Of a stretch of DNA of 64,000 bases, positions 1 to 64,000 are shown in pieces. Origin of the DNA: Hamadaea sp. (GTDB lineage: Bacteria; Actinomycetota; Actinomycetes; Mycobacteriales; Micromonosporaceae). Numbering within the stretch: position 1 is the first letter of the stretch; every line of letters begins with the position of its first letter. The stretch is from contig NZ_JABFVK010000026.1 in NCBI RefSeq assembly GCF_013362815.1, positions 62,001 through 126,000 of the forward strand, given 5' to 3'. The position numbers and the translations under genes are program-made. The notes under the pieces are model-generated. The model was given only the letters and a program-made list of their open reading frames with translations. It was not told the origin of the DNA and did no database searches.

Positions 1-120
1 GGATGGCTCCGACGGCTGGGCGTACGCGTGGCTCGCAACGGGCATGCGGGCAAGATAGCCGAGACCGCCGACAAACCCCGGCCGCCGCAGTTCGGCCGCT
101 GCGGCGCCAATCTTGCGTGA
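1..120 (+). CDS. possible 3' end of a gene cut by the left window edge
   Basis: The first frame is open from the left edge to a TGA at 118-120 and would encode 39 residues rich in Arg, Gly and Ala. I do not recognise the family. The call rests only on the open frame and plausible composition. Positions 121-367 after it show no convincing gene. Confidence 0.2.
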   Translation, partial: GWLRRLGVRVARNGHAGKIAETADKPRPPQFGRCGANLA

Positions 121-367
121 CGAACCCGGTAGGCGACGGAGTCGACTGGTCGCAGGCCGAGCACGCGTGCAGTCCGGCCGCCGACATGCGATGGCTGCTG
201 TGCGAGGCGCCGTGTGAAGATGCCTAGGCGGCCGGCTGCGGATCGACAAGACTGCCCCTGTACTTGACGACCTGTGGTAATCCGGCTTGCCTCGGCGGAC
301 TTGACGGGTGATCCTGGAGCCAGTGCCGCGACTGGCGTTGCTGACCCGTACGAGTGGCAGGAGCGTT

Positions 368-1852
368 GTGTCCGATCAGCAGATCTTGCTCGCCCTGGCT
401 GGTAATTCGGCTTTGCGGCCCGAGCACGTCGACGAGCTCATCGCCGTGAACGACCTGGCGGTCTTGCGCGAGTTGGCTTCGGAGCAGCGACTAACACCGG
501 CTCAGGTCGAGCTCCTGGCGGCAGGCGGGCACCGGGATGTCGTTGAGGCGTTGATCAGGTCGGGAAGGCTCGCCGTCGAGCAGGTCCGGAGTGATGTTCC
601 GTGGATGCTGCTCGCCGGCATCGATCGGCCTGACGCGCCTGACGACTGGTTACAGGTGCTGGCATCCTGGCCGGATCCCACGGTACGCCGGGCGTTGGGT
701 GACCACGTGTTGGAGCGACTCGACATCGCCGCAGTGTTGGCGGACGATCCCATTTGCTCGGTGGCCGCATGCGCGACCCGGCCCTGGGAACTGCCCGAAG
801 AGCTAGCGCTTCGGCTGGCGGCCAGGCCCGAAGCCTGTATTAGGGTCGCGTTGGCGTCGAGCCTTCACGCCCCTGCTCGAATCCTCGCCGATCTCATCGA
901 ACACGGTGGGTCGCCACCGATGAGCCCATGCCCGCACTGGCCCGACGGATCGGCGGCCGCGGAGGAGTTGTGTCGCGTCGTGGCAGGCAATCCAACGACA
1001 CCAGTTGATGCCGTCGCGCCGTACATGATCACGCTGAACCCGCAGATAGCGTCGGCGCTCGCGGGCCGTCCTGACCTCGCGGAGGAGGCTTACGGGCGAC
1101 TGCTGGCGTTGCAGAACGACGAAGTGACCGGTCGAGTCGCCACCAACTGGGCGGCACCGCCCGGACTGCTCCGCCGGCTCTATGACACCGATGCCGGGCG
1201 TTGGCGGGGCCATGTCTTGGCCAATCCGAGTATCCCGCTGGACCTTCTGGTGCGGCACAGCTGCAGTGGCGGAACACCCAGTACGGACAATCATCCCGAT
1301 CTCGATGGGCTGCTTAGCCTTGCCGTAGATGCCGACCCGCGGGTCCGGCTAGTCGCGGCCGCCAGCCATCGGTTGCCCTCAGAGGTCCGAGCAATGCTCA
1401 TCGATGACCCCGACTTCGCGGTCGCGCGCCGGGCGGTCATGCACGTCTCGGTGCCGCCCGAAAGGATCAGAGCGACTGCCGCACGGCAAGGACCGCCGAT
1501 CTTCCCTGCGTTGGCTGCCCATCCATCGTGCCCGCCCGACGTCCTTCTCGCGATCGCGACGCACCCTCAGGCGCCAGCTGAAGCTGTCACAGACGTCGCC
1601 TGGCAGGAGGCGTCACCGCCTACAGCGCTTGCCGCATGTCTGCGGAATCCAGCGAACGCAGTGTATGTGGCCTGCAACCCGATGGCCCCCGCAGACATGT
1701 TGACCGAGTTGGCATCCCATCCCGATCCAGACGTGGTTGTCGAGGTTGCCCGGAATCCAGCCCTTCCCCCACAAGCCTTCCAGCGCATCTTGACGGGCAT
1801 TAGGCACCAACTCGCCAAGGTTCCCGCGCCACGCGCGAAGCCCTCCAGGTAG
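368..1852 (+). CDS. leucine-rich-repeat-variant (LRV-like) repeat protein
   Basis: This 494-residue protein is built from loosely repeating helical units of about 25-35 residues. Recurrent cores look like 'LAGNPxLPPxxVxxL' (for example LALAGN near the start, VAGNPTTP, LANPSIP, LAAHPSCP, VARNPALPP near the end). That pattern is typical of actinobacterial variant leucine-rich-repeat proteins, thought to be cytoplasmic binding scaffolds. I chose the GTG at 368 because AGGAG lies just upstream and the product then begins VSDQQILLALAGN, the usual family start. An in-frame GTG at 308 would add 20 residues that do not fit the repeat. There is no signal peptide or catalytic motif. The substrate is unknown. 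Confidence 0.75.
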   Translation: MSDQQILLALAGNSALRPEHVDELIAVNDLAVLRELASEQRLTPAQVELLAAGGHRDVVEALIRSGRLAVEQVRSDVPWMLLAGIDRPDAPDDWLQVLASWPDPTVRRALGDHVLERLDIAAVLADDPICSVAACATRPWELPEELALRLAARPEACIRVALASSLHAPARILADLIEHGGSPPMSPCPHWPDGSAAAEELCRVVAGNPTTPVDAVAPYMITLNPQIASALAGRPDLAEEAYGRLLALQNDEVTGRVATNWAAPPGLLRRLYDTDAGRWRGHVLANPSIPLDLLVRHSCSGGTPSTDNHPDLDGLLSLAVDADPRVRLVAAASHRLPSEVRAMLIDDPDFAVARRAVMHVSVPPERIRATAARQGPPIFPALAAHPSCPPDVLLAIATHPQAPAEAVTDVAWQEASPPTALAACLRNPANAVYVACNPMAPADMLTELASHPDPDVVVEVARNPALPPQAFQRILTGIRHQLAKVPAPRAKPSR

Positions 1853-2062
1853 ACAGAAACGAAACTCAAGAATGCAACCCCCGCCAGGTAGATCGTCCTC
1901 CGACGACCCCGGTCGGGCCGCCGAGTGCGGAGCGCGGTGCGGATCCGGCTGAGCCGGCGCGATCGGCCTCGCGGCCAGCTGCAATTGGCCCGCTCTCACG
2001 TCACGCCGATCCAGACACCCAACTCGCGCCGCAGCGGTCGCCGTGTTCCCTGCGGCGCCGGC

Positions 2063-2820
2063 TTACGGAACAAGCGGGATGCCGAGGGCCCTGCTTACAG
2101 CGTCATCGATGGTGCGGTAGCTACTAAGCACGTAGGAGCCGCACGGCTCGGAGGGCTTGTCGATCTCGTTCCGTGGAGATCCAGGTAGACCCCGGGGCGA
2201 GGTAATTCCCGGCAGCGGTGTTCCTTGAGCCGGTCACCGTCGCCGATCGGCTGGGCATGAACCGTTTCGAAGTAGCCCCTCGACCAGGGCAAGTTGTTGA
2301 TGAATTTGGGCGCGAAGAGCAGATTCTCTGGGACGAGGTCCCCCATCGTGTAGTCCGATGCATCGATCATGCGCTGGTGTTCGGCGGCTTCTCGTCGCTG
2401 GTTGCGCTCGGCTGCCTCGTATTGGTGCTGCTGTTGTTGTGCTTCGAGGGTGGCGTGCCAGGCGGCTCGGTTGTGGCGGACGCGGCTCAGATTGTACAGG
2501 TCGCTGTGGGTGACGTTGCCGTTTCCCTCAGCGTCGCCGCACTTGTAGCACTCGCCGGGCCGTTTGCCGGTGATGATGTCCAGTGTCGTCTGGCTGACGC
2601 TGCCGTTGGCGACATCGTCGAGGACCAAGCCGGTGGGGTCGCTGAAGTCGATGGGGTTGTTGTTGCTGTATGCGTAGCCGTTCCACGAATGTGGATCTTC
2701 GGTGTTGAACTGTGGATCGAGGCTGACGAACTGTCCGGCGAGCGGGTCGTAGCTTCGGGCGCCGACCTGCACGAGTCCGGTGTTGGTGTTGTCGACCTTG
2801 TTGAGGAATCCGCGGTTGTC
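2063..2820 (-). pseudogene. C-terminal end of an Rhs-family toxin, truncated and frameshifted
   Basis: Reading down from 2820, the product begins DNRGFLNKV and continues through the Rhs core signature GARSYDPLAGQF, SLDP, NGYAYSNNNP and DPTG. A variable tail follows, including a CYKCG zinc-knuckle-like motif. The N-terminal repeat body is missing: homology stops at 2820, where unrelated sequence starts. In the tail the uninterrupted frame ends at 2095 with an atypical Ser/Pro/Arg-rich peptide. Adding one base at about 2169-2173 switches to a frame reading HGNEIDKPSEPCGSYVL, which ends in IPLVP at a TAA (2063-2065). I read this as a decayed toxin tip left after recombination. It could instead be a reserve tip awaiting recombination, or carry a sequencing error. 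Confidence 0.7.
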
Positions 2821-3140
2821 AGCGTGACGCCAGCCTGCACGGCCGCGTCGAGATACCCGCCGCAGCCACCGCGACCGGCCGCCCGCTCGTGGTCCTCGTC
2901 AGCAACTTCGGGGGCCTGGCGGTCCTCGCCGTGGACAACCCGGGTGTCTGGACCGATATCGAAGCCACACGACTGCTCCATCCTCGCGACCGTGACCGGA
3001 TCACCACCGCGTTGACACAGAACGACTACACCCTGGTCCCCGAGGAACCGCTATGGCAGACCTACGATGGCGCGTGGGATCCTGACGTCTTCGCACCAAG
3101 CGGCGGGACATGGTGGATCCGCTTCTTCGATTACATATGA
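2821..3140 (+). pseudogene. 3' fragment of a small acidic protein, possibly an immunity protein
   Basis: The frame reads HGRVEIPAA, then LVVLVSNFGGLAVLAV, and ends in the aromatic tail TWWIRFFDYI. Codon use and composition look genuine from about 2825 on. No start codon with a ribosome site precedes the coding-like part; the first GTG (2889) lies inside a beta-strand-like segment. The 5' end is missing at the same point (2820/2821) where the Rhs fragment on the other strand loses homology. Length and composition resemble small immunity-type proteins, but I cannot name the family. Confidence 0.5.
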
Positions 3141-3165
3141 GTACCAGGCAAACGCTTGATCCTGG

Positions 3166-4722
3166 CTAACGCCGATGGCCTCGATGCTCGTCGGCCGCAT
3201 CGAGGTCCGACAGCCGTCCGATGACGAGGTCGTCGATGTTTCCGCCGTTGTCCAGGGCGGAGTCCAGAATCAGCGCCAGGGACGTGCCGTACACCGGGAT
3301 GTCAGCTGGGTTGTCGAGCAGGTGGCTCTCCCTGATGGTGAGCTGGGCCGCGGTCAACGGAAGCGTGCCCGCAGTAGCCGGCCGGGCCTGCTCAACTCGG
3401 CATACGATCCAGTGGACGTCTTCGAAGCGATGACCGGCGACCGCGCAGAGCGTGCGCCCGTCTGCAAGCTCGAATGCCGGACGGATCGAACGCAGATGCC
3501 CGCCTCGATAGACGCTCGGCAACGGCTCTTCGCGGATGCGCCACGCGCCGACGAACAGACTCGCGGTGCCGATCCGGTCGTAGATCGCCGACATCTCGGC
3601 CGGCTGGTCGAGCACGGGATGCGATCTGGCCGGTGGAGTGGTCTCATGTTCGGCGATGATGCGGTCGATCACCTCACCGATCTCGACCCGGCCCGGCACC
3701 ACATGCCACCCAGCGACCGGGCGGAGTGCGCCGTCGCGGTCTTGAGTCACCGCGGCGACTCCCCCATAGACCGATACCGCCCGATTGTCGCCACTCGCAC
3801 GATCATTGATCTTGATGCTGGCGCGGGAGAGCACAGCAGGCACCATGCTGCTGCGGATGCCCGGTCCCCGGTAGGAACGGCCCTCCACCGTCAGGTCGCA
3901 GGGTTCGTCGATCGGCAGCTGGAGCAGTTCGTTCGGCAGATTTTGCGCGCCCTCGGCCGACAGATAAGGATAGAACCGAGCGGCCCAGCCGGTGATGAGC
4001 TTGCCGCCGTATGCGTCGACCGGGTTGTAGATACGCTGCCAGAACGCCAGATCCACGTCACCGGCAGCGGCCCGCACGAACTGGTCGAGGATCGCGGCCA
4101 GAGACCGGCGCCAGTCCGCGAGGCCGAACCGGGCGAGCTCGTCAACGCGTACGCGGATCCGGGACCAGTCTTCGACCGTGCCGGTCAGTGTGATCGAAGG
4201 GATGCCGCAGACGGCGACCATCCAGTAGGAGAAGTAGGGCGAGTACGCGTCCAAGAGAACCACCTGGCCGGCGATCCGGTCGACGTCGGTGCTCGTCGAG
4301 AAATCGCACGCGAACAGGTCGGCGTCCTTGACTTCTTCCGCGAGGCGGCACCGGAACCGGCCGACTGCGTCGCCCCAGTCCGCCGTGTCCTGCGGCACCG
4401 GCCCATCGAGCTCGATCGTCAACCGTTGACGACCTTGGTGGGCGACCAGCATCGGGCGCAACTCATCCGAGTGCAACCGGATGTGCTGGGCGACTCCCTG
4501 GGTGATGGTCAGCCAAACGGCGTCGGGTGAAAGCACCAGCGGCCGATGGTCGGCGAATGCCTGCCCGACCGCGCGCAGCAACGGATGCACGCCGTTCGAC
4601 GGCAGAACAAGCAGGTCCGGGTCACCACCGACGGCCAGCGCGTCCGGGAACGCATCACGCAGCGGCTTCGTCGGCAACGGCTGCGCGGCAGGCGTGACAT
4701 CGTCCACGGCGAAGGTGATCAT
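3166..4722 (-). CDS. DUF4419 domain-containing protein
   Basis: This 518-residue cytoplasmic protein matches DUF4419. The family hallmarks are visible in order: SNGVHPLLRAVGQAFADHRPLVLSPD, the WLTITQG segment, a central ADLFACDFSTST stretch, YFSYWMVAVCGIPSITLTG, a WRR helix, and FWQRIYNPVDAYGGKLITGWAARFYPYL. The biochemical role of DUF4419 is unknown; the domain turns up in bacteria and fungi. The ATG at 4722 follows the preceding minus-strand gene by four bases, so the two are probably co-transcribed. A GGAGG lies about 13 bases upstream. Confidence 0.85.
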   Translation of the reverse strand: MITFAVDDVTPAAQPLPTKPLRDAFPDALAVGGDPDLLVLPSNGVHPLLRAVGQAFADHRPLVLSPDAVWLTITQGVAQHIRLHSDELRPMLVAHQGRQRLTIELDGPVPQDTADWGDAVGRFRCRLAEEVKDADLFACDFSTSTDVDRIAGQVVLLDAYSPYFSYWMVAVCGIPSITLTGTVEDWSRIRVRVDELARFGLADWRRSLAAILDQFVRAAAGDVDLAFWQRIYNPVDAYGGKLITGWAARFYPYLSAEGAQNLPNELLQLPIDEPCDLTVEGRSYRGPGIRSSMVPAVLSRASIKINDRASGDNRAVSVYGGVAAVTQDRDGALRPVAGWHVVPGRVEIGEVIDRIIAEHETTPPARSHPVLDQPAEMSAIYDRIGTASLFVGAWRIREEPLPSVYRGGHLRSIRPAFELADGRTLCAVAGHRFEDVHWIVCRVEQARPATAGTLPLTAAQLTIRESHLLDNPADIPVYGTSLALILDSALDNGGNIDDLVIGRLSDLDAADEHRGHRR

Positions 4723-4726
4723 CGCG

Positions 4727-5134
4727 TCACCGTAGCGCCTCCGGGCGAACCCGCGCGTGCCCTAACCTACTCCCGAAGATGCCGGGCAAATGAGACATCG
4801 CCCGCTGTAAATCGGAGAGCACAAAGCCCAGCGAGCGACCACCACGAGCATCTGGTTCGTCGAGCAGTTCAGGTCGACCGCAGACCCATCGCCGTCTGCC
4901 AAATTGCTGAGACAACGTGTACATCGCGTTAGCGACCGAGGCGTGCACAGTTCCCTCCACCGTTACGACCAACCAGCCGATTGGGTGATCCTCTCGCACG
5001 ATGGCCTCCAACACCTGGGCTATCGCCAGCCGTACGTCGACACCTTCGGACCAGCATCGGCAGGATTGTCCTGCCCGCATGATCAAGCGCTGTCCCGCCG
5101 CAGGGTCAGGGCACCTGACCCACCAGCCGAGCAA
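4727..5134 (-). CDS. hypothetical protein upstream of the DUF4419 gene
   Basis: The product (up to 135 residues) has a globular-looking core, VDVRLAIAQVLEAIV then GWLVVTVEGTVHASV, and a Trp/Arg-rich middle. I recognise no family. The start is unclear. TTG at 5134 gives the full length, but an ATG at 5080 gives 117 residues and fits better with the conserved-looking part. The gene ends four bases before the DUF4419 start on the same strand, which suggests a two-gene operon. Confidence 0.45.
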   Translation of the reverse strand: MLGWWVRCPDPAAGQRLIMRAGQSCRCWSEGVDVRLAIAQVLEAIVREDHPIGWLVVTVEGTVHASVANAMYTLSQQFGRRRWVCGRPELLDEPDARGGRSLGFVLSDLQRAMSHLPGIFGSRLGHARVRPEALR

Positions 5135-5182
5135 TCGTTCACATCTCGATGAAGGATGTACCGCGCCGTCATGCGGACATTG

Positions 5183-6025
5183 TCATGACGCCGACGTCCT
5201 CGGCCCGCGTCGCCAGGGCAGCCACGAGCGCTTCGACGACCGGGCAGCATCCGAGCCGAGGAGACTGGGCATCGAGGCCACCAAGAACACGTGCCCGCCG
5301 ATGATGTTGCCCGGTTCGGGCACGGCGCTGGTGGCCGGCAGGCACAGATCGACCTCGAAGCCGACCGTACGCACCCGTGTGGTGATGAACGACTGCCCGG
5401 TAAGCTGCGTGGTCCGCGTCTGCGCCGTCAGCACCGTGCCGTATAGCCAAGCGTGGGCCTGTGCCTGCTCGGGAGGTCCGAACACCCCGTAGGACATGAA
5501 CGATTCCGCTGCCATCCGCGGCGGCCAGGACATACCGAGTTCGGCCACATGCGCGGGCGGATCACCGGCATCCTTGCCCGGGCTGATCAGGCTGGCGTCG
5601 GAGTTCGCGAAACTGTCCTTATCAGCGAACACGCTGACCTCGTTGCCGAGCGCCACAATGCTGGCAGCGCCACCAGCTGGAGCCGCGCCGGCCAGCATCC
5701 GGCGCTGTTCCAGCTCGATGGCCAGCATGGTCATCGTCTCGCCTTCGTCGTCGACCACCTTGCCGACGGCCACCTCGTCGTTGGCGACCTTAACGCCAGA
5801 CAGCAGCGCACCCACGGTACCGGCGAACGATGGCAGCAGATCGACGATCTGGCGGTCTTCGGTCGAGATGACCAGCCGGGCGCCGCTGGGATCCTGCCAC
5901 GCGTACACCGACGTACGGTTCACCTTCGCGATCAGGTCAGCCGAGGACAGCGTCTGCTCTATGAGCCGCGCGAACTCGGCACGGTCGCCGGCAGCCAGAC
6001 CGATGCACTCCATGTTCGATGCCAC
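5183..6025 (-). CDS. hypothetical protein with frameshifted C-terminus
   Basis: I start this at the GTG (6025) that yields VASNMECIGLAAGDRAEF; the ATG at 6013 is an alternative. The product reads as a soluble alpha/beta protein of about 280 residues and I recognise no family. Its last 25 residues are a Ser/Arg/Trp-rich run unlike the rest. A one-base gain in the GGG run at 5242-5244 restores a smooth helical ending, DAAPVVEALVAALATRAEDVGV, stopping at 5169. The gene therefore probably carries a one-base deletion. It diverges from the HEAT-repeat gene at 6122. Confidence 0.6.
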   Translation of the reverse strand: MASNMECIGLAAGDRAEFARLIEQTLSSADLIAKVNRTSVYAWQDPSGARLVISTEDRQIVDLLPSFAGTVGALLSGVKVANDEVAVGKVVDDEGETMTMLAIELEQRRMLAGAAPAGGAASIVALGNEVSVFADKDSFANSDASLISPGKDAGDPPAHVAELGMSWPPRMAAESFMSYGVFGPPEQAQAHAWLYGTVLTAQTRTTQLTGQSFITTRVRTVGFEVDLCLPATSAVPEPGNIIGGHVFLVASMPSLLGSDAARSSKRSWLPWRRGPRTSAS

Positions 6026-6121
6026 CGAGAGAGGGTAGCCACGCCCAGACCGCGGACGCAGCATCATTTCCGGCTGGCCGCCGGAGCCACCGGGCCGCAG
6101 TTCGCGCGAGGATGTGGGATC

Positions 6122-7324
6122 GTGTCGCGTGTGATCGACTCGCTCGCGCTGGCATCGGTGCAGTGGCCACGCCTTCTGCACGCTTACGGCTCCGCCGCGG
6201 ATACGCCCGAACATCTGCGCGCGCTGCGCTCGTCCGACGGGCAAGAGCGGCGCGAGGCGCGGTCCGAACTGATCAGCTCGATCGTTCACCAGGGCAGCCG
6301 GTACGAGGCGTCAGCGATCGCCGTGCCGTTCCTTGTGGATCTCGCGGCCGACCCCGAGGTGGCCGACCGTCACCGCATCGTCGAGTTGCTCCTCAATCTC
6401 GCCGTCGGTGCGCCGTATCGCTGTCTACCCGGCGGCTGGCCGATCGCCGCCAACCGGGCCGCGCTCGCCGTGTCCCCGCCTGATCTAAGCCTCTTGGAAG
6501 CTGTCCGCGCCTACCTGCTCACACCGCGGCATGAACGCCAGGGACGTTTCCCGCTCGACCGCGACCAGAACCGCCGGTTCGAGGCTCATTTCGCGATCCA
6601 GACGTATGACGCCGTCCGCGCCGCGCTACCCACTGTTCGCGGCCTGCTGTACGACACCGACACCCAAGTGGCCACGGCTGCCGCCGTGACGCTGGCCTAC
6701 TTCCCCGAGAACGCCGAGGCCAGTGTGGCCGAGCTGGTCGCCGCCGTCGGGGACACCGAGAATCTGATGTTGACGGCCAACGCGATGCTGGCCATCGCGC
6801 TGCTAGGGGGACCCGTGCCTGAGGCTGGACTCGACCGATGCCTGGCTGACGAGGATGAGGTGATCCGGTGGGCCGCCTCATGCGCCACCGTCATCCGCCA
6901 CGAGGTCAACGCCCCAGCCACGGCGGTTGCAACGCTTCAGGAGATCGGCCGTCAAGACTCTGACCGCGAGGCACCGTACTGGCAGCAGTATCCACCGACC
7001 AGCGCGCTGGACGCGCTCGCGGCCTTCCACCAGCCGGCTTTCGAGCAGCTGGCCGACGAATTGCTCGACGTCTACCTACGCCCGCAATCCGAACGTCGCC
7101 AACTGGAACAGGCGCTCACCCTGGCCTGGCGGACCCGTCCAGCACATCCCGTGCCGTTCTCGCAACTGACAGCCCCGCAGCAAGCCGTCGCTCGATGGCT
7201 GGCCGGGCACCCCGAACAATGGATGGGCGACGGCTTCACCGCCGGAGCGTTCCGAGTGGAGTTGGATCGCTACGGTTTGCCCACCGCCCCGGAACAGCTC
7301 CTGCTCTACGTCACCGCAGGCTAG
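6122..7324 (+). CDS. HEAT-repeat-like protein
   Basis: The 400-residue product is almost entirely amphipathic helices in pairs. Examples are FLVDLAADPEVADRHRIVEL, QVATAAAVTLAYFPENAEASV, and DEVIRWAASCATVIRHEV. This is the pattern of HEAT/PBS-lyase-type repeats, which act as protein-binding scaffolds. GTG at 6122 is preceded by GAGGA nine bases upstream; GTG 6131 (VIDSL) is an alternative. There is no signal peptide. The C-terminal GYxLPTAPEQLLLYV-type tail is typical of similar actinobacterial proteins. The binding partner is unknown. Confidence 0.7.
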   Translation: MSRVIDSLALASVQWPRLLHAYGSAADTPEHLRALRSSDGQERREARSELISSIVHQGSRYEASAIAVPFLVDLAADPEVADRHRIVELLLNLAVGAPYRCLPGGWPIAANRAALAVSPPDLSLLEAVRAYLLTPRHERQGRFPLDRDQNRRFEAHFAIQTYDAVRAALPTVRGLLYDTDTQVATAAAVTLAYFPENAEASVAELVAAVGDTENLMLTANAMLAIALLGGPVPEAGLDRCLADEDEVIRWAASCATVIRHEVNAPATAVATLQEIGRQDSDREAPYWQQYPPTSALDALAAFHQPAFEQLADELLDVYLRPQSERRQLEQALTLAWRTRPAHPVPFSQLTAPQQAVARWLAGHPEQWMGDGFTAGAFRVELDRYGLPTAPEQLLLYVTAG

Positions 7325-7414
7325 AACTCATCGATAGCTCATCGATTCGGATTACATCGGGATAGCCGCGACGAACCCGACCATCAGGGCATCCAACCAG
7401 CGGCAACCGTCCGC

Positions 7415-8254
7415 CTAGTATCCGTCGGCTGGTGGTGTTTCGCTTCTCGTCAGCCATTGCTCGATGGCGGCGTAGTCCGCATCTACGAGGCCGCACCGCG
7501 GATCAACACGGTGCACAAGCGCGGGCGACGTGTGATTCGCCATGATCCACGTCCGGTCGGCGTCGGTGATCTCGTCGTCGACCCAGACGAACGGTCGTCC
7601 CATCGCCCACTCGACGAGGTAGCGGGTCTTCCAATGCAGCCGATCGTGGTCGTCATCTTCGTCCGGAAAGTCGACGATCGGCAGCTGCGGCAGTCCGAGC
7701 CGTGGTGACAGCACCTCATTCGCCTCGGCCATCCAGGTCGTCGCCCAGACAAGATCGCACGGCAGCGCGGCCAGACGACGACCGTGCCCGGGGTCGAGCC
7801 CGGCAAGCAGCGGGTTAGCGCTGTCGCCCGACCGGTGCCTGGCCCCGGCGAACGGTAGCAACGTGCCGTCGACGTCCAGGAACAGCAGAGGACGCGCTCC
7901 GATGCCATGCTTCGCCAGACGGCGTACGCCGACCGGGCCGAAGTCCTCATCCGGCCAGATCTGCCCGGCCGCCCAGTCCAGCCACTCATGCGGCGGTTCG
8001 TCGTTGCGGAAGAACGTGATCCTCGCCGCCTCGTCCATCCCGGCGGACTCCCACCAGTGCCACCAGATCGTCAGGTGCCACTCGCCGCCACCCATGCGCC
8101 AGCCGATGCTGCCCCGATCAATCTCCGGATACGCGCGCAACGGCGGCAGCACACAGCCATAGGCCTCAAGCTGCTCGCGTACGGCGGCGTCACGAAGTCC
8201 ACGTACCCGCTCATCCACTCCGCGCTCCCCTTCTATATCTGCCTCGTCGCCCAC
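7415..8254 (-). CDS. HAD-like phosphatase-domain protein with an N-terminal extension
   Basis: Residues 1-120 form a Trp-rich module (HLTIWWHWWESAG). Residues from about 122 carry a HAD-type fold: motif I LLFLDVDGTLLPF with the two catalytic Asp residues, a motif II-like VWATTWM, and a late acidic motif WVDDEITDAD. This layout matches actinobacterial 'HAD domain-containing' proteins of unknown substrate, usually without the extension. The fusion may sense or bind something through the Trp-rich part. GTG at 8254 starts the product MGDEADIEGERG. There is no membrane segment. Phosphatase activity is inferred from the motifs only. Confidence 0.75.
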   Translation of the reverse strand: MGDEADIEGERGVDERVRGLRDAAVREQLEAYGCVLPPLRAYPEIDRGSIGWRMGGGEWHLTIWWHWWESAGMDEAARITFFRNDEPPHEWLDWAAGQIWPDEDFGPVGVRRLAKHGIGARPLLFLDVDGTLLPFAGARHRSGDSANPLLAGLDPGHGRRLAALPCDLVWATTWMAEANEVLSPRLGLPQLPIVDFPDEDDDHDRLHWKTRYLVEWAMGRPFVWVDDEITDADRTWIMANHTSPALVHRVDPRCGLVDADYAAIEQWLTRSETPPADGY

Positions 8255-8469
8255 GGCATCGCACCATCATCAAACCGGCGTACGACATCGGCGACGCACC
8301 TTTGACGGCGCCAGGGCACATGTGAGAGGTGACCGCTCGGGGCCGAAGGCAGTATGTCAGTCCCGGCTGGTATGAACTGGCCCATGATCACCGACCACGC
8401 TGATCCTTCAGATCTTGAGGCAATTCGCCTAGCTCTGTCCATCGACGATGACGGCGCCTCAGCGTTGGG

Positions 8470-8718
8470 ATGGGCGGCGGTACACCGCCACTGCTAGGCC
8501 CGGTGTTCGATCACGGGTCGGTCCTGCTCGGCACCGACGGCTGCGGCATGTACTGGCATCTGATCGTCACCGGCGAGCACCGCGGCCACATCTGGCTCAT
8601 CACCGGCGAAGGCGCCACCCCGTTCGGCGCCCAGTTCGGGCACACCACCGGCGAGCCCGGATTCGCCGGCTGGGTCAAGCACTGGGCAGCTGGCAAGGAA
8701 TGGTTCGACGCCTCCTGA
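8470..8718 (+). pseudogene. C-terminal fragment of an SMI1/KNR4 (SUKH) family protein
   Basis: The 82 residues match only the C-terminal half of SMI1/KNR4 proteins: DHGSVLLGTDGCGMYWHLIVTG, then GHIWLITGEGATPFG, ending FAGWVKHWAAGKEWFD. Full-length relatives are about 180-220 residues. The N-terminal half is absent, and an in-frame TGA lies near 8447. No ribosome site precedes the ATG. A separate frame upstream (from about 8384, MITDHADPSDLEAI) may be a remnant of a start region. SUKH proteins are common immunity proteins against polymorphic toxins. Confidence 0.6.
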
Positions 8719-8764
8719 CGCCGAGATCCGGTTCATCAGAAGGGTTGTCTCGCAAGGGCGGCGT

Positions 8765-9079
8765 GTGGATGATCATCGGGTGCCGTTCCTGAACCCAGAG
8801 CTGGTCACGTTCGAGTTGCGTGACGGCGTACCGGTTCTGTCGTTGGCCGTGGAGGTCCCCACCGGGCCGGATGAGGGCTGGTCGTTGATGAATCGGCTCA
8901 CCGTCTGCGTCGTGGACGGACCCGGCGAGGCGGGATACCTATTCCCCAGGCTTGGCGGGCCTGCCGGTGACAAGGCCCCACGGGGCTGGGACGAGGCCGT
9001 CGCCCGCGCCGGCGGCAGCACCGTCGTGTTCGGCACCGGCGTCCAGACACGCACGCTGTTCGCACCCTCGGTGGACTAG
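8765..9079 (+). CDS. hypothetical small acidic protein
   Basis: GTG at 8765 follows an AAGGG. The 104-residue product has a clear beta-rich pattern (LVTFELRDGVPVLSLAVEV) and a Gly/Asp-rich C-terminal half. It is soluble, without signal peptide or transmembrane segment. I recognise no family. Its size, charge and position between SUKH fragments would suit an immunity-type protein, but that is inference only. Confidence 0.5.
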   Translation: MDDHRVPFLNPELVTFELRDGVPVLSLAVEVPTGPDEGWSLMNRLTVCVVDGPGEAGYLFPRLGGPAGDKAPRGWDEAVARAGGSTVVFGTGVQTRTLFAPSVD

Positions 9080-9132
9080 CCAGCGTCAAGGGACGAGCAA
9101 CGGAGGCGACGACGGAGAGCGCGGCACCGACG

Positions 9133-9310
9133 TCACCGTACGCCGAGTGGCAGATCCACGCCACGGTAGGAGCGGAACGTCTGCACCCCGACGACGTCCC
9201 GCCGACCGTCGAAGCATGAGCTTGCCCGACTGCCCGTCCCGCATCGTCATATTCCACGTAACCCTGCTGGAACGATGTGACAAGACCGTTGACGCGGCCG
9301 GTCAGAGTCG
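9133..9310 (-). pseudogene. possible decayed gene end
   Basis: On the minus strand one frame reads VTSFQQGYVEYDDAGRAVG. After a shift, a neighbouring frame reads DVVGVQTFRSYRGVDLPLG and stops at 9133. Both segments look like real protein and would join after a small indel near 9215. No start is visible, and I do not know the family. The rest of 9080-9358 shows nothing else. Confidence 0.25.
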
Positions 9311-9358
9311 GTCGTTGCGCATGTTGGCTGCGACGCTCGCTCCTTCTACGATGCCGTC

Positions 9359-9946
9359 GTGAGCGCTGAAAACGGCATGCGGTACTGGGATCCCATGCCA
9401 CACCTCGACGCGGTCATCGACTCACTGCCACAGCACGGGCTACGGCCCTCGCTCGACCAAATCTGCCAGGGCAAATGGGACGAACGCAACTGGCGCAACG
9501 TACCAGGACCCTTCTACGGCGCTATGACGGACAACTGCTGGGTGGGGCGGCTCCACGCACCCCATCACGTGCTGTATGGCGACGACATCGAGTACGAGCA
9601 GGAGTTCCTATACCGGCAGCCGCGGACGTTGGCGGAGCTCCAGGACGTGCTCGTCGCCATGCAGGAGGACCCCTGGGCGGGCTGGGCATGCGACGGTGAT
9701 TCCCACTGGAGCCTGAACCTCGTCCGGGAGTGGTGGCGCGAGCGTGGGCGCCTTCGCGAGTGGATCACCGCGAAGCACCGACGATGGATAGTTTCAGAGC
9801 GCGCTGACGAGCGGGAAGCGGCGAGCGGTCTCGCGGACTATCTCGCCTACCTTGATGGAGACCTCGCCGATCATCTGCGGGGCTACATGTTCTTCCTAGA
9901 CAATGGTGTCAGTCCCGCTCCCCTTGATCGCGTTCCAGCGTTGTGA
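9359..9946 (+). CDS. conserved hypothetical Trp-rich protein
   Basis: The 195-residue product is soluble and strikingly aromatic. It contains WRNVPGPFYGAMTDNCWVG, VLYGDDIEYEQEFLYRQP, DPWAGWACDGDSHWSLNLV and REWWRERGRLREW. This pattern recurs in actinobacterial hypothetical proteins, but I know no function. The start is the GTG at 9359 (MSAENGMRYWDPM), with ATG codons at residues 7 and 13 as alternatives. The gene is isolated, with no operon partner. Confidence 0.6.
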   Translation: MSAENGMRYWDPMPHLDAVIDSLPQHGLRPSLDQICQGKWDERNWRNVPGPFYGAMTDNCWVGRLHAPHHVLYGDDIEYEQEFLYRQPRTLAELQDVLVAMQEDPWAGWACDGDSHWSLNLVREWWRERGRLREWITAKHRRWIVSERADEREAASGLADYLAYLDGDLADHLRGYMFFLDNGVSPAPLDRVPAL

Positions 9947-10202
9947 GAGAATGCGCGGCGTTCTGGCCGAGTGACACGTTCGCTGACAGACTCGGGCGGC
10001 ACGGGTTCCTCGGCTGGTCCGCGAGATCGGCCGTGACGCCGGGATGAGCCGCCGAGCCTGTTCTTTACGTTGCTGGATGAGTTCCGGGCGCACCGCCAAG
10101 ACCAGTCGGTGGGCAGTGGCGACGTGCGGTGATCTGCGTTGCGCGAGGCGCACGCCTTTTCCGTAAACTGCGATGCTCGACGCGACGAGGGAGGCGGACG
10201 GC

Positions 10203-10904
10203 ATGACTCTGCCGGGAACCGATTGGCCCGGGATACGCCAGCGTGTCGAGGCGCTGCGCGCCCACGCTGATCATGGGAAGGTCTTCGGAGCCGCCGTATT
10301 CGGTGTTGGGCACGGATTCGTCCTAGAAGCTGGTTTGTCCAGCGACGAACTCCTGGCCCTGGAATCGTGGCTTGGCGTGAGCCTGCCGGACGACTACCGC
10401 AGCTTCCTGACCGACGTCGGCGCCGGCGTCGCCGGGCCCGGATACGGCGTGCTCCCCGTCCGGCGCCAGACCGTTTCCGGATGGGCATGGCATGGAGACG
10501 GCGCCACCATGACCGATCCATCGCGAATAGCCGACCCGTTTCCCGTCGCACGCACGCTGAACAGTCGCATCGACAGCCTCGGTCCACGCCCCGAGAAGCA
10601 TGACTTCGCCGGCGAGGAGGAATGGCATCAGGCTTACGGCGTGTGGCAGGCCGAGGTGGACGAGATGCTCAACGACCCAGACCTGACAGCTGGAGCGATC
10701 TGCCTGTGCCATCACGGTTGCGGCATGTACGACTGGCTCATCGTCAGCGGCCCTGCCCGCGGCACCATGTGGTCGGACCTGCGCTGCGACGACGTCGACC
10801 TCGCCCCGATCCTTCACGACGACAAGCCAGTGACGTTCCGTGATTGGTACATCGACTGGCTGACCGACGCCGAAGTCAAACTCGGCATCCACCCTGACCG
10901 CTAG
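10203..10904 (+). CDS. SMI1/KNR4 (SUKH) family protein
   Basis: This is a full-length family member of 233 residues. The N-terminal part carries SSDELLALESWLGVSLPDDYRSFLTDVGAGVAG, the hallmark first motif (helix, then LPxDYxxFLxxxGxG). A GPGYGVLPV strand and the C-terminal ICLCHHGCGMYDWLIVSG motif follow. I start at ATG 10203 because GGGAGG sits just upstream; the upstream ATG at 10173 lacks a ribosome site. SUKH proteins are typically immunity proteins binding nuclease or deaminase toxins. No toxin gene lies next to this one, so it may be an orphan. Confidence 0.85.
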   Translation: MTLPGTDWPGIRQRVEALRAHADHGKVFGAAVFGVGHGFVLEAGLSSDELLALESWLGVSLPDDYRSFLTDVGAGVAGPGYGVLPVRRQTVSGWAWHGDGATMTDPSRIADPFPVARTLNSRIDSLGPRPEKHDFAGEEEWHQAYGVWQAEVDEMLNDPDLTAGAICLCHHGCGMYDWLIVSGPARGTMWSDLRCDDVDLAPILHDDKPVTFRDWYIDWLTDAEVKLGIHPDR

Positions 10905-11138
10905 CGGCCATAGACCGTCGACGCCTCCGCCCCGCCGATCAGAACCCAGCCCGGGCGCCAACGCCTGGCATGAACCAGTGCGAACAGGGCTGGGACGTGG
11001 CGGGGAGCGTGACTTGGCGTCCTACATTCGCCCAGATCGCGAAGCGCTCATCCGCTCTCCTCACCCGGGAGCGACGACACGACAAGCCATCCCGCTAGCG
11101 ATCCCCCACGGCCTCCATGATCATGTCAGACTCCCCGG

Positions 11139-11552
11139 GTGGAACTTGCTGATTTCTGGGCGCTCATCGATCAAGCACGCACCGAAGCCACCACCAAGAG
11201 CAGCTGGGCCACCGCGCACGACGTGGGCAACGCACTCAAGCAAATACTGGCGGAGTGGACGCCCGAGCAGATCATCGCCTTCGACGACCAGTTCGCGAGG
11301 ATGAGCGGCTTGGCCGACGAGTGGGAGCTCTGCGCGGCCTGCTTCCTGATCTCCGGCTACCTGTCCGATGACGGCTTCACCGACTTCCGAGCGGGCATCG
11401 TGGGACTCGGCCGTACCGATTTCGAGCAGGTCATAGCCGACTCCGAGAGCATTGCTGAGTTGCCGATCGTCCGCGGCATCGCGGAGGGCAGTGTCTCCCC
11501 GTTTCGCGTTACACAGGGAGTCGATTTATCTCGCCGCCTCGTCTGCCTTTGA
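11139..11552 (+). CDS. DUF4240 domain-containing protein, frameshifted before its C-terminus
   Basis: The frame begins MELADFWALIDQA, the standard DUF4240 opening (xxFWxLIDxA). It continues DFRAGIVGLGRTDFEQVIAD, another family motif. The expected C-terminal motif RESIYLAASSAFEAVTG is present in the neighbouring frame from about 11505. Skipping one C in the CCCC run at 11497-11500 joins the two exactly. As it stands the product ends in an unrelated peptide at 11552. DUF4240 proteins are of unknown biochemical function and often accompany toxin or immunity islands. Confidence 0.75.
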   Translation: MELADFWALIDQARTEATTKSSWATAHDVGNALKQILAEWTPEQIIAFDDQFARMSGLADEWELCAACFLISGYLSDDGFTDFRAGIVGLGRTDFEQVIADSESIAELPIVRGIAEGSVSPFRVTQGVDLSRRLVCL

Positions 11553-11662
11553 GGCGGTCACGGGCGACGATGAGGCGTTCTGGGCCCGGAGGCAAATGTT
11601 CAGCGGGTTAGCCCGCTGCATCCGCCTTCGCGTGCAGAGAAGTGAGTTCCGGGAGCGCGCCA

Positions 11663-11923
11663 TTAGCTTCGTCCGATCGTCGGCGGCGGGCCGCGTGGAT
11701 CGTCACTGCGGACCGGCGCCGGGTGATCCGTCACGTAGGCGGCCACCTCGTCACTCTCGTCGCGCAAGTGTGCCGCGAGTTTGGCGCCGAAGTCCTCCTC
11801 GTACAGGGTCGTGTAGAGGTGGTCATCGGTGCCGATGGGCGGTCGAGGCCATGCTCGCGCACGAAGAGGTCTCCACACTCGATCGATGGCCTTCGCTATT
11901 TGCATCCCGGTCGGGGCGGACAA
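11663..11923 (-). CDS. small hypothetical protein
   Basis: An 86-residue product starts at a TTG (11923) preceded by AGGGGAG four bases away; ATG 11905 is an alternative. The middle part DDHLYTTLYEEDFGAKLAAHL followed by DEVAAYVTDHPAPV looks like genuine protein, with acidic amphipathic helices. I do not recognise the family. It is the only plausible gene in the 558 bases between the DUF4240 gene and the GalU-like gene. Confidence 0.45.
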   Translation of the reverse strand: MSAPTGMQIAKAIDRVWRPLRARAWPRPPIGTDDHLYTTLYEEDFGAKLAAHLRDESDEVAAYVTDHPAPVRSDDPRGPPPTIGRS

Positions 11924-12110
11924 CGCGCTCCCCTGAACGACTCAAGTCGGCGTCTAGCTAGCGACGACTCCGCCAGTCGCTACCCACGGTCGTTCCGCGT
12001 TAGACACCGTCCGGCTTGGCACCGCACGCAGCCAGCGGAGCGCTGACGTGACTCGCGGCCGGAAGACGACCACACAGCTGGTCTGCCGGGCTCGCCGCCA
12101 GACCAGACGC

Positions 12111-13706
12111 TCACTCCATCTCGACGACCGCACTCGCCAGGGCAGCCAGCGCCTGGCGCGGCTTCATCTGGATCTCCGGAAACTTGTCCAGCGCACGCAT
12201 TTCGATCTGACTGAGCGACCTCACAACGAGCACGGGCCCCTTGCCGTCGTCGTACTTGACGAGAAGGATCGAACTGACCCGCATGCATGCCTGGGGAACT
12301 TCGTGAAGCGAAGCAATGAGCTGGGCGACCGCCTGACCGAGCTTGAGATCGACTTCGGCCTGGCGATTGTCTATGTATTGAAGTTCGAAGGCTCGTTCCA
12401 ACTGCAGCTGACGTTGCGCGACTTCTTCGGATGACACCCACGAGGCGATCCGCGCTTTTGCCCGCCTGAATACGGATCCCCGTCGAAGCTCGATGTCCTC
12501 CGCCTGCCGATATCCGATCAGTACGGCAATTTGATCCAACGCGTCGAATATCTGCTCGGCGGCACTCAGGTCGTCTGTGTCAAGGTACGCATCCAACCTG
12601 ATCGCCTGGGCCACGGCCGCACGATCGAACGTTCGGGTGCCCAGAACCGCCGGAGCGGCGACATCCACGACGAGCTGCCCGCCGGCTCTCGCCCACGCCT
12701 TGACCCTGTACGGACGAACTGCGCGCGACGCGCGAGACTCGTCGGGCAGGTCCCACGAGACCTGGCCGCTCAACGCTTGCAACGTTTCGGCCAACCACGG
12801 ACGAAAGTCGTCACCGAGCTCGCCGTCGCGTATCGCGTGATCCACTACCGCTTTGAGATAGCCCAAACGCGTTCCCGTGTCATGGCGTTTGCCGCGGTAG
12901 ACCAGCCCGTGCACGGGAATTCCATCATGGAGAAGCCGCACAAGGGCGTCGGTCAGCTGAATTTCACCGCCTGCTCCGGGCTTGGTCTCCCGAATCGCGC
13001 TGAATATCTGCGGCGGCAGGATATAGCGGCCCGCAATCGCCAGGTCACTCGATGCAACAGCGGGATCTGGTTTCTCGACGAGTTCTGTGATCCTACAGAT
13101 CAAGCCATTTAGGCCAGCACTCTCGACGGGCTCCTGTAATGCGGGACCTGCTGGCTCAACTGAGGCAATGCCATACCTCTGGCTCTCGCGCACATCGACT
13201 TCGCACAGAGCAATGACGGCACCGCCCGTGAGCTCCTGAAGATCCAGCATCGCCGGTAGCAGTGGATCATCTGGGTCGAAGAACTCGTCGCCCAGCAACA
13301 GCGCGAACGGATTGTCGCCTACGAACGTCTCGGCGTGCGCCACAGCGTGCCCAAGGCCCAGCGCCTGGCCTTGAGTGATCGTGAATATCTCCGCTAGTTC
13401 GGACAACCGGCGCACAGCGTTCAAGCGCCTGGATTCACCCTTGGCCTCCAGGTAGGACTCAAGGTCCGGATCCCGATCAAAGTGCGAGATCACATCGCTC
13501 TTGCCGGGGGCGACGACGAGTAACAGATCATATAGCCCTGCGTCCGCGGCCTCCTCGACGACGAACTGCAATATTGGACGGTCGACCACCGGCAGAAGCT
13601 CCCGCTGCACCACCTTCGTCGCCGGCAGGAACTCGATACCAAGACCCGCTACCGGAATGACAGCTTTATGTGCTCGCACGGGCTCCTCGCTCACGTCGAA
13701 CTGCAC
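12111..13706 (-). CDS. GalU-like nucleotidyltransferase fused to an unrelated C-terminal domain
   Basis: Residues 1 to about 300 follow UTP-glucose-1-phosphate uridylyltransferase: AVIPVAGLG, FLPATK, GQALGLGHAV, LLLGDEFFD, LVEKP, GGEIQLTDAL and KRHDTGTRLGYLKA. The diagnostic loop is altered. The usual GTR reads GIE and the usual PKEMLP reads QRELLP, so two basic substrate-binding residues are changed. Residues from about 310 to 531 form a second, helical domain (AEVDLKLGQAVAQLI, RVSSILLVKYDDGKGPVLV, RSLSQIEM). I associate it with stand-alone actinobacterial proteins of conflict-type loci. GalU normally has about 300 residues. The upstream partner on the same strand is a SUKH protein. Catalytic activity is doubtful. 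Confidence 0.75.
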   Translation of the reverse strand: MQFDVSEEPVRAHKAVIPVAGLGIEFLPATKVVQRELLPVVDRPILQFVVEEAADAGLYDLLLVVAPGKSDVISHFDRDPDLESYLEAKGESRRLNAVRRLSELAEIFTITQGQALGLGHAVAHAETFVGDNPFALLLGDEFFDPDDPLLPAMLDLQELTGGAVIALCEVDVRESQRYGIASVEPAGPALQEPVESAGLNGLICRITELVEKPDPAVASSDLAIAGRYILPPQIFSAIRETKPGAGGEIQLTDALVRLLHDGIPVHGLVYRGKRHDTGTRLGYLKAVVDHAIRDGELGDDFRPWLAETLQALSGQVSWDLPDESRASRAVRPYRVKAWARAGGQLVVDVAAPAVLGTRTFDRAAVAQAIRLDAYLDTDDLSAAEQIFDALDQIAVLIGYRQAEDIELRRGSVFRRAKARIASWVSSEEVAQRQLQLERAFELQYIDNRQAEVDLKLGQAVAQLIASLHEVPQACMRVSSILLVKYDDGKGPVLVVRSLSQIEMRALDKFPEIQMKPRQALAALASAVVEME

Positions 13707-13877
13707 AACCCATTGCTCGGCGGCATCCTGGCCGCGACCCGGCAGACGATAGGGGCACGTTATGGCCGCCGCTGGTGTATAGCCATAGCGGTCGCTGACG
13801 GATCAACGACAGGATTGTGCCTATTGCATGCCGCTTCGTCACCTCGGGTCGAGTGAACACGAAGGCGAGAAACGTTC

Positions 13878-14336
13878 CTAGAGTTCGTGGCGAACCCCTA
13901 CCCTGACCAGGAACGTCAGAAAGTCTTCGTCGGTCACTTCGAAGTCACCGGTGTCGCGGTTGTACTGAAATACTTGATCGCTGCATCTCCCGTCGATGAC
14001 GAGGAAGCCCCACCAGTCGCCCGTTCCCGGATTGGAGATCGGGAGGAAGTTCCCGCTGGGGAACTCCTCCGTACATGCCGATAGCAGGTCACTGATCCTC
14101 GGGTTCGTTGAGACGACGGGCAGGAGGTCCACCCCGACGACCAGACCTCCGCCAACAACCTCCATGAACTCTTTGTATTTTCTGGGGAGTTCTGCGTTCA
14201 CTGCTTCTTCGGCTCTGTTGAGATCATCGTCGCTGGCCGCGATCGCATCGATGATACGTACGCCCTCGGGTACATCGAGCTCCGCTTGCTTAGTGAGCTC
14301 AGCGCGCAAGATCGGTTCAAACTCGTCAAATTCCAT
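13878..14336 (-). CDS. SMI1/KNR4 (SUKH) family immunity-type protein
   Basis: A 152-residue protein with the full SUKH layout: the DDDLNRAEEAVNAELPRKYKEF first motif, the GGGLVVGVDLLPV strand, and NFLPISNPGTGDWWGFLVIDG with its conserved Gly-Asp-Trp. The codon use is less GC-biased than in neighbouring chromosomal genes, consistent with horizontal transfer. A short toxin-like C-terminal tail lies directly upstream on the same strand (14352-14440), followed by an IS256-type remnant. The likely role is to bind and neutralise a toxin; the cognate toxin appears to have been lost. Confidence 0.85.
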   Translation of the reverse strand: MEFDEFEPILRAELTKQAELDVPEGVRIIDAIAASDDDLNRAEEAVNAELPRKYKEFMEVVGGGLVVGVDLLPVVSTNPRISDLLSACTEEFPSGNFLPISNPGTGDWWGFLVIDGRCSDQVFQYNRDTGDFEVTDEDFLTFLVRVGVRHEL

Positions 14337-14351
14337 GCGTGGACGTCCTCG

Positions 14352-14440
14352 TCACTCATACCACCAACCTACTGGCAAGTTGCCCCAGCCCATCTCCTGC
14401 GACCGGTACCACCAGTGCAGCCGGGTGTCCTCGGTCCGGC
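14352..14440 (-). pseudogene. possible C-terminal tail of a lost toxin gene
   Basis: The minus-strand frame just upstream of the SUKH gene reads EDTRLHWWYRSQEMGWGN and ends LPVGWWYE at a stop 15 bases before the SUKH start. The order tail-then-SUKH is the usual toxin-then-immunity order. Upstream of about 14440 the frame turns into sequence antisense to a transposase remnant. The assignment is tentative because only about 28 residues remain. Confidence 0.35.
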
Positions 14441-14562
14441 AGCTCAAGCAGATGACCAAGACGGTCCTCGAAACGGCACAGAGCGAGGAGATCACCGAGC
14501 GTCCGGGATACGATAAACGTGACCCGGTCGCAGCCGGTTCGGACAACATTCGCAACGGCACG
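14425..14562 (+). mobile_element. IS256-family transposase remnant
   Basis: In this frame the sequence reads RQLKQMTKTVLETAQSEEIT, then a GYDKRDP motif and SDNIRNGT. This is the N-terminal conserved block of IS256-family transposases (consensus xxxMTKTVLETALxxEMTEHLGYxKxxPxGxGSGNxRNGT). Neither the DDE catalytic region nor terminal inverted repeats are visible. Only about 46 codons remain between a toxin-like tail and the 3' end of the LysR gene. Confidence 0.65.
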
Positions 14563-14612
14563 CAGCAGTCGGACTGCGCCACCTCCGCGGCTGGCGGCGA
14601 ACTACGCGCGGC

Positions 14613-15491
14613 TCAGCGTCCGGCACCGAAAGCTGTGCGTGTGTGCGCCACGAACCGGCGTACTGCGGGCGGCGGCGAGGCTCGCCAAATCAACGCCAGG
14701 ACTGCGGGCGTCTCGATGTCCGCGACGACTCGGGCCGTGAGCGGATACCGCGTGGCCATCGACTGGCTGAGCACCCCGACGCCCAGCCCGCGCGTGGCCA
14801 GGTCCGCGATCGCGTCGGCCGCGCCCGCCTCCACCACGACGCTCGGTGCCAGACCATGCGCGGCGCAGGCTCCGTCGAGCACCGCGCGCAGGCCGGTTCC
14901 CTGGGGCATGCAGATCAAGGGGTACGCGCACAGCGCGCGTACACTGAGTTTCCGCTGGTGCGCCAATGGATGCTTCGCTGGAACGACGGCGACGAGCGGC
15001 TCGCTGACGACCGTCAATGACTCCACTCCGGACGGTGGGGCTCCGGCCGCGCCGATGAGGGCGGCGTCGAGTTCGCCGGTGCGTACGCCGTCGGTCATGC
15101 GGTCCGAGGAGTCCTCGGTCAGCGCTAGCTCCACGCCGGGATGCGCTCGATGGAAGGCGGCCACGGCCTCGAACAACGGTGTGACGGTGCAGCCGACGAC
15201 CATGCCCAGCCGCAGCCGTCCTCGCAGCACGTCGCTGACCTCGCCGACGGCCTGACCGACCGCGTCCGCGGCCGCGAGCGCCGCTCGCGCGTGCTCCAAT
15301 GCCGCCTTACCCGCCACCGTGAGGGTCGCCGTACGCCCAGAACGGTCGAACAGCTGCGCGCCGAGACCCTTCTCCAACTGCCGGATCTGGGCGCTGATCC
15401 CGGACTGACTGACGTGAACGCGGTCGGCGGCCCGGGTGAAGTTCCGCTCCTCGGCGACCGCGACGAAGTACTCCAGCTGCCGAAGTTCCAT
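14613..15491 (-). CDS. LysR-family transcriptional regulator
   Basis: The product (292 residues from ATG 15491) begins MELRQLEYFVAVAEERNFTRAA and continues HVSQSGISAQIRQLEKGLGAQLF, the canonical LysR winged-helix domain at residues 1-60. A periplasmic-binding-protein-like effector domain follows, with GRLRLGMVVG and GLGVGVLSQSMA. Forty-eight more residues of open frame do not fit, because MELRQLEYF is the family start. It diverges from the SnoaL-like gene at 15580, so it probably regulates that gene and itself from the shared intergenic region. The inducer is unknown. Confidence 0.93.
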   Translation of the reverse strand: MELRQLEYFVAVAEERNFTRAADRVHVSQSGISAQIRQLEKGLGAQLFDRSGRTATLTVAGKAALEHARAALAAADAVGQAVGEVSDVLRGRLRLGMVVGCTVTPLFEAVAAFHRAHPGVELALTEDSSDRMTDGVRTGELDAALIGAAGAPPSGVESLTVVSEPLVAVVPAKHPLAHQRKLSVRALCAYPLICMPQGTGLRAVLDGACAAHGLAPSVVVEAGAADAIADLATRGLGVGVLSQSMATRYPLTARVVADIETPAVLALIWRASPPPAVRRFVAHTRTAFGAGR

Positions 15492-15500
15492 AACTGCTGA

Positions 15501-15516
15501 TTCTAGTTCACAGAAC
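15501..15516. promoter_or_regulatory. candidate LysR binding site
   Basis: TTCTAGTTCACAGAAC contains the T-N11-A LysR pattern with TTCT/AGAA ends and an overlapping GTTC-ACA-GAAC palindrome. It lies between the divergent LysR (15491) and SnoaL-like (15580) genes, where LysR proteins normally bind. Confidence 0.45.
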
Positions 15517-15579
15517 AACCAGCTGTTGGACTTCTAGATCCAGGTGCGTAACGCTGGAGTGGACGGGAAGGAGATCGAC

Positions 15580-15945
15580 ATGACGCAGTATGAGAAGGCG
15601 ATGACACCGGAGGACCTCACCCGGCTGTTCGTGGAGCGATCCAACGCCGGGGACGCTGCCGGCGTGGCCGCCCTGTACGAGGAAGACGCCGTCATGGCAT
15701 ACCCTCCGGGTGGGCAGACGGTCGGCCGGGCCGCGATCCAGGCCCTCTGGGAGAAGATTCTCGCCAACCGGCCGCATTTCGAGCCGGAAACTCCGCTGCC
15801 CACGCTCGTGCGGGGAGACATCGCGCTGACCGCGACACCGCCGAAGGACGCGGCCGGGGCACGGGCCCAAGTCGCCCGCCGTCAGTCCGACGGCAGCTGG
15901 CTACGCATGCTGGACCGGCCGGAGTTCCTGCCGGTCCAGCGATGA
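15580..15945 (+). CDS. SnoaL-like / DUF4440 (NTF2-fold) protein
   Basis: The 121-residue product begins MTQYEKAMTPEDLTRLFVERSNAGDAAG. It has the NTF2-fold motif VAALYEEDAVMAYPPGGQTVGRAAI followed by a beta-sheet half. AAGGAG six bases before ATG 15580 sets the start. Family members bind small molecules or act as small hydrolases or isomerases; the substrate here cannot be told. It diverges from a LysR regulator and ends eight bases before the convergent glycosidase gene. Confidence 0.85.
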   Translation: MTQYEKAMTPEDLTRLFVERSNAGDAAGVAALYEEDAVMAYPPGGQTVGRAAIQALWEKILANRPHFEPETPLPTLVRGDIALTATPPKDAAGARAQVARRQSDGSWLRMLDRPEFLPVQR

Positions 15946-15953
15946 TCCAGCAA

Positions 15954-18443
15954 TCAGCGCGTGGTGAGGACCACGCCCGAGATCCGGTGCGTGTCGGTGT
16001 CCCCGCCAGTCCCGCCGGTGAAGCCGACCAGCACACTGCCCGGCAGGGTCACCGTTGCGTCCAGGATGGACACCCCGTCCATGGCAACCAGCACATGGCC
16101 CTGCTGTACGCGTACCACGAAATGATGCGTCGCGGACCGGAGGCTCGCGATCGCCGCCGCCGTCGCCGCGTAGCTGATGACGTCGCCCGTGCCCGCTGTC
16201 GCGACCCCTACGAAATTGCCGCTGGGGTCCGTGCCGTTCTGATGGGTGTCGAAGGTGATCGCGACGCCGGTGAGCCCGCCGTAGCCGAGGCCACCGCCCG
16301 CCGCGCCGACCCGCGCCGTGGACGCGGGATCGAGCAGCACCATCGTCATTCCGTCGCCCCCGGTCCCGCCGCCCAGGTACGCGTCGAAGCTCGCAACGAG
16401 TCCCTCGGACGCCTTGGCCGCGCCGTAGACGACGGACCCGGCGGCGAACTGCTGACCCGCCGCGGTCAGAGTGGCAGACGCCGCGGTCTTGGTCGCGGTG
16501 CCATAGAGCACCCACCCCGCGTCGCCGAATCCCGGGATCGGTGTGCCCGTCGTGACCACGACGTTGCCCACCTGGTGGGTGTCGGCGCTGCCGCCGGTGC
16601 CCGCGGTGAACGCGACGATCACCTGGCTGGGCAGAGTGACGGCGGCGCTGAGCGTCACGACGCCGTCGACCCGGACGGTCATCGTGCCGCTCGCAACGCC
16701 GACCTCATAGTGATGAGTCGCCCGCAAGGCCGGGACCGCCGTCGTCGACGTCACGTACGCGAAGGTCGATCCGGTGGCGCTCGTGGCGATCCCCATCAGA
16801 TTCCCGGCGGTGTTGGTGGCGTTGTCGAAGGTGTCCAGGGCGACCGCCGCACCGGTGAGCCCGCTGTAGCCGAGCCCGCCGCCGATACCGCCCACCCGTG
16901 CGGTGGACGCCGGATCGAGCAGAGCCAGCGTCATGCCGTCACCGCCCGTGCCGCCGCCGATCGTCGCGTCGAAACTCGCGCCCAAGCCGTTCGACGGCAC
17001 CGCGTCGGAGTAGTAGACCGAGCCGGCCGAGAAGGTCTGGGCGGCGGTCGTCAGGGTCGCGGTCGTCGCAGTCGTCGTGGCGGTGCCCTGCTTGACCCAC
17101 TTCGCGTCGGAGAAGGCGGGCAGTACGGCCGGGGTGGCGGTCTCCCCTGCCGTTCCGGTCACGACGAAGGTCGTGATCGACATCGCGGGCAGGCTCGCCG
17201 TCGCGTGGCCACCCGTGATCGTGACCGTCGCCGTCTTCACCGGCGTATGGATGGACGCGATGTCACCCGCGCTCTGCCACACGTCCGCATTTCCGGTGGC
17301 GATGCCAGTCAACGCCAGGTCGGCGGTCGTGGCGTCGCCGGTGTTGACGACCACCACGTTGTCGGCGTTTCGCGAGGCGTACGCGTAGACGGCGGAGTCG
17401 CTGGTGGACGACTGCACCACCTCCGTACCGAAGTGGCGGATACCGCCGGGCCGGCCGGTGAACATCTCCATCCCGATGTAGCTCGCCTTCGGGGTCCCGC
17501 CGGGTCCGATGAGGCCCATCGCGTTGTTCTTGTCGGCGTAGATCAGCCCTCGGGCGTTGTTCGTGATGATGGTGCCGAGCGCGTTCGCCACCCAGACGCT
17601 CGCGAAGTGTGTGTTGTTCTGCGACTCGTCGCCCCAGTTCATGTTGAACTCGCCGACTTGGATCCCGACGGACGCGTCGCCGATCCACGTGCGCAACTGC
17701 TGGATCTGGGTCGCATACCGGGTGGATTCCGCGATCGTGGCGTTGACTCCGGCCCCCGACCCGTACGCATGATAGTCGATGAAACTAGCGCGCTGTGTGC
17801 CGGTCGCGTTGGTGACGATGCCGGTGATGATGTCGTGCAGCCGCCCGTCCTCGAAGTACGCGGGCGCGGGCCCGCCGATCTCCAGCCCCGGCGTCACGGC
17901 CCGCATCGCAGCTGCGATCTGCCTGAACTTGGTCACGTAGTCGGCCGCGGAGACATCGGACTTGCTGTTGGCGTCGAACTCGTTGCCGAGGATGAACCGC
18001 TGCACGGTGTGCCCGGTGGCGTTCACGTAGTTCAGCACAGCCAGCGCGTCGGCCTGGTCGAGGTTGACGATGACGGTCGGCTGCGCCCCGATCTGCTCGA
18101 TCGTGTCCAGCCACACGTCGCCGGAGATGCTCGTGTCGCCGCTGTCCGCGCCGGTCACGATGTTTCCGTTGGCGTCCGGCTTCAAGTGGACGCGGATCGA
18201 GCCGGGAGCGAGGTTCGCCAGCGCTGCGATGTCAGCGGGATGCGTCGCGGTCGGCCCACCGTCCACCCCGAAGGTCGAGAAGGTCACGCCGAAGTTGCCC
18301 GCCGGCGACGGCGCGATCGGGCTGGTGAAGTCCACCGCGATCGTCGTGGTCGCGGCGGCCCGGGCGGGTGCCGCCGTCAGCAGTCCTGCCCCCAGCAGTA
18401 AGACGCCCGCGGTGGCGAGGGTGGTACGTGTACGCAATGCCAT
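15954..18443 (-). CDS. secreted clan-A glycoside hydrolase with two C-terminal lectin-like repeats
   Basis: A Sec signal (MALRTRTTLA, hydrophobic core, APARAA) gives a secreted 829-residue protein. Residues 35-330 look like a TIM-barrel glycosidase of the GH39/GH79 type. RFILGNEFDANS places an acid/base Glu at 155 after Asn, and IQVGEFNMNW places a nucleophile Glu at 265. A beta domain follows at about 335-425. Two homologous repeats of about 200 residues then carry GGGTGGDGMTLALLDP and HQVGNVVV in the first, GGGTGGDGMTMVLLDP in the second, resembling legume-type lectin domains. ATG 18443 starts the signal peptide; the 17 upstream residues do not fit. The substrate is probably a plant or cell-surface polysaccharide. 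Confidence 0.7.
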   Translation of the reverse strand: MALRTRTTLATAGVLLLGAGLLTAAPARAAATTTIAVDFTSPIAPSPAGNFGVTFSTFGVDGGPTATHPADIAALANLAPGSIRVHLKPDANGNIVTGADSGDTSISGDVWLDTIEQIGAQPTVIVNLDQADALAVLNYVNATGHTVQRFILGNEFDANSKSDVSAADYVTKFRQIAAAMRAVTPGLEIGGPAPAYFEDGRLHDIITGIVTNATGTQRASFIDYHAYGSGAGVNATIAESTRYATQIQQLRTWIGDASVGIQVGEFNMNWGDESQNNTHFASVWVANALGTIITNNARGLIYADKNNAMGLIGPGGTPKASYIGMEMFTGRPGGIRHFGTEVVQSSTSDSAVYAYASRNADNVVVVNTGDATTADLALTGIATGNADVWQSAGDIASIHTPVKTATVTITGGHATASLPAMSITTFVVTGTAGETATPAVLPAFSDAKWVKQGTATTTATTATLTTAAQTFSAGSVYYSDAVPSNGLGASFDATIGGGTGGDGMTLALLDPASTARVGGIGGGLGYSGLTGAAVALDTFDNATNTAGNLMGIATSATGSTFAYVTSTTAVPALRATHHYEVGVASGTMTVRVDGVVTLSAAVTLPSQVIVAFTAGTGGSADTHQVGNVVVTTGTPIPGFGDAGWVLYGTATKTAASATLTAAGQQFAAGSVVYGAAKASEGLVASFDAYLGGGTGGDGMTMVLLDPASTARVGAAGGGLGYGGLTGVAITFDTHQNGTDPSGNFVGVATAGTGDVISYAATAAAIASLRSATHHFVVRVQQGHVLVAMDGVSILDATVTLPGSVLVGFTGGTGGDTDTHRISGVVLTTR

Positions 18444-18697
18444 GGTGGGACATGATCGCAGCGTCCCTCCATTTCGGACAATATCGGTGATCACGTCCGG
18501 CGGTTACGTTCTCGTGAACTCCAGCCGAGCGTTGATACGCCTACGGCTGGCCGCCTTCCGGCTTATCCTCGGCGCCGGCTCGTCGCCCCCGAACAGGTCA
18601 TCCATCGCGATCGCGCCGGTCAAGAGCACTGAACGCGGCTGATGACGGTGCCGTTGCTCCGGCCTCGATGGGTCTGCTGGTCAGCGTGGGCGGAGAT

Positions 18698-18735
18698 CCG
18701 CTTGGATCAGGGACGGATCGCCCTGATCCAAGCGG
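18698..18735 (-). terminator. hairpin terminator downstream of the PA-domain gene
   Basis: Two perfect 15-base arms (CCGCTTGGATCAGGG at 18698-18712 and its complement at 18721-18735) enclose an 8-base loop. The hairpin lies 13 bases past the stop of the minus-strand gene ending at 18749. There is no clear U-tract, as is common in actinobacteria. Confidence 0.7.
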
Positions 18736-18748
18736 GGTCATCAGATCC

Positions 18749-21478
18749 TCAGGCGAGGGTTGCCTGGAGGATCGTCTGCTCGACGCGGTTGCCGGCCGCG
18801 TCCACCGCCACGACGCGTACGCTCAGCGCACCCGTCCCGGTCACTTGCGGCGTGACGGCGTAACCGTCGCGGGTAGTGTGCACGGTTGCCGGTGTCCAAT
18901 GTGTGCCGTCGTCGGTGCTCGTCCACACCTGCACTCCGGTGATCTGGGGCGCCTGCGAGTCCTCGTGGTACGCCTCGACGGTGAACCCTCGCGCCGGCGC
19001 GTCCCCGAGGCGGTACGCGATGAACACGAGCGGATCGGCCGCACACGGGTCGGTCGACTCCAAGACGAGGGTGCCGATGCAGATCGCCCCCGTGCCTGGG
19101 CGGTTCTCTGTGGGGGCGGCCGAGGTGAAGTCCCACTGGGTGTGCACCTCGCCGTAGGACGGCAGGCGATAGTCGGTCGTCAGGCGGTACGCCGAATTCT
19201 CCGCTGGCAGCGCGTACGCGACCAGCCCGGCGACCGAGCTCTGGGGCATCTCCACGCCATCGCGGTAGAGGTGCGCCGAGGCGGCGTCGTAGCCGTAGAG
19301 CCCGCTGGACAGGGAACGGTCGGATTCCAGGTAGCCGATGGGGTAGAACGTGTTCCCCTGCCGGCAGTAGGAGCACAGTTGCACCGGGTTCAGCGTCGTC
19401 CCCCAGCTGTCCGGCTGGGCGGCGAGCACGTCTGGCACTGCGGCCGGACTGCCGGGTACGAGGGGGCGGGCCGCCCATTCCTGCGTACGCCGGCTGGTGT
19501 CGGCGTAGACCCGCAGGGAAGTCTGGAACAGGCCGGGGCTTTGGAGGTCGTCCTGGTGGACGAGTTCGGGTGAGATCGGTCCGGTGTACTCGATCCGGGT
19601 TGTGGGTGCCGCGAGCGGCTCGGTGACTCCGCCGGTGAGGTACTCGCCGGGCTGGAAGGCCGAGGTGTTCCGGCTGTCCAGCACGTCGTCCCCTGTGTCG
19701 GTCCGGTACACGGCCCGGGTCGGCGTGAGGTCGGCGGACCGGACGGTCAACCGCTGGTCGGCCGAGATCTCGCCCTGCTCGTAGAACTTCAGGTCGTAGA
19801 TCTCCGTGGCCGTGCCTGCGTCGGCGTACGCGATGCTCACCGAGCCTTTCGCCAGCCGGGCCCGCAGGGCGGCGGCGTCGGACGGTGTCACCGAGACGAA
19901 CGGCATTGGCGGGGTCGGGTCCACACCAAGGATCCAGTCGCCGCGCAACGGCAGCGAGCAGAACTCTCCCGGCGTCGCCGACGGCGTCTGCGGGTCCATG
20001 AGGACGCCGACGGCACCGGCGCGGATGGCGTTCTGCAGTTGCCAGTCCATCACCGCGCCCAGCGAGCCGCCATAGCACTGCAGGCCGGTGCTGTTGGCGA
20101 CGGTCAGCAGGACGAGCTTGCCGCGCGCGTCCACCTTGGCGAAGTCCGCCTCGGTCCCCTCCCCCGCCGCGACCACGCCGGCGGTCCCGCGACCGGCCAG
20201 CCGATACATCGGGTAGCCGGGGAAGGAGGCGAACGTGGGATAGATCGGGTGCAGGGCTTGGCCGCCCTTGCCGGCGATCGCCATGGTCACCGGGATGGCC
20301 CCACCCACCCAGCCGAGCTCCAGCCGGAACTGCCCGGTCGAGACCCGGTCGGTCGGCGTCACCCAGTACTGGTGGTTGCCGTAGGAGCTGAACATCAGGC
20401 TGGCGGCGTAACGTCCGTCGGGCAGCGTACGGGTGTCCTGCAGCATCGCGTTGTAGGTGCCGGTCGGACGCGGTGTCTGCACGGAGATCTGCCGGGCCTG
20501 CGCCACGTCGAAGGACACGTCGGTGGCCCCGGCGACGATCACCTCCGGCTTTTCCAGCCAGACGTTCTGGTCCAGCGCGTCGTCGTAGAACGACACCCAG
20601 CCGCTGACGGCGTACGTGCCCGACGGGACGTTGGCCTGCAATCCGTACGTGGTGCACGGGTCGACGTCGGCACAGCCGAGCAGGTTCGCCGTGAAGCTCT
20701 GCCCGGCGGCCGGACCCGTGACGCCCAGCAGGGTCACGCCCATCACGCACATCGTCGTCCGCATCCCGTCGCAGGCGAAGACCTGGTGGTCCTTGTCCGC
20801 GGCCAGATGCACAGTCACCGTCACGGGATAGGTCGCGGAGTACGCGGGGCTCGTCGCGTACCCGAGGATGTGATCTTTGAGCCAGATGCGCGCGATGCCG
20901 GAGCCGAGCCGTCCGCCGGGCGCGAGCGCGGACCAGAAGGAAGCGGCCTGGCCCAGGTCGAGGGCGAGTTCGGCGGTGTGGTCGGCGGTTGTCTTCGTGA
21001 TGGTCGCGCCCGGGAAGCGGGTGTTCGGGTCCGCGGTGCTCGCGTATTGGACGATCACGGGGAGGCGGGCGTCCTTGGCCGTGTAACCGTGGGCGGCGAG
21101 CCAGGTGACGTCGAACAGCCCGGGGTCGACCGCCGCGCCGAGCCGGGCGACGTCGGCGGGCAGCGCGCTGATCCGCTGTACGCCGCCGGCCGACCCGGTC
21201 GCGGTGATCTTGATCGCGGGGCCGCCGGGGCGCGGCTCGGCGGTGGCGGTGACCCGTGCACCGGCCGCGGTGAGCTTGCCGGCGGTCCTCAGCCGCACGG
21301 AATCGCCGGTGATGAGCGGTACGGTGACCGGCTGTACCGCTTCCAGCTGTTGCGGCGCGCCAGATCGGGCGGCCGCGGCGGGCGTGCCGCTGATCGTCAT
21401 GGCGGTGACGTTCGCCAGCATCGCCGACGCGACCAGAGCGACGCCCACCCTCCTCATGGCTTGTCTGCGGTGGTTCAT
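18749..21478 (-). CDS. secreted PA-domain companion protein of the sedolisin
   Basis: The 909-residue product has a signal peptide (MRRVGVALVASAMLANVTAM, then TPAAAA). It is beta-rich throughout. A protease-associated (PA) domain sits around residues 390-500 (FAKVDARGKLVLLTVANSTG then AGAVGVLMDPQT). Near residue 700 is the motif CSYCRQGNTFYP, shared with the paralog at 60578. No subtilase or other peptidase catalytic triad is visible, so it may be a companion rather than a protease. ATG 21478 has AAGGAG seven bases upstream and overlaps the stop of the sedolisin gene as ATGA, which indicates translational coupling. The terminator follows at 18698. Confidence 0.8.
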   Translation of the reverse strand: MNHRRQAMRRVGVALVASAMLANVTAMTISGTPAAAARSGAPQQLEAVQPVTVPLITGDSVRLRTAGKLTAAGARVTATAEPRPGGPAIKITATGSAGGVQRISALPADVARLGAAVDPGLFDVTWLAAHGYTAKDARLPVIVQYASTADPNTRFPGATITKTTADHTAELALDLGQAASFWSALAPGGRLGSGIARIWLKDHILGYATSPAYSATYPVTVTVHLAADKDHQVFACDGMRTTMCVMGVTLLGVTGPAAGQSFTANLLGCADVDPCTTYGLQANVPSGTYAVSGWVSFYDDALDQNVWLEKPEVIVAGATDVSFDVAQARQISVQTPRPTGTYNAMLQDTRTLPDGRYAASLMFSSYGNHQYWVTPTDRVSTGQFRLELGWVGGAIPVTMAIAGKGGQALHPIYPTFASFPGYPMYRLAGRGTAGVVAAGEGTEADFAKVDARGKLVLLTVANSTGLQCYGGSLGAVMDWQLQNAIRAGAVGVLMDPQTPSATPGEFCSLPLRGDWILGVDPTPPMPFVSVTPSDAAALRARLAKGSVSIAYADAGTATEIYDLKFYEQGEISADQRLTVRSADLTPTRAVYRTDTGDDVLDSRNTSAFQPGEYLTGGVTEPLAAPTTRIEYTGPISPELVHQDDLQSPGLFQTSLRVYADTSRRTQEWAARPLVPGSPAAVPDVLAAQPDSWGTTLNPVQLCSYCRQGNTFYPIGYLESDRSLSSGLYGYDAASAHLYRDGVEMPQSSVAGLVAYALPAENSAYRLTTDYRLPSYGEVHTQWDFTSAAPTENRPGTGAICIGTLVLESTDPCAADPLVFIAYRLGDAPARGFTVEAYHEDSQAPQITGVQVWTSTDDGTHWTPATVHTTRDGYAVTPQVTGTGALSVRVVAVDAAGNRVEQTILQATLA

Positions 21479-23991
21479 CGGGCCGCTCCTTCCGTGAGCG
21501 TCCAGTCCTTGCGGGTGACCGTGTCCGGCGCGGCCGTGATCGGGCCCGACGCCGTCGTGTAGCCCTGCGCGCCGGCGGTGTAGGTTCCCGTGCCGACCGC
21601 GAAGAGCCAGTAGAAGCCGTGCGGCAACCCCGGATCGTCGGATGACGCGCTCAGCGCCCGGCTCGTCGGCCCGGCGATGGTCGCGTTGTCGATTCCTGAT
21701 CCGTCCGGGTTCTGCACGACCCCGGCGATCAATCCGCCCGATGCGGGCACGCAGGTGTGCGTACCGAGGAAGACGTCGTCGACGCCCCACCACCAGCCGT
21801 CGCGGGCCTCGTAGCGGAACCGGACCTTGACCTGCGTACGCCCCGCGGCCTGGGGCAGGGCAACGGTTTGCGCCCCGAGCACGTTGGTGTCGGCCGCGCG
21901 CCAGACGGTCGTCCATCGGCGGCCGTTGTCCACGCTGAGGTCGACGGTCGCATGCTGCCGGGCGGCCTTGGCGTAGTACGCGCTGTCGAACCGCAGTTCC
22001 GGCGCGGATTGGCCGGCCAGGTTCACGGCCGGTGACGTCAGGTACGCGTCCCCACTGCCCGACGCAAGCGCGAAGGTGTCGTCGCCGCCGAGCGGAGGCG
22101 ACCGGTCGGCCGGGTTGTCGAACACCCAGCCCTGCGCCTTCCACCCGGAACGGTTCGCGAAACCGGTCTCGTAGCCGTTCCACCGGTAGCCCGGCGCGGT
22201 GCACGCCGTCAGGTCGGCCGAGATGCGTACGTCGTGCCGCAGGTCGGCCCCGCCGAGGTGCACCGGAGTCGCGTCGGCGGTGTAGCCGGGATAGACGGCT
22301 GCCACGTGGACGGTGTAGTCCCGGTCGTTGACCAGCCGGACCGCGTACGCGCCGGTGAACGGGTCGGTGTAGACGGCGTCACCGGGGTAGCCGTCGATCG
22401 TGATCCGGGCGTAGACGGGCCAGCCGTGGCCGCTGCCGTCCACGACGGTTCCCGCGAGCATGCTGCTGTCGACCGCACGTAGCTGCGCGTCCGCGGCCGC
22501 CGTCTGTCCTTCCGCGACGCTCACCTGCCGGCCGGAAACCGTGCTGTAGCCGTACTTGTCGAAGGTCAGCGTGTAGGAGCCGACGAGCGCGCCGTCGATC
22601 GCGTACGTGCCGTCGCCTGCGGTCGTGGTCGCGTACGCGCCGGGGTCGGCTTTCACGGTGACTCCCGGAAGCGGCTTGCCGTCCCAGTCCGTCACGCGGC
22701 CCGCGATGCGCCCGTGCGGGCCGCCGGACAGCGCACCGACGCCGTTCGGGCTGCCCAGGCCGGTCGGCCCGTCCCAGCCCGGCCCGGCCTGGCACAGCTG
22801 CGTGCCACAGTCGGCCACCGCGCCGTCGGTCACGTCGAACAGGTGCGCCGCCTGCTGCGGGTCGTGGTAGGGGAACGTCACCGGGTCGCTGTCCGCGGCC
22901 GGGCGGCCGGCCAGCGCGTACATGGCCGCCGTCAGCGGTGCCGACAGGCTCGTCCCGCCGATCTGCAGCCAGCCGCCGTTCGTCGTGTCATAGACCCCCA
23001 GACCCGTCGCCGGGTCCGCGACGGCCGAGAGGTCGGCGATCGCACGCTGGTCGCATCCCGTGTTCACACCGTTCTGGTACGCGGGCTTCGGCTCGTAGAT
23101 CGAGCAGCCCGACCCGGCTCCGGGGCCGCCGGCGGGGCTGCCCCAGGCGGCCTCGTGCCAGCCGCGTGCGGAGTCGTCGCGGGTCAGGCTGGTTCCGCCG
23201 ACCGCGACGACGGCCGGGCTGGACGCCGGGTAGTTCACGACGTAGCCGGTGTCCCCGGTGGACGCGGTGATGACGGTCCCCGGATGCGTGTAGTGCTCGT
23301 CGATCTCCAGCTCCTGCCCGAACTCCCCCGGTACGCCGTAGGAGTTCGACACGAAGCCGGCGCCGAGGCGTACCGCGGTGTCCACGGCGGCCGCGAGGTC
23401 GTCGACCGAGGCGGTGTCGCCCTCGACGAGCAGAATGTGGCAGTTCGGACAGGCGGCTGAGACGGCGTCGAGGTCGAGCGCGGTCTCCAGCCCCCAGCCC
23501 GGGTCGTCCGGCGGGTACGCCGTCCCGCCCCGCTGGTCGACCTTGCGGAAACAGCCGTTGGCGGTGGTGCACGCGGGCAGCCCGTAGTGCGCCCGGAACA
23601 CGGCGAGGTCTTCCTCGGCGTGGGAGTTGCCGAGGGCGTCGACGATCGCCACGGTCTGCCCCTGCCCGGCGTCTGGCAGCTTGTACGCGTCGCGGATGTC
23701 CGCCGGTCCCAGCGCGGTCGCGGGCGGACCGTCGGCTGCGGCGGCCCGGAGACTGTGGTCGGCGCCGGTGAGCACCATGGCGTAGCACTGCGCGGTCCGC
23801 GGGGCGGTGCGCTGGTTGCAACCGGCCGGGGTGTAGCGGTCGCGCACGCTCGGATCAGCGGACAGGCCCGCGGTTCCGTGGTTCCCACCGGGTGCCGCGG
23901 TGGCGATGGCGGAGGCGGCCGCCGAGGTCAGAGCGAAGGTCAGGGTCGCCACGGCGACGATCCATCGCCGCGCGGAGAGGGGTGGTGACAT
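21475..23991 (-). CDS. secreted S53-family (sedolisin) serine-carboxyl peptidase with C-terminal accessory domains
   Basis: From ATG 23991 (GAAAGG upstream) the product is 838 residues with a signal peptide. A short N-terminal stretch precedes a sedolisin core from about residue 95 to 450. Catalytic motifs are visible: GLETALDLDAV (Glu169, Asp173), the oxyanion Asp247 in STGDTGY, and Ser348 in GGTSLSAP. PGWDGPTGLGSPNG is the late calcium-site motif. The long activation prodomain of classical sedolisins appears absent. Two carboxypeptidase-regulatory-like beta domains and an immune-inhibitor-A-like jelly roll (VDLSVDNGRRW) follow. It ends overlapping the PA-domain gene. It is likely an extracellular protease. 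Confidence 0.88.
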   Translation of the reverse strand: MSPPLSARRWIVAVATLTFALTSAAASAIATAAPGGNHGTAGLSADPSVRDRYTPAGCNQRTAPRTAQCYAMVLTGADHSLRAAAADGPPATALGPADIRDAYKLPDAGQGQTVAIVDALGNSHAEEDLAVFRAHYGLPACTTANGCFRKVDQRGGTAYPPDDPGWGLETALDLDAVSAACPNCHILLVEGDTASVDDLAAAVDTAVRLGAGFVSNSYGVPGEFGQELEIDEHYTHPGTVITASTGDTGYVVNYPASSPAVVAVGGTSLTRDDSARGWHEAAWGSPAGGPGAGSGCSIYEPKPAYQNGVNTGCDQRAIADLSAVADPATGLGVYDTTNGGWLQIGGTSLSAPLTAAMYALAGRPAADSDPVTFPYHDPQQAAHLFDVTDGAVADCGTQLCQAGPGWDGPTGLGSPNGVGALSGGPHGRIAGRVTDWDGKPLPGVTVKADPGAYATTTAGDGTYAIDGALVGSYTLTFDKYGYSTVSGRQVSVAEGQTAAADAQLRAVDSSMLAGTVVDGSGHGWPVYARITIDGYPGDAVYTDPFTGAYAVRLVNDRDYTVHVAAVYPGYTADATPVHLGGADLRHDVRISADLTACTAPGYRWNGYETGFANRSGWKAQGWVFDNPADRSPPLGGDDTFALASGSGDAYLTSPAVNLAGQSAPELRFDSAYYAKAARQHATVDLSVDNGRRWTTVWRAADTNVLGAQTVALPQAAGRTQVKVRFRYEARDGWWWGVDDVFLGTHTCVPASGGLIAGVVQNPDGSGIDNATIAGPTSRALSASSDDPGLPHGFYWLFAVGTGTYTAGAQGYTTASGPITAAPDTVTRKDWTLTEGAAR

Positions 23992-24256
23992 GGGGGTACG
24001 CCTTTCGTCAGCCATTACAGGGGCTCGTACTCGTCCTCGTGCTCGCCCTCGTCCACGAAATCCACATCGGACACCGGTGGATCCGACGCGGGTGTCTGCG
24101 GGGCGGGTGCGTCGGCGAGTGGCGGCGGTGAACCGTCCGCTGGTTCGTCGTCGGTGCTCACGCACTGAGTCTTGGGCCGCGATGCGCAGGTGACGAGACG
24201 GCAGATGCCGGGTTTAATTCCGCCGCTGCCCCGAAAAATTAGGCGCGACAGCCCTT

Positions 24257-27211
24257 CTACGCAGGCCCGAGAAGATCTTGTTCCACGGCCGCGACTGCCA
24301 GCGCCGTACGCGACGACACCCGCAGTTTCCGCATCGCCGACTCGATGTGCCCGCCGACCGTCTTCACCGACAGCGTGAGCGCCTCGGCGATCTGCGGGTT
24401 CGTCTGCCCGGCCGCCACCAGGCGGACGACCTCCACCTCGCGCGGTGACAACCGATCCCCGTACCCAGGCCGCCCCCGGCGACGTGGTTCGGCAGACGTC
24501 TTCCCCGCGACCGTCTTCCCCACGACGGTCGACGCCGTGTTCCGCAGCCGCGCCGCGTCCGCCGAAGCGCCCAGCGCGCCCAAGCCTTCTGCGGCCTCTG
24601 CCAGCAGCGCCAGCCCGGCCGACCGCAACCCGGAGGGCCCACGATCGAGGAGGCAGGTCGCGTGTCGCTCCCGGGCCAGCAAGGCGTCATAGGGCCGCGC
24701 TGCGATCGCGTACGCGTCGGCTGCGGCGGCGAACGCATCGGGGTCGGGTCGCAGGATCGCCTCGCCGAGGCGGAGTGCCGCCGCCGCGCCTGGGGCGTCG
24801 TCGGGTATCCCGGCCGCGTACAGCGCCAGCAGCCGCTCGGCCTCCGTCGACCGGCCCGCGGCGACAAGGGCGTCGAGGCGTACCGGAAGCAGCTCGGCGG
24901 CCCACAGCCAAAGCCCTGTTTCCTCGATCATCTCGGCGGCCTCGCCGGAGATCCGCAGCGCCTCGTCGACTTCCCCGGAACGCAGCAGCAGCCGGGCGGT
25001 GGCGGCCATCGGCTCGACGAGGTGATCGACCGCGCCCGCTTGCTCGGCCAGCTCGATGGCGACCGCGAACTGCGCCCGCGCGGTCTCCGCGTCGCCGGTC
25101 GCCGCGGTCAGCTGTCCGATCACGACAGTGGCCTCGCTGCGCGTGAGCGGCTGCAACGCCGGGTCACCGGCCAACGCGACCACCCGGGGCAGCAAGCCCG
25201 CCCAGTCCTCGCCGGTGAACCAGTCCACGTGCGCCCGGGTGGTGACGATCATGTCATGCAGTAGGAGATGTTCGTGCTGCTCCGCCAGAATGCGCGCGCG
25301 GTCGAGACGGGCTCGGGCATCGGCGTACCTGCCCCAGGTGAGGGCGGCGTGCCCGAGGTTGAGCTGCCCGGCCGTCACCAGCGACGCGAGATCAGGTGTG
25401 GCCGGCGCGTCCGGAATCTCAGCCGCCGCCGCCCAGCCCGCCGGGTCGCCCAAGGTCAGCCGCGCGGTCACGCTCGCGATCACCAGCCGCAGCCGGTCCG
25501 GCGGAGCCAACGCGTGGGTCAGCGGCGCCGCGCGTTCCAGCCACCGGCGGTGCATGCTCGCCGGCACGCCGCGTCCGCGCGGCCGGGCCAGCAGCATCAT
25601 CGCCCGCGCCGCCTCGGCCGGCCGGTCCACCAGGCCCGGAATCGCCGCCTCCAGCGCCGCCCGGCCCGCGTCGTACTCCTGCAGATAGAAGAGCACCTCG
25701 CCGGACAACGCGAGCGCCTCCGCCCGGTCCCCGGCCGTGTCCGCGCCCTCTCCCTTCTGCAGTACGCGGGCCAGCTCCCGATAGCGGGCCGGATCGGTGA
25801 CGCTGCTCAACGGGATCATCCGGACGAGCCGCAGCACCACCGGCACCGCAAGGTCGGCGTGCAGCAACAGATCGAGCAGGAGCGCCACCGCCCCGTCCTC
25901 GTCACCGGCGGCGAGTGTGCGCTCCGCGGCCCGCTCGGCGTACTGGCACCACGACGCGGTGTTCCCGGCTTCACGATGGTGGCGGGCGAGGCGGAGCAGC
26001 GGCTGCGGCTCGACAGATTCGAGCAGCCGCGCGGCCCGGGCATGCGCTCGGCGACGCCACGGAACCGCGATCGCGTCGTGCACCGCCCGCGCCGCGAGCT
26101 CATGCCGGTACGCGAGCCGCCCCCGTTCGTCGGCCACGAGCAGGCCGGAGTCGAGCACCGCCAGTGTCGCGTCGAGAGCGTCCTCCTCCGACAGTCCGGC
26201 GACCTCCGTGAGGACGGCTTCCGTCGCGGGCGCGGACAGGACCGCTGCCGCGTACAAGAGCTGGCGAGCCTGCGGATCGAGCCGGTCGACGCGCTCGCCG
26301 ACCGCCTCCCGGACCGTCGTGGACACCGCGATGCCGGTGAGCCGGCGGCGAACCCAGCGCCCGCCACGGCGCACGAGATCGGCCCGCGCGTGCATGAGCC
26401 GGACCGCTTCCTCGACCGACAGCGGCACCCCCTCCGTACGCTCATGCACGAACGAGGCGAACCGGTGCGAGACCGGCTCCCCGCCGAGCATCGAGGAGAT
26501 CAGCCGGGCGGTGTCGGCGACGTCGAGCGGCGCAAGCTCGATCCGCAGCATCGCGCGCCCGGCCAGCCGGCGCAGCAGTGAGTCGGCGGGCACATCCTCG
26601 GGCCGATAGCTGACGACCATGGCGACTTCGGCGGCCGGTCGGGCAGCCAGGAACATCAGGAATTCCAGCGTCGCCGGATCGGCCCAGTGGACGTCCTCCA
26701 CCACCAGCACCCGTACGCCCAACGCCACCAGCAGCTCAGCCAGCGCACGCAGCAGGCGATGCCGGGCCGCCAGCGGATCCGCGACGGGCTCGGGAGCGGG
26801 CGGCAGGAGATCGGTCCACTCGGGGAACACGGGCCGCAGCGCGCCGGCGAGCGGCGTCAGCGCCAGCCCCTGCGGCGTATCGACCGCCTGCCGAAGTGCA
26901 TCCACGATGGTGCCGAGCGTCAACGGCTCCCGGAACGGCGGGCAGACCGCGTGCAGCACGTGCGGCCGGTGCTCCTGATCCGCGCTGTGCGGCCCGTCAG
27001 GTCTCCGCGCCTCATCGGGTCGGTCCGGGCCGAGGGCAGCGCGGATCAGCCGCGACTTTCCGACCCCGGCCTCGCCCTCGACCAGCGCGACCCCCGAACC
27101 ACTTACCGCATCGCCACGCGGAATGCCCTCGTGGATGAACGCTCGTAGCGCCGCCAGCTCGCGGTCGCGGCCGACGAGCCGGGGCGCGGCGATCGGAGGG
27201 GAGCCCGCCAT
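24257..27211 (-). CDS. LAL-type LuxR-family transcriptional regulator with AAA ATPase domain
   Basis: This 984-residue protein has an N-terminal ATPase with Walker A GEAGVGKS (residues 46-53) and Walker B-like VLVVEDVHWAD. A long TPR-like helical middle part follows. The C-terminal LuxR helix-turn-helix reads RLSPREVEVVRLVAAGQTNPQI and TVGGHIESAMRKL. This is the large ATP-binding LuxR (MalT-like) architecture; such proteins activate nearby genes on binding an inducer. It is the first gene upstream of the sedolisin/PA pair on the same strand, so it is the natural candidate regulator of it. The start MAGSPPIAAPRLVGRDREL fits the family. Confidence 0.92.
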   Translation of the reverse strand: MAGSPPIAAPRLVGRDRELAALRAFIHEGIPRGDAVSGSGVALVEGEAGVGKSRLIRAALGPDRPDEARRPDGPHSADQEHRPHVLHAVCPPFREPLTLGTIVDALRQAVDTPQGLALTPLAGALRPVFPEWTDLLPPAPEPVADPLAARHRLLRALAELLVALGVRVLVVEDVHWADPATLEFLMFLAARPAAEVAMVVSYRPEDVPADSLLRRLAGRAMLRIELAPLDVADTARLISSMLGGEPVSHRFASFVHERTEGVPLSVEEAVRLMHARADLVRRGGRWVRRRLTGIAVSTTVREAVGERVDRLDPQARQLLYAAAVLSAPATEAVLTEVAGLSEEDALDATLAVLDSGLLVADERGRLAYRHELAARAVHDAIAVPWRRRAHARAARLLESVEPQPLLRLARHHREAGNTASWCQYAERAAERTLAAGDEDGAVALLLDLLLHADLAVPVVLRLVRMIPLSSVTDPARYRELARVLQKGEGADTAGDRAEALALSGEVLFYLQEYDAGRAALEAAIPGLVDRPAEAARAMMLLARPRGRGVPASMHRRWLERAAPLTHALAPPDRLRLVIASVTARLTLGDPAGWAAAAEIPDAPATPDLASLVTAGQLNLGHAALTWGRYADARARLDRARILAEQHEHLLLHDMIVTTRAHVDWFTGEDWAGLLPRVVALAGDPALQPLTRSEATVVIGQLTAATGDAETARAQFAVAIELAEQAGAVDHLVEPMAATARLLLRSGEVDEALRISGEAAEMIEETGLWLWAAELLPVRLDALVAAGRSTEAERLLALYAAGIPDDAPGAAAALRLGEAILRPDPDAFAAAADAYAIAARPYDALLARERHATCLLDRGPSGLRSAGLALLAEAAEGLGALGASADAARLRNTASTVVGKTVAGKTSAEPRRRGRPGYGDRLSPREVEVVRLVAAGQTNPQIAEALTLSVKTVGGHIESAMRKLRVSSRTALAVAAVEQDLLGPA

Positions 27212-27385
27212 GATCCACAGCTTGCCCCGTGATCACCGCCAGCGGAAGCCCCTCCTTCGCACCGGCGGACGCATCACCCGTGCGGCGGCATCGGTTCACG
27301 AGTCGTGGAACGGGGACCGTGTCGCCTGTCCCGGTGTGTCCAGGGCTGTCCCGGTCGCCCGCTGCAGGCATCGGCCGCTGCCACG

Positions 27386-27826
27386 ATGACGGCCATGAAG
27401 TCTCGTATCGCCATCACCGCGGTCCTGTCGCTCGTCGGCATTTTGCTGTCGGCCGCGCCAGCCGACGCCGCGACGAGCAACGACGAGTACACGGCAGAGA
27501 TCATCGGGTACGCCAGCGGCATACCGTTCCTGGTCTGCCAGGCGCACCTGAACGTGCGCAGCAGCGACGGCTACGTCCAGGGTGGATTCAGGTCCTACGA
27601 CAACACGGAAGTCAACCTGGGGATTCACCGCTGCATCGGCTGGTTGGAGCGGCGCAGTATCAAGCCTGGCAACAGCTACGGCTGGACGAAGGTCAGCAAC
27701 TTTTACGAGGTGTACAACGGCTCCCGCTGGACCGGCTGGCACTGGAACGGAGATGACGCGGAGTCACGGGTGTGCATCTCCGACATGGACGGTCCCGACG
27801 CAGTTTGCTCGACTGGCCACTGGTAG
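27386..27826 (+). CDS. small secreted protein of unknown function
   Basis: The ATG at 27386 (a second ATG is at 27395) gives a Sec signal (MKSRIAITAVLSLVGILL, cut near APADA). The mature protein is about 120 residues and aromatic, with motifs FRSYDNTEVNLGIHRCIGW and RWTGWHWNG and four Cys residues in the mature part. It resembles small actinobacterial extracellular proteins, but no family is recognised. The upstream frame to 27305 is Arg/Cys-rich and unlike a protein. It diverges from the LAL regulator. Confidence 0.7.
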   Translation: MTAMKSRIAITAVLSLVGILLSAAPADAATSNDEYTAEIIGYASGIPFLVCQAHLNVRSSDGYVQGGFRSYDNTEVNLGIHRCIGWLERRSIKPGNSYGWTKVSNFYEVYNGSRWTGWHWNGDDAESRVCISDMDGPDAVCSTGHW

Positions 27827-27854
27827 AACCATTCGGCCGGCCAAGCCGGCTGCC

Positions 27855-27886
27855 GTCCATGTTCGCCAGGCCTGGCGAACATGGAC
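27855..27886. terminator. 32-base perfect palindrome between convergent genes
   Basis: The arm GTCCATGTTCGCCAGG (27855-27870) is followed at once by its exact complement (27871-27886) with no spacer. It sits in the 135-base gap between the stop of the secreted protein (27826, plus) and the stop of the NB-ARC gene (27962, minus). This is the position of a bidirectional terminator. A second short inverted repeat, CGGC/GCCG, precedes it. It could also be a transposon scar. Confidence 0.6.
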
Positions 27887-27961
27887 TCTTCGCGTCCCAA
27901 CGGTACGAGGATGTAACAGCGCGTGGCGGAGCTGCCGGAGACGATGCCGATTTTGCTCGAG

Positions 27962-30553
27962 TCACCTGGCAGCGCGTTCGGAGTAGCTCAGCCGTTGTTG
28001 CAGCGGATGTTCCGCGCCAAACCCCATCGTCGACATTCCCGCGGCTGCCTCGGCTGTGAACGCAGCTGCCTGATCGCCATCTGGCGTGGTTATCGCGAGC
28101 CCGACCGCCGACCGGACCTGGTCGTATAGCAGTCCCGCAGCATGGGCGATCTCGTGCGCAGCGGTGAAGTCGGCGATCGCCGACTCGACGGCGCCGACGT
28201 CGAGGTGCGCGTAGGCGCGGTCGTTGAGGCAGCGGCATTGCAGTTGAGGGTCGGACATTTCTCGGGCGAGGGCGATCGCCTGCGCGTACGCGGACGTGGC
28301 CTCGGCGGTGTTTCCTGACCGCGCTTGGTGTAGTGCGGTCAAGGCAAGCCCAATGGCTTCGAACTGCTGGTCGCCGGTCTCGCGGGTCAGCGCCAGGCCC
28401 TGCTCAAGATAGTATGTGGACTCGGGGTCGCGGGTATGGAGGCCGACTTCGGCGAGAGCCGTGCAGGCGACGCCCTGAGTATTCAGGTCGCCGAGATCTT
28501 GGGAGATGCTCAGGGCCCGACGAGCAGCACGCGCAGCTTCTACGAAGTCGGCTTGGTAGATGTGCATTGTGGCAAGGTTGGTGAGCAGTATCGCGAGGTT
28601 GCGGGTTTCGCCGATGTCCTCATAAATTGCCATCGCCCGGCGACGGCTGCGCAGCGCCTGCGCGAAGTCGCCCCGGATTTCCCACACGCACGCAAGGTTT
28701 GCAAGGCTTACGGCCTCGCCCCGGTGGTCGCCGAGTTGCCGGTAAAGCATGCCTGCGGCCTGATAGCAGGCGATGGCATCGTCGGCACGGCCGCTCATGT
28801 CGTATGCGACGCCGAGGTTACCCATCGCGGTGGCGCGGCCGTGTGCGTCGCCGACGTCGGTCCAAACCGATAGCGCTCGGCTCAACTGATCTGCGGCCTG
28901 GTCGTATCGGCCGATGTTGTTGAGCCCGACCCCTAGGCTGCTACGCACCTCCGCCTCGCCCTGGCGGTCGCGTCCGTGCATGCAGGCCTCGAGAGCCTTC
29001 TCGTGAGTCGCCAGCCACCGACTCGTCCGGCCACGTAGTTTCAGATAGGGCGACATGATGACAGCCAATTGCCATCCATATTGGTAACCGCCGGTAATCG
29101 CCGCGTTCGCAGCCATGTCGCATGCAGCCGTGATGCCATCGCGTTCGAGGTCGAGCCAAGCCATCGCGTGGTCGTAGCCGTCGAATTCTGCTACGGACGC
29201 CGCGGTGGGCAGGGGGACGGGGCGCCGGCGCGGGCGGATGACGCTCATCGCCGAGCTGGCTGTGAGAAGGTAGCGATCCAGTATCCGCTGCACTGCTGAC
29301 TGGCGTCCCTGACGATCGTCGTCACAGTCAAGGAGTTCAGAAGCGTAGGCCTTGAGCAAGTCGTGCAATGCATACCGGTCAGCGGTCGGCCGTTCCACGA
29401 GGTGCGCACGCTCGAGTGTTTCCAGCCGTGCGGCGGTCCGGTCAACCTGTGCGCCATCGAGCGCTGCGGCCGTAGCGGTGTCGAAGCTTGTCGTGGGGAT
29501 GAGGCTAAGCAGGCGAAAGAGTCGTGCACAGTCCGGCGGGAGGACTTGATACGACCAGGACAGTGCGGCTCGGACGTCGGCGAGCGGATCGCCGTCAGCG
29601 GTCAGCAGGTCAAGGGTTCGGGCTTGAAGTTCGGCAATCAGCTCCGCGATGGCCACGTTGGGATAGCGGGCGATGCGCTCGGCGACCAGTCGTAGCGCCA
29701 GCGGGAGCCCGCTGCACAGCTTGTTGATCGCGGCTGCGTGGTCGTCCAAGCGCTGCGGCTCGATCAGCCGGGGCAGCAGCGCGGCGGCTTCGTCGACAGT
29801 GAACGGCTGCAGTTGCAGGCGCCGGGCACCATCGCGGGCGACGAGTCCCTGCATGCTGTCGCGGCTAGTGATCAGTAACGTCGCGGGCCCCGGGAGGACC
29901 AAGTGCCGCAGCTGCTCCGTCGAGCGAGCGTTGTCGAGCATCAGCAGGAGACGTTTCCTTGACAGTTCGGTCCGGCATGCGCTCCAAAGGTCTTCGCCTT
30001 CGGCGGTGTTCGATGTCTTGGTAATGGTATGCAAGACGCATTCAGTCAGGTCGTCGGCAGTCATCGGAGCTGCGCCGTCGTACCCGTGCAGATTGATGTA
30101 GAAGGTGCCATCGGGGAACCGTGCGGCGAAGCGATGCGCCCAGTGAAGGGCCAGTGATGTCTTGCCGACACCGGCGGTTCCCGTGATCACGATTACCCGA
30201 TGGTGCTTCAGCGCGTTCAGGCTGGCTAGAGCGTCTTCGCGGCCGACGAAATCCGGTGGTGCGGGAGGGAGGTTAGCCGGGATTGGCCGGTCACTGTTCG
30301 CGCGCTCCCATACATCGGCCCATCGGCGGGCCTCAGCCGGGGGCACCCCCAGGGCGATGATGATCGAATCGAGGACGTCGATAGGCATTTTCGTGGCGCC
30401 GGTGAGGTAGCTCGACAGACTGCTTCGTGGAATCCCGGTCAAGGACTCCAACTTTCGCAGGGACACCCTGGCGCTTCGTTGCCCTCGCGCCGCCTGGCTG
30501 CGCAGCCGATCCAGCGCCCGCAGCAACTCGGGCACGGTGGTCACCTCATCCAT
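27962..30553 (-). CDS. HTH / NB-ARC / TPR regulator (STAND ATPase)
   Basis: The 863-residue protein begins with an Xre-like helix-turn-helix (residues 30-75: SVR-type LESLTGIPRSSLSSYL). An NB-ARC ATPase follows with Walker A GTAGVGKTS near residue 125, RLLLMLDNA as Walker B and the GLPLALRLVAERI motif. About eight tetratricopeptide repeats occupy residues 470-860 (for example AMGNLGVAYDMSGRADDAIA). This is the STAND class, which couples ligand sensing by repeats to DNA binding or signalling. The start MDEVTTVPELLRAL fits. Its 5' end overlaps a transposase-like remnant. No target genes are evident nearby. Confidence 0.88.
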   Translation of the reverse strand: MDEVTTVPELLRALDRLRSQAARGQRSARVSLRKLESLTGIPRSSLSSYLTGATKMPIDVLDSIIIALGVPPAEARRWADVWERANSDRPIPANLPPAPPDFVGREDALASLNALKHHRVIVITGTAGVGKTSLALHWAHRFAARFPDGTFYINLHGYDGAAPMTADDLTECVLHTITKTSNTAEGEDLWSACRTELSRKRLLLMLDNARSTEQLRHLVLPGPATLLITSRDSMQGLVARDGARRLQLQPFTVDEAAALLPRLIEPQRLDDHAAAINKLCSGLPLALRLVAERIARYPNVAIAELIAELQARTLDLLTADGDPLADVRAALSWSYQVLPPDCARLFRLLSLIPTTSFDTATAAALDGAQVDRTAARLETLERAHLVERPTADRYALHDLLKAYASELLDCDDDRQGRQSAVQRILDRYLLTASSAMSVIRPRRRPVPLPTAASVAEFDGYDHAMAWLDLERDGITAACDMAANAAITGGYQYGWQLAVIMSPYLKLRGRTSRWLATHEKALEACMHGRDRQGEAEVRSSLGVGLNNIGRYDQAADQLSRALSVWTDVGDAHGRATAMGNLGVAYDMSGRADDAIACYQAAGMLYRQLGDHRGEAVSLANLACVWEIRGDFAQALRSRRRAMAIYEDIGETRNLAILLTNLATMHIYQADFVEAARAARRALSISQDLGDLNTQGVACTALAEVGLHTRDPESTYYLEQGLALTRETGDQQFEAIGLALTALHQARSGNTAEATSAYAQAIALAREMSDPQLQCRCLNDRAYAHLDVGAVESAIADFTAAHEIAHAAGLLYDQVRSAVGLAITTPDGDQAAAFTAEAAAGMSTMGFGAEHPLQQRLSYSERAAR

Positions 30554-30716
30554 GGCAAGCAGTCTGCCAGCTGCGCATTGCCCAACCCGATACGCGATAC
30601 GCGTCCTTGACCGCCGCGACCGTGCGTCGGGTGCGCTCGCCGCCGTCGAAACCCATCGCCGTCAGCCGCTCGTGCAGCACATCGGCGCGGACCTCGCAGT
30701 TCGAGCGTTCGACCAC
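30546..30716 (-). mobile_element. transposase-like remnant (IS21/IstA-type N-terminal region)
   Basis: A 56-codon frame reads VVERSNCEVRADVLHERLTA, then MGFDGGERTRRTVAAVKDAY, and stops inside the start of the NB-ARC gene. The ADVLHERLxAMGxxGxERTxRR pattern is the N-terminal region of actinobacterial IS21-type transposases. No catalytic domain or terminal repeats are visible. The match is from memory of the family pattern and is tentative. Confidence 0.4.
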
Positions 30717-30725
30717 CTCTTTTTA

Positions 30726-30767
30726 AGCACAGTCGTGTTAGCATCCGGGTTATAACACGACCGTGCT
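30726..30767. promoter_or_regulatory. long inverted repeat, candidate operator of the membrane-protein gene
   Basis: AGCACAGTCGTGTTA (30726-30740) and TAACACGACCGTGCT (30753-30767) are complementary at 14 of 15 positions, 12 bases apart. It ends 30 bases before the start of the membrane-protein gene at 30798. The size and symmetry suit a TetR- or MarR-type operator, yet no such regulator gene flanks it. A transposase-like remnant lies on the other side. Confidence 0.5.
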
Positions 30768-30797
30768 ATTAAGAATTGCGGCAGGAAGGCAGCCCTC

Positions 30798-31745
30798 ATG
30801 CCCCGCACCGCCCGGATCACCGCCGTCGCTCTGCTCGCGTGGGCCCTCGCCAACGCCCTCGTTCTCTTTTTCGGCCGACTGCCCGCCGGCAGACAGCTGG
30901 CCGATCTCAACCTCCGGGCGGCGGAGGCGTTGCTGATCATCGTGTTGGTCCGAGTCCTGACACGCCGACGCCCGGCCAACCCGTCCTCACAGGCTCCGGC
31001 CGACCACGCAACGGCCCGCCGCGAGACGTTGTGGCTCATCGCGTACGGGGGGAGCGCTCTGGTCGGCGGGCATTTGCTGGCCAGGGCGATGGGCTGGCAC
31101 CCCTTCAGCCTGCACCTCGCCGGATCGGTCGTCGCAACGCATGAACACGTCGCAGCGGCCGAGGCCATAGCATGGGCCGTCTACAACCTCATCGCCTACG
31201 CGATCGTTCCACTGTGGTACTTCCGGCGCCGCTACAGCACCCGGGACCTGAACCTGACCTCCGTGGACCGGCGCGGCGACGCCCAGCTGATCGCGATCGT
31301 GCTGGTCGTCGAAGCGGCAGTTCAGATCATCCTGCTGCGGCCGGAAATCTTCGACCTCAATGGGCGGCAGCTCGTGCTCGGCCTGCCCCTGACCTTCGTC
31401 CTCTTCCTGGCCGGTGCCGTGCTTCCCGCCATGGTCTTCATCTACTGCCTGCTCCTGCCACGATTCCTGCGCCTGACCGGATCACCGGCGGTGACCATGC
31501 TCTTAGGCGGGCTCGCATACGCGGTGATGCACGTCTGGGACGCGTGGATGGTCTTCACCACGCCTAGAGACACGGTCCTCTCGCTCGCCCTGCTTCTCCT
31601 GACGTATGTGCCGCCGGGGATGGTGAAGGCGACACTGACCCTACGCACCGGCAACGCATGGGTGCACGTCTGGGCGTATCACGCGCTGGCCCCGCACACG
31701 CTGCTAGACACCCCAAACATCGTCCGGACATTCGGCATCCGATAA
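30798..31745 (+). CDS. multi-pass membrane protein, distantly CPBP-like
   Basis: The 315-residue protein has about eight hydrophobic segments: one at the N-terminus (ITAVALLAWALANALVLFFG), two central pairs, and three at the end. A late helix carries GGLAYAVMHVWDAW and another WVHVWAYHAL, reminiscent of the His motifs of CPBP intramembrane proteases. The Glu-Glu pair (EExxxR) that defines active CPBP enzymes is missing. I therefore call it a membrane protein of uncertain function. An inverted repeat lies just upstream. Confidence 0.6.
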   Translation: MPRTARITAVALLAWALANALVLFFGRLPAGRQLADLNLRAAEALLIIVLVRVLTRRRPANPSSQAPADHATARRETLWLIAYGGSALVGGHLLARAMGWHPFSLHLAGSVVATHEHVAAAEAIAWAVYNLIAYAIVPLWYFRRRYSTRDLNLTSVDRRGDAQLIAIVLVVEAAVQIILLRPEIFDLNGRQLVLGLPLTFVLFLAGAVLPAMVFIYCLLLPRFLRLTGSPAVTMLLGGLAYAVMHVWDAWMVFTTPRDTVLSLALLLLTYVPPGMVKATLTLRTGNAWVHVWAYHALAPHTLLDTPNIVRTFGIR

Positions 31746-31822
31746 ACCAACCGCCGCGGCATCCACCGCGTAGTCACGTCGATCCGCCGCCGTCATCCGA
31801 AGTCGCAGCCTGGAACTTTCCA

Positions 31823-31866
31823 TTGACAAGATTGTGTTCCCGCGTTAGTTTCGGTCATATCTTGTC
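31823..31866 (+). promoter_or_regulatory. sigma70-like promoter with flanking inverted repeat, upstream of the DoxX gene
   Basis: A consensus -35 TTGACA (31823-31828) is 17 bases from TAGTTT (31846-31851). GACAAGAT (31825-31832) overlaps the -35 and is mirrored by ATCTTGTC (31859-31866) just past the -10. A repressor bridging both arms would cover the promoter. The DoxX start is 24 bases further on. Confidence 0.55.
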
Positions 31867-31889
31867 GATGACTAGTTAAGGGGGTCGCC

Positions 31890-32390
31890 ATGACCGTCCT
31901 CGTCCTCCTGGTCGCGCTGGTGGTATTCCGTGGCCTCGGCGCCGCCGGCGTACGCCGATTCGCCGACTGGCCGGCCGCCGCGGCCCATGCGCTGGCGGTC
32001 ATGCTGTTCATGACGGCGAGCGCACATTTCGTCCCCGGCGACGTGACCGTGATGCCCACTCACGAGGACCTGGTGGCGATGGTGCCACCGGCGGTGCCCG
32101 TTCCCTCCGCCATGGTGTACGTCACCGGCGTACTGGAGTTCCTCGGCGCCCTCGGCCTCATCCTCGGCCGCACTCGGCGCGCAGCGGGCTACTGCCTCGC
32201 GCTGCTGTTCGTCGTCATGCTCCCGGCGAACGTGTACGCAGCCACCGCCGACATCCCGTTCGACGGCGCGCCCGCGACCCCGCTGTGGCAACGCATTCCC
32301 GAGCAGATCCTCTACATCGCCACGGCATTGTGGTCGACCCGCGGCGCGCTCCCTCTCCCGCGTCCGAGGCGCTCGGTTCGCGCTTCGTAG
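31890..32390 (+). CDS. DoxX-family membrane protein
   Basis: The 166-residue protein has four transmembrane segments, with MLFMTASAHFVPGDVTVMPTHEDL between the first two, GVLEFLGALGLIL in the third, and a YCLALLFVVMLPANVYA fourth. The GxxELLGAxGLIL-type helix is typical of the DoxX/MauE group, integral membrane proteins linked to redox stress. AAGGGGG five bases upstream sets the start. The gene stands alone between a membrane protein and a convergent TetR gene. Confidence 0.8.
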   Translation: MTVLVLLVALVVFRGLGAAGVRRFADWPAAAAHALAVMLFMTASAHFVPGDVTVMPTHEDLVAMVPPAVPVPSAMVYVTGVLEFLGALGLILGRTRRAAGYCLALLFVVMLPANVYAATADIPFDGAPATPLWQRIPEQILYIATALWSTRGALPLPRPRRSVRAS

Positions 32391-32555
32391 TTCAGGACAC
32401 CGCCTACCCTCACGTAGCCGAGCCGCGTACGCCTGGACGATCAGCCGCGGTCGAATCAGTGCGGGCGCCCGGAGCGCTCCGAAGGATCCCCTCGCGGAGG
32501 AATGCGCCGGCTTTCGCCTGGCGGACTCACCGTTGCGGCATTACCTACAGAGGGC

Positions 32556-33134
32556 TCATGGTGCAACGGCGCGTTGCACGCTTTCGCGTAGCAGGGCCCG
32601 ACGGCGGTCGTGGTCGGCGGCGGGCTCGTCGGCGGTGGCGGCGTATGCGCCACTGGTCGGTGACCACGCGGACGCCATGGCGACGACCAGGGCAAGCAGG
32701 TCGGCCGGATCGCCGGGGCGAATCCGCCCAGCCGCCTGGGCCTGGGCGACGGCTCTGAGCTTCGGCTCGAGGGCGAGATTGGTGAACAACAGTCCCGCTG
32801 GGCGCTGTTCCAGCCGGATCCATCCCATGAGACGGACCAAGGCGGGATGGCGCAGGTTCTCGTCGTACATCGCCACGGCCCAGCCGGCCAGGTCGTCGAC
32901 GTCGAACGCGACGGCGTTCGCGCTGCGCTCCAAGCAGTCGGCCAGGACCGCGTCGAACAGGCCTTCCTTGTTGCCGAAGTAGCCGTAGAGCTGGGCTTTG
33001 TTGGTGTTCGCAGCCGCGGTGATGCGTTCGATCCGGGCGCCGGCGATGCCGCGGGCCGCGAATTCCTCCGTGGCCGCGTCGAGGATGCGCCGACTGGTTG
33101 CGGCGCCGCGGGTCGTGGTGGGCAACTCGGGCAT
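32556..33134 (-). CDS. TetR-family transcriptional repressor
   Basis: The 192-residue product has a TetR HTH at residues 10-60: SRRILDAATEEFAARGIAGARIERIT, then ANTNKAQLYGYFGNKEGLFDAVL. A helical ligand-binding domain with a TetR_C-type pattern follows. It is transcribed away from the alcohol dehydrogenase at 33230. Two near-palindromic sites sharing GACAGACC lie between them, so it probably represses both its own gene and the dehydrogenase until an aldehyde- or alcohol-like effector binds. The start MPELPTTTRGAATS fits. Confidence 0.93.
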   Translation of the reverse strand: MPELPTTTRGAATSRRILDAATEEFAARGIAGARIERITAAANTNKAQLYGYFGNKEGLFDAVLADCLERSANAVAFDVDDLAGWAVAMYDENLRHPALVRLMGWIRLEQRPAGLLFTNLALEPKLRAVAQAQAAGRIRPGDPADLLALVVAMASAWSPTSGAYAATADEPAADHDRRRALLRESVQRAVAP

Positions 33135-33147
33135 GAGACCAGCTTAA

Positions 33148-33171
33148 CAGACAGACCAGTTGGTTTGCCTG
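33148..33171. promoter_or_regulatory. candidate TetR operator 1
   Basis: CAGACAGACCAG followed directly by TTGGTTTGCCTG is an imperfect palindrome (9 of 12 positions pair). It shares GACAGACC with operator 2 and lies 14 bases upstream of the tetR start. Confidence 0.6.
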
Positions 33172-33196
33172 CGGGGGCAACCACGGCTACTGTCAG

Positions 33197-33218
33197 AGAC
33201 AGACCGAATAGTTTGTCT
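33197..33218. promoter_or_regulatory. candidate TetR operator 2
   Basis: AGACAGACCGA followed directly by ATAGTTTGTCT is an imperfect palindrome. It abuts the GGGAGG ribosome site of the dehydrogenase gene (start 33230), so bound TetR would block that gene's transcript start region. Confidence 0.6.
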
Positions 33219-33229
33219 GGGAGGATTCC

Positions 33230-34273
33230 ATGCGCACCACAACCGGCTGGCAGAGCACCGACCGCTCCACCGCCTTGAAGCAAGTTCGGGTCGAACGTCG
33301 AGACCTGCGTGCGGACGACATCGCGGTGCGCGTCGACTACTGCGGCGTCTGCCACAGCGACCTGCACGCGATCCACGGCCTGATGAACAAGCCCACCGAC
33401 AACCTGGTTCCCGGCCACGAGTTCACCGGCACCGTCACGGCGGTCGGCACCGCGGTGACCAGCTTCACCCCGGGCGAGCGCGTAGCGGTGGGGACGGTCG
33501 TCGACTCCTGCGGAGCCTGCCCCATGTGCCAGGCGGGGCAGGAGAACTTCTGTTACCAGGGACCGGTCAGCACCTACGGCGGGATAGACCGCGTCGACGG
33601 CACCACGACCAAGGGCGCCTACAGTCGCGAGTACGTGCTGCGCGACAAATTCGCCTACCGGCTTCCCGACGGGCTCGACCCAGCCGCCGCCGCCCCGCTG
33701 ATGTGCGCCGGCATCACCATGTGGGAACCGATGCAAGCCGCCGGGATCGGAGCCGGTAGCCGGGTTGCCGTGGCCGGACTCGGCGGCCTCGGTCACCTCG
33801 GTGTGAAACTTGCGGTCGCTCTCGGTGCCGAGGTCACCGTGTTGAGCCGTACACCGGAAAAGGCCGACGACGCCCGCAAGCTCGGTGCCGCCGATCTGCT
33901 GCTCACCACCGACGAGACACAGATGAAGCAGGCACTCGGCCGGTTCGACCTCATCCTGGACACCATCGCCGCCCCACACGACCTCACGCCGCTGCTGCGC
34001 CTGCTCACCCTGGACGGCACGCTCAGCGTCCTCGGTGCCCCAGTCGAGACACCGGTGCGAATCATGGAACTGACCTTCGGCCGCAAGAAGCTGACCTCCT
34101 CCGGCACCGGCGGCACGAAACACACAGCCGAACTGCTTGCCTTCGCCGCCCAGCACGGCATCGCCGCCGACATCGAACTACTCCCCTCCGCCCGCGTCGA
34201 ACAGGCCCTCACCCGCCTCGAAAAAGGCGACGTCCGCTATCGGTTCGTGCTCGATCTGTCCGATCTCGACTAG
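33230..34273 (+). CDS. zinc-dependent NAD(P) alcohol dehydrogenase (CAD/YahK-type)
   Basis: The 347-residue enzyme has the medium-chain dehydrogenase layout. The catalytic-zinc motif is YCGVCHSDLH (Cys38) with VPGHEFTG. Structural-zinc cysteines appear in SCGACPMCQAGQENFC, and the Rossmann motif is GLGGLGHLGVKLA. LDGTLSVLGAP and the C-terminal RYRFVLDLSDL fit the cinnamyl-alcohol-dehydrogenase/YahK subgroup, which reduces aldehydes with NADPH. GGGAGG lies five bases upstream. It diverges from a TetR gene and is flanked by two operator-like sites. The preferred substrate cannot be deduced. Confidence 0.93.
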   Translation: MRTTTGWQSTDRSTALKQVRVERRDLRADDIAVRVDYCGVCHSDLHAIHGLMNKPTDNLVPGHEFTGTVTAVGTAVTSFTPGERVAVGTVVDSCGACPMCQAGQENFCYQGPVSTYGGIDRVDGTTTKGAYSREYVLRDKFAYRLPDGLDPAAAAPLMCAGITMWEPMQAAGIGAGSRVAVAGLGGLGHLGVKLAVALGAEVTVLSRTPEKADDARKLGAADLLLTTDETQMKQALGRFDLILDTIAAPHDLTPLLRLLTLDGTLSVLGAPVETPVRIMELTFGRKKLTSSGTGGTKHTAELLAFAAQHGIAADIELLPSARVEQALTRLEKGDVRYRFVLDLSDLD

Positions 34274-34316
34274 CTTTCCCGTACCCGATGAGCACCTATG
34301 GGTTGGAGCACCGTCT

Positions 34317-34340
34317 GCCGCCGGTCTCGCGTCCGGCGGC
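34317..34340. terminator. GC-rich hairpin between convergent genes
   Basis: Perfect 7-base arms (GCCGCCG / CGGCGGC) enclose a 10-base loop. It lies between the dehydrogenase stop (34273, plus) and the M4 protease stop (34359, minus), so it could serve both. There is no U-tract. Confidence 0.5.
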
Positions 34341-34358
34341 GGGCGGCGCGGGTGGGAC

Positions 34359-36299
34359 TCACTTTCGCGCGAGGATGGTCAGGTCGAGCGTCACGGAGTC
34401 CAAACTGTCCTTGGACCGGGCGGTGATGGTGATGGGATAGGTCCCGGGCTTCGCGTAATCCGCCACGGCGACGGACATCGACGCCTTGTCGCCGGCCTGG
34501 ATCCGCTCGGGCCGGAACGTCGCGCTTACGCCCTCCGGCAGGCCCGTCACCGAGAACTCGATCGTCGCGGGCTCGGTGCCGGGGTAGGTGATGATCGATA
34601 CGACGCCCGAGTCCGCGGTGAAGACGACGAGGTGGTCGAGGTCGACTTCAAGCTTGGAGCAGATGAAGGTGCCGGGCACGTTGACCGACAGCCACGCGGC
34701 GTTGACCGCCTTGGCCTGCGGCGAGCATCGGCCGTACAGGTCCGACGCCGCCTTGATCGTGTACGCACGCGCGGTGTTGGCCGGGTTCGCCTGGTCGCTG
34801 TAGCCGGTGTTGGCCACGAAGTACACGTTGAGCGCTCGGAACCAGATCTGTTCGGCGGCTTGGCGGCCGATACCCGTCACGGACAGGCCGGTCTGGCACA
34901 GCGGCGAGTAGCCCCAGGGAGTTTCGCCGTTGCCTTCGGCGAGGTTGAAGAAGAAGTGGTTGGCCACTCCGGAGGAGAAGTGGACGGGGAAGGTGTCCGG
35001 AAACTTTCCCCAGTAGCAGGAGTAGGAAAGGCCGTCGCCACCAGGGTTGTACAGGTAGCGGATGGCGCCGCCCGCCGGCGGAGTGTCGTCGATCTGCTCG
35101 CCGATCTCGTACTCGCCCGGGTCGGCCGGGTTGGCCGCGTAGAACTCCATCGCTGCACCGAAGATGTCGCTCGTCGCCTCGTTCAAAGCGCCTGACTCGC
35201 CGCCATAGATCAGCCCGGCCAGGGATTCGGTGACGCCGTGCGTCCACTCGTGACCGACGACGTCGAGCGTCGTGAACGGATGCTGATTGCCGTAGCCGTC
35301 GCCGAAGGTCATGGTTCTGGCTCCGCCCCACCAGCTGGCGTTGGAGTGCTGGTCGCCGAAATGGACTCGAGCGGCCACGCCTCGGCCGTCGCCCGAGATT
35401 CCGTACTGTGCGTGCACATTCCGGAAGTAGTCGTACGCGACTCCCATGCCGTAGTGGGCGTCGGCGGCGACCGTCTGGCGGTCGGCGAGTGTGCCGTCGC
35501 CCCAGATGTTGTCTGTGTCGGCGAAGGGGGTGCAGGAGGTCGTTCCGTTTCCCATGTCGCAGGTACGCGAGGCGTCGGCCGGCTGGTCGATCAACCGGTA
35601 CCGCGGGCCGGGATAAAGGTCGGTGTAGGTGGTACGAAGCTGGACCTTGCCGGAGTAGTACGTGTTGCCGGTGCCGATCTCGGGGCTGAAGATGATGTGC
35701 TCGATCTCGTCGAAGGATCGGATCACTTCGCCCTTCAGCGCGTCGACGAACACGTGCAGCATTGAGGGCGTCTGCTCGTCGGCGGTCGTCCCGGACACCA
35801 CCGACTCGTACGCGAGCCGGCCGAATCCGTCGGAGGCGTCGATCACCAGCACCGGATCGGCCACCTTGTCCACCTTGCCCGCGAAGGCGCGTCGGGCGAT
35901 CTCGACGGCGTCCTTGCCGGCGATGCTCGGCCGGATGTCCAACCGCAATGGCGCGGCGAGGCCGACCGAGCTGCCGTCGTAGCTCCCGTCCGGCCGGTTG
36001 TGCACGACGATGTCGCCGCCGTGGACAGGCAAGCCTCGATAGGTCCGCGAATACCGTACGTGCGATGAGCCGTCCGCATCCACGATTGTGCGTACCACTT
36101 GGAATTCGTCGTCCTGGGTGGCCGCCACCGTCTCGCGCTGCTTGTCCAACACGACTTCGGCGCGGGCGATGGCGGTCTTTTCGGTGACCGCCGCGGCGGC
36201 CGGAGCAGCCGCGGCGGGCATGACGGCGGTCGCCGCCAGCGCAGCGGTCAGCACGCCGACGCTCATCGACGCGATTGTTCTATGTAGATGCCGATCCAT
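34359..36299 (-). CDS. secreted M4-family (thermolysin-type) metalloprotease
   Basis: The 646-residue precursor starts with a signal peptide (MSVGVLTAALAATAVMPAAAA). An FTP/PepSY-type propeptide occupies about residues 40-200. The M4 catalytic domain follows: VVGHEWTHGV gives the zinc-binding HEWTH (His350, catalytic Glu351, His354), and GALNEATSDIF gives the third ligand Glu374. The His of the NHFFFNLAEG region completes the active site. The C-terminal 120 residues form a beta domain. It diverges from a LuxR-type regulator at 36411 that may control it. It is probably an extracellular neutral protease. Confidence 0.95.
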   Translation of the reverse strand: MDRHLHRTIASMSVGVLTAALAATAVMPAAAAPAAAAVTEKTAIARAEVVLDKQRETVAATQDDEFQVVRTIVDADGSSHVRYSRTYRGLPVHGGDIVVHNRPDGSYDGSSVGLAAPLRLDIRPSIAGKDAVEIARRAFAGKVDKVADPVLVIDASDGFGRLAYESVVSGTTADEQTPSMLHVFVDALKGEVIRSFDEIEHIIFSPEIGTGNTYYSGKVQLRTTYTDLYPGPRYRLIDQPADASRTCDMGNGTTSCTPFADTDNIWGDGTLADRQTVAADAHYGMGVAYDYFRNVHAQYGISGDGRGVAARVHFGDQHSNASWWGGARTMTFGDGYGNQHPFTTLDVVGHEWTHGVTESLAGLIYGGESGALNEATSDIFGAAMEFYAANPADPGEYEIGEQIDDTPPAGGAIRYLYNPGGDGLSYSCYWGKFPDTFPVHFSSGVANHFFFNLAEGNGETPWGYSPLCQTGLSVTGIGRQAAEQIWFRALNVYFVANTGYSDQANPANTARAYTIKAASDLYGRCSPQAKAVNAAWLSVNVPGTFICSKLEVDLDHLVVFTADSGVVSIITYPGTEPATIEFSVTGLPEGVSATFRPERIQAGDKASMSVAVADYAKPGTYPITITARSKDSLDSVTLDLTILARK

Positions 36300-36410
36300 G
36301 GAGTGAGTGTCTGGCAGCCGCTGGGGCGCGGCCCATTCTCATTTCCGACCATGGCGCGGCTGACGCATTTGTGATTGCCACGGCTCGACCCGCGCTTCTA
36401 CGGTCGGCTC

Positions 36411-37172
36411 GTGAAGGCCGCCGATCGGGATCTGCGCGCGATGCGCCGCCTCATCGTCGAGGGCGCGCAGCATGGCTGCGAGCCGGAGTTGCTGCTGCCT
36501 TCGGCGATGCTCGAGGGACTGCGGTCGCTGCTCGGCTGCGACGCGGTGTCGGTCGGTGTCATCGACAGCACCCAGCGCTCCGCCCGTCCATGGCAGGATC
36601 TGCCCGTCGAGACGGGTGACGGCGATCCGGACCTGCTCGCCGTGTTCTTCCAGCACTATTGGGACTGCGTACCGTGCGCGTATCCCGATCGCAGTGGCGA
36701 CTTGGACAGCGTCGTCAAGATCTCGGACTTCTACTCGGCTCGGCAGTACCGCGACACCGGGATGTGGTCGGAGTACTTCGCACCGGCCGGGATCGCCCAT
36801 CACATGACCGTGTGCCTGGCCGGGGCGCCGGGGCGTACGCTGCGGCTGGCGGCCTTCCGCGACACCGGCCGCGACTTCACCGATCGTGATCGAACGATTC
36901 TCTGGCTGCTCCGGCCGCATCTGTACCAGATGTATCGGCAACGGCAGGCGGCCCGATCCGGCGCGGCCACCCTCACCCAGCGCCAGCGGGAACTTCTGCG
37001 CCTCGTCGCCGCCGGGCATACCGACCGCCAGATCGCACGGCGACTCGGCATCGCGGAGTCGACGGTACGCAAGCATCTTCAGAACGTCTTCGAACGCCTG
37101 CAGGTCGCCAACCGGGCGGCCGCCGCGGCAGCGGTGCGGGAGGTCTCGGCGTACGAACTGCCGAGGGAATGA
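36411..37172 (+). CDS. LuxR-type HTH regulator with an N-terminal sensor region
   Basis: I start at GTG 36411 (VKAADRDLRAMRRLIVEGA), giving 253 residues. A start at TTG 36375 would add 12. Residues 20-175 form a GAF-like alpha/beta sensor region (CDAVSVGVIDS, HHMTVCLAGAPGRTLRLAA). Residues about 185-240 are the LuxR helix-turn-helix: LTQRQRELLRLVAAGHTDRQI and ESTVRKHLQNVFERL. There is no receiver domain. It diverges from the M4 protease gene, whose regulation it may govern. Confidence 0.88.
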   Translation: MKAADRDLRAMRRLIVEGAQHGCEPELLLPSAMLEGLRSLLGCDAVSVGVIDSTQRSARPWQDLPVETGDGDPDLLAVFFQHYWDCVPCAYPDRSGDLDSVVKISDFYSARQYRDTGMWSEYFAPAGIAHHMTVCLAGAPGRTLRLAAFRDTGRDFTDRDRTILWLLRPHLYQMYRQRQAARSGAATLTQRQRELLRLVAAGHTDRQIARRLGIAESTVRKHLQNVFERLQVANRAAAAAAVREVSAYELPRE

Positions 37173-37192
37173 CCGCCCGGCCTGGCCGCGCC

Positions 37193-38137
37193 TCAGGCGA
37201 GTTGGAGGAGCGTCTCCAGCAGGAAGTAATCGCCCCAGATCAGCTCGTGGCGGATTATGCCGTCCGCGTTCTTCAGCGTCGTGCAGCCGTCAACGAGTAC
37301 GCCGTCGGCATTGCGATGGGAGGTCATCAGGGCTTCTACCGTCGCCCGGGCAGCATCTCGGTACGACCCGCCGAGCCGGGCCAGGGCGGCGGCCGCGATG
37401 GCGGTGGCGGAGGTGTCCCGAACGGCGGTGGACGAGAAGTCCCAGTATGCGACACGGTCCGCGGGGACGTTGGCAAGCCACCAGTCAGCGGCGACGGCGG
37501 CCAGATCGGTCAGGCCGGCCTGGACGAGACCGAGCATGCCCCAGGCGTGGCCACGCGACCAGATGCTGTTCGGTGAAGCCCCGTTCACGGAGAACGCGCC
37601 GTCCCGATCGGCACATTGCAGCAACCCTCCGTCTGGGCGTACGCAGAGGCTGTAGGTGTTGCGGGCGTGCGCTTCGGCGAGATCTGCGTACCCGGCGAAG
37701 CGGAGTAGTTCGACCGTGCCCGGCATCGCATCGACGCAGGCGCCCGGGCGGGGCCAGGCGTACTGCGTCACATCGTCCGGGCCGGGTGGCACCACACCCA
37801 GTCCGGCATCGAAGTCCGCAGCGACCAGCGCGCCCGCTGCGCGGGCGGTGTCTGGGTGACGGGCCAAGGCCGCGCCGTACCAGAACAGGAATCCGCGCAT
37901 GACGGTTGGCGATGTGATGCGCGGCGCGAGGCGGGCGGCGTACTCGTCGGCCGCTGCGCTCAAGCGACGGCTGCCGGAAACCCGCGCTGCGAGTTCGAGC
38001 AGACCCACCCAGAAGCCGCCGCACCACGCGCCGTCGTCCGACCAGGTCCATTCGCCCGTTTCCGGGTCGGCTGTCATCGGGAAACGACCTGCGGACTCGT
38101 CCAGAGTGCGCTCGACACGACGGATCACCTCGTCCAT
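37193..38137 (-). CDS. GH88-like unsaturated glucuronyl hydrolase-type protein
   Basis: The 314-residue protein has an alpha/alpha-barrel pattern and GH88 motifs. These include WTWSDDGAWCGGFWVGLLEL near the start, CVDAMPGTVELL in the middle (position of a catalytic Asp), NSIWSRGHAWGMLGLVQAG, VAYWDFSSTAVRDTSATAI and the final IWGDYFLLETLLQL. GH88 enzymes cleave unsaturated uronic acids from oligosaccharides made by polysaccharide lyases. No signal peptide is evident, so it acts in the cytoplasm. No lyase or transporter gene is adjacent. It could be a related GH105 enzyme. Confidence 0.8.
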   Translation of the reverse strand: MDEVIRRVERTLDESAGRFPMTADPETGEWTWSDDGAWCGGFWVGLLELAARVSGSRRLSAAADEYAARLAPRITSPTVMRGFLFWYGAALARHPDTARAAGALVAADFDAGLGVVPPGPDDVTQYAWPRPGACVDAMPGTVELLRFAGYADLAEAHARNTYSLCVRPDGGLLQCADRDGAFSVNGASPNSIWSRGHAWGMLGLVQAGLTDLAAVAADWWLANVPADRVAYWDFSSTAVRDTSATAIAAAALARLGGSYRDAARATVEALMTSHRNADGVLVDGCTTLKNADGIIRHELIWGDYFLLETLLQLA

Positions 38138-38266
38138 TCCGAGCGCATGCCCACGGATGGTCGCTGCCGAACATGATGGTCAAGCGGCCCGGGCCGTCGT
38201 TGCCGAATTATCCGAGTTCCATGATCATGGTCAATTCTCGGCTGTGATAGCGACGCAGAACTAACC

Positions 38267-38290
38267 CTGATCATGGGCGGTCATGATCAG
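38267..38290. promoter_or_regulatory. inverted repeat upstream of the GH88-like gene
   Basis: CTGATCATG (38267-38275) and CATGATCAG (38282-38290) are exact complements around a 6-base loop. A CATGATCATG palindrome lies at about 38220-38229. Both sit between the SnoaL-like gene's stop and the GH88-like gene's start, both minus-strand. The repeated half-site suggests a sugar-responsive repressor's operators, but a terminator for the SnoaL gene is possible. The rest of 38138-38396 shows no gene. Confidence 0.4.
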
Positions 38291-38396
38291 CGGAAGATTC
38301 GCGGTGCCATGACCCCGCAAAAACTCCGCTGATCTCCGCCACCAACGTCGGAAGCCGACGATCAACGCACCGAGAGAACGGGGCTGCGGCCGGTCG

Positions 38397-38813
38397 TTAC
38401 TTCTGCGCCGCGGCCGAGGCGGCGGCCATGATCTGGATGAGGTAGGTCAGGTCGTCGTCGAAGGTGAACTCGCGCAGGATCGTGGTCGGCTTCCCGTCCG
38501 CCATTCGCCAGGTGAAGGCGTAGAGGGTCGGCTTGCCGTTCTTCTCCCGGCGCATGATCACCGTGCCGAAGTCGCCGAAGAGGGTGGTCGCCGGGAAGGT
38601 CGCGTCGTCTGCGGGCTCCATCGCCTGGCCCTGGGCCTTCATGGCGACGAACCGACTCATGAACTGTTCCTTGGTCAGCCGCACGACTTGGCCGGCCTGG
38701 TCGACGCGGAGGTTCTCGAACTCGTCGTCGTACCGGGCGTCGAGTCGGTCGAGGTCCATCGTCACGCCGGCGTCGAGGTAGTCACGCATCGCGTCGATGA
38801 GGGGCTGGTACAT
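38397..38813 (-). CDS. SnoaL-like / NTF2-fold protein
   Basis: A 138-residue protein begins MYQPLIDAMRDYLDAGVTMDLDRLDARYDDEF. It continues with the NTF2-type motif ENLRVDQAGQVVRLTKEQF and a beta-sheet half (TVIMRREKNGKPTLYAF). The family binds small ligands; the function is unknown. It diverges from a TetR regulator, and one of two strong operator-like sites lies 14 bases upstream of its start, so it is very likely under that TetR's control. Confidence 0.75.
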   Translation of the reverse strand: MYQPLIDAMRDYLDAGVTMDLDRLDARYDDEFENLRVDQAGQVVRLTKEQFMSRFVAMKAQGQAMEPADDATFPATTLFGDFGTVIMRREKNGKPTLYAFTWRMADGKPTTILREFTFDDDLTYLIQIMAAASAAAQK

Positions 38814-38826
38814 GGCGGTTCTCCGT

Positions 38827-38845
38827 CTCTATAACAGCGTTACAG
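38827..38845. promoter_or_regulatory. TetR operator, copy A
   Basis: CTCTATAACAGCGTTACAG carries the dyad TATAAC-N3-GTTACA. It matches copy B in inverted orientation at 18 of 19 positions. It lies 14 bases before the start of the SnoaL-like gene. Confidence 0.75.
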
Positions 38846-38865
38846 GCTGACGTGGTTGAGGCTAT

Positions 38866-38884
38866 CTGTAACGGCGTTATAGAG
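38866..38884. promoter_or_regulatory. TetR operator, copy B
   Basis: CTGTAACGGCGTTATAGAG carries TGTAAC-N3-GTTATA and ends three bases before the tetR start at 38888. The spacing to copy A is 39 bases centre to centre. Autoregulation is strongly suggested. Confidence 0.75.
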
Positions 38885-38887
38885 TCA

Positions 38888-39505
38888 ATGACTATGGCGC
38901 TCGACACGACATCGATCACCGACGCCGCCCTCGACCTCCTTCGCGAGGAGGGCGTCGACGGGGTGACCTTCCGCAAGCTCACCGCCCGGCTGGGGGTCAA
39001 AGCCCCCGCCATCTACTGGCGTTTCGCGAGCAAACAGGAGCTGCTGGAGGCGATGGGCGAAGCCATCCTCTCCGGCCCGCTGGGCGATCTGGCCCCGCAC
39101 GAGGGTCCCGAGCCGTGGCGCGAATGGTTCGCCTCCCGGCTGCAGCGGCTGCGTACGGCGATGCTCGCGTATCCCGACGGCGCCCGGGTGGTCACCGGCG
39201 CTCGGCCGCTGCGTACGCCGACTCTCGGCTATCTCTCCGAATACGCCTTGCGGGCCGCCGAATCCGCCGGCGAGGACCCCGCCCAAGCGGCGACCGCCAT
39301 CTACACCGCGCTGCACTTCACGTTCGGCCGGGTCATCGAGGAGCAGGACTCGACCGGCGCAGCCACCATGGACGAGGCCACGCAGGCCGACTTCGCCGCC
39401 CGGTTCCCCACCGTCGCGCGCCTCATCGCACGCTTGGGCGACGTCCCCGATCCGGCTCAGGCCACATTCGACGCCGGGCTAACGTTGATCCTGCGTCTCC
39501 CGTGA
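38888..39505 (+). CDS. TetR-family regulator (TetR_C class)
   Basis: From ATG 38888 (ATG 38894 also possible) the product has 205 residues. The HTH occupies residues 5-50: SITDAALDLLREEGVDGVTF, RKLTARLGVKAPAIYWRFASKQELL. The C-terminal domain (residues 75-200) resembles tetracycline-repressor-like ligand-binding domains, with GARVVTGARPLRTPTLGYL. The WRF variant of the usual YWHF recognition motif is typical of this class. It diverges from the SnoaL-like gene, and twin operators flank both starts. Confidence 0.93.
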   Translation: MTMALDTTSITDAALDLLREEGVDGVTFRKLTARLGVKAPAIYWRFASKQELLEAMGEAILSGPLGDLAPHEGPEPWREWFASRLQRLRTAMLAYPDGARVVTGARPLRTPTLGYLSEYALRAAESAGEDPAQAATAIYTALHFTFGRVIEEQDSTGAATMDEATQADFAARFPTVARLIARLGDVPDPAQATFDAGLTLILRLP

Positions 39506-39514
39506 CCTGATTTC

Positions 39515-40768
39515 TCAGAGGATCGGGACGATGTGCGCCTCGATGGTGGTGGCGACGATGTCGACCAGGGGCGTCGTGTCCGGGCCAAGCTGCGAGTTCA
39601 TCAGCAGGGCGAAGGGCAGACCGCCGGGAAGCAGGCCCGCGACGGCTTGCTCGAGCTGCTTGTTGCCACTCTCCCACCGGCCCGCTTTGAGGAAGTAACG
39701 GCCGGCCCTGGTCGGCTTGCCGCGATCGACTCCCCACCTCGACTCGAACATGGCTCGCGCGTCGGCGCGAGGCACAATCTGACCATACGTGTACGCGTGA
39801 AGCAGCCGGACGAGTTCGTTTGCCGTCACGTGCCAACCCGTCGTGGCCGAAGTGGCCGAGAGGTCGCCCGAGTCCCATCCCGTGGTCGGCATCGGCCACC
39901 GGTAGGCCAGGGCGTTGCCGGGGACACTCATGGTGGCCGCGCCGGAAATCTGCACCGGGCCGAACACGTGCTGCTGGACGTAATCGTGATAACCCTGAAT
40001 CGTCAGGGCGTCCCACAGCTGGTCGTGGTCGTCTTCTCGCCCACTGGGCGCGGTCAGCGAGACCTTGACGGCTCCCGTGACCACCGGGATCAGGATGCGG
40101 AACAGGCCGAAGTTGACGTTCTGATAGGCGGCGTTGCCCAGCGGTACGCCGAGCAGCGCTCCCCTCGCGATCTGCCCCTTGAGGTCGCCGTAGAGGGCGA
40201 AGTCGGTGACGGGGTTGTAGAAGCCCGAACGATGGGTGAGCAACATGTCGAACGTGATGTCGTCCACGCTCGGACCGCGTCGCCAGTACAACGGAAGGAA
40301 CGGGTAGATCGCGGTCCCCGGCGGAACACCGGCGTCGGCCAGCGCCTTGCGGGCGGCGATCGCGGTGATCAGCTTACTGACGCTGGCCACGTTCATGCGT
40401 ACGTCGGAGGACCAGTAGACGTCGCCCTCAGCGAGGTTGCGGGCTTTGCCGCTCTGCATCGTCAAGCCCGTCCCGTCGGGCTCCGACAACCGCAGGGCGT
40501 ACCCGTTGCACTGCCCGTTGAGCTGGGTGGCCAAGTCGGTGCCGAATCCGCCGACGTCGAGCCGGTGGAGCGTACGCGACGGCGTCTGCGGCTCGTCGGA
40601 GATCTCCACTCTGAAGGGTCGCTCGCCGAGGACGTCCTCGAAAACCCTCCGCTCGCCGTGCGGCCGGCCCAGTCGGGCGGCAAGGCGGTCGAAGTCGACC
40701 GAGTCCTTGAGCGCCTCGCCGAGTTCGCCGCTGAGGCTCTCCCGCAGTTCGAATCCGTTGCCCGGCAT
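39515..40768 (-). CDS. serine hydrolase of the beta-lactamase (class C / DD-peptidase-like) family
   Basis: The 417-residue protein carries the active-site motif MNVASVSKLITA with SxxK (Ser129, Lys132). A YxN motif sits in AAYQNVNFGLF. THRSGF of the 'LLTHRSGFY' region and GKPTRAGRYF near the C-terminus are also family features. No signal peptide is apparent, so it may be cytoplasmic or use another route. Members include esterases, DD-peptidases and beta-lactamases; the substrate is not predictable. The N-terminal 60 residues are a helical extension. It ends nine bases from the convergent TetR gene. Confidence 0.85.
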   Translation of the reverse strand: MPGNGFELRESLSGELGEALKDSVDFDRLAARLGRPHGERRVFEDVLGERPFRVEISDEPQTPSRTLHRLDVGGFGTDLATQLNGQCNGYALRLSEPDGTGLTMQSGKARNLAEGDVYWSSDVRMNVASVSKLITAIAARKALADAGVPPGTAIYPFLPLYWRRGPSVDDITFDMLLTHRSGFYNPVTDFALYGDLKGQIARGALLGVPLGNAAYQNVNFGLFRILIPVVTGAVKVSLTAPSGREDDHDQLWDALTIQGYHDYVQQHVFGPVQISGAATMSVPGNALAYRWPMPTTGWDSGDLSATSATTGWHVTANELVRLLHAYTYGQIVPRADARAMFESRWGVDRGKPTRAGRYFLKAGRWESGNKQLEQAVAGLLPGGLPFALLMNSQLGPDTTPLVDIVATTIEAHIVPIL

Positions 40769-40784
40769 GGCGAATCACTTCCCT

Positions 40785-41915
40785 TCACAGCGTCCCGGCG
40801 TACTGCGACACGTGGTAGGTGCGCGACGTGCCAGGCGGGTCCTGAAGCCAGGTGCTCACGGTCAGGTGCAGGTCACCGACCGCGCTAGTGGAGTAGGGAT
40901 GGATGAACCCGCCGTAGAGGGCCGGCAGTTCCACGTCCGTCAGCTGCACCTTGGGGTAGCTCCAAGGGCCCTCAGGCCGTTCGGCCCGGCGGGAGACGAT
41001 TCCGCGGGGAAGCGAATACGTCATCGCCCAGACGCCGTCTCGGAGCAGGCGAACGGATGGCTCCCCGAAAGGCGCCTCTTGAAGAACAGAGGTGCACGGT
41101 TGGCCCCACCGCCACCCCGTCTCCTTGCGCCACCCGAACGGCTCGTACGCCTCCGGTTCGAGAATGCGTTGCCACGGAACGCGCCGCAGCATCATCGGCC
41201 CCTGTTGCCGGCCGGCGCGAACCGAGAACACGTATACGAATCTGCGGTCTCGTTGCATCGTCCACATTTGATAGGGATCGACATTGGCCGCATCATTGGG
41301 CCAGGTCGCGGCCGGGACGTCGTGGAAGTCGTTGCCGTTGTCGGAGTACGCCAACCCCGCCCGGCCGGTCAGCCACGGCTGGTTCGGCGGCCAGTCGTAG
41401 ACCGCCATGTAGGACAGCACCTGCCGTCCCGTCTCCGGAAAGGAGACTCCGTCGTTCGGAATCCTGGTGATCTCGGCATCGCGGTTGGCAAACGGCTTGC
41501 GAAAATGCATGTAGTCCATCAGCTGCGGCGCCCGGCCGTCACCCTGTACGCGAGCGGCCGAGTCGAACACGATCCCGCCCGGAGCAGCGGGATGAACGTT
41601 CGACCGCAACATCACCGGCGAACGCCAGTCGTCTCCGTCCTCCGGCCAGGCCGACGCGAACGTGTCGCCGAACAGGAAGCCCACCGACCCGTTCTCCAGC
41701 AGATACGGGATGCCGAGATCGGTGCCGGCCACCCGCCACCGGCGCGTCGTGTCCAGGTTCGCGCCGGTCAGCTGCTTCACGCATACCGCGGGTTGCTGTG
41801 TCAGCTCCCGCCAAGCATCCCGGACCGGGGGCTCCGGGCGAAGCCGGTCCGCGCCGCCCGTGACGATTTCCCGCCAGGGCCGGTCGGGCTCCCAGCCTCC
41901 CTCGCCGCCAGCCAT
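40785..41915 (-). CDS. DUF4185 domain-containing protein
   Basis: Starting at ATG 41915 (MAGGEGGWEPDRPW; an AAAGGG lies upstream), the product has 376 residues of a likely beta-propeller. Conserved blocks are TDLGIPYLLENGSVGFLFGDTF, PWLTGRAGLAYSDNGNDFHD, FVYVFSVRAGRQQGPMMLRRV and YGGFIHPYSTSAVGDLHLTV. DUF4185 proteins are mostly secreted or sugar-related, and their activity is uncharacterised. No signal peptide is visible with this start. Open frame continues 93 codons upstream but lacks protein character. It diverges from dinB. Confidence 0.85.
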   Translation of the reverse strand: MAGGEGGWEPDRPWREIVTGGADRLRPEPPVRDAWRELTQQPAVCVKQLTGANLDTTRRWRVAGTDLGIPYLLENGSVGFLFGDTFASAWPEDGDDWRSPVMLRSNVHPAAPGGIVFDSAARVQGDGRAPQLMDYMHFRKPFANRDAEITRIPNDGVSFPETGRQVLSYMAVYDWPPNQPWLTGRAGLAYSDNGNDFHDVPAATWPNDAANVDPYQMWTMQRDRRFVYVFSVRAGRQQGPMMLRRVPWQRILEPEAYEPFGWRKETGWRWGQPCTSVLQEAPFGEPSVRLLRDGVWAMTYSLPRGIVSRRAERPEGPWSYPKVQLTDVELPALYGGFIHPYSTSAVGDLHLTVSTWLQDPPGTSRTYHVSQYAGTL

Positions 41916-42057
41916 GAGCACCAGCCCTTTCGTCGCGGCCCCGAAGGGCGGCCACCACACCAGGCTATGCCGGGAACAGGGTGGGAGCCGCCGAAATCGC
42001 CCTTCCGAGTGGCGGGCAGCCGCTCGAAGTCGTCCCGATTCGGGCGACAATGGGGGT

Positions 42058-43101
42058 ATGCCCGACTGGATCCTGCACCTGGATCTGGACCAGTTCATCG
42101 CGGCGGTCGAAATTCTGCGTCGGCCCGAACTGCGAGGGCGTCCGCTGGTCGTCGGCGGGGACGGGGATCCGACCAAGCGGGGTGTGGTCAGCACGGCCTC
42201 CTACGAGGCTCGGGCTTTCGGCGTACACTCTGGGCAACCTCTGCGGACCGCGGCCCGGCGGTGCCCCGATGCTGTTTTTCTGCCGGTGGACCGGGCGGCG
42301 TATGAGGAGGCCTCGGCCCAGGTGTTCGCGACCTTGCGCGACTCGGGCGCGGTGATCGAGCCGCTGGGCTGGGACGAGGCGTTCCTGGCCCACCCGGCGC
42401 TGCGGCGGGTGCGCGATCCTGAGGTGTTCGCGCAGGAGATTCAGCGTCGAGTACGCCTTTCGACGCGGCTGGACTCCAGCGTCGGCATCGGGCACACGAA
42501 GCTGCAGGCGAAGACGGCGACCGGCTTCGGCAAACCGCGCGGCGTCTTCCGGCTGACCGCGGAGAACTGGTTCGCCGTCTTGGGTGATCTGGGCACCGAT
42601 GCGTTGTGGGGCATCGGCCCGAAGACTTCCCGGAAACTCGCCGAGCTCGGTGTCCACAGTGTACGTCAGCTCGCCACGGCGAGCGATGTCGAACTGGCTC
42701 AGGTGTTCGGGCCGACGACCGGGCCTTGGCTGGTCCGGCTGGCGAACGGCGGCGACGAGTCGCCGGTAACCGGAGCGCCGTGGGTTCCGCGGTCGGCCGG
42801 GCAGGAACACACCTTCCAGGTGGATGTGGCGGATTGGGCCGAGGTACGCGACGAGGTCGCCCGCATGGCCGCCGACGTCGCCCGGGCCGCGCTGGCCGAC
42901 GGGCGTGGGATCGCCCGGGTCGTGGTGAAGGTGCGCTTCGCGCCGTTCTTCACGGAGACGCACGGGCGGGTGCTTTCCGGAGACGCCGATGACGAGACTG
43001 CCGTGGTGGCGGCCGCGATGGTCGCGCTCGACCGGTTCGAGCGGCGTAAACCGGTCCGATTGATCGGCGTACGCGCCGAGTTCCGGTCCGACGACGCCTG
43101 A
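42058..43101 (+). CDS. dinB: DNA polymerase IV (Y-family, DinB)
   Basis: The 347-residue product has the Y-family catalytic residues: Asp9 and Asp11 in HLDLDQF, and Asp106-Glu107 in GWDEAFL. PRGVFRL, the helix-hairpin-helix ALWGIGPKTSRKLAELGV and the little-finger domain HTFQVDVADW also fit. The usual SIDEAYL reads GWDEAFL, a conservative change keeping the acidic pair. It performs low-fidelity translesion synthesis. Only a GGGGG directly precedes ATG 42058, and a GACAAT at 42046-42051 would suit a leaderless transcript. No LexA-type box is visible upstream. Confidence 0.93.
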   Translation: MPDWILHLDLDQFIAAVEILRRPELRGRPLVVGGDGDPTKRGVVSTASYEARAFGVHSGQPLRTAARRCPDAVFLPVDRAAYEEASAQVFATLRDSGAVIEPLGWDEAFLAHPALRRVRDPEVFAQEIQRRVRLSTRLDSSVGIGHTKLQAKTATGFGKPRGVFRLTAENWFAVLGDLGTDALWGIGPKTSRKLAELGVHSVRQLATASDVELAQVFGPTTGPWLVRLANGGDESPVTGAPWVPRSAGQEHTFQVDVADWAEVRDEVARMAADVARAALADGRGIARVVVKVRFAPFFTETHGRVLSGDADDETAVVAAAMVALDRFERRKPVRLIGVRAEFRSDDA

Positions 43102-43133
43102 CCCGGGTGGTACGCCGTGGCAGGATGGCAGAG

Positions 43134-43970
43134 ATGGAGTCTTACGTCGAACGACCACCGATTCCGCAGCTCTCGGGAGTGGTCCGGACGGTCTGGGTGC
43201 AGCGCACCGGACCCGAGGCGTACGTCCAGCGGCACCTTCCGACGGGCGGAGTCGAGATCCACTTCCCGATCGGGGGCCGCCCCCAGCTCGTCGGTCCGCT
43301 GACCGGACCGCAGATCGAGGTCATCCCGGCGTACACGACGATCGTCGGTGTGCGGTTCCTGCCGGGCGCGGTGCCGCCGCTGCCCACGTTGCTCGACGAC
43401 CTGGTCGACCAGCGCGTCGGTCTGATGGATCTGTGGGCGGCTTCGGCGAATCGGCTCATGGACGCGATGGCGGCGTCCGAGACTCCCGAGCGGGCGCTGA
43501 TGCGCTTGCAGGCTCATGTCCTGAGCGAGTTCCGTACCGAAGTCAGAGCCGATCCGCAGGTGTCGGCGGCGGTGACGGCCCTGATGCCCTGGTATCCGAT
43601 CGACGTCGACGCGGTCGCCGGTCACGTGGGACTGTCCGCCAGCCAGTTGCGACGCCGCTGTCTCCGGACGCTCGGGCTGACCCCGAAGGTGCTGCAGCGG
43701 ACGCTGCGGTTCCAGGGATTCCTCGCGCTCGCCCAGGCCGGTGCCACGCCCACGGGCCGCCGCGATGCCGACGGCGTGGCCGGGCTAGCCGTCGACGCCG
43801 GGTACGCCGATCAGGCGCATCTGAGCCGTGAATGTCTCCGCCTGACCGGTCTGACACCGGGGCAGTTGCTGGGCGGCAGCCTCGACCGGTGTGCGTGCGG
43901 TCACGATCATTCGGCCTCGTACCGGCCGTTCCTGGCCGGTCGGCATGCGCGATTTGTTCAAGACCGGTAG
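43134..43970 (+). CDS. AraC-family transcriptional regulator
   Basis: From ATG 43134 (AGGA eight bases upstream) the product has 278 residues. The N-terminal 140 residues match the DUF6597-type module (PTGGVEIHFPIGGRPQLVGP, AYTTIVGVRFLPGAVPPLP). The C-terminal AraC DNA-binding domain carries VDAVAGHVGLSASQLRRRC, FQGFLALAQAG and VDAGYADQAHLSRECLRLTG. Upstream frame to 43107 is possible, but MESYVERPPIPQL is the natural start. It precedes a BBE-type oxidoreductase gene by 24 bases and may control that cluster. Confidence 0.92.
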   Translation: MESYVERPPIPQLSGVVRTVWVQRTGPEAYVQRHLPTGGVEIHFPIGGRPQLVGPLTGPQIEVIPAYTTIVGVRFLPGAVPPLPTLLDDLVDQRVGLMDLWAASANRLMDAMAASETPERALMRLQAHVLSEFRTEVRADPQVSAAVTALMPWYPIDVDAVAGHVGLSASQLRRRCLRTLGLTPKVLQRTLRFQGFLALAQAGATPTGRRDADGVAGLAVDAGYADQAHLSRECLRLTGLTPGQLLGGSLDRCACGHDHSASYRPFLAGRHARFVQDR

Positions 43971-43982
43971 TCCGGGCCCCCA

Positions 43983-43988
43983 TAGATT
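43983..43988 (+). promoter_or_regulatory. -10-like TAGATT immediately upstream of the flavoenzyme gene
   Basis: TAGATT ends six bases before GTG 43995, the usual distance from a -10 to a transcription start. No Shine-Dalgarno sequence precedes the GTG. Together these suggest a leaderless transcript. No clear -35 with 16-18 spacing was found. Confidence 0.35.
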
Positions 43989-43994
43989 CGATTC

Positions 43995-45320
43995 GTGCCC
44001 GACCTGACCAGATTTCCCGACGGCGTAGCACTCCAGCCGGAGTCGCCGGATTACGACGCCGTTCGCCGTCCCGTACATGCGGCGTACCAGGACGTGCGAC
44101 CTCGACTCATCGTCCGGTGTCGTTCGGTCGACGACGTCGTCGCCGGCTTGGCGTACGCGGCCGCATCCGGTGACTCCGTGGCGGTGCGCGGCGGCGGGCA
44201 CTGCTTCGCCGGGCGGTCCTCTACCGACGGTGTCCTGCTCGACCTGGCCCGCCTCGACGGCATCACCGTCACCAGCGACGGGCTCGCAACGATCGGTGCC
44301 GGTGCACGTCTGGCCCACGTGTACGCGACACTGCACGCGTACGGCCGGACACTGCCCGCCGGATGCGGCCCCACCGTGGGGATCACCGGGCTGACTCTCG
44401 GCGGCGGCCTCGGCCTGCTCGGCCGCAAGCACGGGCTGACCTGCGATCGGCTCGTCGGCGCGCAAGTCGTACTCGCCGACGGCACGGTGGTCGACTGCGA
44501 TCAGGCCCACGAACCCGATCTGTTCTGGGCACTACGCGGAGCGGGAGGCGGTCAGTTCGGCGTGGTCACGGCTCTCCGCTTCGAAACCGTCCCCGAGCCG
44601 GCGACCACCCGTGTGGAAGCTCATTGGTCAGGCGACGGAATAGGGGATGTCGTCGTTGCGTGGCAGACCTGGGCACCGGACGCCCCCGACGACCTGACGG
44701 TCAACCTCACCGTGGACGCTCAGCGAGCCACCCTTTTCGGCGCGGCGACCCTCGATGAGCAGACGACTCGTGAGCTCCTCCAGGAGTTCACCAAGTACGC
44801 CGGTGTCGCCACCACGGTGGAGCTTCTCCCGGATCTGCCCTACCACCGGCTGAAGCAGACGTTCACCGAGCCCGAAGCCGGTGACGGAAACAATCGCCCA
44901 GACCGTATGCGGTCGGAGTTCTTCGCCCGGGCGTTGTCCGACGGCGTCCTCACTTCGCTGCTCGCGAATCTCGCCTCGCCGCTCGCGAGTCTCGGCGAAC
45001 CGGGAGCGGGCGGGCGGCGTCGGCTCAGCTTCACCGCGATGGGCGGGGCGTACAACCGGATCGCCGAGAACGCCACCGCCTTCGCCCACCGCGGCACACG
45101 CTTTCTCCTCGAGCACATCGGCGAAGCGACCGACCCATGGGTGGACCGTTCCAGGGCGATCGCGCACGAAGACGGCACGGGACGGGTCTACCCGAACTTT
45201 CCCGATCCGGCGCTCGACGACTGGGCAACGGCATACCACGGGAGCAACTATGCACGATTGGCCGCGGTCAAGAAGGCGTACGACCCGCACCGATTCTTCG
45301 ACTTCCCACAAGCGATCTAG
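43995..45320 (+). CDS. FAD-dependent oxidoreductase, berberine-bridge-enzyme type (bicovalent flavin)
   Basis: The 441-residue enzyme has a PP-loop FAD domain. VRGGGHCFAG offers His69 and LPAGCGPTVGI offers Cys124, the pair that attaches FAD bicovalently in this class. LTLGGGLGLLGRKHGLTCD and the C-terminal BBE motif SNYARLAAVKKAYDPHRFF complete the family signature. Such enzymes oxidise sugars, alcohols or alkaloid-like products with oxygen. The start is GTG 43995. Two further redox genes follow downstream on the same strand, within 17 and -4 bases, so an operon is likely. Confidence 0.9.
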   Translation: MPDLTRFPDGVALQPESPDYDAVRRPVHAAYQDVRPRLIVRCRSVDDVVAGLAYAAASGDSVAVRGGGHCFAGRSSTDGVLLDLARLDGITVTSDGLATIGAGARLAHVYATLHAYGRTLPAGCGPTVGITGLTLGGGLGLLGRKHGLTCDRLVGAQVVLADGTVVDCDQAHEPDLFWALRGAGGGQFGVVTALRFETVPEPATTRVEAHWSGDGIGDVVVAWQTWAPDAPDDLTVNLTVDAQRATLFGAATLDEQTTRELLQEFTKYAGVATTVELLPDLPYHRLKQTFTEPEAGDGNNRPDRMRSEFFARALSDGVLTSLLANLASPLASLGEPGAGGRRRLSFTAMGGAYNRIAENATAFAHRGTRFLLEHIGEATDPWVDRSRAIAHEDGTGRVYPNFPDPALDDWATAYHGSNYARLAAVKKAYDPHRFFDFPQAI

Positions 45321-45337
45321 CACCTTTGGGGGCTCAC

Positions 45338-45940
45338 ATGAGCAAAGTTATCTGCGCACACGCCGTCTCCGTCGACGGCTACATCAGCGGGCGTACGCCG
45401 GTCGGCCAGGAGGAGTTCGGACGAGGCCTGGGTGATGCCCCGATGCTCTTCGACTGGTATTTCCACGGCGACACCGCGAGTGAGGTGTTCGACGGGTTCA
45501 AGCTCAGCGAGCGAAGCGCCGAGTTCTTCGACACGCAGGCCGCCCGGGTGGGCGCGATCATCGCGGGCCGCACGACGTACGAGCACTCCAGCCATTTCGG
45601 CGGAGGAAGTCCACACCCGACGGCACCGCTGTTCGTCCTGAGCCACCGGCCTTTGCCTGAGGACAGCGCAGCGCAGACCCTCGTCACGAGCATCGAGGAC
45701 GCCGTCGCCCAGGCCCGCGCCGCCGCCGGTGGCAAGGACGTCGGCCTTATGGGAGGCGGAGCGGTCACAGCGGCGCTCAACGCCGGACTCGTCGACGAGG
45801 TCATCCTGCACCAAGTGCCGATTCTGCTCGGCGAGGGCCGCCCGTTCTTCCAGACCCTGCCCGACCACGTGAGTCTTCGTCTGGTGGACGCCATCCCCGC
45901 CCCAGGCGTGACCCACCTGCACTACGAGGTGATCCGATGA
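45338..45940 (+). CDS. dihydrofolate-reductase-like (RibD C-terminal) family protein
   Basis: From ATG 45338 the product is 200 residues: ICAHAVSVDGYISGRTPV, AIIAGRTTYEHSSHF, PLFVLSHRPLPED, KDVGLMGGGAVTAALNAGLV and VDEVILHQVPILLGEGRPFF. These are the standard motifs of the DHFR/RibD-C fold that binds NADPH. The reaction is unknown. The start has only GGGGG at a distance of six bases. The last four bases overlap the PPOX gene start (ATGA), indicating translational coupling. Confidence 0.85.
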   Translation: MSKVICAHAVSVDGYISGRTPVGQEEFGRGLGDAPMLFDWYFHGDTASEVFDGFKLSERSAEFFDTQAARVGAIIAGRTTYEHSSHFGGGSPHPTAPLFVLSHRPLPEDSAAQTLVTSIEDAVAQARAAAGGKDVGLMGGGAVTAALNAGLVDEVILHQVPILLGEGRPFFQTLPDHVSLRLVDAIPAPGVTHLHYEVIR

Positions 45941-46320
45941 TCCGCCCCGACGTACGCCGCGTCCTCGACGGCACGCCGATCGCCCATCTCGCCACCGTCA
46001 GCGCCGACGGGTCGCCGCACTCGGTTCCGCTCTGGGTCGGCACGCACGGCGACCGCATCGTCTTCCTCACCGGCCCGGATACGCGCAAAGCCCGCAACCT
46101 GCGCCGCGATCCCCGCCTCACTCTGTCCATCGCGCCCGCCGACAATCCCTTCGAACCGGTCGTCATCCGGGGCCGGGTCGTCGAATGGCTCGACGGCGAC
46201 GCCGCCTGGCAGATCATCGACGGACTCGCCCAGAAGTACATCGGCGCGCCCTACTCGCGGGAGCTCGACCGGGTCGTGGCGGTCGTCGAACCCGGGCGGC
46301 AAACCGTCGGCATCGCCTGA
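45937..46320 (+). CDS. PPOX-class (F420/FMN-dependent) oxidoreductase
   Basis: A 127-residue split-barrel protein: IAHLATVSADGSPHSVPLWV, RIVFLTGPDTRKARNLRRDPR, and FEPVVIRGRVVEW. This is the pyridoxamine-5'-phosphate-oxidase-like flavin or F420 family, very common in actinobacteria; the K-A-R-N phosphate-binding pattern is present. It overlaps the preceding gene by four bases and ends 22 bases before the convergent secreted-protein gene. The substrate is unknown. Confidence 0.88.
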   Translation: MIRPDVRRVLDGTPIAHLATVSADGSPHSVPLWVGTHGDRIVFLTGPDTRKARNLRRDPRLTLSIAPADNPFEPVVIRGRVVEWLDGDAAWQIIDGLAQKYIGAPYSRELDRVVAVVEPGRQTVGIA

Positions 46321-46342
46321 ATCCGCCGCCCGACTGACCTGT

Positions 46343-46852
46343 CTACGGTGCGAAGAGTTCGAGCGTGCCGTACTCGGTGTCGCTGGTCAGTCCAGCGGTG
46401 CTCAGGCATACCAGCACATCGACGACCGGACCGGTGAGGACCTCCACCGTGGTGGCACCGGAGAACCGGCCGGCGGTGACGGTTCCCGTCTTGGTCACGA
46501 CGGTCTGGCCATCGGCGATGACGACAGTCGCGTGAACGTGGATCTCACTGGTGGTGTCGTCGTTCCAGGTGACGAGATAGTCGATGTCGGGGGTGCTGAG
46601 CGTCAGGCAGTTGCGATCCTCCGTGACCACGAAGCCGGTCGTTCCTGACTGGACGCCACCGATGCAGGAGTACGCCAGGGTGCCCGAGGTCGTGATCGTC
46701 TGGGTGTACAGATGCATGCCCGGCGAGTACGTGATCTGCTGTGTCGCAGTGCAAGTGACGCTGGCTGTGTCGGCATGAGCGGTGGCGGGCGCGGCCATCG
46801 CAAGCGCCGTCACGCCGATACACAACAGCGACGCCCAAGTTCTACGTTTCAT
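46343..46852 (-). CDS. small secreted protein, beta-rich
   Basis: The ATG at 46852 gives MKRRTWASLLCIGVTALAMAAP with a typical Sec signal cut after THA. The mature part (about 145 residues) is all beta: repeated Thr-rich strands and Cys residues at SVTCTATQ, AYSCIGG, NCLTLS and LVCLSTAG. No family is recognised. The alternative ATG at 46861 adds three residues. It is convergent with the PPOX gene. Confidence 0.7.
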   Translation of the reverse strand: MKRRTWASLLCIGVTALAMAAPATAHADTASVTCTATQQITYSPGMHLYTQTITTSGTLAYSCIGGVQSGTTGFVVTEDRNCLTLSTPDIDYLVTWNDDTTSEIHVHATVVIADGQTVVTKTGTVTAGRFSGATTVEVLTGPVVDVLVCLSTAGLTSDTEYGTLELFAP

Positions 46853-46945
46853 GCCTCTCATCCAGCGGCAACCACACCGTATGCACAACCCGGTGTTCCG
46901 CTTCGCGGAACACCGTTCTCACGTATGTCGGATGCTGCCGTGCCG

Positions 46946-47359
46946 TTAGTGGGATTTCTTGCTCTGCGACGTCTGGTGCTCGATGACCTTCGTCGGCGTC
47001 ACACGGCATACGACGCGCGTCTCGTCCGGACGGACCTTCCAGGCGACGCCGTCGTACGCCCGGGAAAGCTCGTCGATCAGCTCGACTCCGCCTTCCTCGA
47101 CCATCGACACCGTGCCCCGGATCTCGACATAGAAGTACGGGTCCTCCGGGTCGTACGCGCAGAGGCTGATCCGCGGGTTGCGCTCCATGTTGCGCGCCTT
47201 CAGCCGCCCGCGGATCGTCGAGAACAGCACCTCGTCGCCGTCCGTACGCACCCAGATCACGCTGGACTGCGGCGCGCCGTTCGGTCCCACCGTACTCAGG
47301 ATGGCGAAGACCGGCTGGTTGAACAGCCGCCGCGCCTCGTCGCTCAGCTTGATCGTCAC
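46946..47359 (-). CDS. PPOX-class F420-dependent protein
   Basis: GTG 47359 starts VTIKLSDEARRLFNQPVF and yields 137 residues with the split-barrel motifs AILSTVGPNGAPQSSVIWV, STIRGRLKARNMERNPRIS and PYFYVEIRGTVSMV. It differs clearly from the PPOX gene at 45937, so they are not a recent duplicate. The 56 residues of open frame upstream are unlike a protein. It is likely an F420- or FMN-linked reductase or binding protein; the substrate is not known. Confidence 0.85.
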   Translation of the reverse strand: MTIKLSDEARRLFNQPVFAILSTVGPNGAPQSSVIWVRTDGDEVLFSTIRGRLKARNMERNPRISLCAYDPEDPYFYVEIRGTVSMVEEGGVELIDELSRAYDGVAWKVRPDETRVVCRVTPTKVIEHQTSQSKKSH

Positions 47360-47445
47360 GCGGCCAGCGTAGTCGGCCTCCAGCCCACCGTCCGCGCCAC
47401 GGTGTGCGATCATGGTCGCCTCCGACCCGACGGAGCACCCGATGA

Positions 47446-47709
47446 ACCACCGGTCGAGATCAGCAGCTTCGTGGCCAGCGACCGGTTCGCCAAAGTCTTC
47501 GTCTGCCGGGACGGCAACGGCGTACAAGCGTCTACCTCGCCGCGGCGGCCGCCTTCGTGCCTCAGGAGGACCCCGGCCAGGTCATCGTCGAGGCGATGGC
47601 GGCCGCATTCCTCGGACTGTCCGGTCTGTTCGGCGTACTGCGCCGGCGGATCATGCGCCGCCGACAGATAGGGCAGCTGACGCCGTCGGAGGCGGTCAAG
47701 CGTTCCTGA
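47446..47709 (+). pseudogene. possible decayed small membrane-protein gene
   Basis: One frame reads VEISSFVASDRFAKVFVCRD. After a shift near 47520, another reads VYLAAAAAFVPQEDPGQVIV and continues as a hydrophobic helix to SGLFGVLRRRIM, ending at TGA 47707-47709. No start codon with a ribosome site exists. Each segment looks coding, but the whole may be chance in GC-rich sequence. Nothing else is visible between 47360 and 47695. Confidence 0.25.
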
Positions 47710-48349
47710 GCGAGCGGCTGAACCGCAGCATCCCGACGACTGCGCCGGCGAGCCACAGCGCGAATGCCACCGATGCCGCGCCCATGCTCCAGTACCCGGA
47801 CACGCAGACGAGGGCGAGCACGTAGGACACCCAGACCGCCCGCGTACTCGCAGCACGTGTCTGTTGGGCGATCCGCGCCGTGACGGCGACCATCACCGCG
47901 CCGCCGATGAGCCCGGTGAACGCGACCAGTCCTCCGGCGGTCCCGAGGAGACGGGCGAGGTCGGCGTCGGGGGCGTACTCGTCGGACATCACGGTCGTGA
48001 TCGCGCTCGACACGTCGAGCGACACCCCGGTGATCGTCAGACCGCCGAGCAGCGCCGCCGCCGGGACGATCGCGTGTGCGAGCGAGTCGCCGCCGGACAG
48101 CCGGTCCAGCACGCGCCGCAGGCCGGTGGCGAACCACAGCAGCAGCGCGACTCCGACGCCGAGCACCGGCAGGCCGATGCCAGCGGCGGCCTGCCGCGCA
48201 CCGTCGTCGACCCGTACGAGGATCGAGGCATCCGAGTTCTGGGGCGCGTCGACGCCGACTTGCGCGCACAGGGCGATGCCGGCCGCCAGCAGCACGATCG
48301 AGGCGACACCGGCCCAGGCCGCGCGCTGGAGCGTTCGTGACTCGTCCAT
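47696..48349 (-). CDS. integral membrane protein
   Basis: A 217-residue protein from ATG 48349 (MDESRTLQRAAWAGV) with five hydrophobic segments: AGVASIVLLAAGIALCAQV, a GLPVLGVGVALLLWF helix, AIVPAAALLGGLTITGV, GLVAFTGLIGGAVMVAV and the final pair YVLALVCVSGYWSM / SVAFALWLAGAVVGML. There is no catalytic motif. I do not recognise a named family. The upstream extension to 49057 lies inside other genes. Confidence 0.7.
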   Translation of the reverse strand: MDESRTLQRAAWAGVASIVLLAAGIALCAQVGVDAPQNSDASILVRVDDGARQAAAGIGLPVLGVGVALLLWFATGLRRVLDRLSGGDSLAHAIVPAAALLGGLTITGVSLDVSSAITTVMSDEYAPDADLARLLGTAGGLVAFTGLIGGAVMVAVTARIAQQTRAASTRAVWVSYVLALVCVSGYWSMGAASVAFALWLAGAVVGMLRFSRSLRNA

Positions 48350-48435
48350 GTCGCAGTGTGGCCCGTACGCACGCAGCCGGCAAGACGCCATGCGGTGCAC
48401 GACGCGTAGCATGATCGGCCGGTGCGAAACCGGCA

Positions 48436-48468
48436 CTTCGGGCGCGACCGGTCGAGCCGCGCCCGAAG
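48436..48468 (-). terminator. hairpin terminator after the YciI-like gene
   Basis: Perfect 11-base arms (CTTCGGGCGCG / CGCGCCCGAAG) enclose an 11-base loop. It lies 12 bases past the stop of the minus-strand YciI gene. There is no U-tract. Confidence 0.65.
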
Positions 48469-48480
48469 CCCGAACTCGCG

Positions 48481-48825
48481 TCACCCCTTGAACTTGCGAA
48501 CTTCCTGAGGCCAGCCGCACGCGACCGCGATCTTGCCGGCCCACATCCGGGCGGTCTCCTCGTCGGGCACGTCCACGATCGTCAGCCCGCCGAGGAACTC
48601 CTTCGTCTCGACGTAGGGACCGTCGGTGAACAGCACTTGCCCGCTCGTGGCGTCGGCGCTGAAGACGGGGCCGTCCGGTTCCTCCAGCCCGCCGGCGAAG
48701 ACGTACGCACCGGCGGCCTTGATCTCCTCGACGACCGCCTTGGCGAGCGGGCCGCGTCCGTTGAACCATTCCTCGCTGTGGTCGCCCACCCACTGCTGGT
48801 TGAAGTAGATGAGGTATTCGGCCAT
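48481..48825 (-). CDS. YciI/DGPF-domain protein
   Basis: A 114-residue protein: MAEYLIYFNQQWVGDHSEEW, KAAGAYVFAGGLEEPDGPVF, TDGPYVETKEFLGGLTIVDV, then MWAGKIAVACGWPQEVRKF. The TDGPxxExKExLGG motif is diagnostic of the YCII-related DGPF group, small dimeric proteins often linked to extracytoplasmic sigma factors. No sigma factor gene is adjacent. AGAGGAA lies upstream of ATG 48825. It diverges from the DUF899 gene. Confidence 0.88.
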   Translation of the reverse strand: MAEYLIYFNQQWVGDHSEEWFNGRGPLAKAVVEEIKAAGAYVFAGGLEEPDGPVFSADATSGQVLFTDGPYVETKEFLGGLTIVDVPDEETARMWAGKIAVACGWPQEVRKFKG

Positions 48826-49007
48826 GTTCGTTCCTCTCCTCGGCCGGACCCGGCGTCCGGCCCACCATCGCTACGAACGGCCTCGGACGGATCCGACACA
48901 TCAGCTCGAAGATAATCCAAGATTTCTTCCGCGCAGGTGTCCGGCTCGGCGGGGCTCGTTCGTCGGTGAGGTGAGAGTCGAAGAAGAGAGAACCCGAGGA
49001 GGACCCC

Positions 49008-49802
49008 ATGAGCCTGCCCGACATCGTGTCGCGCGAGGAGTGGCTGACCGCCCGCAAAGCGTTCCTGGTTCAGGAGAAGGAGGTCACGCGGCGACGCGAC
49101 GCGCTCAACGCCGACCGGCGGCGGCTGCCGATGGTGCGGGTCGACACCGATTACGTCTTCACCGGCCCGGACGGCGAGGTACGCCTGGACGACCTCTTCG
49201 GCGGCCATTCGCAGCTGGTCGTGCAGCACGTCATGTTCAAACCGGAGTGGGAGGACGCCTGCCCCGGCTGCACCGGTGCGCTGGACGAGCTGAGCGCCCC
49301 GTTCCTGGCTCACCTGGCACACCGCAACACGGCGTTCGCCGCCGTGTCGCGGGCTCCGTATCCGAAGCTGGCGGCGTACCGGGATAAGCGTGGCTGGGAC
49401 TTCCTGCCGTGGTACTCCTCGTCGGCTTCCACGTTCAACTACGACTACCACGTCACGCTCGACCCGGCCGTCGCCCCGGTCGTGTTCAACTACCGCGACG
49501 CGGACGAGCTGCGCGCCGCCGGTATGGCGGACATGGCGGACGAGCCGTCGGAGATCTCCGGGATGAGCTGCTTCCTGCGTACGCCGGACGGCATCTTCCA
49601 CACGTATTCCACCTATGCCCGAGGAACCGACCACCTCGGCGGGGCGTACGGCTTCCTCGATCTGACGGCGCTCGGCCGTCAGGAGGAGTGGGAGGAGCCG
49701 AAGGGACGCTCAGCCGCTGTGTTCGGCAACTCCCCGTTCTTCACAGCGGAGAACACGGCGACCGAGGAGAACACGGCCAAGGCCTGCGACTGCGGCTGTT
49801 GA
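49008..49802 (+). CDS. DUF899 thioredoxin-like protein
   Basis: The 264-residue protein starts MSLPDIVSREEWLTARKAFLV (GAGGA upstream). It carries the DUF899 signature blocks LNADRRRLPMVRVDTDYVFTG, VVQHVMFKPEWEDACPGCTG with a CPGC redox-like pair, GWDFLPWYSS, and HTYSTYARGTDHL. DUF899 proteins have a thioredoxin-like fold; their role is unknown. A CDCGC tail ends the protein. The gene stands alone, with no strong terminator seen downstream. Confidence 0.88.
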   Translation: MSLPDIVSREEWLTARKAFLVQEKEVTRRRDALNADRRRLPMVRVDTDYVFTGPDGEVRLDDLFGGHSQLVVQHVMFKPEWEDACPGCTGALDELSAPFLAHLAHRNTAFAAVSRAPYPKLAAYRDKRGWDFLPWYSSSASTFNYDYHVTLDPAVAPVVFNYRDADELRAAGMADMADEPSEISGMSCFLRTPDGIFHTYSTYARGTDHLGGAYGFLDLTALGRQEEWEEPKGRSAAVFGNSPFFTAENTATEENTAKACDCGC

Positions 49803-49916
49803 GCGCTGGAGAATCAGCCCAACCGGACCTTGCGTGCCCACATCGACAAGCGCAGCCGCAGGACGCGTACCCGCCGACGGCCGGCGCGCTGACGAAGCAG
49901 CAGCAAGGTCCGGGCA

Positions 49917-50243
49917 TCACTTCTCATCGCCGGCCTTCTTCTTACGCAGCGACTCCTGATAGATGTCCGCGTAGGTTGGCGAGTCCTTGATCAGGCCGTC
50001 GCAGAAGGCGGCGACGTCGGTGCCGATGAGTTCCAGTACGCCTTTGCCGCTGGCGGCGCCTTCCTCGAAGAAGTCCACGATGCCCTGGAGGAGGTTGCCT
50101 TCGGCCAGATCGACCGGGCCGACCTTGAAGAGGTACTTCTGCATCTCCTCGTAGACGATCCGGTAGTCCGGCGGCAGCGCCTTGACCCGGGCGACGTGCT
50201 CCCGCCATTGCCGCTTGCCTTCGATGATGTCCTGGAATCCCAT
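49917..50243 (-). CDS. DUF1048 family protein (third gene of the PadR operon)
   Basis: A 108-residue helical protein: MGFQDIIEGKRQWREHVARV, LPPDYRIVYEEMQKYLFKVG, GIVDFFEEGAASGKGVLELI, TDVAAFCDGLIKDSPTYADIY. This matches DUF1048, small proteins that commonly follow PadR regulators. Its start follows the stop of the second DUF1048 gene by one base. The C-terminal ends in a Lys-rich tail. It and the preceding paralog probably arose by duplication. Confidence 0.88.
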   Translation of the reverse strand: MGFQDIIEGKRQWREHVARVKALPPDYRIVYEEMQKYLFKVGPVDLAEGNLLQGIVDFFEEGAASGKGVLELIGTDVAAFCDGLIKDSPTYADIYQESLRKKKAGDEK

Positions 50244-50244
50244 G

Positions 50245-50601
50245 TCAGCCTCCCAGCCGGCCGAGTTTGCGGGCGACGTTCCGGTTCAACTGCTCACGCC
50301 AGCGATCGCGGTAGGTCCGCGCTCCGTGCCCGCCGGCCAGCGCGGTGCAGAACCCGGCGATGTCGTCGCCGAGCACGTCGCCGACGCTCTGCCCCTCCGC
50401 GTACGCCTCTTCGAGAAGCGCCAGCGCACCGTCGACGATCGGCGTCAGGTTGCGGCCGCTGAAGTCCCCGTACGGAAAGAGGTGGCCCTTGATCTGGGCC
50501 CAGGCCGCTTGATAATCACCGGGCAATGCCGAGGCGCGCGCCTCGAACGCTTTCCATTGCCGCGTTAGATCGCTGCCGGTGATGGTCTCCCAGAAGTTCA
50601 T
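50245..50601 (-). CDS. DUF1048 family protein (second gene of the PadR operon)
   Basis: From ATG 50601 (GGAGGGCGGCAG upstream) the product is 118 residues: WETITGSDLTRQWKAFEARA, LPGDYQAAWAQIKGHLFPYG, VDGALALLEEAYAEGQSV, DVLGDDIAGFCTALAGG. It is a diverged paralog of the next gene (49917) with the same helix spacing. It overlaps the PadR stop by four bases (ATGA), so translation is coupled. The role is unknown but is likely linked to PadR. Confidence 0.88.
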   Translation of the reverse strand: MNFWETITGSDLTRQWKAFEARASALPGDYQAAWAQIKGHLFPYGDFSGRNLTPIVDGALALLEEAYAEGQSVGDVLGDDIAGFCTALAGGHGARTYRDRWREQLNRNVARKLGRLGG

Positions 50602-50924
50602 CTGCCGCCCTCCTTCAGGCTGTCGATGCGCGACGAGACGTACTGCCACTTGGCCCAGAATCTTTCGAGTTCCCGGCGTCCGGCGTCGTTGAGGGCGTAG
50701 AACTTGCGAGGCGGCCCGACTTCGGACGGCCGTTTCGTGACGTCGACCAGTCCGTTGCGTTCCAACCTCAGCAAGATCGTGTAGACCGTGCCCTCGACGA
50801 CGTCGGTGAAGCCGAGATCGTTCAGGCGGCGGGTGATGGCGTATCCGTAGGTCTCCTCGCCGCCGACGATGTGCAGCACACAGCCTTCGAGCGTGCCTTT
50901 CAGCATCTCCGTCAAGTCGTCCAC
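50598..50924 (-). CDS. PadR-family transcriptional repressor
   Basis: The 108-residue product has the PadR winged helix: LKGTLEGCVLHIVGGEETYG, YAITRRLNDLGFTDVVEGTV, YTILLRLERNGLVDVTKRPS and GPPRKFYALNDAGRREL. It lacks the long C-terminal dimerisation arm (subfamily 2). A perfect 21-base-arm inverted repeat starting 14 bases upstream covers its promoter, so it almost certainly represses its own operon. It is the first gene of a three-gene operon with two DUF1048 proteins. Confidence 0.93.
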   Translation of the reverse strand: MDDLTEMLKGTLEGCVLHIVGGEETYGYAITRRLNDLGFTDVVEGTVYTILLRLERNGLVDVTKRPSEVGPPRKFYALNDAGRRELERFWAKWQYVSSRIDSLKEGGR

Positions 50925-50937
50925 CGCGCGCCTCCGG

Positions 50938-50995
50938 CTTGCCTCTACCTAGTGCTACCGAGTACCACTATACAGTAGCACTAGGTAGAGGCAAG
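50938..50995 (-). promoter_or_regulatory. PadR operon promoter inside a perfect 21-base inverted repeat
   Basis: Arms at 50938-50958 and 50975-50995 are exact complements around a 16-base centre; the left arm contains CTACCTAGTGCTAC. On the minus strand, TTGCCT and TATAGT, 16 bases apart, form a promoter within the repeat. Repressor binding to the arms would block it. The same hairpin could also end the transcript from 51007. Confidence 0.7.
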
Positions 50996-51006
50996 GGGGA
51001 ACGCCG

Positions 51007-51411
51007 TCAGGCGGCGTCGAGCGCTGCGGTGATCTTGCGGGTCATGTCGGCCAGGACCGGGCTGGGTTGCCGGTCGCCGAGCGCCGATTCGACGGCGACC
51101 AGGACGATGCCCCGGTAGTTGTCGGCTTCGGCCGGAGCCTGTGCCTTGAGCAGGCTCATCGACGCGGTGAGCGCCGGCAGGACCTTGTCGGCCAGCTCGG
51201 CGACCGACTTGCCGCTGAGATCCATGCCGCCGCGCTTCTCGGCGAGCACGTGCCCGACCGGGCCGGTGGCCGAGGCGAGGGCGAGCGAACCGTTGGTCGC
51301 GATCTTGTGGGCGGAACCGCCGACCGCGCCGGCCGCCGCGAGCAGCGACACCGCGCCGTACGCGCCGGAACGCAGGGTCAGCTTGTCCTGAGCGGAGAGG
51401 GTGATGGACAT
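51007..51411 (-). CDS. conserved hypothetical protein, Ala-rich
   Basis: The start at ATG 51411 (MSITLSAQDKLTLRSGAYGAV) has AAGGAG six bases upstream, overriding ATG 51426. The 134-residue protein has a hydrophobic helix (GAYGAVSLLAAAGAVGG) and helical Ala-rich rest, including LADKVLPALTASMSLL and YRGIVLVAVESALGD. I do not recognise the family. It ends just before the PadR-operon inverted repeat and is transcribed in the same direction, but the hairpin makes separate regulation likely. Confidence 0.6.
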   Translation of the reverse strand: MSITLSAQDKLTLRSGAYGAVSLLAAAGAVGGSAHKIATNGSLALASATGPVGHVLAEKRGGMDLSGKSVAELADKVLPALTASMSLLKAQAPAEADNYRGIVLVAVESALGDRQPSPVLADMTRKITAALDAA

Positions 51412-51624
51412 GTCGTGCTCCTTCATTGTCGTGCCGGCTTCGTTCTCGATGCGTCTACGATCGGCCGCCGTCCTGTCACGGGCCCGTCGTCGGGCTGTCA
51501 CGCCGTCTGACACGCTGGAACAGGCGTAGCCACTGCGCAGAACGCTAGGTTCAGCCGGGCTCGGAGGAATGAGTAAGGTGACTCACGACCGCGAATTAGG
51601 TAACCGACGCCAGTTGCGACGCGG

Positions 51625-52305
51625 TCAGGGCAGGAAGCGGTAGCCCATGCCCGGTTCCGTCAGCAGATGCCGTGGCCGGGCGGGATCGGATTCGAGCTTT
51701 CGGCGCAGCTGCGCCATGTACTGCCGGAGATATTGCGTCTCGGTCGCGTAGGTAGGACCCCAGACCTGCTGCAGCAGCTGGCGCTGGGTGATCAGTGCGC
51801 CCGGGTGCCGGATCAGGGCTTCGAGCAGGAGCCATTCGGTCCGAGTCAGGTGCACCGGATCGCCGCCGGCCGTGTCGTTCACCGTGTGCGCGGTCAGATC
51901 CACCTCGTACGCACCGATGCGCGAAGTCGCCGGAACATCCGCCTCGGCGAGCCGCCGGGTGACGGCGCGGAGCCGGGCCAGCAGCTCGTCCATGTTGAAC
52001 GGTTTGGTGACGTAATCGTCGGCTCCGGCGTCGAGCGCGTCGACCTTGTCGGCGCTGCCGGCCCGGCCTGACACGACGATGATCGGCACCGGCGACCAGG
52101 TACGCAGCTTCCGGATGACCTCGACGCCGTCGACATCGGGCAGGCCGAGGTCGAGCACGACGAGGTCGGGGTGCTCGTGGGCCGCCGCGTGCAGTGCCTG
52201 GGTGCCGTCGGCGGCGACGATGACGTCGTACTGCCGGGCGGTCAGGTTGATCCGCAAAGCCCGGAGGATCTGCGGCTCGTCGTCGACGATGAGGACCCGG
52301 GTCAC
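51625..52305 (-). CDS. kdpE: KdpE response regulator
   Basis: An OmpR-family regulator of 226 residues. The receiver domain has the acidic DDEP near the start, phospho-acceptor Asp51 in VVLDLGLPDVDG, Lys in DDYVTKPF and VSGRAG. The C-terminal winged helix has LTRTEWLLLEALIRHPGALI, TQRQLLQQVWGPTYATETQY and YMAQLRRKLE. It overlaps the kdpD stop (52302-52305) as in other kdp loci. It activates the kdp operon under potassium limitation after phosphorylation by KdpD. It probably binds the TTGACG boxes at 60.3-60.45 kb. Confidence 0.94.
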   Translation of the reverse strand: MTRVLIVDDEPQILRALRINLTARQYDVIVAADGTQALHAAAHEHPDLVVLDLGLPDVDGVEVIRKLRTWSPVPIIVVSGRAGSADKVDALDAGADDYVTKPFNMDELLARLRAVTRRLAEADVPATSRIGAYEVDLTAHTVNDTAGGDPVHLTRTEWLLLEALIRHPGALITQRQLLQQVWGPTYATETQYLRQYMAQLRRKLESDPARPRHLLTEPGMGYRFLP

Positions 52306-54845
52306 ATCTCCCCCTGAAGCGCGATGGGCAGGCTCACGATCATCGTGACTCCCCCGCCGGGTGTGGTCTGCGGTTCGACACTTCCACCCATGGCTTCGGC
52401 GAGCCCTCGGGACAACGCGAGGCCGAGGCCGACGCCGGTGGTGTTGTCGCGGTCGCCGAGCCGTTGGAACGGCTGGAAGACGTGCTCCCGATCGCCGGCG
52501 GGGATGCCGGGGCCGTGGTCGGCGATCCGGATCTCCACCCGGTCGTCGTGTTCGCTGGCGTTGACGGTCGGCGGCCGATCCGGTGGGCTGTATCGCAGCG
52601 CGTTGGCGAACAGGTTGGCGAGGATGCGTTCGAGCAGGGCCGGGTCGGCGGCGACCTCGGGAAGATCGTCGGACACGTGCATTCGCACGCTCGAAGCCAC
52701 CGGCCCTAGATCGCGCAAGGCCAGCCCGGCCACCTCGGCGACGCTGGCCGGCTGGATCGCCATCCCGAGCGCGCCCGCCTGGAGACGGCTCATGTCGAGG
52801 AGGTTGTCGACGAGCCGGGTCAGCTTGTCCAGCGACTCGTCGGCGGCGGTCAGCAGTTCCCGGCGATCTGCCTCGGCGAACTCCACATCGGGGCTGCGGA
52901 GGCTGCCGATCGCCGCTTTCGCCGACGTCAACGGCGTACGCAGATCGTGGCTCACGGCTTGGAGGAGCGCTGTGCGTACTCGATCGGCCTCGGCGAGCGG
53001 TGCGGCGGCGGCCGCCTGCTCGGCCAGGCGCTCCTGGCGCAGAGCGGTCGCGGCCTGCGCGGCGAACGCCTCGACCACCCGCTGATCCCCGGCGTCGAGG
53101 GGATGTCCGGCCAGGACGAGAGCCAGCTCCTCGTCTACCGGCACGTCGACGTCACCGTCGGCCGGGCTGGCCGAGGGATGTCCGCCGACGCTGGCGGCGA
53201 CCTGCCACTTCGCCGGATCCCGGCGCATGTCCGGTGACCGTGGCGTGTCCGGGCGCCGTTCCAGCAAGGTGACGCTGGTGAGCGTGAACGTCTCACGCAA
53301 CTGCTCCAGCAGGGCCGGCAGTGGACGTTCCCCGCGCAGGACACTGCCCGCGACGGTGGACAACGTCTGCGCTTCGGCCCGGGCGCGCGCCGCTTCGAGC
53401 GTACGCCGGGCGGCCAGGTCCACAGTGGCGCTGACCGCGACGGCGACGAGGACGAAGACGAGCAACGCCAGCAGGTTCTCGTGTTCGGCGACGGTCCACA
53501 GATGGATGGGCGGCGTGAAGTAGTAGTTCAGCAGGAGGAACCCCACGACGGCGGCGACGACGGCGGGCAGGATGCCGCCGATGAGTCCGATGAGGACGAC
53601 CGCCGACAGGAAGATCAGGATGTCGCTGGGCAGCGAGAGTTCTTCCCGCGCTTGGGTCAGCGCGAAGGTCAGCAGCGGAAGGAGGACTGCGGTGAGGGCG
53701 AACCCGGCGATCCGCCGCCGCCAGGTCAGCCCACCGCGCAGAGGTCGCCGCAGCGAGACGGGCTTGGTCTCCTCGTGGGTCACGAGGTGCACGTCGATCG
53801 GCCCCGACTCGGCGGTGGTGGTCACCCCGACGCCGGGCGCGAAGATCTGGGCGAACCGGCCGCGCCGGCTCGCCCCGAGGACGAGCTGGGTGGCGTTGAC
53901 CGCGCGGGCGAAGTCGAGCAACGCGCGCGGGATGTCGTCGCCGATGACCTCGTGATAGCTCCCGCCGATCCCCTCGACCAGTACGCGCTGCCGGGCGAGA
54001 TGGGCGGGGTCGGTGCCCGCCGCGAGGCCGTCACTGCGCGCGACGTGCACGGCGAGCAACTCGGCGCCCTTGCTCCGGTCGGCGATCCGCCCCGCTCGCC
54101 GGATGAGGGTGTCCCCTTCCGGGCCACCGGTCAGCGCCACGACTACGCGTTCCCGCGCCTCCCAGACGCCGCCGATGTTGTGCTCGGCCCGGTAGCGTTC
54201 CAGCTGGTCGTCGACCTTGTCAGCCAGCCACAGCAGGGCGAGCTCCCGCAGCGCGGTGAGGTTGCCGACCCGGAAGTAGTTGCCGAGCGCGGCGTCCACC
54301 TTCTCGGGCCCGTAGACGTTGCCGTGAGCCATCCGGCTCCGCAGCGCCTCGGCTGTCATGTCGACGAGCTCGATCTGAGCCGCCTGCCGGACGATCGCGT
54401 CGGGAACCGTCTCCTTCTGGTGGATCTTGGTGATCGACTCGACGACGTCGTTGAGCGACTCGATGTGCTGGATGTTGAGGGTGGTCACCACCGAGATGCC
54501 CGCGTCGAGCAGCTCGGTGATGTCCTGCCACCGTTTGGCGTTGCGGCTGCCCGGCACGTTCGTGTGGGCGAACTCGTCGATCAGCGCCACCGCCGGTCGC
54601 CGGGCCAGCACGGCGTCCACGTCCATCTCGGTGAAGGTCGCCCCGCGGTACTCCATGGTCTTGCGCGGGACGACCTCCAGATCTCCGATCATCGCCTCGG
54701 TCAGCTTGCGGCCGTGCGTCTCCACCAGACCGGCCACGACATCGGTCCCCCGCTCCCGGCGCCGGTTGCCCTCCTCGAGCATCTTGTAGGTCTTGCCCAC
54801 ACCCGGCGCGGCCCCGAGATAGATCCGCAGGGTTCCGCGTGGCAC
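52302..54845 (-). CDS. kdpD: KdpD sensor histidine kinase
   Basis: 847 residues. The N-terminal KdpD domain has Walker A LGAAPGVGKT and ALIDEFAHTNVPGSRNAKRW. A universal-stress-protein module carries ALTGGPEGDTLIRRAGRIA. Four transmembrane helices (DUF4118, around residues 390-490) precede a GAF-like region. The kinase core then carries AVSHDLRTPLTSAKAAIGSL with the phospho-His, followed by ATPase boxes NLFANALRYSPPDRPP and ADHGPGIPAGD. It senses potassium and turgor and phosphorylates KdpE. It lies 12 bases after kdpC. Confidence 0.96.
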   Translation of the reverse strand: MPRGTLRIYLGAAPGVGKTYKMLEEGNRRRERGTDVVAGLVETHGRKLTEAMIGDLEVVPRKTMEYRGATFTEMDVDAVLARRPAVALIDEFAHTNVPGSRNAKRWQDITELLDAGISVVTTLNIQHIESLNDVVESITKIHQKETVPDAIVRQAAQIELVDMTAEALRSRMAHGNVYGPEKVDAALGNYFRVGNLTALRELALLWLADKVDDQLERYRAEHNIGGVWEARERVVVALTGGPEGDTLIRRAGRIADRSKGAELLAVHVARSDGLAAGTDPAHLARQRVLVEGIGGSYHEVIGDDIPRALLDFARAVNATQLVLGASRRGRFAQIFAPGVGVTTTAESGPIDVHLVTHEETKPVSLRRPLRGGLTWRRRIAGFALTAVLLPLLTFALTQAREELSLPSDILIFLSAVVLIGLIGGILPAVVAAVVGFLLLNYYFTPPIHLWTVAEHENLLALLVFVLVAVAVSATVDLAARRTLEAARARAEAQTLSTVAGSVLRGERPLPALLEQLRETFTLTSVTLLERRPDTPRSPDMRRDPAKWQVAASVGGHPSASPADGDVDVPVDEELALVLAGHPLDAGDQRVVEAFAAQAATALRQERLAEQAAAAAPLAEADRVRTALLQAVSHDLRTPLTSAKAAIGSLRSPDVEFAEADRRELLTAADESLDKLTRLVDNLLDMSRLQAGALGMAIQPASVAEVAGLALRDLGPVASSVRMHVSDDLPEVAADPALLERILANLFANALRYSPPDRPPTVNASEHDDRVEIRIADHGPGIPAGDREHVFQPFQRLGDRDNTTGVGLGLALSRGLAEAMGGSVEPQTTPGGGVTMIVSLPIALQGEM

Positions 54846-54857
54846 GTTTCCTCCTCG

Positions 54858-55730
54858 TCAGCCCTGGTAGGGGTACTTGGCGTCCAGATCCAGATTAAGC
54901 TGCAGGACGTTCACTCCCGGCTCGCCGAGGAATCCCAGGGCGCGTCCGGTGGTGTTCTGCTCCACGAGCTTGAGGACCTCGGCCGCGCTCACGCCCCGGG
55001 CCTGGGCGACCCGCGCGACCTGCAGTTTCGCGTACTCGGGACTGATCTGCGGATCCAGCCCGCTCGCACTGGCCGTCACGGCGTCCGCCGGAACCGCCGA
55101 CTCTGCCGGGGCGTCACCCCGCACGGTGGTGAGAACTCCGCCCGAGTAATCCTCGCCCGCCTTCGCGCACTCCACTGCGACGCCCGCATAGCTGCTGACG
55201 AACGGCGTCGCCGGGCACGCCTGATTCACGCTGACCACGCGGGTGACGCGGCCCGTCAGCCCGTCGCTGTGGAAGACCCGCAACACCGCGCCCAGCCCGT
55301 CGGACGTGCAGTACGGCCGGCGGCCGTCCACGCCTTCGAGCTCGCCGACGGCCTTGCTGCGCGAGCAGACCTGCGACAACAGGCTCAAGGTCGCGCCGTC
55401 GGGCGAGAGCTTGTCCTCGATCGACTCCGGGCCGAGGTTGCTCGCGCTCGTCGAGTCCAGGTCGTAGCCGTCGCCCGCGGCTGACGGCCGCGATTGGAAG
55501 TACTGCTTCAGGGCGTCGCCCTGGTCGTCGGTGAACAGCTGTCCGATGATCGCGCTGCCGACCGGCTTGCCGTTCGCGGTCACGACCGAGCCGTTCGCTC
55601 GGTCCCGCAAACCGGGCAGCTGCGCGACCGCGGTCACGATCAACGGGTACGCGATGCCGCAGAGCACGGTGAAGGTGAGTATCGTCCGCAGTGCCGCGAT
55701 GTGCTGAGTGATCCAAGATGGCAGTCGCAT
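54858..55730 (-). CDS. kdpC: KdpC, potassium-transporting ATPase subunit C
   Basis: From ATG 55730 the protein has 290 residues. It has a single N-terminal transmembrane helix (RTILTFTVLCGIAYPLIVTAVAQL) and motifs IGQLFTDDQGDALKQYFQSRPSA, LDPQISPEYAKLQVARVA and VNVLQLNLDLDAKYP. Usual KdpC proteins are about 190-200 residues. Here a central insertion of about 90 residues, with Cys pairs at QVCSRSK, PYCTSD and NQACPATPF, separates the standard halves. It assembles with KdpA and KdpB. The start is four bases after the kdpB stop. Confidence 0.94.
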   Translation of the reverse strand: MRLPSWITQHIAALRTILTFTVLCGIAYPLIVTAVAQLPGLRDRANGSVVTANGKPVGSAIIGQLFTDDQGDALKQYFQSRPSAAGDGYDLDSTSASNLGPESIEDKLSPDGATLSLLSQVCSRSKAVGELEGVDGRRPYCTSDGLGAVLRVFHSDGLTGRVTRVVSVNQACPATPFVSSYAGVAVECAKAGEDYSGGVLTTVRGDAPAESAVPADAVTASASGLDPQISPEYAKLQVARVAQARGVSAAEVLKLVEQNTTGRALGFLGEPGVNVLQLNLDLDAKYPYQG

Positions 55731-55734
55731 GGCC

Positions 55735-57852
55735 CTACATCCCCGGAAGCAGTTGAACGAGAAGGTCGATGAGTTTGATGCCGACGAACGGCGCGACGAC
55801 ACCGCCCAGGCCGTAGACCCAGAGATTGCGCCGCAGCATCGCCGCCGCCCCGCCGGGCCGGTAGCGCACGCCGCGCAGGGCCAGCGGGATCAACAGCACG
55901 ATGATGATCGCGTTGAAGACGACGGCCGACAGGATCGCCGACTGTGGGCTGTGCAACCGCATGATGTTCAGCGTGTCCAGCGACGGGTAGACCGCCGCGA
56001 ACATCGCCGGGATGATCGCGAAGTACTTCGCGATGTCGTTGGCGATGGAGAAGGTCGTCAACGCACCCCGGGTGATCAGCAGTTGCTTGCCGATCTCGAC
56101 GATCTCGATGAGCTTCGTCGGGTCGGAATCGAGGTCGACCATGTTGCCGGCCTCCTTCGCGGCGGAGGTGCCGGTGTTCATCGCCACGCCGACGTCGGCC
56201 TGAGCCAGTGCCGGAGCGTCGTTCGTGCCGTCGCCGGTCATCGCGACGAGCTTGCCGCCCTCCTGCTCCTGCTTGATCAGGGCGAGCTTGTCCTCCGGAG
56301 TCGCTTCGGCGAGGAAGTCGTCGACGCCGGCCTCTTCCGCGATCGCCTTGGCGGTCAACGGATTGTCGCCGGTGATCATGACGGTGCGTATGCCCATCGC
56401 CCGCATCTCGTCGAACCGCTCCCGCATGCCCTGCTTGACGACGTCCTTCAGGTGGATGACACCCAAGGCGCGGGCCGGTTGACCGTCTACGTGCTCGGCG
56501 ACGACCAACGGCGTACCGCCGCTGCCGCTGATGCCGTCGACCAGCGGGCCCACCTCGTCGGTCGGGTGGCCGCCGTTGTCGCGTACCCACTTCATGACTG
56601 CGGTGGCCGCCCCCTTACGAATCCGCCGGGTCGAGCCGTTCTCGGCGACGTCCACACCGGACATCCGGGTCTGGGCGGTGAACTCCACCCAGGTGGCGTG
56701 ACTGAGCTCGCCGGGCTCTCGCTCGCGCAGGCCGTACTTCTGCTTCGCGAAGACGACGATGGAACGGCCTTCCGGCGTCTGATCGGCCAAGCTGGACAGC
56801 TGGGCCGCGTCGGCGAGCAGGTGCTCGGAGACCTCGGCGACCGGAACGAACTCCCCCGCCTGGCGGTTGCCCAGAGTGATGGTTCCCGTCTTGTCGAGCA
56901 GCAGCGTGTTGACGTCGCCCGCAGCTTCGACCGCCCGGCCAGACATCGCCAGCACGTTCCGCTGCACCAGCCGGTCCATGCCCGCGATGCCGATCGCCGA
57001 CAACAGCGCTCCGATGGTGGTCGGGATCAAGCAGACCAGCAGCGAGACGAGCACGATGCCGGTGACGCCGTCGGCGTTGATCGCCAGCGTGTCGGGGGCG
57101 GCGCCTTGCCAGTTCTTGGCATAGATCGCCATCGGCTGGAGGGTGACGGTGGCGAGCAGAAAGATGATCGTCATCGCGGCGAGCAGGATGTTCAGCGCGA
57201 TCTCGTTCGGCGTCTTCTGCCGGTTCGCGCCCTCGACCAACGCGATCATCCGATCGATGAAGCTCTCGCCCGGCTTCTGCGTGATCTTGACGACGATCCG
57301 GTCCGAGAGCACCTTGGTGCCGCCCGTGACAGCGCTTCGGTCGCCGCCGGACTCCCGGATCACCGGGGCGGACTCGCCGGTGATCGCCGACTCGTCGACG
57401 CTGGCGATGCCCTCGACGACGTCGCCGTCACCGGGGATGATCTGGCCCGCCTCGACGACGACGATGTCGCCGAGCGTCAACGCCGTCGCGGCGACCGGCT
57501 CCTCGCGGGTCTCGGTCTGCCCCGGCTGCCAGTCGAGGAGCTTGCGGGCCATCGTCTGGGTCTTCGCCTTGCGCAGCGTGTCGGCCTGCGCCTTGCCCCG
57601 GCCTTCGGCGACCGCCTCGGCCAGGTTGGCGAACAGGACGGTCAGCCAGAGCCAGACGACGATGGCCCAGGCGAAGAAGCTCGGGTCGGCGAGCGCCAGC
57701 GCCGTCGTGAAGACTGCGCCGATCTCCACGATGAACATGACCGGGTTACGCCACAGCGTGACCGGGTTGAGCTTGCGCAACGCGTCCGGGAAGGACTTGA
57801 GGAGTTGCCGGGGATCGAGCAGACCGCCGGAGACGCGATTCTCAGCAGACAC
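55735..57852 (-). CDS. kdpB: KdpB, P-type ATPase subunit
   Basis: 705 residues with P-type ATPase motifs: the TGES loop ([13 protein letters not shown]), the phosphorylation site [39 protein letters not shown], and [19 protein letters not shown]. Membrane helices lie at both ends. It hydrolyses ATP to energise potassium uptake through KdpA. A 108-base gap before it contains no gene. kdpC follows directly. The length equals typical KdpB. Confidence 0.97.
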
Positions 57853-57960
57853 GGGGTTTCCTTTGCACGGACCTGGCAGGGAGGGCCGTCTGACGGCCCG
57901 ACCGGTGCCCGGCGGGAGCGACGGTCCGCACCACCGCGGACCTGGGACCTGAAGATCTGG

Positions 57961-59622
57961 TCATCGGAGGCCCTCCGCCAGCGGCCCGAGGGCGAGCGCG
58001 GGGAGGAAGGTGAGCGCGACGAGGATGAGCGTCACGCCGGCGACCATGCCTACGAACAGAGGTTTGTGGGTCGGCAGCGTGCCGGCCGAGGCGGGCGTGG
58101 GCTTCTGCCGGGCCAGCGATCCGGCCAGGCCGAGCACGAAGATGATCGGCAGGAACCGGCCGAACAACATCGCGAGCCCGAGTGCGGTGTTCCACCAGGG
58201 GGTGTTGACGGTGATGCCGGCGAACGCGGAGCCGTTGTTGTTGGCGGCGGAGGTGAACGCGTAGAGCACCTCGGAGAAGCCGTGCGGGCCGACGTTGAGC
58301 TGGGTCGACCAGTTGCCGGTCGCCATCGCCGCGGCCGTGCCGACGAGCACGAGCGCCGGGGTGACGAGGAAATAGAGCGACGCGAACTTCATCTCGCGCG
58401 CACCGATCTTCTTACCGAGATACTCCGGCGTGCGCCCGACCATGAGACCGGCCACGAAGACGGTGATCACCGCCAGCACGAGCATCCCGTAGAGGCCCGA
58501 GCCCGTGCCGCCGGGCGCGACCTCGCCCAGCATCATGTTGAACATCGTGAGCGCGCCACCGAAGGCCGTGTAGGAATCGTGGAACGAGTCCACCGCACCC
58601 GTCGAAGTCAGCGTCGTAGCCGAGGCGAAAGTCGCCGAATTCGCCACGCCGAACCTGGTCTCGACGCCTTCCAGCGCGGCACCGACCGCGTTCGGGACGG
58701 TGCCCGCGTGGGACAGCTGCGCCCAGTTGAGCAGCAGCGTGCTGCCGACGGCCAGGATCGCCATGATGGAGACGATCGCCAGGCCCTGCCGCTTGTCGCC
58801 GACCATCCGGCCGAAGACGCGCGGCAGCGAGAAGGAGATCAGGAGCAGCAGGTAGATCTCGATCCAGTTGGTCCAGCTCGTGGGGTTCTCGAACGGGTGC
58901 GCGCTGTTGACGTTGTAGAAGCCGCCGCCGTTGGTGCCCAGTTCCTTGATGACTTCCTGGCTGGCCACGCCGCCCCCGGTGAGGTGCTGCGTCGCACCGT
59001 TCAGGGTGGCCACGTCGGTGCCGTCGCTGAAGTTCTGCACCGCGCCGCCGGCGATCAGCACGATCGCGAAGACCACCGCGACCGGCAGCAGGACGCGTAC
59101 GACGACTCGGGTCAGGTCGACCCAGAAGTTGCCCAGCTGATCGGTCTTGTTCCGGGCGAACCCCCGCACGACCGCCAGCGCCACCGAGACGCCGACCGCC
59201 GCCGAGACGAAGTTCTGCACGGCCAGACCGGCTGCCTGCGTCGCGTGCGACATCGTCGACTCGCCCGAGTACGCCTGCCAGTTGGTGTTGGTGGTGAAGC
59301 TGACCGCGGTGTTCCAGGCCAGCTCGACCGGTACGGCGGTGAAGTCGGCGCCGAACTGCCAGATCTTGTCCTGCAGGCGTTCGAAGGCGTACAGGAAGAG
59401 CAGGGACAACGCGGAGAACGCCAGTACGCTGCGGGCGTACACGGTCCACTTCTGCTCCGCGTCGGGGTTGACGCCGATCGCCTTGTAGACGCCACGCTCG
59501 ACGACGATGTGCTTCGTCGAGGTGAGCGCCCGATACATGTAGTCGCCGAAGAAGCGGTAGGACACCGCCAAGGCGGCGATCAGCGAGACGATGAACAGTA
59601 CGCCCGCCGTCGTTGTGGACAT
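57961..59622 (-). CDS. kdpA: KdpA, potassium-binding channel-like subunit
   Basis: 553 residues with ten or so transmembrane segments and the four selectivity-filter-like repeats: [59 protein letters not shown] and [16 protein letters not shown]. It is the potassium-selecting subunit in the membrane. Its ATG (59622) follows the kdpF TAG with no intervening base, implying translational coupling. Confidence 0.97.
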
Positions 59623-59712
59623 CTAGAACTTCTCCGGTTTGATCAGTGCGACGACCAGGAAAACCGCCAGCACGCTGGACAGGACCAGGCCGATCACGTT
59701 CGCGGTGCTCAC
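59623..59712 (-). CDS. kdpF: KdpF, small membrane subunit
   Basis: This 29-residue peptide, below common length cut-offs, starts at GTG 59712 (VSTANVIGLVLSSVLAVF) and ends LIKPEKF. The single transmembrane helix and conserved KPEKF tail are typical of KdpF, which stabilises the Kdp complex. Its start overlaps the preceding small gene by four bases (GTGA), and its stop adjoins kdpA. The order small-peptide, kdpF, kdpA is preserved in other actinobacteria. Confidence 0.88.
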   Translation of the reverse strand: MSTANVIGLVLSSVLAVFLVVALIKPEKF

Positions 59713-59792
59713 AGCCGTTCGACTCCCTTGAGCAGCAGAGCCATGACGGCGAAAGCCGCCACGGTGATCAGCACGTACGCCAGATCAGGCAT
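59709..59792 (-). CDS. 27-residue membrane peptide upstream of kdpF
   Basis: ATG 59792 yields MPDLAYVLITVAAFAVMALL ending in LKGVERL, a single transmembrane helix of a size and topology like KdpF. It overlaps the DUF4118-like gene by eight bases and kdpF by four, so it is translated within the kdp operon. Similar peptides precede kdpF in actinobacterial kdp operons; the function is unknown. It could be a second small subunit. Confidence 0.7.
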   Translation of the reverse strand: MPDLAYVLITVAAFAVMALLLKGVERL

Positions 59793-60210
59793 CGTGCTCG
59801 TCCTCCTCGACAGATGGATACGCAGCCGCCATCGGCGGTCGCCCGGATGCCCGCCCCGGGAACAGGTCGCCGGCCAGGCGTCCCGCGATCACGGCGCTGC
59901 CGAGGGCCATGAGCCGCATCGCGTCCGTGCTCCCGTGCCAGCTGAGCTGGCCCAGCTGGTTCACCAGGAACCCGTCAAACACCAGGAACCCGATGACGGC
60001 GGTCACCAGCGACGCCGTCCACACGGCAGTCACCGCCGCGAAGGCCAGCACCGCCAGGACCAGTACGCCGTACCGAAGCACGGCCTCGGCCTGCGGGAAC
60101 GCCGACGCGACGAAGCCCGCCACGATGACGACCAGCGACCCGAAACCGACCAGAATCCCCTGGGGGCTCTGGTTCAACGGCGGGTTCACCCCCGCCCGGA
60201 TGATGCTCAC
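59785..60210 (-). CDS. DUF4118-like four-helix membrane protein heading the kdp operon
   Basis: A 141-residue protein from GTG 60210 (MSIIRAGVNPPLNQSPQGIL). It has four hydrophobic segments (ILVGFGSLVVIVAGFVASAF, VLRYGVLVLAVLAFAAVTAV, SLVTAVIGFLVFDGFL and MRLMALGSAVIAGRLAG) and an acidic tail. The TAVIGFLVFDGFLVNQ stretch resembles the transmembrane module of KdpD, without kinase domains. It is the first gene of the operon. A separate potassium-sensing or tuning subunit is inference. The first helix could be a signal anchor. Confidence 0.65.
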   Translation of the reverse strand: MSIIRAGVNPPLNQSPQGILVGFGSLVVIVAGFVASAFPQAEAVLRYGVLVLAVLAFAAVTAVWTASLVTAVIGFLVFDGFLVNQLGQLSWHGSTDAMRLMALGSAVIAGRLAGDLFPGRASGRPPMAAAYPSVEEDEHDA

Positions 60211-60231
60211 GACCGCTCCGATGGCATGTCA

Positions 60232-60250
60232 GCGGCCGCTTTTCGGCCGC
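60232..60250 (-). promoter_or_regulatory. leader hairpin before the kdp operon
   Basis: GCGGCCG and CGGCCGC enclose a five-base loop 22 bases before the first kdp start codon. It may fold in the 5' leader. There is no recognisable riboswitch. Confidence 0.3.
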
Positions 60251-60304
60251 GCCAACGAAGTCAACCGCTGGGCGTGACGGGTTTACAGGGGTCCTTACGC
60301 GTTC

Positions 60305-60446
60305 TTGACGCGGGGCTTCGCTTTCTTGACGTTTCGTTGACGCCCGGCTCGGCGTCCCGCCGAGGCGGCGTGAAGGATGTCCGGATGGGCGTTAAGAAGG
60401 TGTGAAGACGCGCACCGGCTGAGGCTCGTCGTCAAGGGAGCGTCAA
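60305..60446. promoter_or_regulatory. five TTGACG/CGTCAA boxes upstream of kdp (candidate KdpE sites)
   Basis: TTGACG occurs at 60305-60310, 60326-60331 and 60337-60342, i.e. 21 and 11 bases apart. CGTCAA, its complement, occurs at 60430-60435 and 60441-60446, again 11 apart. Eleven-base direct repeats are typical for OmpR/PhoB-type regulators bound as tandem dimers. Within the pair, GCTTTCTTGACG (60320-60331) recurs inverted at 60441-60452. They sit upstream of the kdp operon and its own KdpE. The 367-base region 60211-60577 has no convincing gene. Confidence 0.5.
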
Positions 60447-60536
60447 GAAAGCGGCCGAGCTCACCGCTGTGGTCGTCTTCGGCTCGATCGGCGTGGTGTT
60501 GGGCGGCGCGATCCGGGCGCTACGCACCACTGCAAA

Positions 60537-60569
60537 GGGTGCGAAGGCTCGTAGCGGACCTTCGCACCC
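60537..60569 (-). terminator. hairpin terminator after the second PA-domain gene
   Basis: Perfect 11-base arms (GGGTGCGAAGG / CCTTCGCACCC) around an 11-base loop, nine bases past the stop of the minus-strand gene ending at 60578. Confidence 0.65.
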
Positions 60570-60577
60570 CGGTTTGA

Positions 60578-63454
60578 TCACTTGATCGCGTAAGCGCCGA
60601 GCACCGTCTGCTCGATGGTGCTGCCGTCGAGATCCGACGCCTTGACCCGGATGCTGACCGTCCCGTTGGTCTCCGCCACTCGCGGCACGCGGTAGGTCAC
60701 GGCGAAATCCCCGCCGCCCTGGGCCGTCGCCTTCACCGGCTGCCAGGTGGTCCCGCCGTCAAAGCTGATCGACACCTCCAGGTCCGCGACGGTCGCGCTT
60801 TCGACGCTCTGGTGATACGCCGAAAGCCTGAGTTCGTGCTTGCCGCCGCCGGTGACCGCCCCGGTCGCGTCGAGCCCGGCGTCGTATCGCAGGAACAGCA
60901 GCGACTCGGACCGGCACAGGACGCGCGAACCTTGTGGACACCAGGTTCCCCGCTGCGGAGCTTGCGCCGCCGGGGCCCCCGAGGTGAAGCCCCACTTCGT
61001 CGTGGTGGCTCCATCGCTGGTGGATCCGGTCAACTCGTAGCGTTTCGCCTCCTCGGGCAGGTCGTAGACGGCACCCCAGAGGAAATCGTTGCCCTGCGCC
61101 AGTTCCTGGCCGTCGGCGTACATGTGCAGGTTCTCCGGCGCGAAGATGTACGCCCCGTTGACGATGCTCGGGCTCGCCCCGCTGACCAAGTGCAGGAGCG
61201 GATAGAAGGTGTTGCCCTGACGGCAGAACGAGCAGATGGTGACGCTGTTGTAGTACTCGCCGCCGTCGAAGTCGCCGGGCCGGGCTTCGAAGACCCGGGC
61301 CGACAGCTCCGGCGCGCCGGGCACCAGCGGTCCGGTCCCCCACTGCTGGGCCCGGATCGGGCCGGCCCGGTCGACCACCTCGACGGTGAGCCGGCCCGGT
61401 TCGTCGCGCTGGACCCGGACGAGATCGGGCGAGACCGGCCCCTGGTAGGTGGTGTAACGGACGCCCTCGGTGACACCGACGAGCATCACGCCGCCCGTCG
61501 CGTTCTCGTTCCTGCGGAACGCCGAATAGGTCATCGTGTCGCGTACGCCGGGCGAACCGGCCAGCGTCGTCTGCACCTCGGCGAGCTGGCTGTCGGTGAT
61601 CTTCGTATGCAGGGCGGCCGGGATCTGCCCTTCCTGGTACAGATGCAGGTTGTAGACGTACGGGCTGATCTGCGACGACCCGGTCACCTCGATCTTGACC
61701 GGCCCGGTACGCATCATCCCAAGCAGCTGCTCCGCCTCGGCGTGGGTGACCGCGGCGTACGGGAGCTCGGGGCGGCCCTGCGAGGGCTGAGTCCAGAAGG
61801 CGGGCAGGATCGGCAGGTAGTTGCACACCATGGTGGGCCACGGCCCGTTGCTGGCGACCGGATCGACGAGTACGCCGACAGCCCCGGCCGCCTTGGCCCG
61901 GTCGAGGGCCGGTGTGCCGAGGTCGCAGATCCCGCCGAGTTTGTCGTCGTCGATCTGCAGCAGCACGAGTTTGCCCCGCGCGTCGATCTTGGCGAGGTCT
62001 TCGGCCCGGCCGAGGCCGCCGTCCACCAGTTCGACGGTCTGCTGCCCAGTGAAGTGCGCGAAGGACCGATCGACCTGATAGATGTTGCCGGCCTGAATCG
62101 CCGCCAACGGCCGCTTGGTTGGCTTGACGACCCTCATGCGTACGTAGGGCTCGCCGAGGATCCAGTTCTGGCCGAGGTGGAAACTGCCCACCGTGATCGG
62201 AGCGCTCGGCACCGCCCAGTAGTTGGCGTGCCCGTACATCGTGAACACCATCGAGACGCCGCCGACTCCGTTGGCGAAGCTGCGATAGGTCAACAGGGTG
62301 CCGTTGTAGATCTCGCTCGGCCGGGGCGTCTCCACGGTCAGCCGCTGAGCCGAGTCACCGTCGGTCGTGATGGTGATGTTCCGGTCGACGGTGAACTCCG
62401 GGATCTCCACGGTGAAGATCTGGTCGAGGCCCGCGAGCCGGAAGGTCATCAAGCCGCCCGCCTCGTAGACGCCGGCCGGCACCTGGAACTTCGCCTCGTA
62501 TCCCGTGCACGGGTTCACCGTCACGCACCGCAGCTCCTGCAGGTCGAACGGCGTACCGACCGCCGACCCGCCGACCTGCGCCAAGGTGGGTTCGGCGAAC
62601 AGGCACATGGTCGCCGTCATGGCACCGCACAACTGTGGCTCCGCGCCGCTGGGTGCGTCGACGACCCAGGTGACGTCGAACAACGGCTGACCGGTGTCGT
62701 TCTGCGGCGCCATGATCGGGGAACGATGACCGGTCGGCCAGAGACCGAGTACGCCGTGCTCCAACCGGGGCGCGACACCGCGTACGAGATAGTCGGTGAG
62801 CGCTCCGGCCGAGCCGGACGGTGCGATCGCCGCCCAGAACTTGGCCGCTTGACCGGCGTCGACGCGCACGTCGACCGTTCCGGCCTCCTGGTGTGCGGCC
62901 GCGACGGATGCGCCGGGCAGGACGGACGCGGCTTGGGTCAGCGCCGCGACGTCCATCCCGGAACCGAACTTGACCGTCATCGACAGCGACGTGTCACCGG
63001 CCGCCGACCGTTTCGCCAGCCACAGCACGTCGAAGGTGTTGCGGTCGACGACACCGGCTTCGACCAGTCCCCCGGCGTCGGCGGGCAGCGCGATCACGCT
63101 GGTGGTCGCCGAGTCCGCGCCGAACTTGGCTCGGACGTCGACGGCGGGAATCGTGCCGTCGGCGCGTTGAGCCGCCGTGGCGGTGACGGTGTAGCGGCTG
63201 CCGGTCTGTTGCAGGGCGACTCGATCACCGGTGATCAGCGTCGTCGCGTACGCCGTCGCGGTGAGCCCCGGCAGCGACAGCCCGCCTTCCGTGGTTGCCG
63301 CCGTGCCGGTGGGGCTGGTGACGGCCGGATCTGCCGTGGCGGCGGTAGCGGCGCTTAAGCCGAGGAGGACGGCCGCGGATGCGACCACAAGTCTGCGGTA
63401 TGCCCGGATCACGGGACGGCTCCTTAGGCTCGTCGGGTTCGTCATGTCAGCCAC
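60578..63454 (-). CDS. secreted PA-domain companion protein, paralog of the one at 18749
   Basis: GTG 63454 (958 residues) or ATG 63445 (955) starts a signal peptide, RRLVVASAAVLLGLSAATAA. It shares the architecture of the 18749 gene: N-terminal beta repeats, a mid PA-like domain (LAKIDARGKLVLLQIDDDKL then AAGAVGVLVDP) and the motif CSFCRQGNTFYP, compared with CSYCRQGNTFYP there. Identity is clear but modest, so duplication is old. Again, no protease triad is seen. Its start lies within the last eight bases of the sedolisin-like gene, so they are coupled. A terminator follows at 60537. Confidence 0.8.
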   Translation of the reverse strand: MADMTNPTSLRSRPVIRAYRRLVVASAAVLLGLSAATAATADPAVTSPTGTAATTEGGLSLPGLTATAYATTLITGDRVALQQTGSRYTVTATAAQRADGTIPAVDVRAKFGADSATTSVIALPADAGGLVEAGVVDRNTFDVLWLAKRSAAGDTSLSMTVKFGSGMDVAALTQAASVLPGASVAAAHQEAGTVDVRVDAGQAAKFWAAIAPSGSAGALTDYLVRGVAPRLEHGVLGLWPTGHRSPIMAPQNDTGQPLFDVTWVVDAPSGAEPQLCGAMTATMCLFAEPTLAQVGGSAVGTPFDLQELRCVTVNPCTGYEAKFQVPAGVYEAGGLMTFRLAGLDQIFTVEIPEFTVDRNITITTDGDSAQRLTVETPRPSEIYNGTLLTYRSFANGVGGVSMVFTMYGHANYWAVPSAPITVGSFHLGQNWILGEPYVRMRVVKPTKRPLAAIQAGNIYQVDRSFAHFTGQQTVELVDGGLGRAEDLAKIDARGKLVLLQIDDDKLGGICDLGTPALDRAKAAGAVGVLVDPVASNGPWPTMVCNYLPILPAFWTQPSQGRPELPYAAVTHAEAEQLLGMMRTGPVKIEVTGSSQISPYVYNLHLYQEGQIPAALHTKITDSQLAEVQTTLAGSPGVRDTMTYSAFRRNENATGGVMLVGVTEGVRYTTYQGPVSPDLVRVQRDEPGRLTVEVVDRAGPIRAQQWGTGPLVPGAPELSARVFEARPGDFDGGEYYNSVTICSFCRQGNTFYPLLHLVSGASPSIVNGAYIFAPENLHMYADGQELAQGNDFLWGAVYDLPEEAKRYELTGSTSDGATTTKWGFTSGAPAAQAPQRGTWCPQGSRVLCRSESLLFLRYDAGLDATGAVTGGGKHELRLSAYHQSVESATVADLEVSISFDGGTTWQPVKATAQGGGDFAVTYRVPRVAETNGTVSIRVKASDLDGSTIEQTVLGAYAIK

Positions 63455-64000
63455 CGGCCCTGGTCAGGACCCAGTCGTGGGTGACGATCGCGTTCTTGAC
63501 CACCGGAACGGTCGCGGTGGCGCTCGTGTAGGTGGCGGAACTGGCGGTGAGTTCCGTCGGCCCGGTCGCACTGCTGAACAGCCAGTACAGGCCGTCGCCG
63601 ACGTTCGGGTCGACGGGCGTCGTCACCGTGGTGGCGGACTCCTGCGGACGGGCGGTACGCGCGACGGTCGCGTACACCGGCGCACCGGTGTTGTCCTGGG
63701 CGTAGCCGACGACGAGCCCGCCGTCGGTCACGACACAGGTGTGCGTACCGACGAAGATGTCGTCGAGAGCCCACCAATTGCCGTTGCGGCCCTGGTAATG
63801 GAACCGGACTCGGACGTCGGAGCGATGCGCGGCCTGCGGCAGCGCGACGGTGACGCGGCCGAAGGCGGTGCCGGTGGTCTTCTGCCAGACGTTCGTCCAG
63901 GTCTTGCCGCCGTCGACGCTGACCTCCACGTCGGCCCGCTGGCTGCTCGAACCGTAATACGCAGTGTCGAAGCCGAGCTGCGGACTGTCCTGTTGCGACA
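63447..64000 (-). CDS. C-terminal part of a sedolisin-pair protein, cut by the right edge
   Basis: The frame runs off the right edge. The visible 184 residues match the C-terminal end of the S53 protein at 21475: DTAYYGSSSQRADVEVSVDGG, VTVALPQAAHRSDVRVRFHY, WWALDDIFVGTHTCVV, GLYWLFSSATGPTELTASS and DWVLTRAGG at the end. The sedolisin core itself lies outside the window, so peptidase activity is inferred from the paralogous arrangement. It overlaps the PA-domain gene. Confidence 0.75.
   Translation of the reverse strand, partial: SQQDSPQLGFDTAYYGSSSQRADVEVSVDGGKTWTNVWQKTTGTAFGRVTVALPQAAHRSDVRVRFHYQGRNGNWWALDDIFVGTHTCVVTDGGLVVGYAQDNTGAPVYATVARTARPQESATTVTTPVDPNVGDGLYWLFSSATGPTELTASSATYTSATATVPVVKNAIVTHDWVLTRAGG

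Follow-up and report, generated by a model that had tools for sequence, protein, structure and literature searches.

Organization of the locus

The window, that is, the whole stretch of 64,000 nucleotides of Hamadaea sp. DNA that was analysed, carries a run of four genes that belong together; all features described here lie on its minus (-) strand. The first gene (24257..27211) encodes a LAL-type LuxR regulator, in which Pfam recognizes an AAA_16 ATPase, a weak TPR region (TPR_12 at 0.003, below its cut-off) and a C-terminal LuxR HTH. It is followed by a small unannotated gene (24015..24161) for an acidic peptide of 48 aa, with a GTG start and the C-terminal end DEYEPL-COOH. The TAA stop of this gene shares one base with the in-frame upstream ATG of an S53 (sedolisin-type) protease gene (21475..24015), whose start is ATG 24015 or 23991. 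The fourth gene (18749..21478) encodes a protein of 909 aa, here called the partner, which appears to be derived from S8 proteases and has no catalytic domain.

The original prediction treated the protease and its neighbour, a PA-domain protein, as a two-gene unit whose genes overlap and whose translation is coupled. The overlap is present as described: the TGA of the S53 gene (21477-21475) and the ATG of the partner (21478-21476) form ATGA at 21475..21478, with AAGGAG upstream. The unit was drawn too narrowly, because the regulator and the peptide gene also belong to it. It is a four-gene cassette of regulator, acidic peptide, protease and partner.

Gene overlaps of four bases are common in bacteria. 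In all 15 cassettes recovered from other genomes and from this one, the partner starts between the 4-base overlap and +61 bases after the protease stop; where several starts were possible, the one after a likely ribosome site was chosen. The ATGA overlap occurs in the S53 cassettes of all four Hamadaea genomes and is among the possible starts at one further locus (L039), but in cassettes with an S8-type protease the partner starts +2 to +61 bases downstream or its start is uncertain. Coupled translation is thus not a general property of the cassettes. It is the conserved linkage, not the 4-base overlap alone, that exceeds chance, because 15/15 partners are linked to a protease.

A second cassette reaches the far edge of the window. 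It contains a paralogous partner (CSFCRQGNTFYP; 60578..63412, start taken as the GTG after AAGGAG) and part of the C-terminal module of a paralogous S8-type protease (63447..64000), whose gene extends beyond the window edge. A search of the same 7.45 Mb genome returned the full-length partner paralogue together with partial matches to S8 proteases in frames of 1226-1286 aa.

The partner is a subtilase relative without its catalytic domain

Scanned against Pfam and NCBIfam, the partner gives nothing above cut-off, and the Pfam PA domain has no match in it at E<=1. A profile built from 11 partners nevertheless matches PA-bearing chains, namely 8jmw (4.5e-6), a TfR1 construct (7e-4) and the aminopeptidase 2ek8 (8e-4). 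The modelled residues 394-558 (19805..20299) superpose on the PA domains of an aminopeptidase and of C5a peptidase with Z about 12. The PA domain assigned to the second protein by the original prediction is therefore borne out, and so is the absence of a catalytic triad: Pfam, and an S8 profile run on every partner frame, detect no S8 or S53 catalytic domain, and no hidden triad was found.

Judged by sequence comparison, the partner is a relative of the S8 family (subtilases) that keeps a propeptide-like domain and the post-catalytic domains. Profiles of the propeptide and post-catalytic parts of a large actinobacterial S8 group match it. Its N-terminal part (residues 49-206, 20861..21334) is matched by profile to the intact S8 relatives and aligns with their propeptide region as far as the strand that precedes the catalytic domain. 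Structural comparison of this domain (model pLDDT 87) is less distinctive: residues 137-206 of the model match the propeptides of Tk-subtilisin and BPN' with a middling Z of about 6, and the top row of the VIA fold comparison of the N-part is the unrelated NapD (Z 6.9), above the S8 propeptides. Foldseek returns no match for the N-terminal domain at 0.001 and, for the whole partner, nothing trustworthy apart from the PA domain; the full-length model is poor (pLDDT 64, pTM 0.41).

In 16/17 intact S8 relatives matched by the profiles of both parts, the N-part is followed by an S8 domain of about 256-267 aa, a further 165-205 aa and the C-part, with part boundaries set by purpose-built, non-curated profiles. 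The distance from N-part to C-part is 443-499 residues in these 16 relatives versus 16-23 in 15/15 partner rows. For the seventeenth relative, L034, the C-part match is confined to a later stretch. The two sets of intact relatives, 17 each, differ in one member: the set used for trees, motif and cysteines includes L007 and not L034, and the spacing set includes L034 and not L007.

At the joint, the partner carries about 60 residues of its own (residues 220-279, 20642..20821) with four cysteines (236, 244, 269 and 275). Two of these are present in 15/15 partner rows and the other two in 14/15; none occurs in the 17 intact S8 relatives. In the cysteine rows and the trees, the second-cassette copies of the window and of L010 are the same gene counted as two rows, and the partner alignment omits L033, whose gene is interrupted by a contig end.

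The original prediction singled out the motif CSYCRQGNTFYP (residues 702-713, 19340..19375) as distinctive of the second protein. As a hallmark of partners it is ruled out: its CxxCR core stands at the same place in 12/17 intact S8 relatives, so that the core is probably ancestral.

The partner gene is under purifying selection, with dN/dS of 0.28-0.36 in three Hamadaea pairs, and 0.26-0.33 for the paralogue (three pairs). Inspection of the N-terminus suggests that the partner is exported, and both it and the protease are probably secreted.

The S53 protease and its C-terminal module

The identification of the first enzyme as a member of S53 is secure. Its catalytic domain (residues 98-430, 22726..23724) matches kumamolisin-As 1sio (phmmer E=7.4e-23), with all four active-site residues present: Glu177, Asp181, Asp255 and Ser356 align with Glu, Asp, Asp and Ser in the 1sio sequence and are invariant among the 7 partner-linked S53 proteins aligned. 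We take them to be the S53 catalytic Glu, Asp and Ser and the oxyanion Asp. The activation pro-domain Pro-kuma_activ has no Pfam match in the window protein at E<=1, and the S53 domain begins near residue 98, with the export signal counted within. Partnerless long S53 proteins likewise have just 92-139 residues of stop-to-stop frame before their S53 domain. S8-type proteases with a partner have 190-256 frame residues ahead of their own catalytic domain.

The remainder of the protease (residues 432-846, 21478..22722) is a C-terminal module of CarboxypepD_reg domains and a MAM/reelin-like beta domain, the latter weak in the window protease and above cut-off in relatives. The module is widespread, being found in at least 135/200 Micromonosporaceae genomes at E<=1e-40, with the best 8 candidates scored per genome. 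Among the matches listed, module copies lie in frames of at least 1300 aa, except for one of 1114 aa at a contig end and twelve shorter than 1000 aa; 11 of these twelve have a partner. The twelfth, an apparent partnerless short protease in G070, proved to be a long gene broken by a frameshift. Both long module proteins scanned contain Kelch repeats by Pfam (n=2), and no partner gene lies beside the long module proteases in the loci examined.

In a module tree of 49 rows, a branch with support 99/98 separates the partner-linked copies from the long-fusion copies, and the frameshifted G070 gene groups with the long-fusion side. S53 and S8 catalytic types occur on each side of this branch. This implies that the catalytic domain has been exchanged at least once, with module and partner kept together.

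Linkage of partner and protease across genomes

Partner genes were sought at three taxonomic levels, in genome sets that overlap: two from the family (200 and 354 genomes), one from the class (394) and one from the phylum (396). The best 4 candidates per genome were scored in the 200-genome survey and the best 2 in the 354-, 394- and 396-genome surveys, so the counts are lower bounds. At least 15 distinct partner genes were found, spread over 11 genomes from 6 genera and 2 families. All lie directly behind a protease, 7 of type S53 and 8 of type S8, and every one of these proteases carries the same C-terminal module. The conserved linkage across genera that the original prediction expected from a genome search for the pair is thus found, and it is tight in 15/15. 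A pairing specific to S53 is not. PA homologues mostly unlinked to S53 enzymes had been named as evidence against the prediction; 8/15 partners do lack an S53 neighbour, but all are linked to some protease.

Among the 15 partner genes, one runs into a contig end and another (L080) has a frameshift; the 13 other complete copies are open reading frames. Partner fragments without a protease in the stretch examined occur in two genomes (L081 and L091). Two further candidates, L082 and L083, were rejected as shortened S8 relatives. A scan of named genomes returned two Hamadaea loci only. The 15 cassettes are not independent, since G080 and G000 are very closely related, with 96% identity over the partner piece.

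Distances between partners and between modules correlate beyond what the regulator accounts for (partial r 0.48, 0/2000 permutations, 13 loci), a modest effect. Uncorrected, every pairing of partner, module and regulator correlates at 0.97-0.98, and most of the congruence is thus accounted for by co-inheritance. The partner tree calls for a single change in 10% of bootstraps and leaves L039 and L042 unplaced; a single origin is neither proved nor excluded. On the regulator tree, the partner cassettes need at least two changes, which means that regulators were exchanged too, or that the event occurred twice.

The regulator and the small acidic peptide

The LAL/LuxR regulator lies upstream of the protease in 15/15 cassettes, two of the regulators being cut by contig ends. 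In all 15, a small open frame sits between regulator and protease, encoding 39-56 aa if the likeliest starts are used. The carboxyl end of the peptide follows the strict pattern [YWF]xP[LVI], summarized as (Y/W)xPL, in 14/15 partner cassettes; L042 ends in WVLL. The eight peptides measured have a net charge of -7 to -15 and a longest hydrophobic run of 5. None of the eight examined has an N-terminal signal sequence, and neither NCBIfam (five peptides scanned) nor Pfam (four scanned) gives a match.

In its strict form, the C-terminal motif was found within 450 bases after the regulator at 34/38 loci where identity to the regulator of the window reaches 37.9% or more, versus 1/11 where identity is below 37.9%. 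Controls gave 134/14800 random windows (0.9%) and 5/691 stretches after other long frames (0.7%). The strict motif is absent at L082 and L088, and no peptide was found at L090, which has the regulator and an S8 protease. Together with the WVLL end of L042, these exceptions speak against the peptide being indispensable to the cassette. The peptide of the S8 locus L086 is 35 aa long. Palindromes upstream of the peptide gene were considered as a common operator and dismissed, as they occur at only some loci and share no sequence.

The peptide may have a regulatory role. Its free ..(Y/W)xPL-COOH end might be recognized by the LAL-type regulator, and the adjacent secreted protease would be controlled in this way. 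Taken as a whole, the proposal that a LAL-type ATPase regulator recognizes the carboxyl end of the peptide and controls a split protease of S8/S53 enzyme and stripped partner, in an as yet unnamed actinobacterial cassette, is tentative and rather doubtful at present.

Origin of the cassette

At 15 loci in relatives within the class, the same regulator-peptide pair precedes an S8 protease that belongs to the family of the partner itself; one of these loci is cut before the C-part. Such loci of regulator, peptide and intact S8 protease occur in families f22, f19 and f1. At L175, regulator and peptide precede an S8 protein with module-like domains. Downstream of two regulators, those of L171 and L177, there is no peptide and no S8 protease; the L171 stretch ends after 3 kb.

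Because these relatives carry an intact S8 protease behind regulator and peptide, the partner looks like the original protease of the cassette. In the simplest history, the arrangement of regulator, peptide and S8 protease came first; a new protease then took over catalysis, and the former S8 enzyme became the partner. The ancestral output of the cassette would have been a large secreted subtilase. Comparison with the intact relatives shows that the S8 catalytic domain and spacer have been lost and that the short cysteine segment occupies their place, in an order of events that can only be surmised. A second secreted protease, S8 or S53 and with its own C-terminal module, would have been inserted between the peptide gene and the remnant.

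Role of the partner

The partner is probably, though by no means certainly, a catalysis-stripped subtilase remnant that serves as a secreted, non-catalytic accessory subunit of the neighbouring protease. The newcomer protease would now do the cutting. The likeliest docking site of the partner is the protease's C-terminal module; the PA and beta-sandwich domains of the partner may hold the substrate or fix the enzyme in place. In trans, it would then correspond to the long C-terminal extension that the single-chain relatives carry in cis. The propeptide-like domain may perhaps add some folding help or inhibition.

That last function could instead be the main one, the partner acting as a trans-acting propeptide that folds or inhibits the adjacent protease in the manner of a stand-alone propeptide inhibitor. 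Profiles relate its N-terminal part to S8 propeptides, and the fold does so weakly; the window S53 enzyme has no Pro-kuma_activ match; and adjacent propeptide-like inhibitors are described elsewhere, with Plasmodium SUB1-ProM as an example in the cited account (PMC6993865). Yet proteases of either family, S53 or S8, have the partner beside them, partnerless long S53 proteins equally have no room for a pro-domain, and the S8-type proteases beside a partner have room for a propeptide of their own. S53 and S8 have different propeptide families. The idea of the partner as a substitute for a missing sedolisin pro-domain is weakened accordingly, since partnerless S53 proteins have equally little sequence ahead of the S53 domain and the S8 enzymes have their own room. 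About 700 further residues are moreover kept, the whole being under purifying selection, and a trans-propeptide role seems unlikely. Some weight also falls on an independent secreted binding or cell-wall protein, merely co-transcribed under the same regulator. Intact S8 relatives stand under the same kind of regulator with no second protease between, so that a shared regulator could by itself be enough to keep the genes side by side. Against this, no full-length partner was found without an adjacent protease (15/15), and the partner's presence goes with the protease's C-terminal module and with the lack of the long extension at the C-terminus. This explanation is about as improbable as a trans-propeptide.

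Decay of an S8 protease into a pseudogene is very improbable and already disfavoured. The catalytic domain is indeed gone, fragments without a protease exist at L081 and L091, and the L080 copy is frameshifted. But dN/dS stays at 0.26-0.36, the 13 other complete copies have open frames, and distant copies have the same deletion, with two new cysteines in every row and two in 14/15.

In the doubtful signalling proposal made above for regulator and peptide, the protease would be split into an interchangeable S8/S53 cutter and a fixed substrate- or wall-binding partner, both in a number of Micromonosporaceae and in a single genome from a second family. If the accessory-subunit reading is right, an enzyme stripped of its whole catalytic domain has been retained as the partner of another enzyme, and S8 and S53 catalytic domains have been swapped on a constant C-terminal module. 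The conserved regulator and the short unannotated peptide, with its strongly conserved carboxyl end, would also offer a testable handle on the control of secreted proteases in actinomycetes. Protease, stripped partner, regulator and peptide together point to a two-part, regulated extracellular protease.

Comparison with known systems

A literature search, covering titles and the beginnings of abstracts and mostly outside subscription journals, returned no description of the protease-partner pair or of the peptide. The nearest relatives in sequence are the large actinobacterial S8 peptidases (propeptide, S8 domain, spacer, PA and C-terminal domains), to which the partner is directly homologous except for the catalytic block; the partner differs in having neither S8 domain nor spacer and in its four extra cysteines. 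The long S8/S53 module proteases have the same catalytic types and the same module as the partner-linked proteases, but are single chains with a long C-terminal extension (Kelch in the two scanned).

In RRNPP systems, the peptide gene adjoins the regulator gene, and NprR controls a secreted protease. Their peptides are typically exported precursors with an N-terminal signal sequence, although some members have none. The cited account describes TPR-type regulators with small peptides, such as PlcR-PapR and NprR-NprX (PMC3601992). The likeness is one of layout, with a small peptide gene lying behind a regulator and ahead of a secreted protease. The cassette, however, has a LuxR-type AAA ATPase as its regulator and a peptide that lacks a signal sequence, and peptide sensing is only conjectural.

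CspA and CspC keep the subtilase fold and have lost catalytic residues. In Clostridioides difficile, they are termed pseudoproteases and are described, in the cited account, as dead subtilase relatives that control CspB, an active subtilisin-like protease with which they are co-encoded (PMC5241399). On that description, both systems co-encode an active protease with a dead subtilase relative. The cassette differs in three ways: its subtilase relative has no catalytic domain left at all, an S53 enzyme can serve as the active neighbour, and the proteins look secreted. Assessed as a Csp-type pseudosubtilase, which would keep the fold with a degenerate triad, the partner does not qualify, its catalytic domain being missing.

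Plasmodium SUB1-ProM is a propeptide-like domain encoded beside a subtilase, as far as the cited account goes (PMC6993865). Propeptide inhibitors of the I9 type (SUB1-ProM, TgMIC5) are small and propeptide-like, whereas the partner, at 909 aa, includes PA and beta domains and accompanies enzymes of either type, S53 or S8. It likewise does not fit a stand-alone I9 inhibitor, which would consist of the propeptide fold only, as it has several further domains. Within what these sources describe, the logic of the cassette is closest to that of the Csp proteins and the stand-alone propeptide inhibitors.

Small peptide gene and upstream repeats

An unannotated gene for an acidic peptide (window 24015-24161) lies between the LAL-type LuxR regulator and the S53 protease of the first cassette; its product ends in DEYEPL, and counterparts are present in other families. 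At loci L039, L078, L080, and L010, perfect inverted repeats are located upstream of the peptide gene, e.g. TGGGGCATCTGCCCCA at L039 and TCCCTCACCTGAGGGA at L078 and L080. A related sequence, GGCATCTGCC, is present in Hamadaea loci. The perfect repeats could be sites for the regulator.

Variation in cassette composition

A second copy of the cassette occupies window 60578-64000, with an S8 protease where the first has S53; the window's right edge excludes its regulator and most of its protease. Two surveyed genomes each carry two LAL regulators in opposite orientation, ~200 bases apart in G258 (L172/L173) and ~960 bases apart in G240 (L168/L169). Each of these regulators has its own peptide, and an S8 gene comes next wherever the contig extends far enough.

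At locus L128 (G070:C1:4881000-4900900), four proteases of the S53-plus-module type form a tandem array, one of them broken by a frameshift. L081 and L091 (two genomes of one genus) retain fragments of the partner gene with no protease within the stretch read, which suggests that partner and protease were lost jointly in these genomes.

Genes flanking the first cassette

Downstream of the partner, window 15954-18494 encodes a probably secreted protein with legume-lectin-like domains and a GH39-like region, the latter a match below the cut-off. On the other side, window 27962-30553 encodes an HTH/NB-ARC/TPR protein, a relative of which was found, among the cassette loci compared, only near L079; its similarity, below the cut-off, is to the HaaT and AfsR families.
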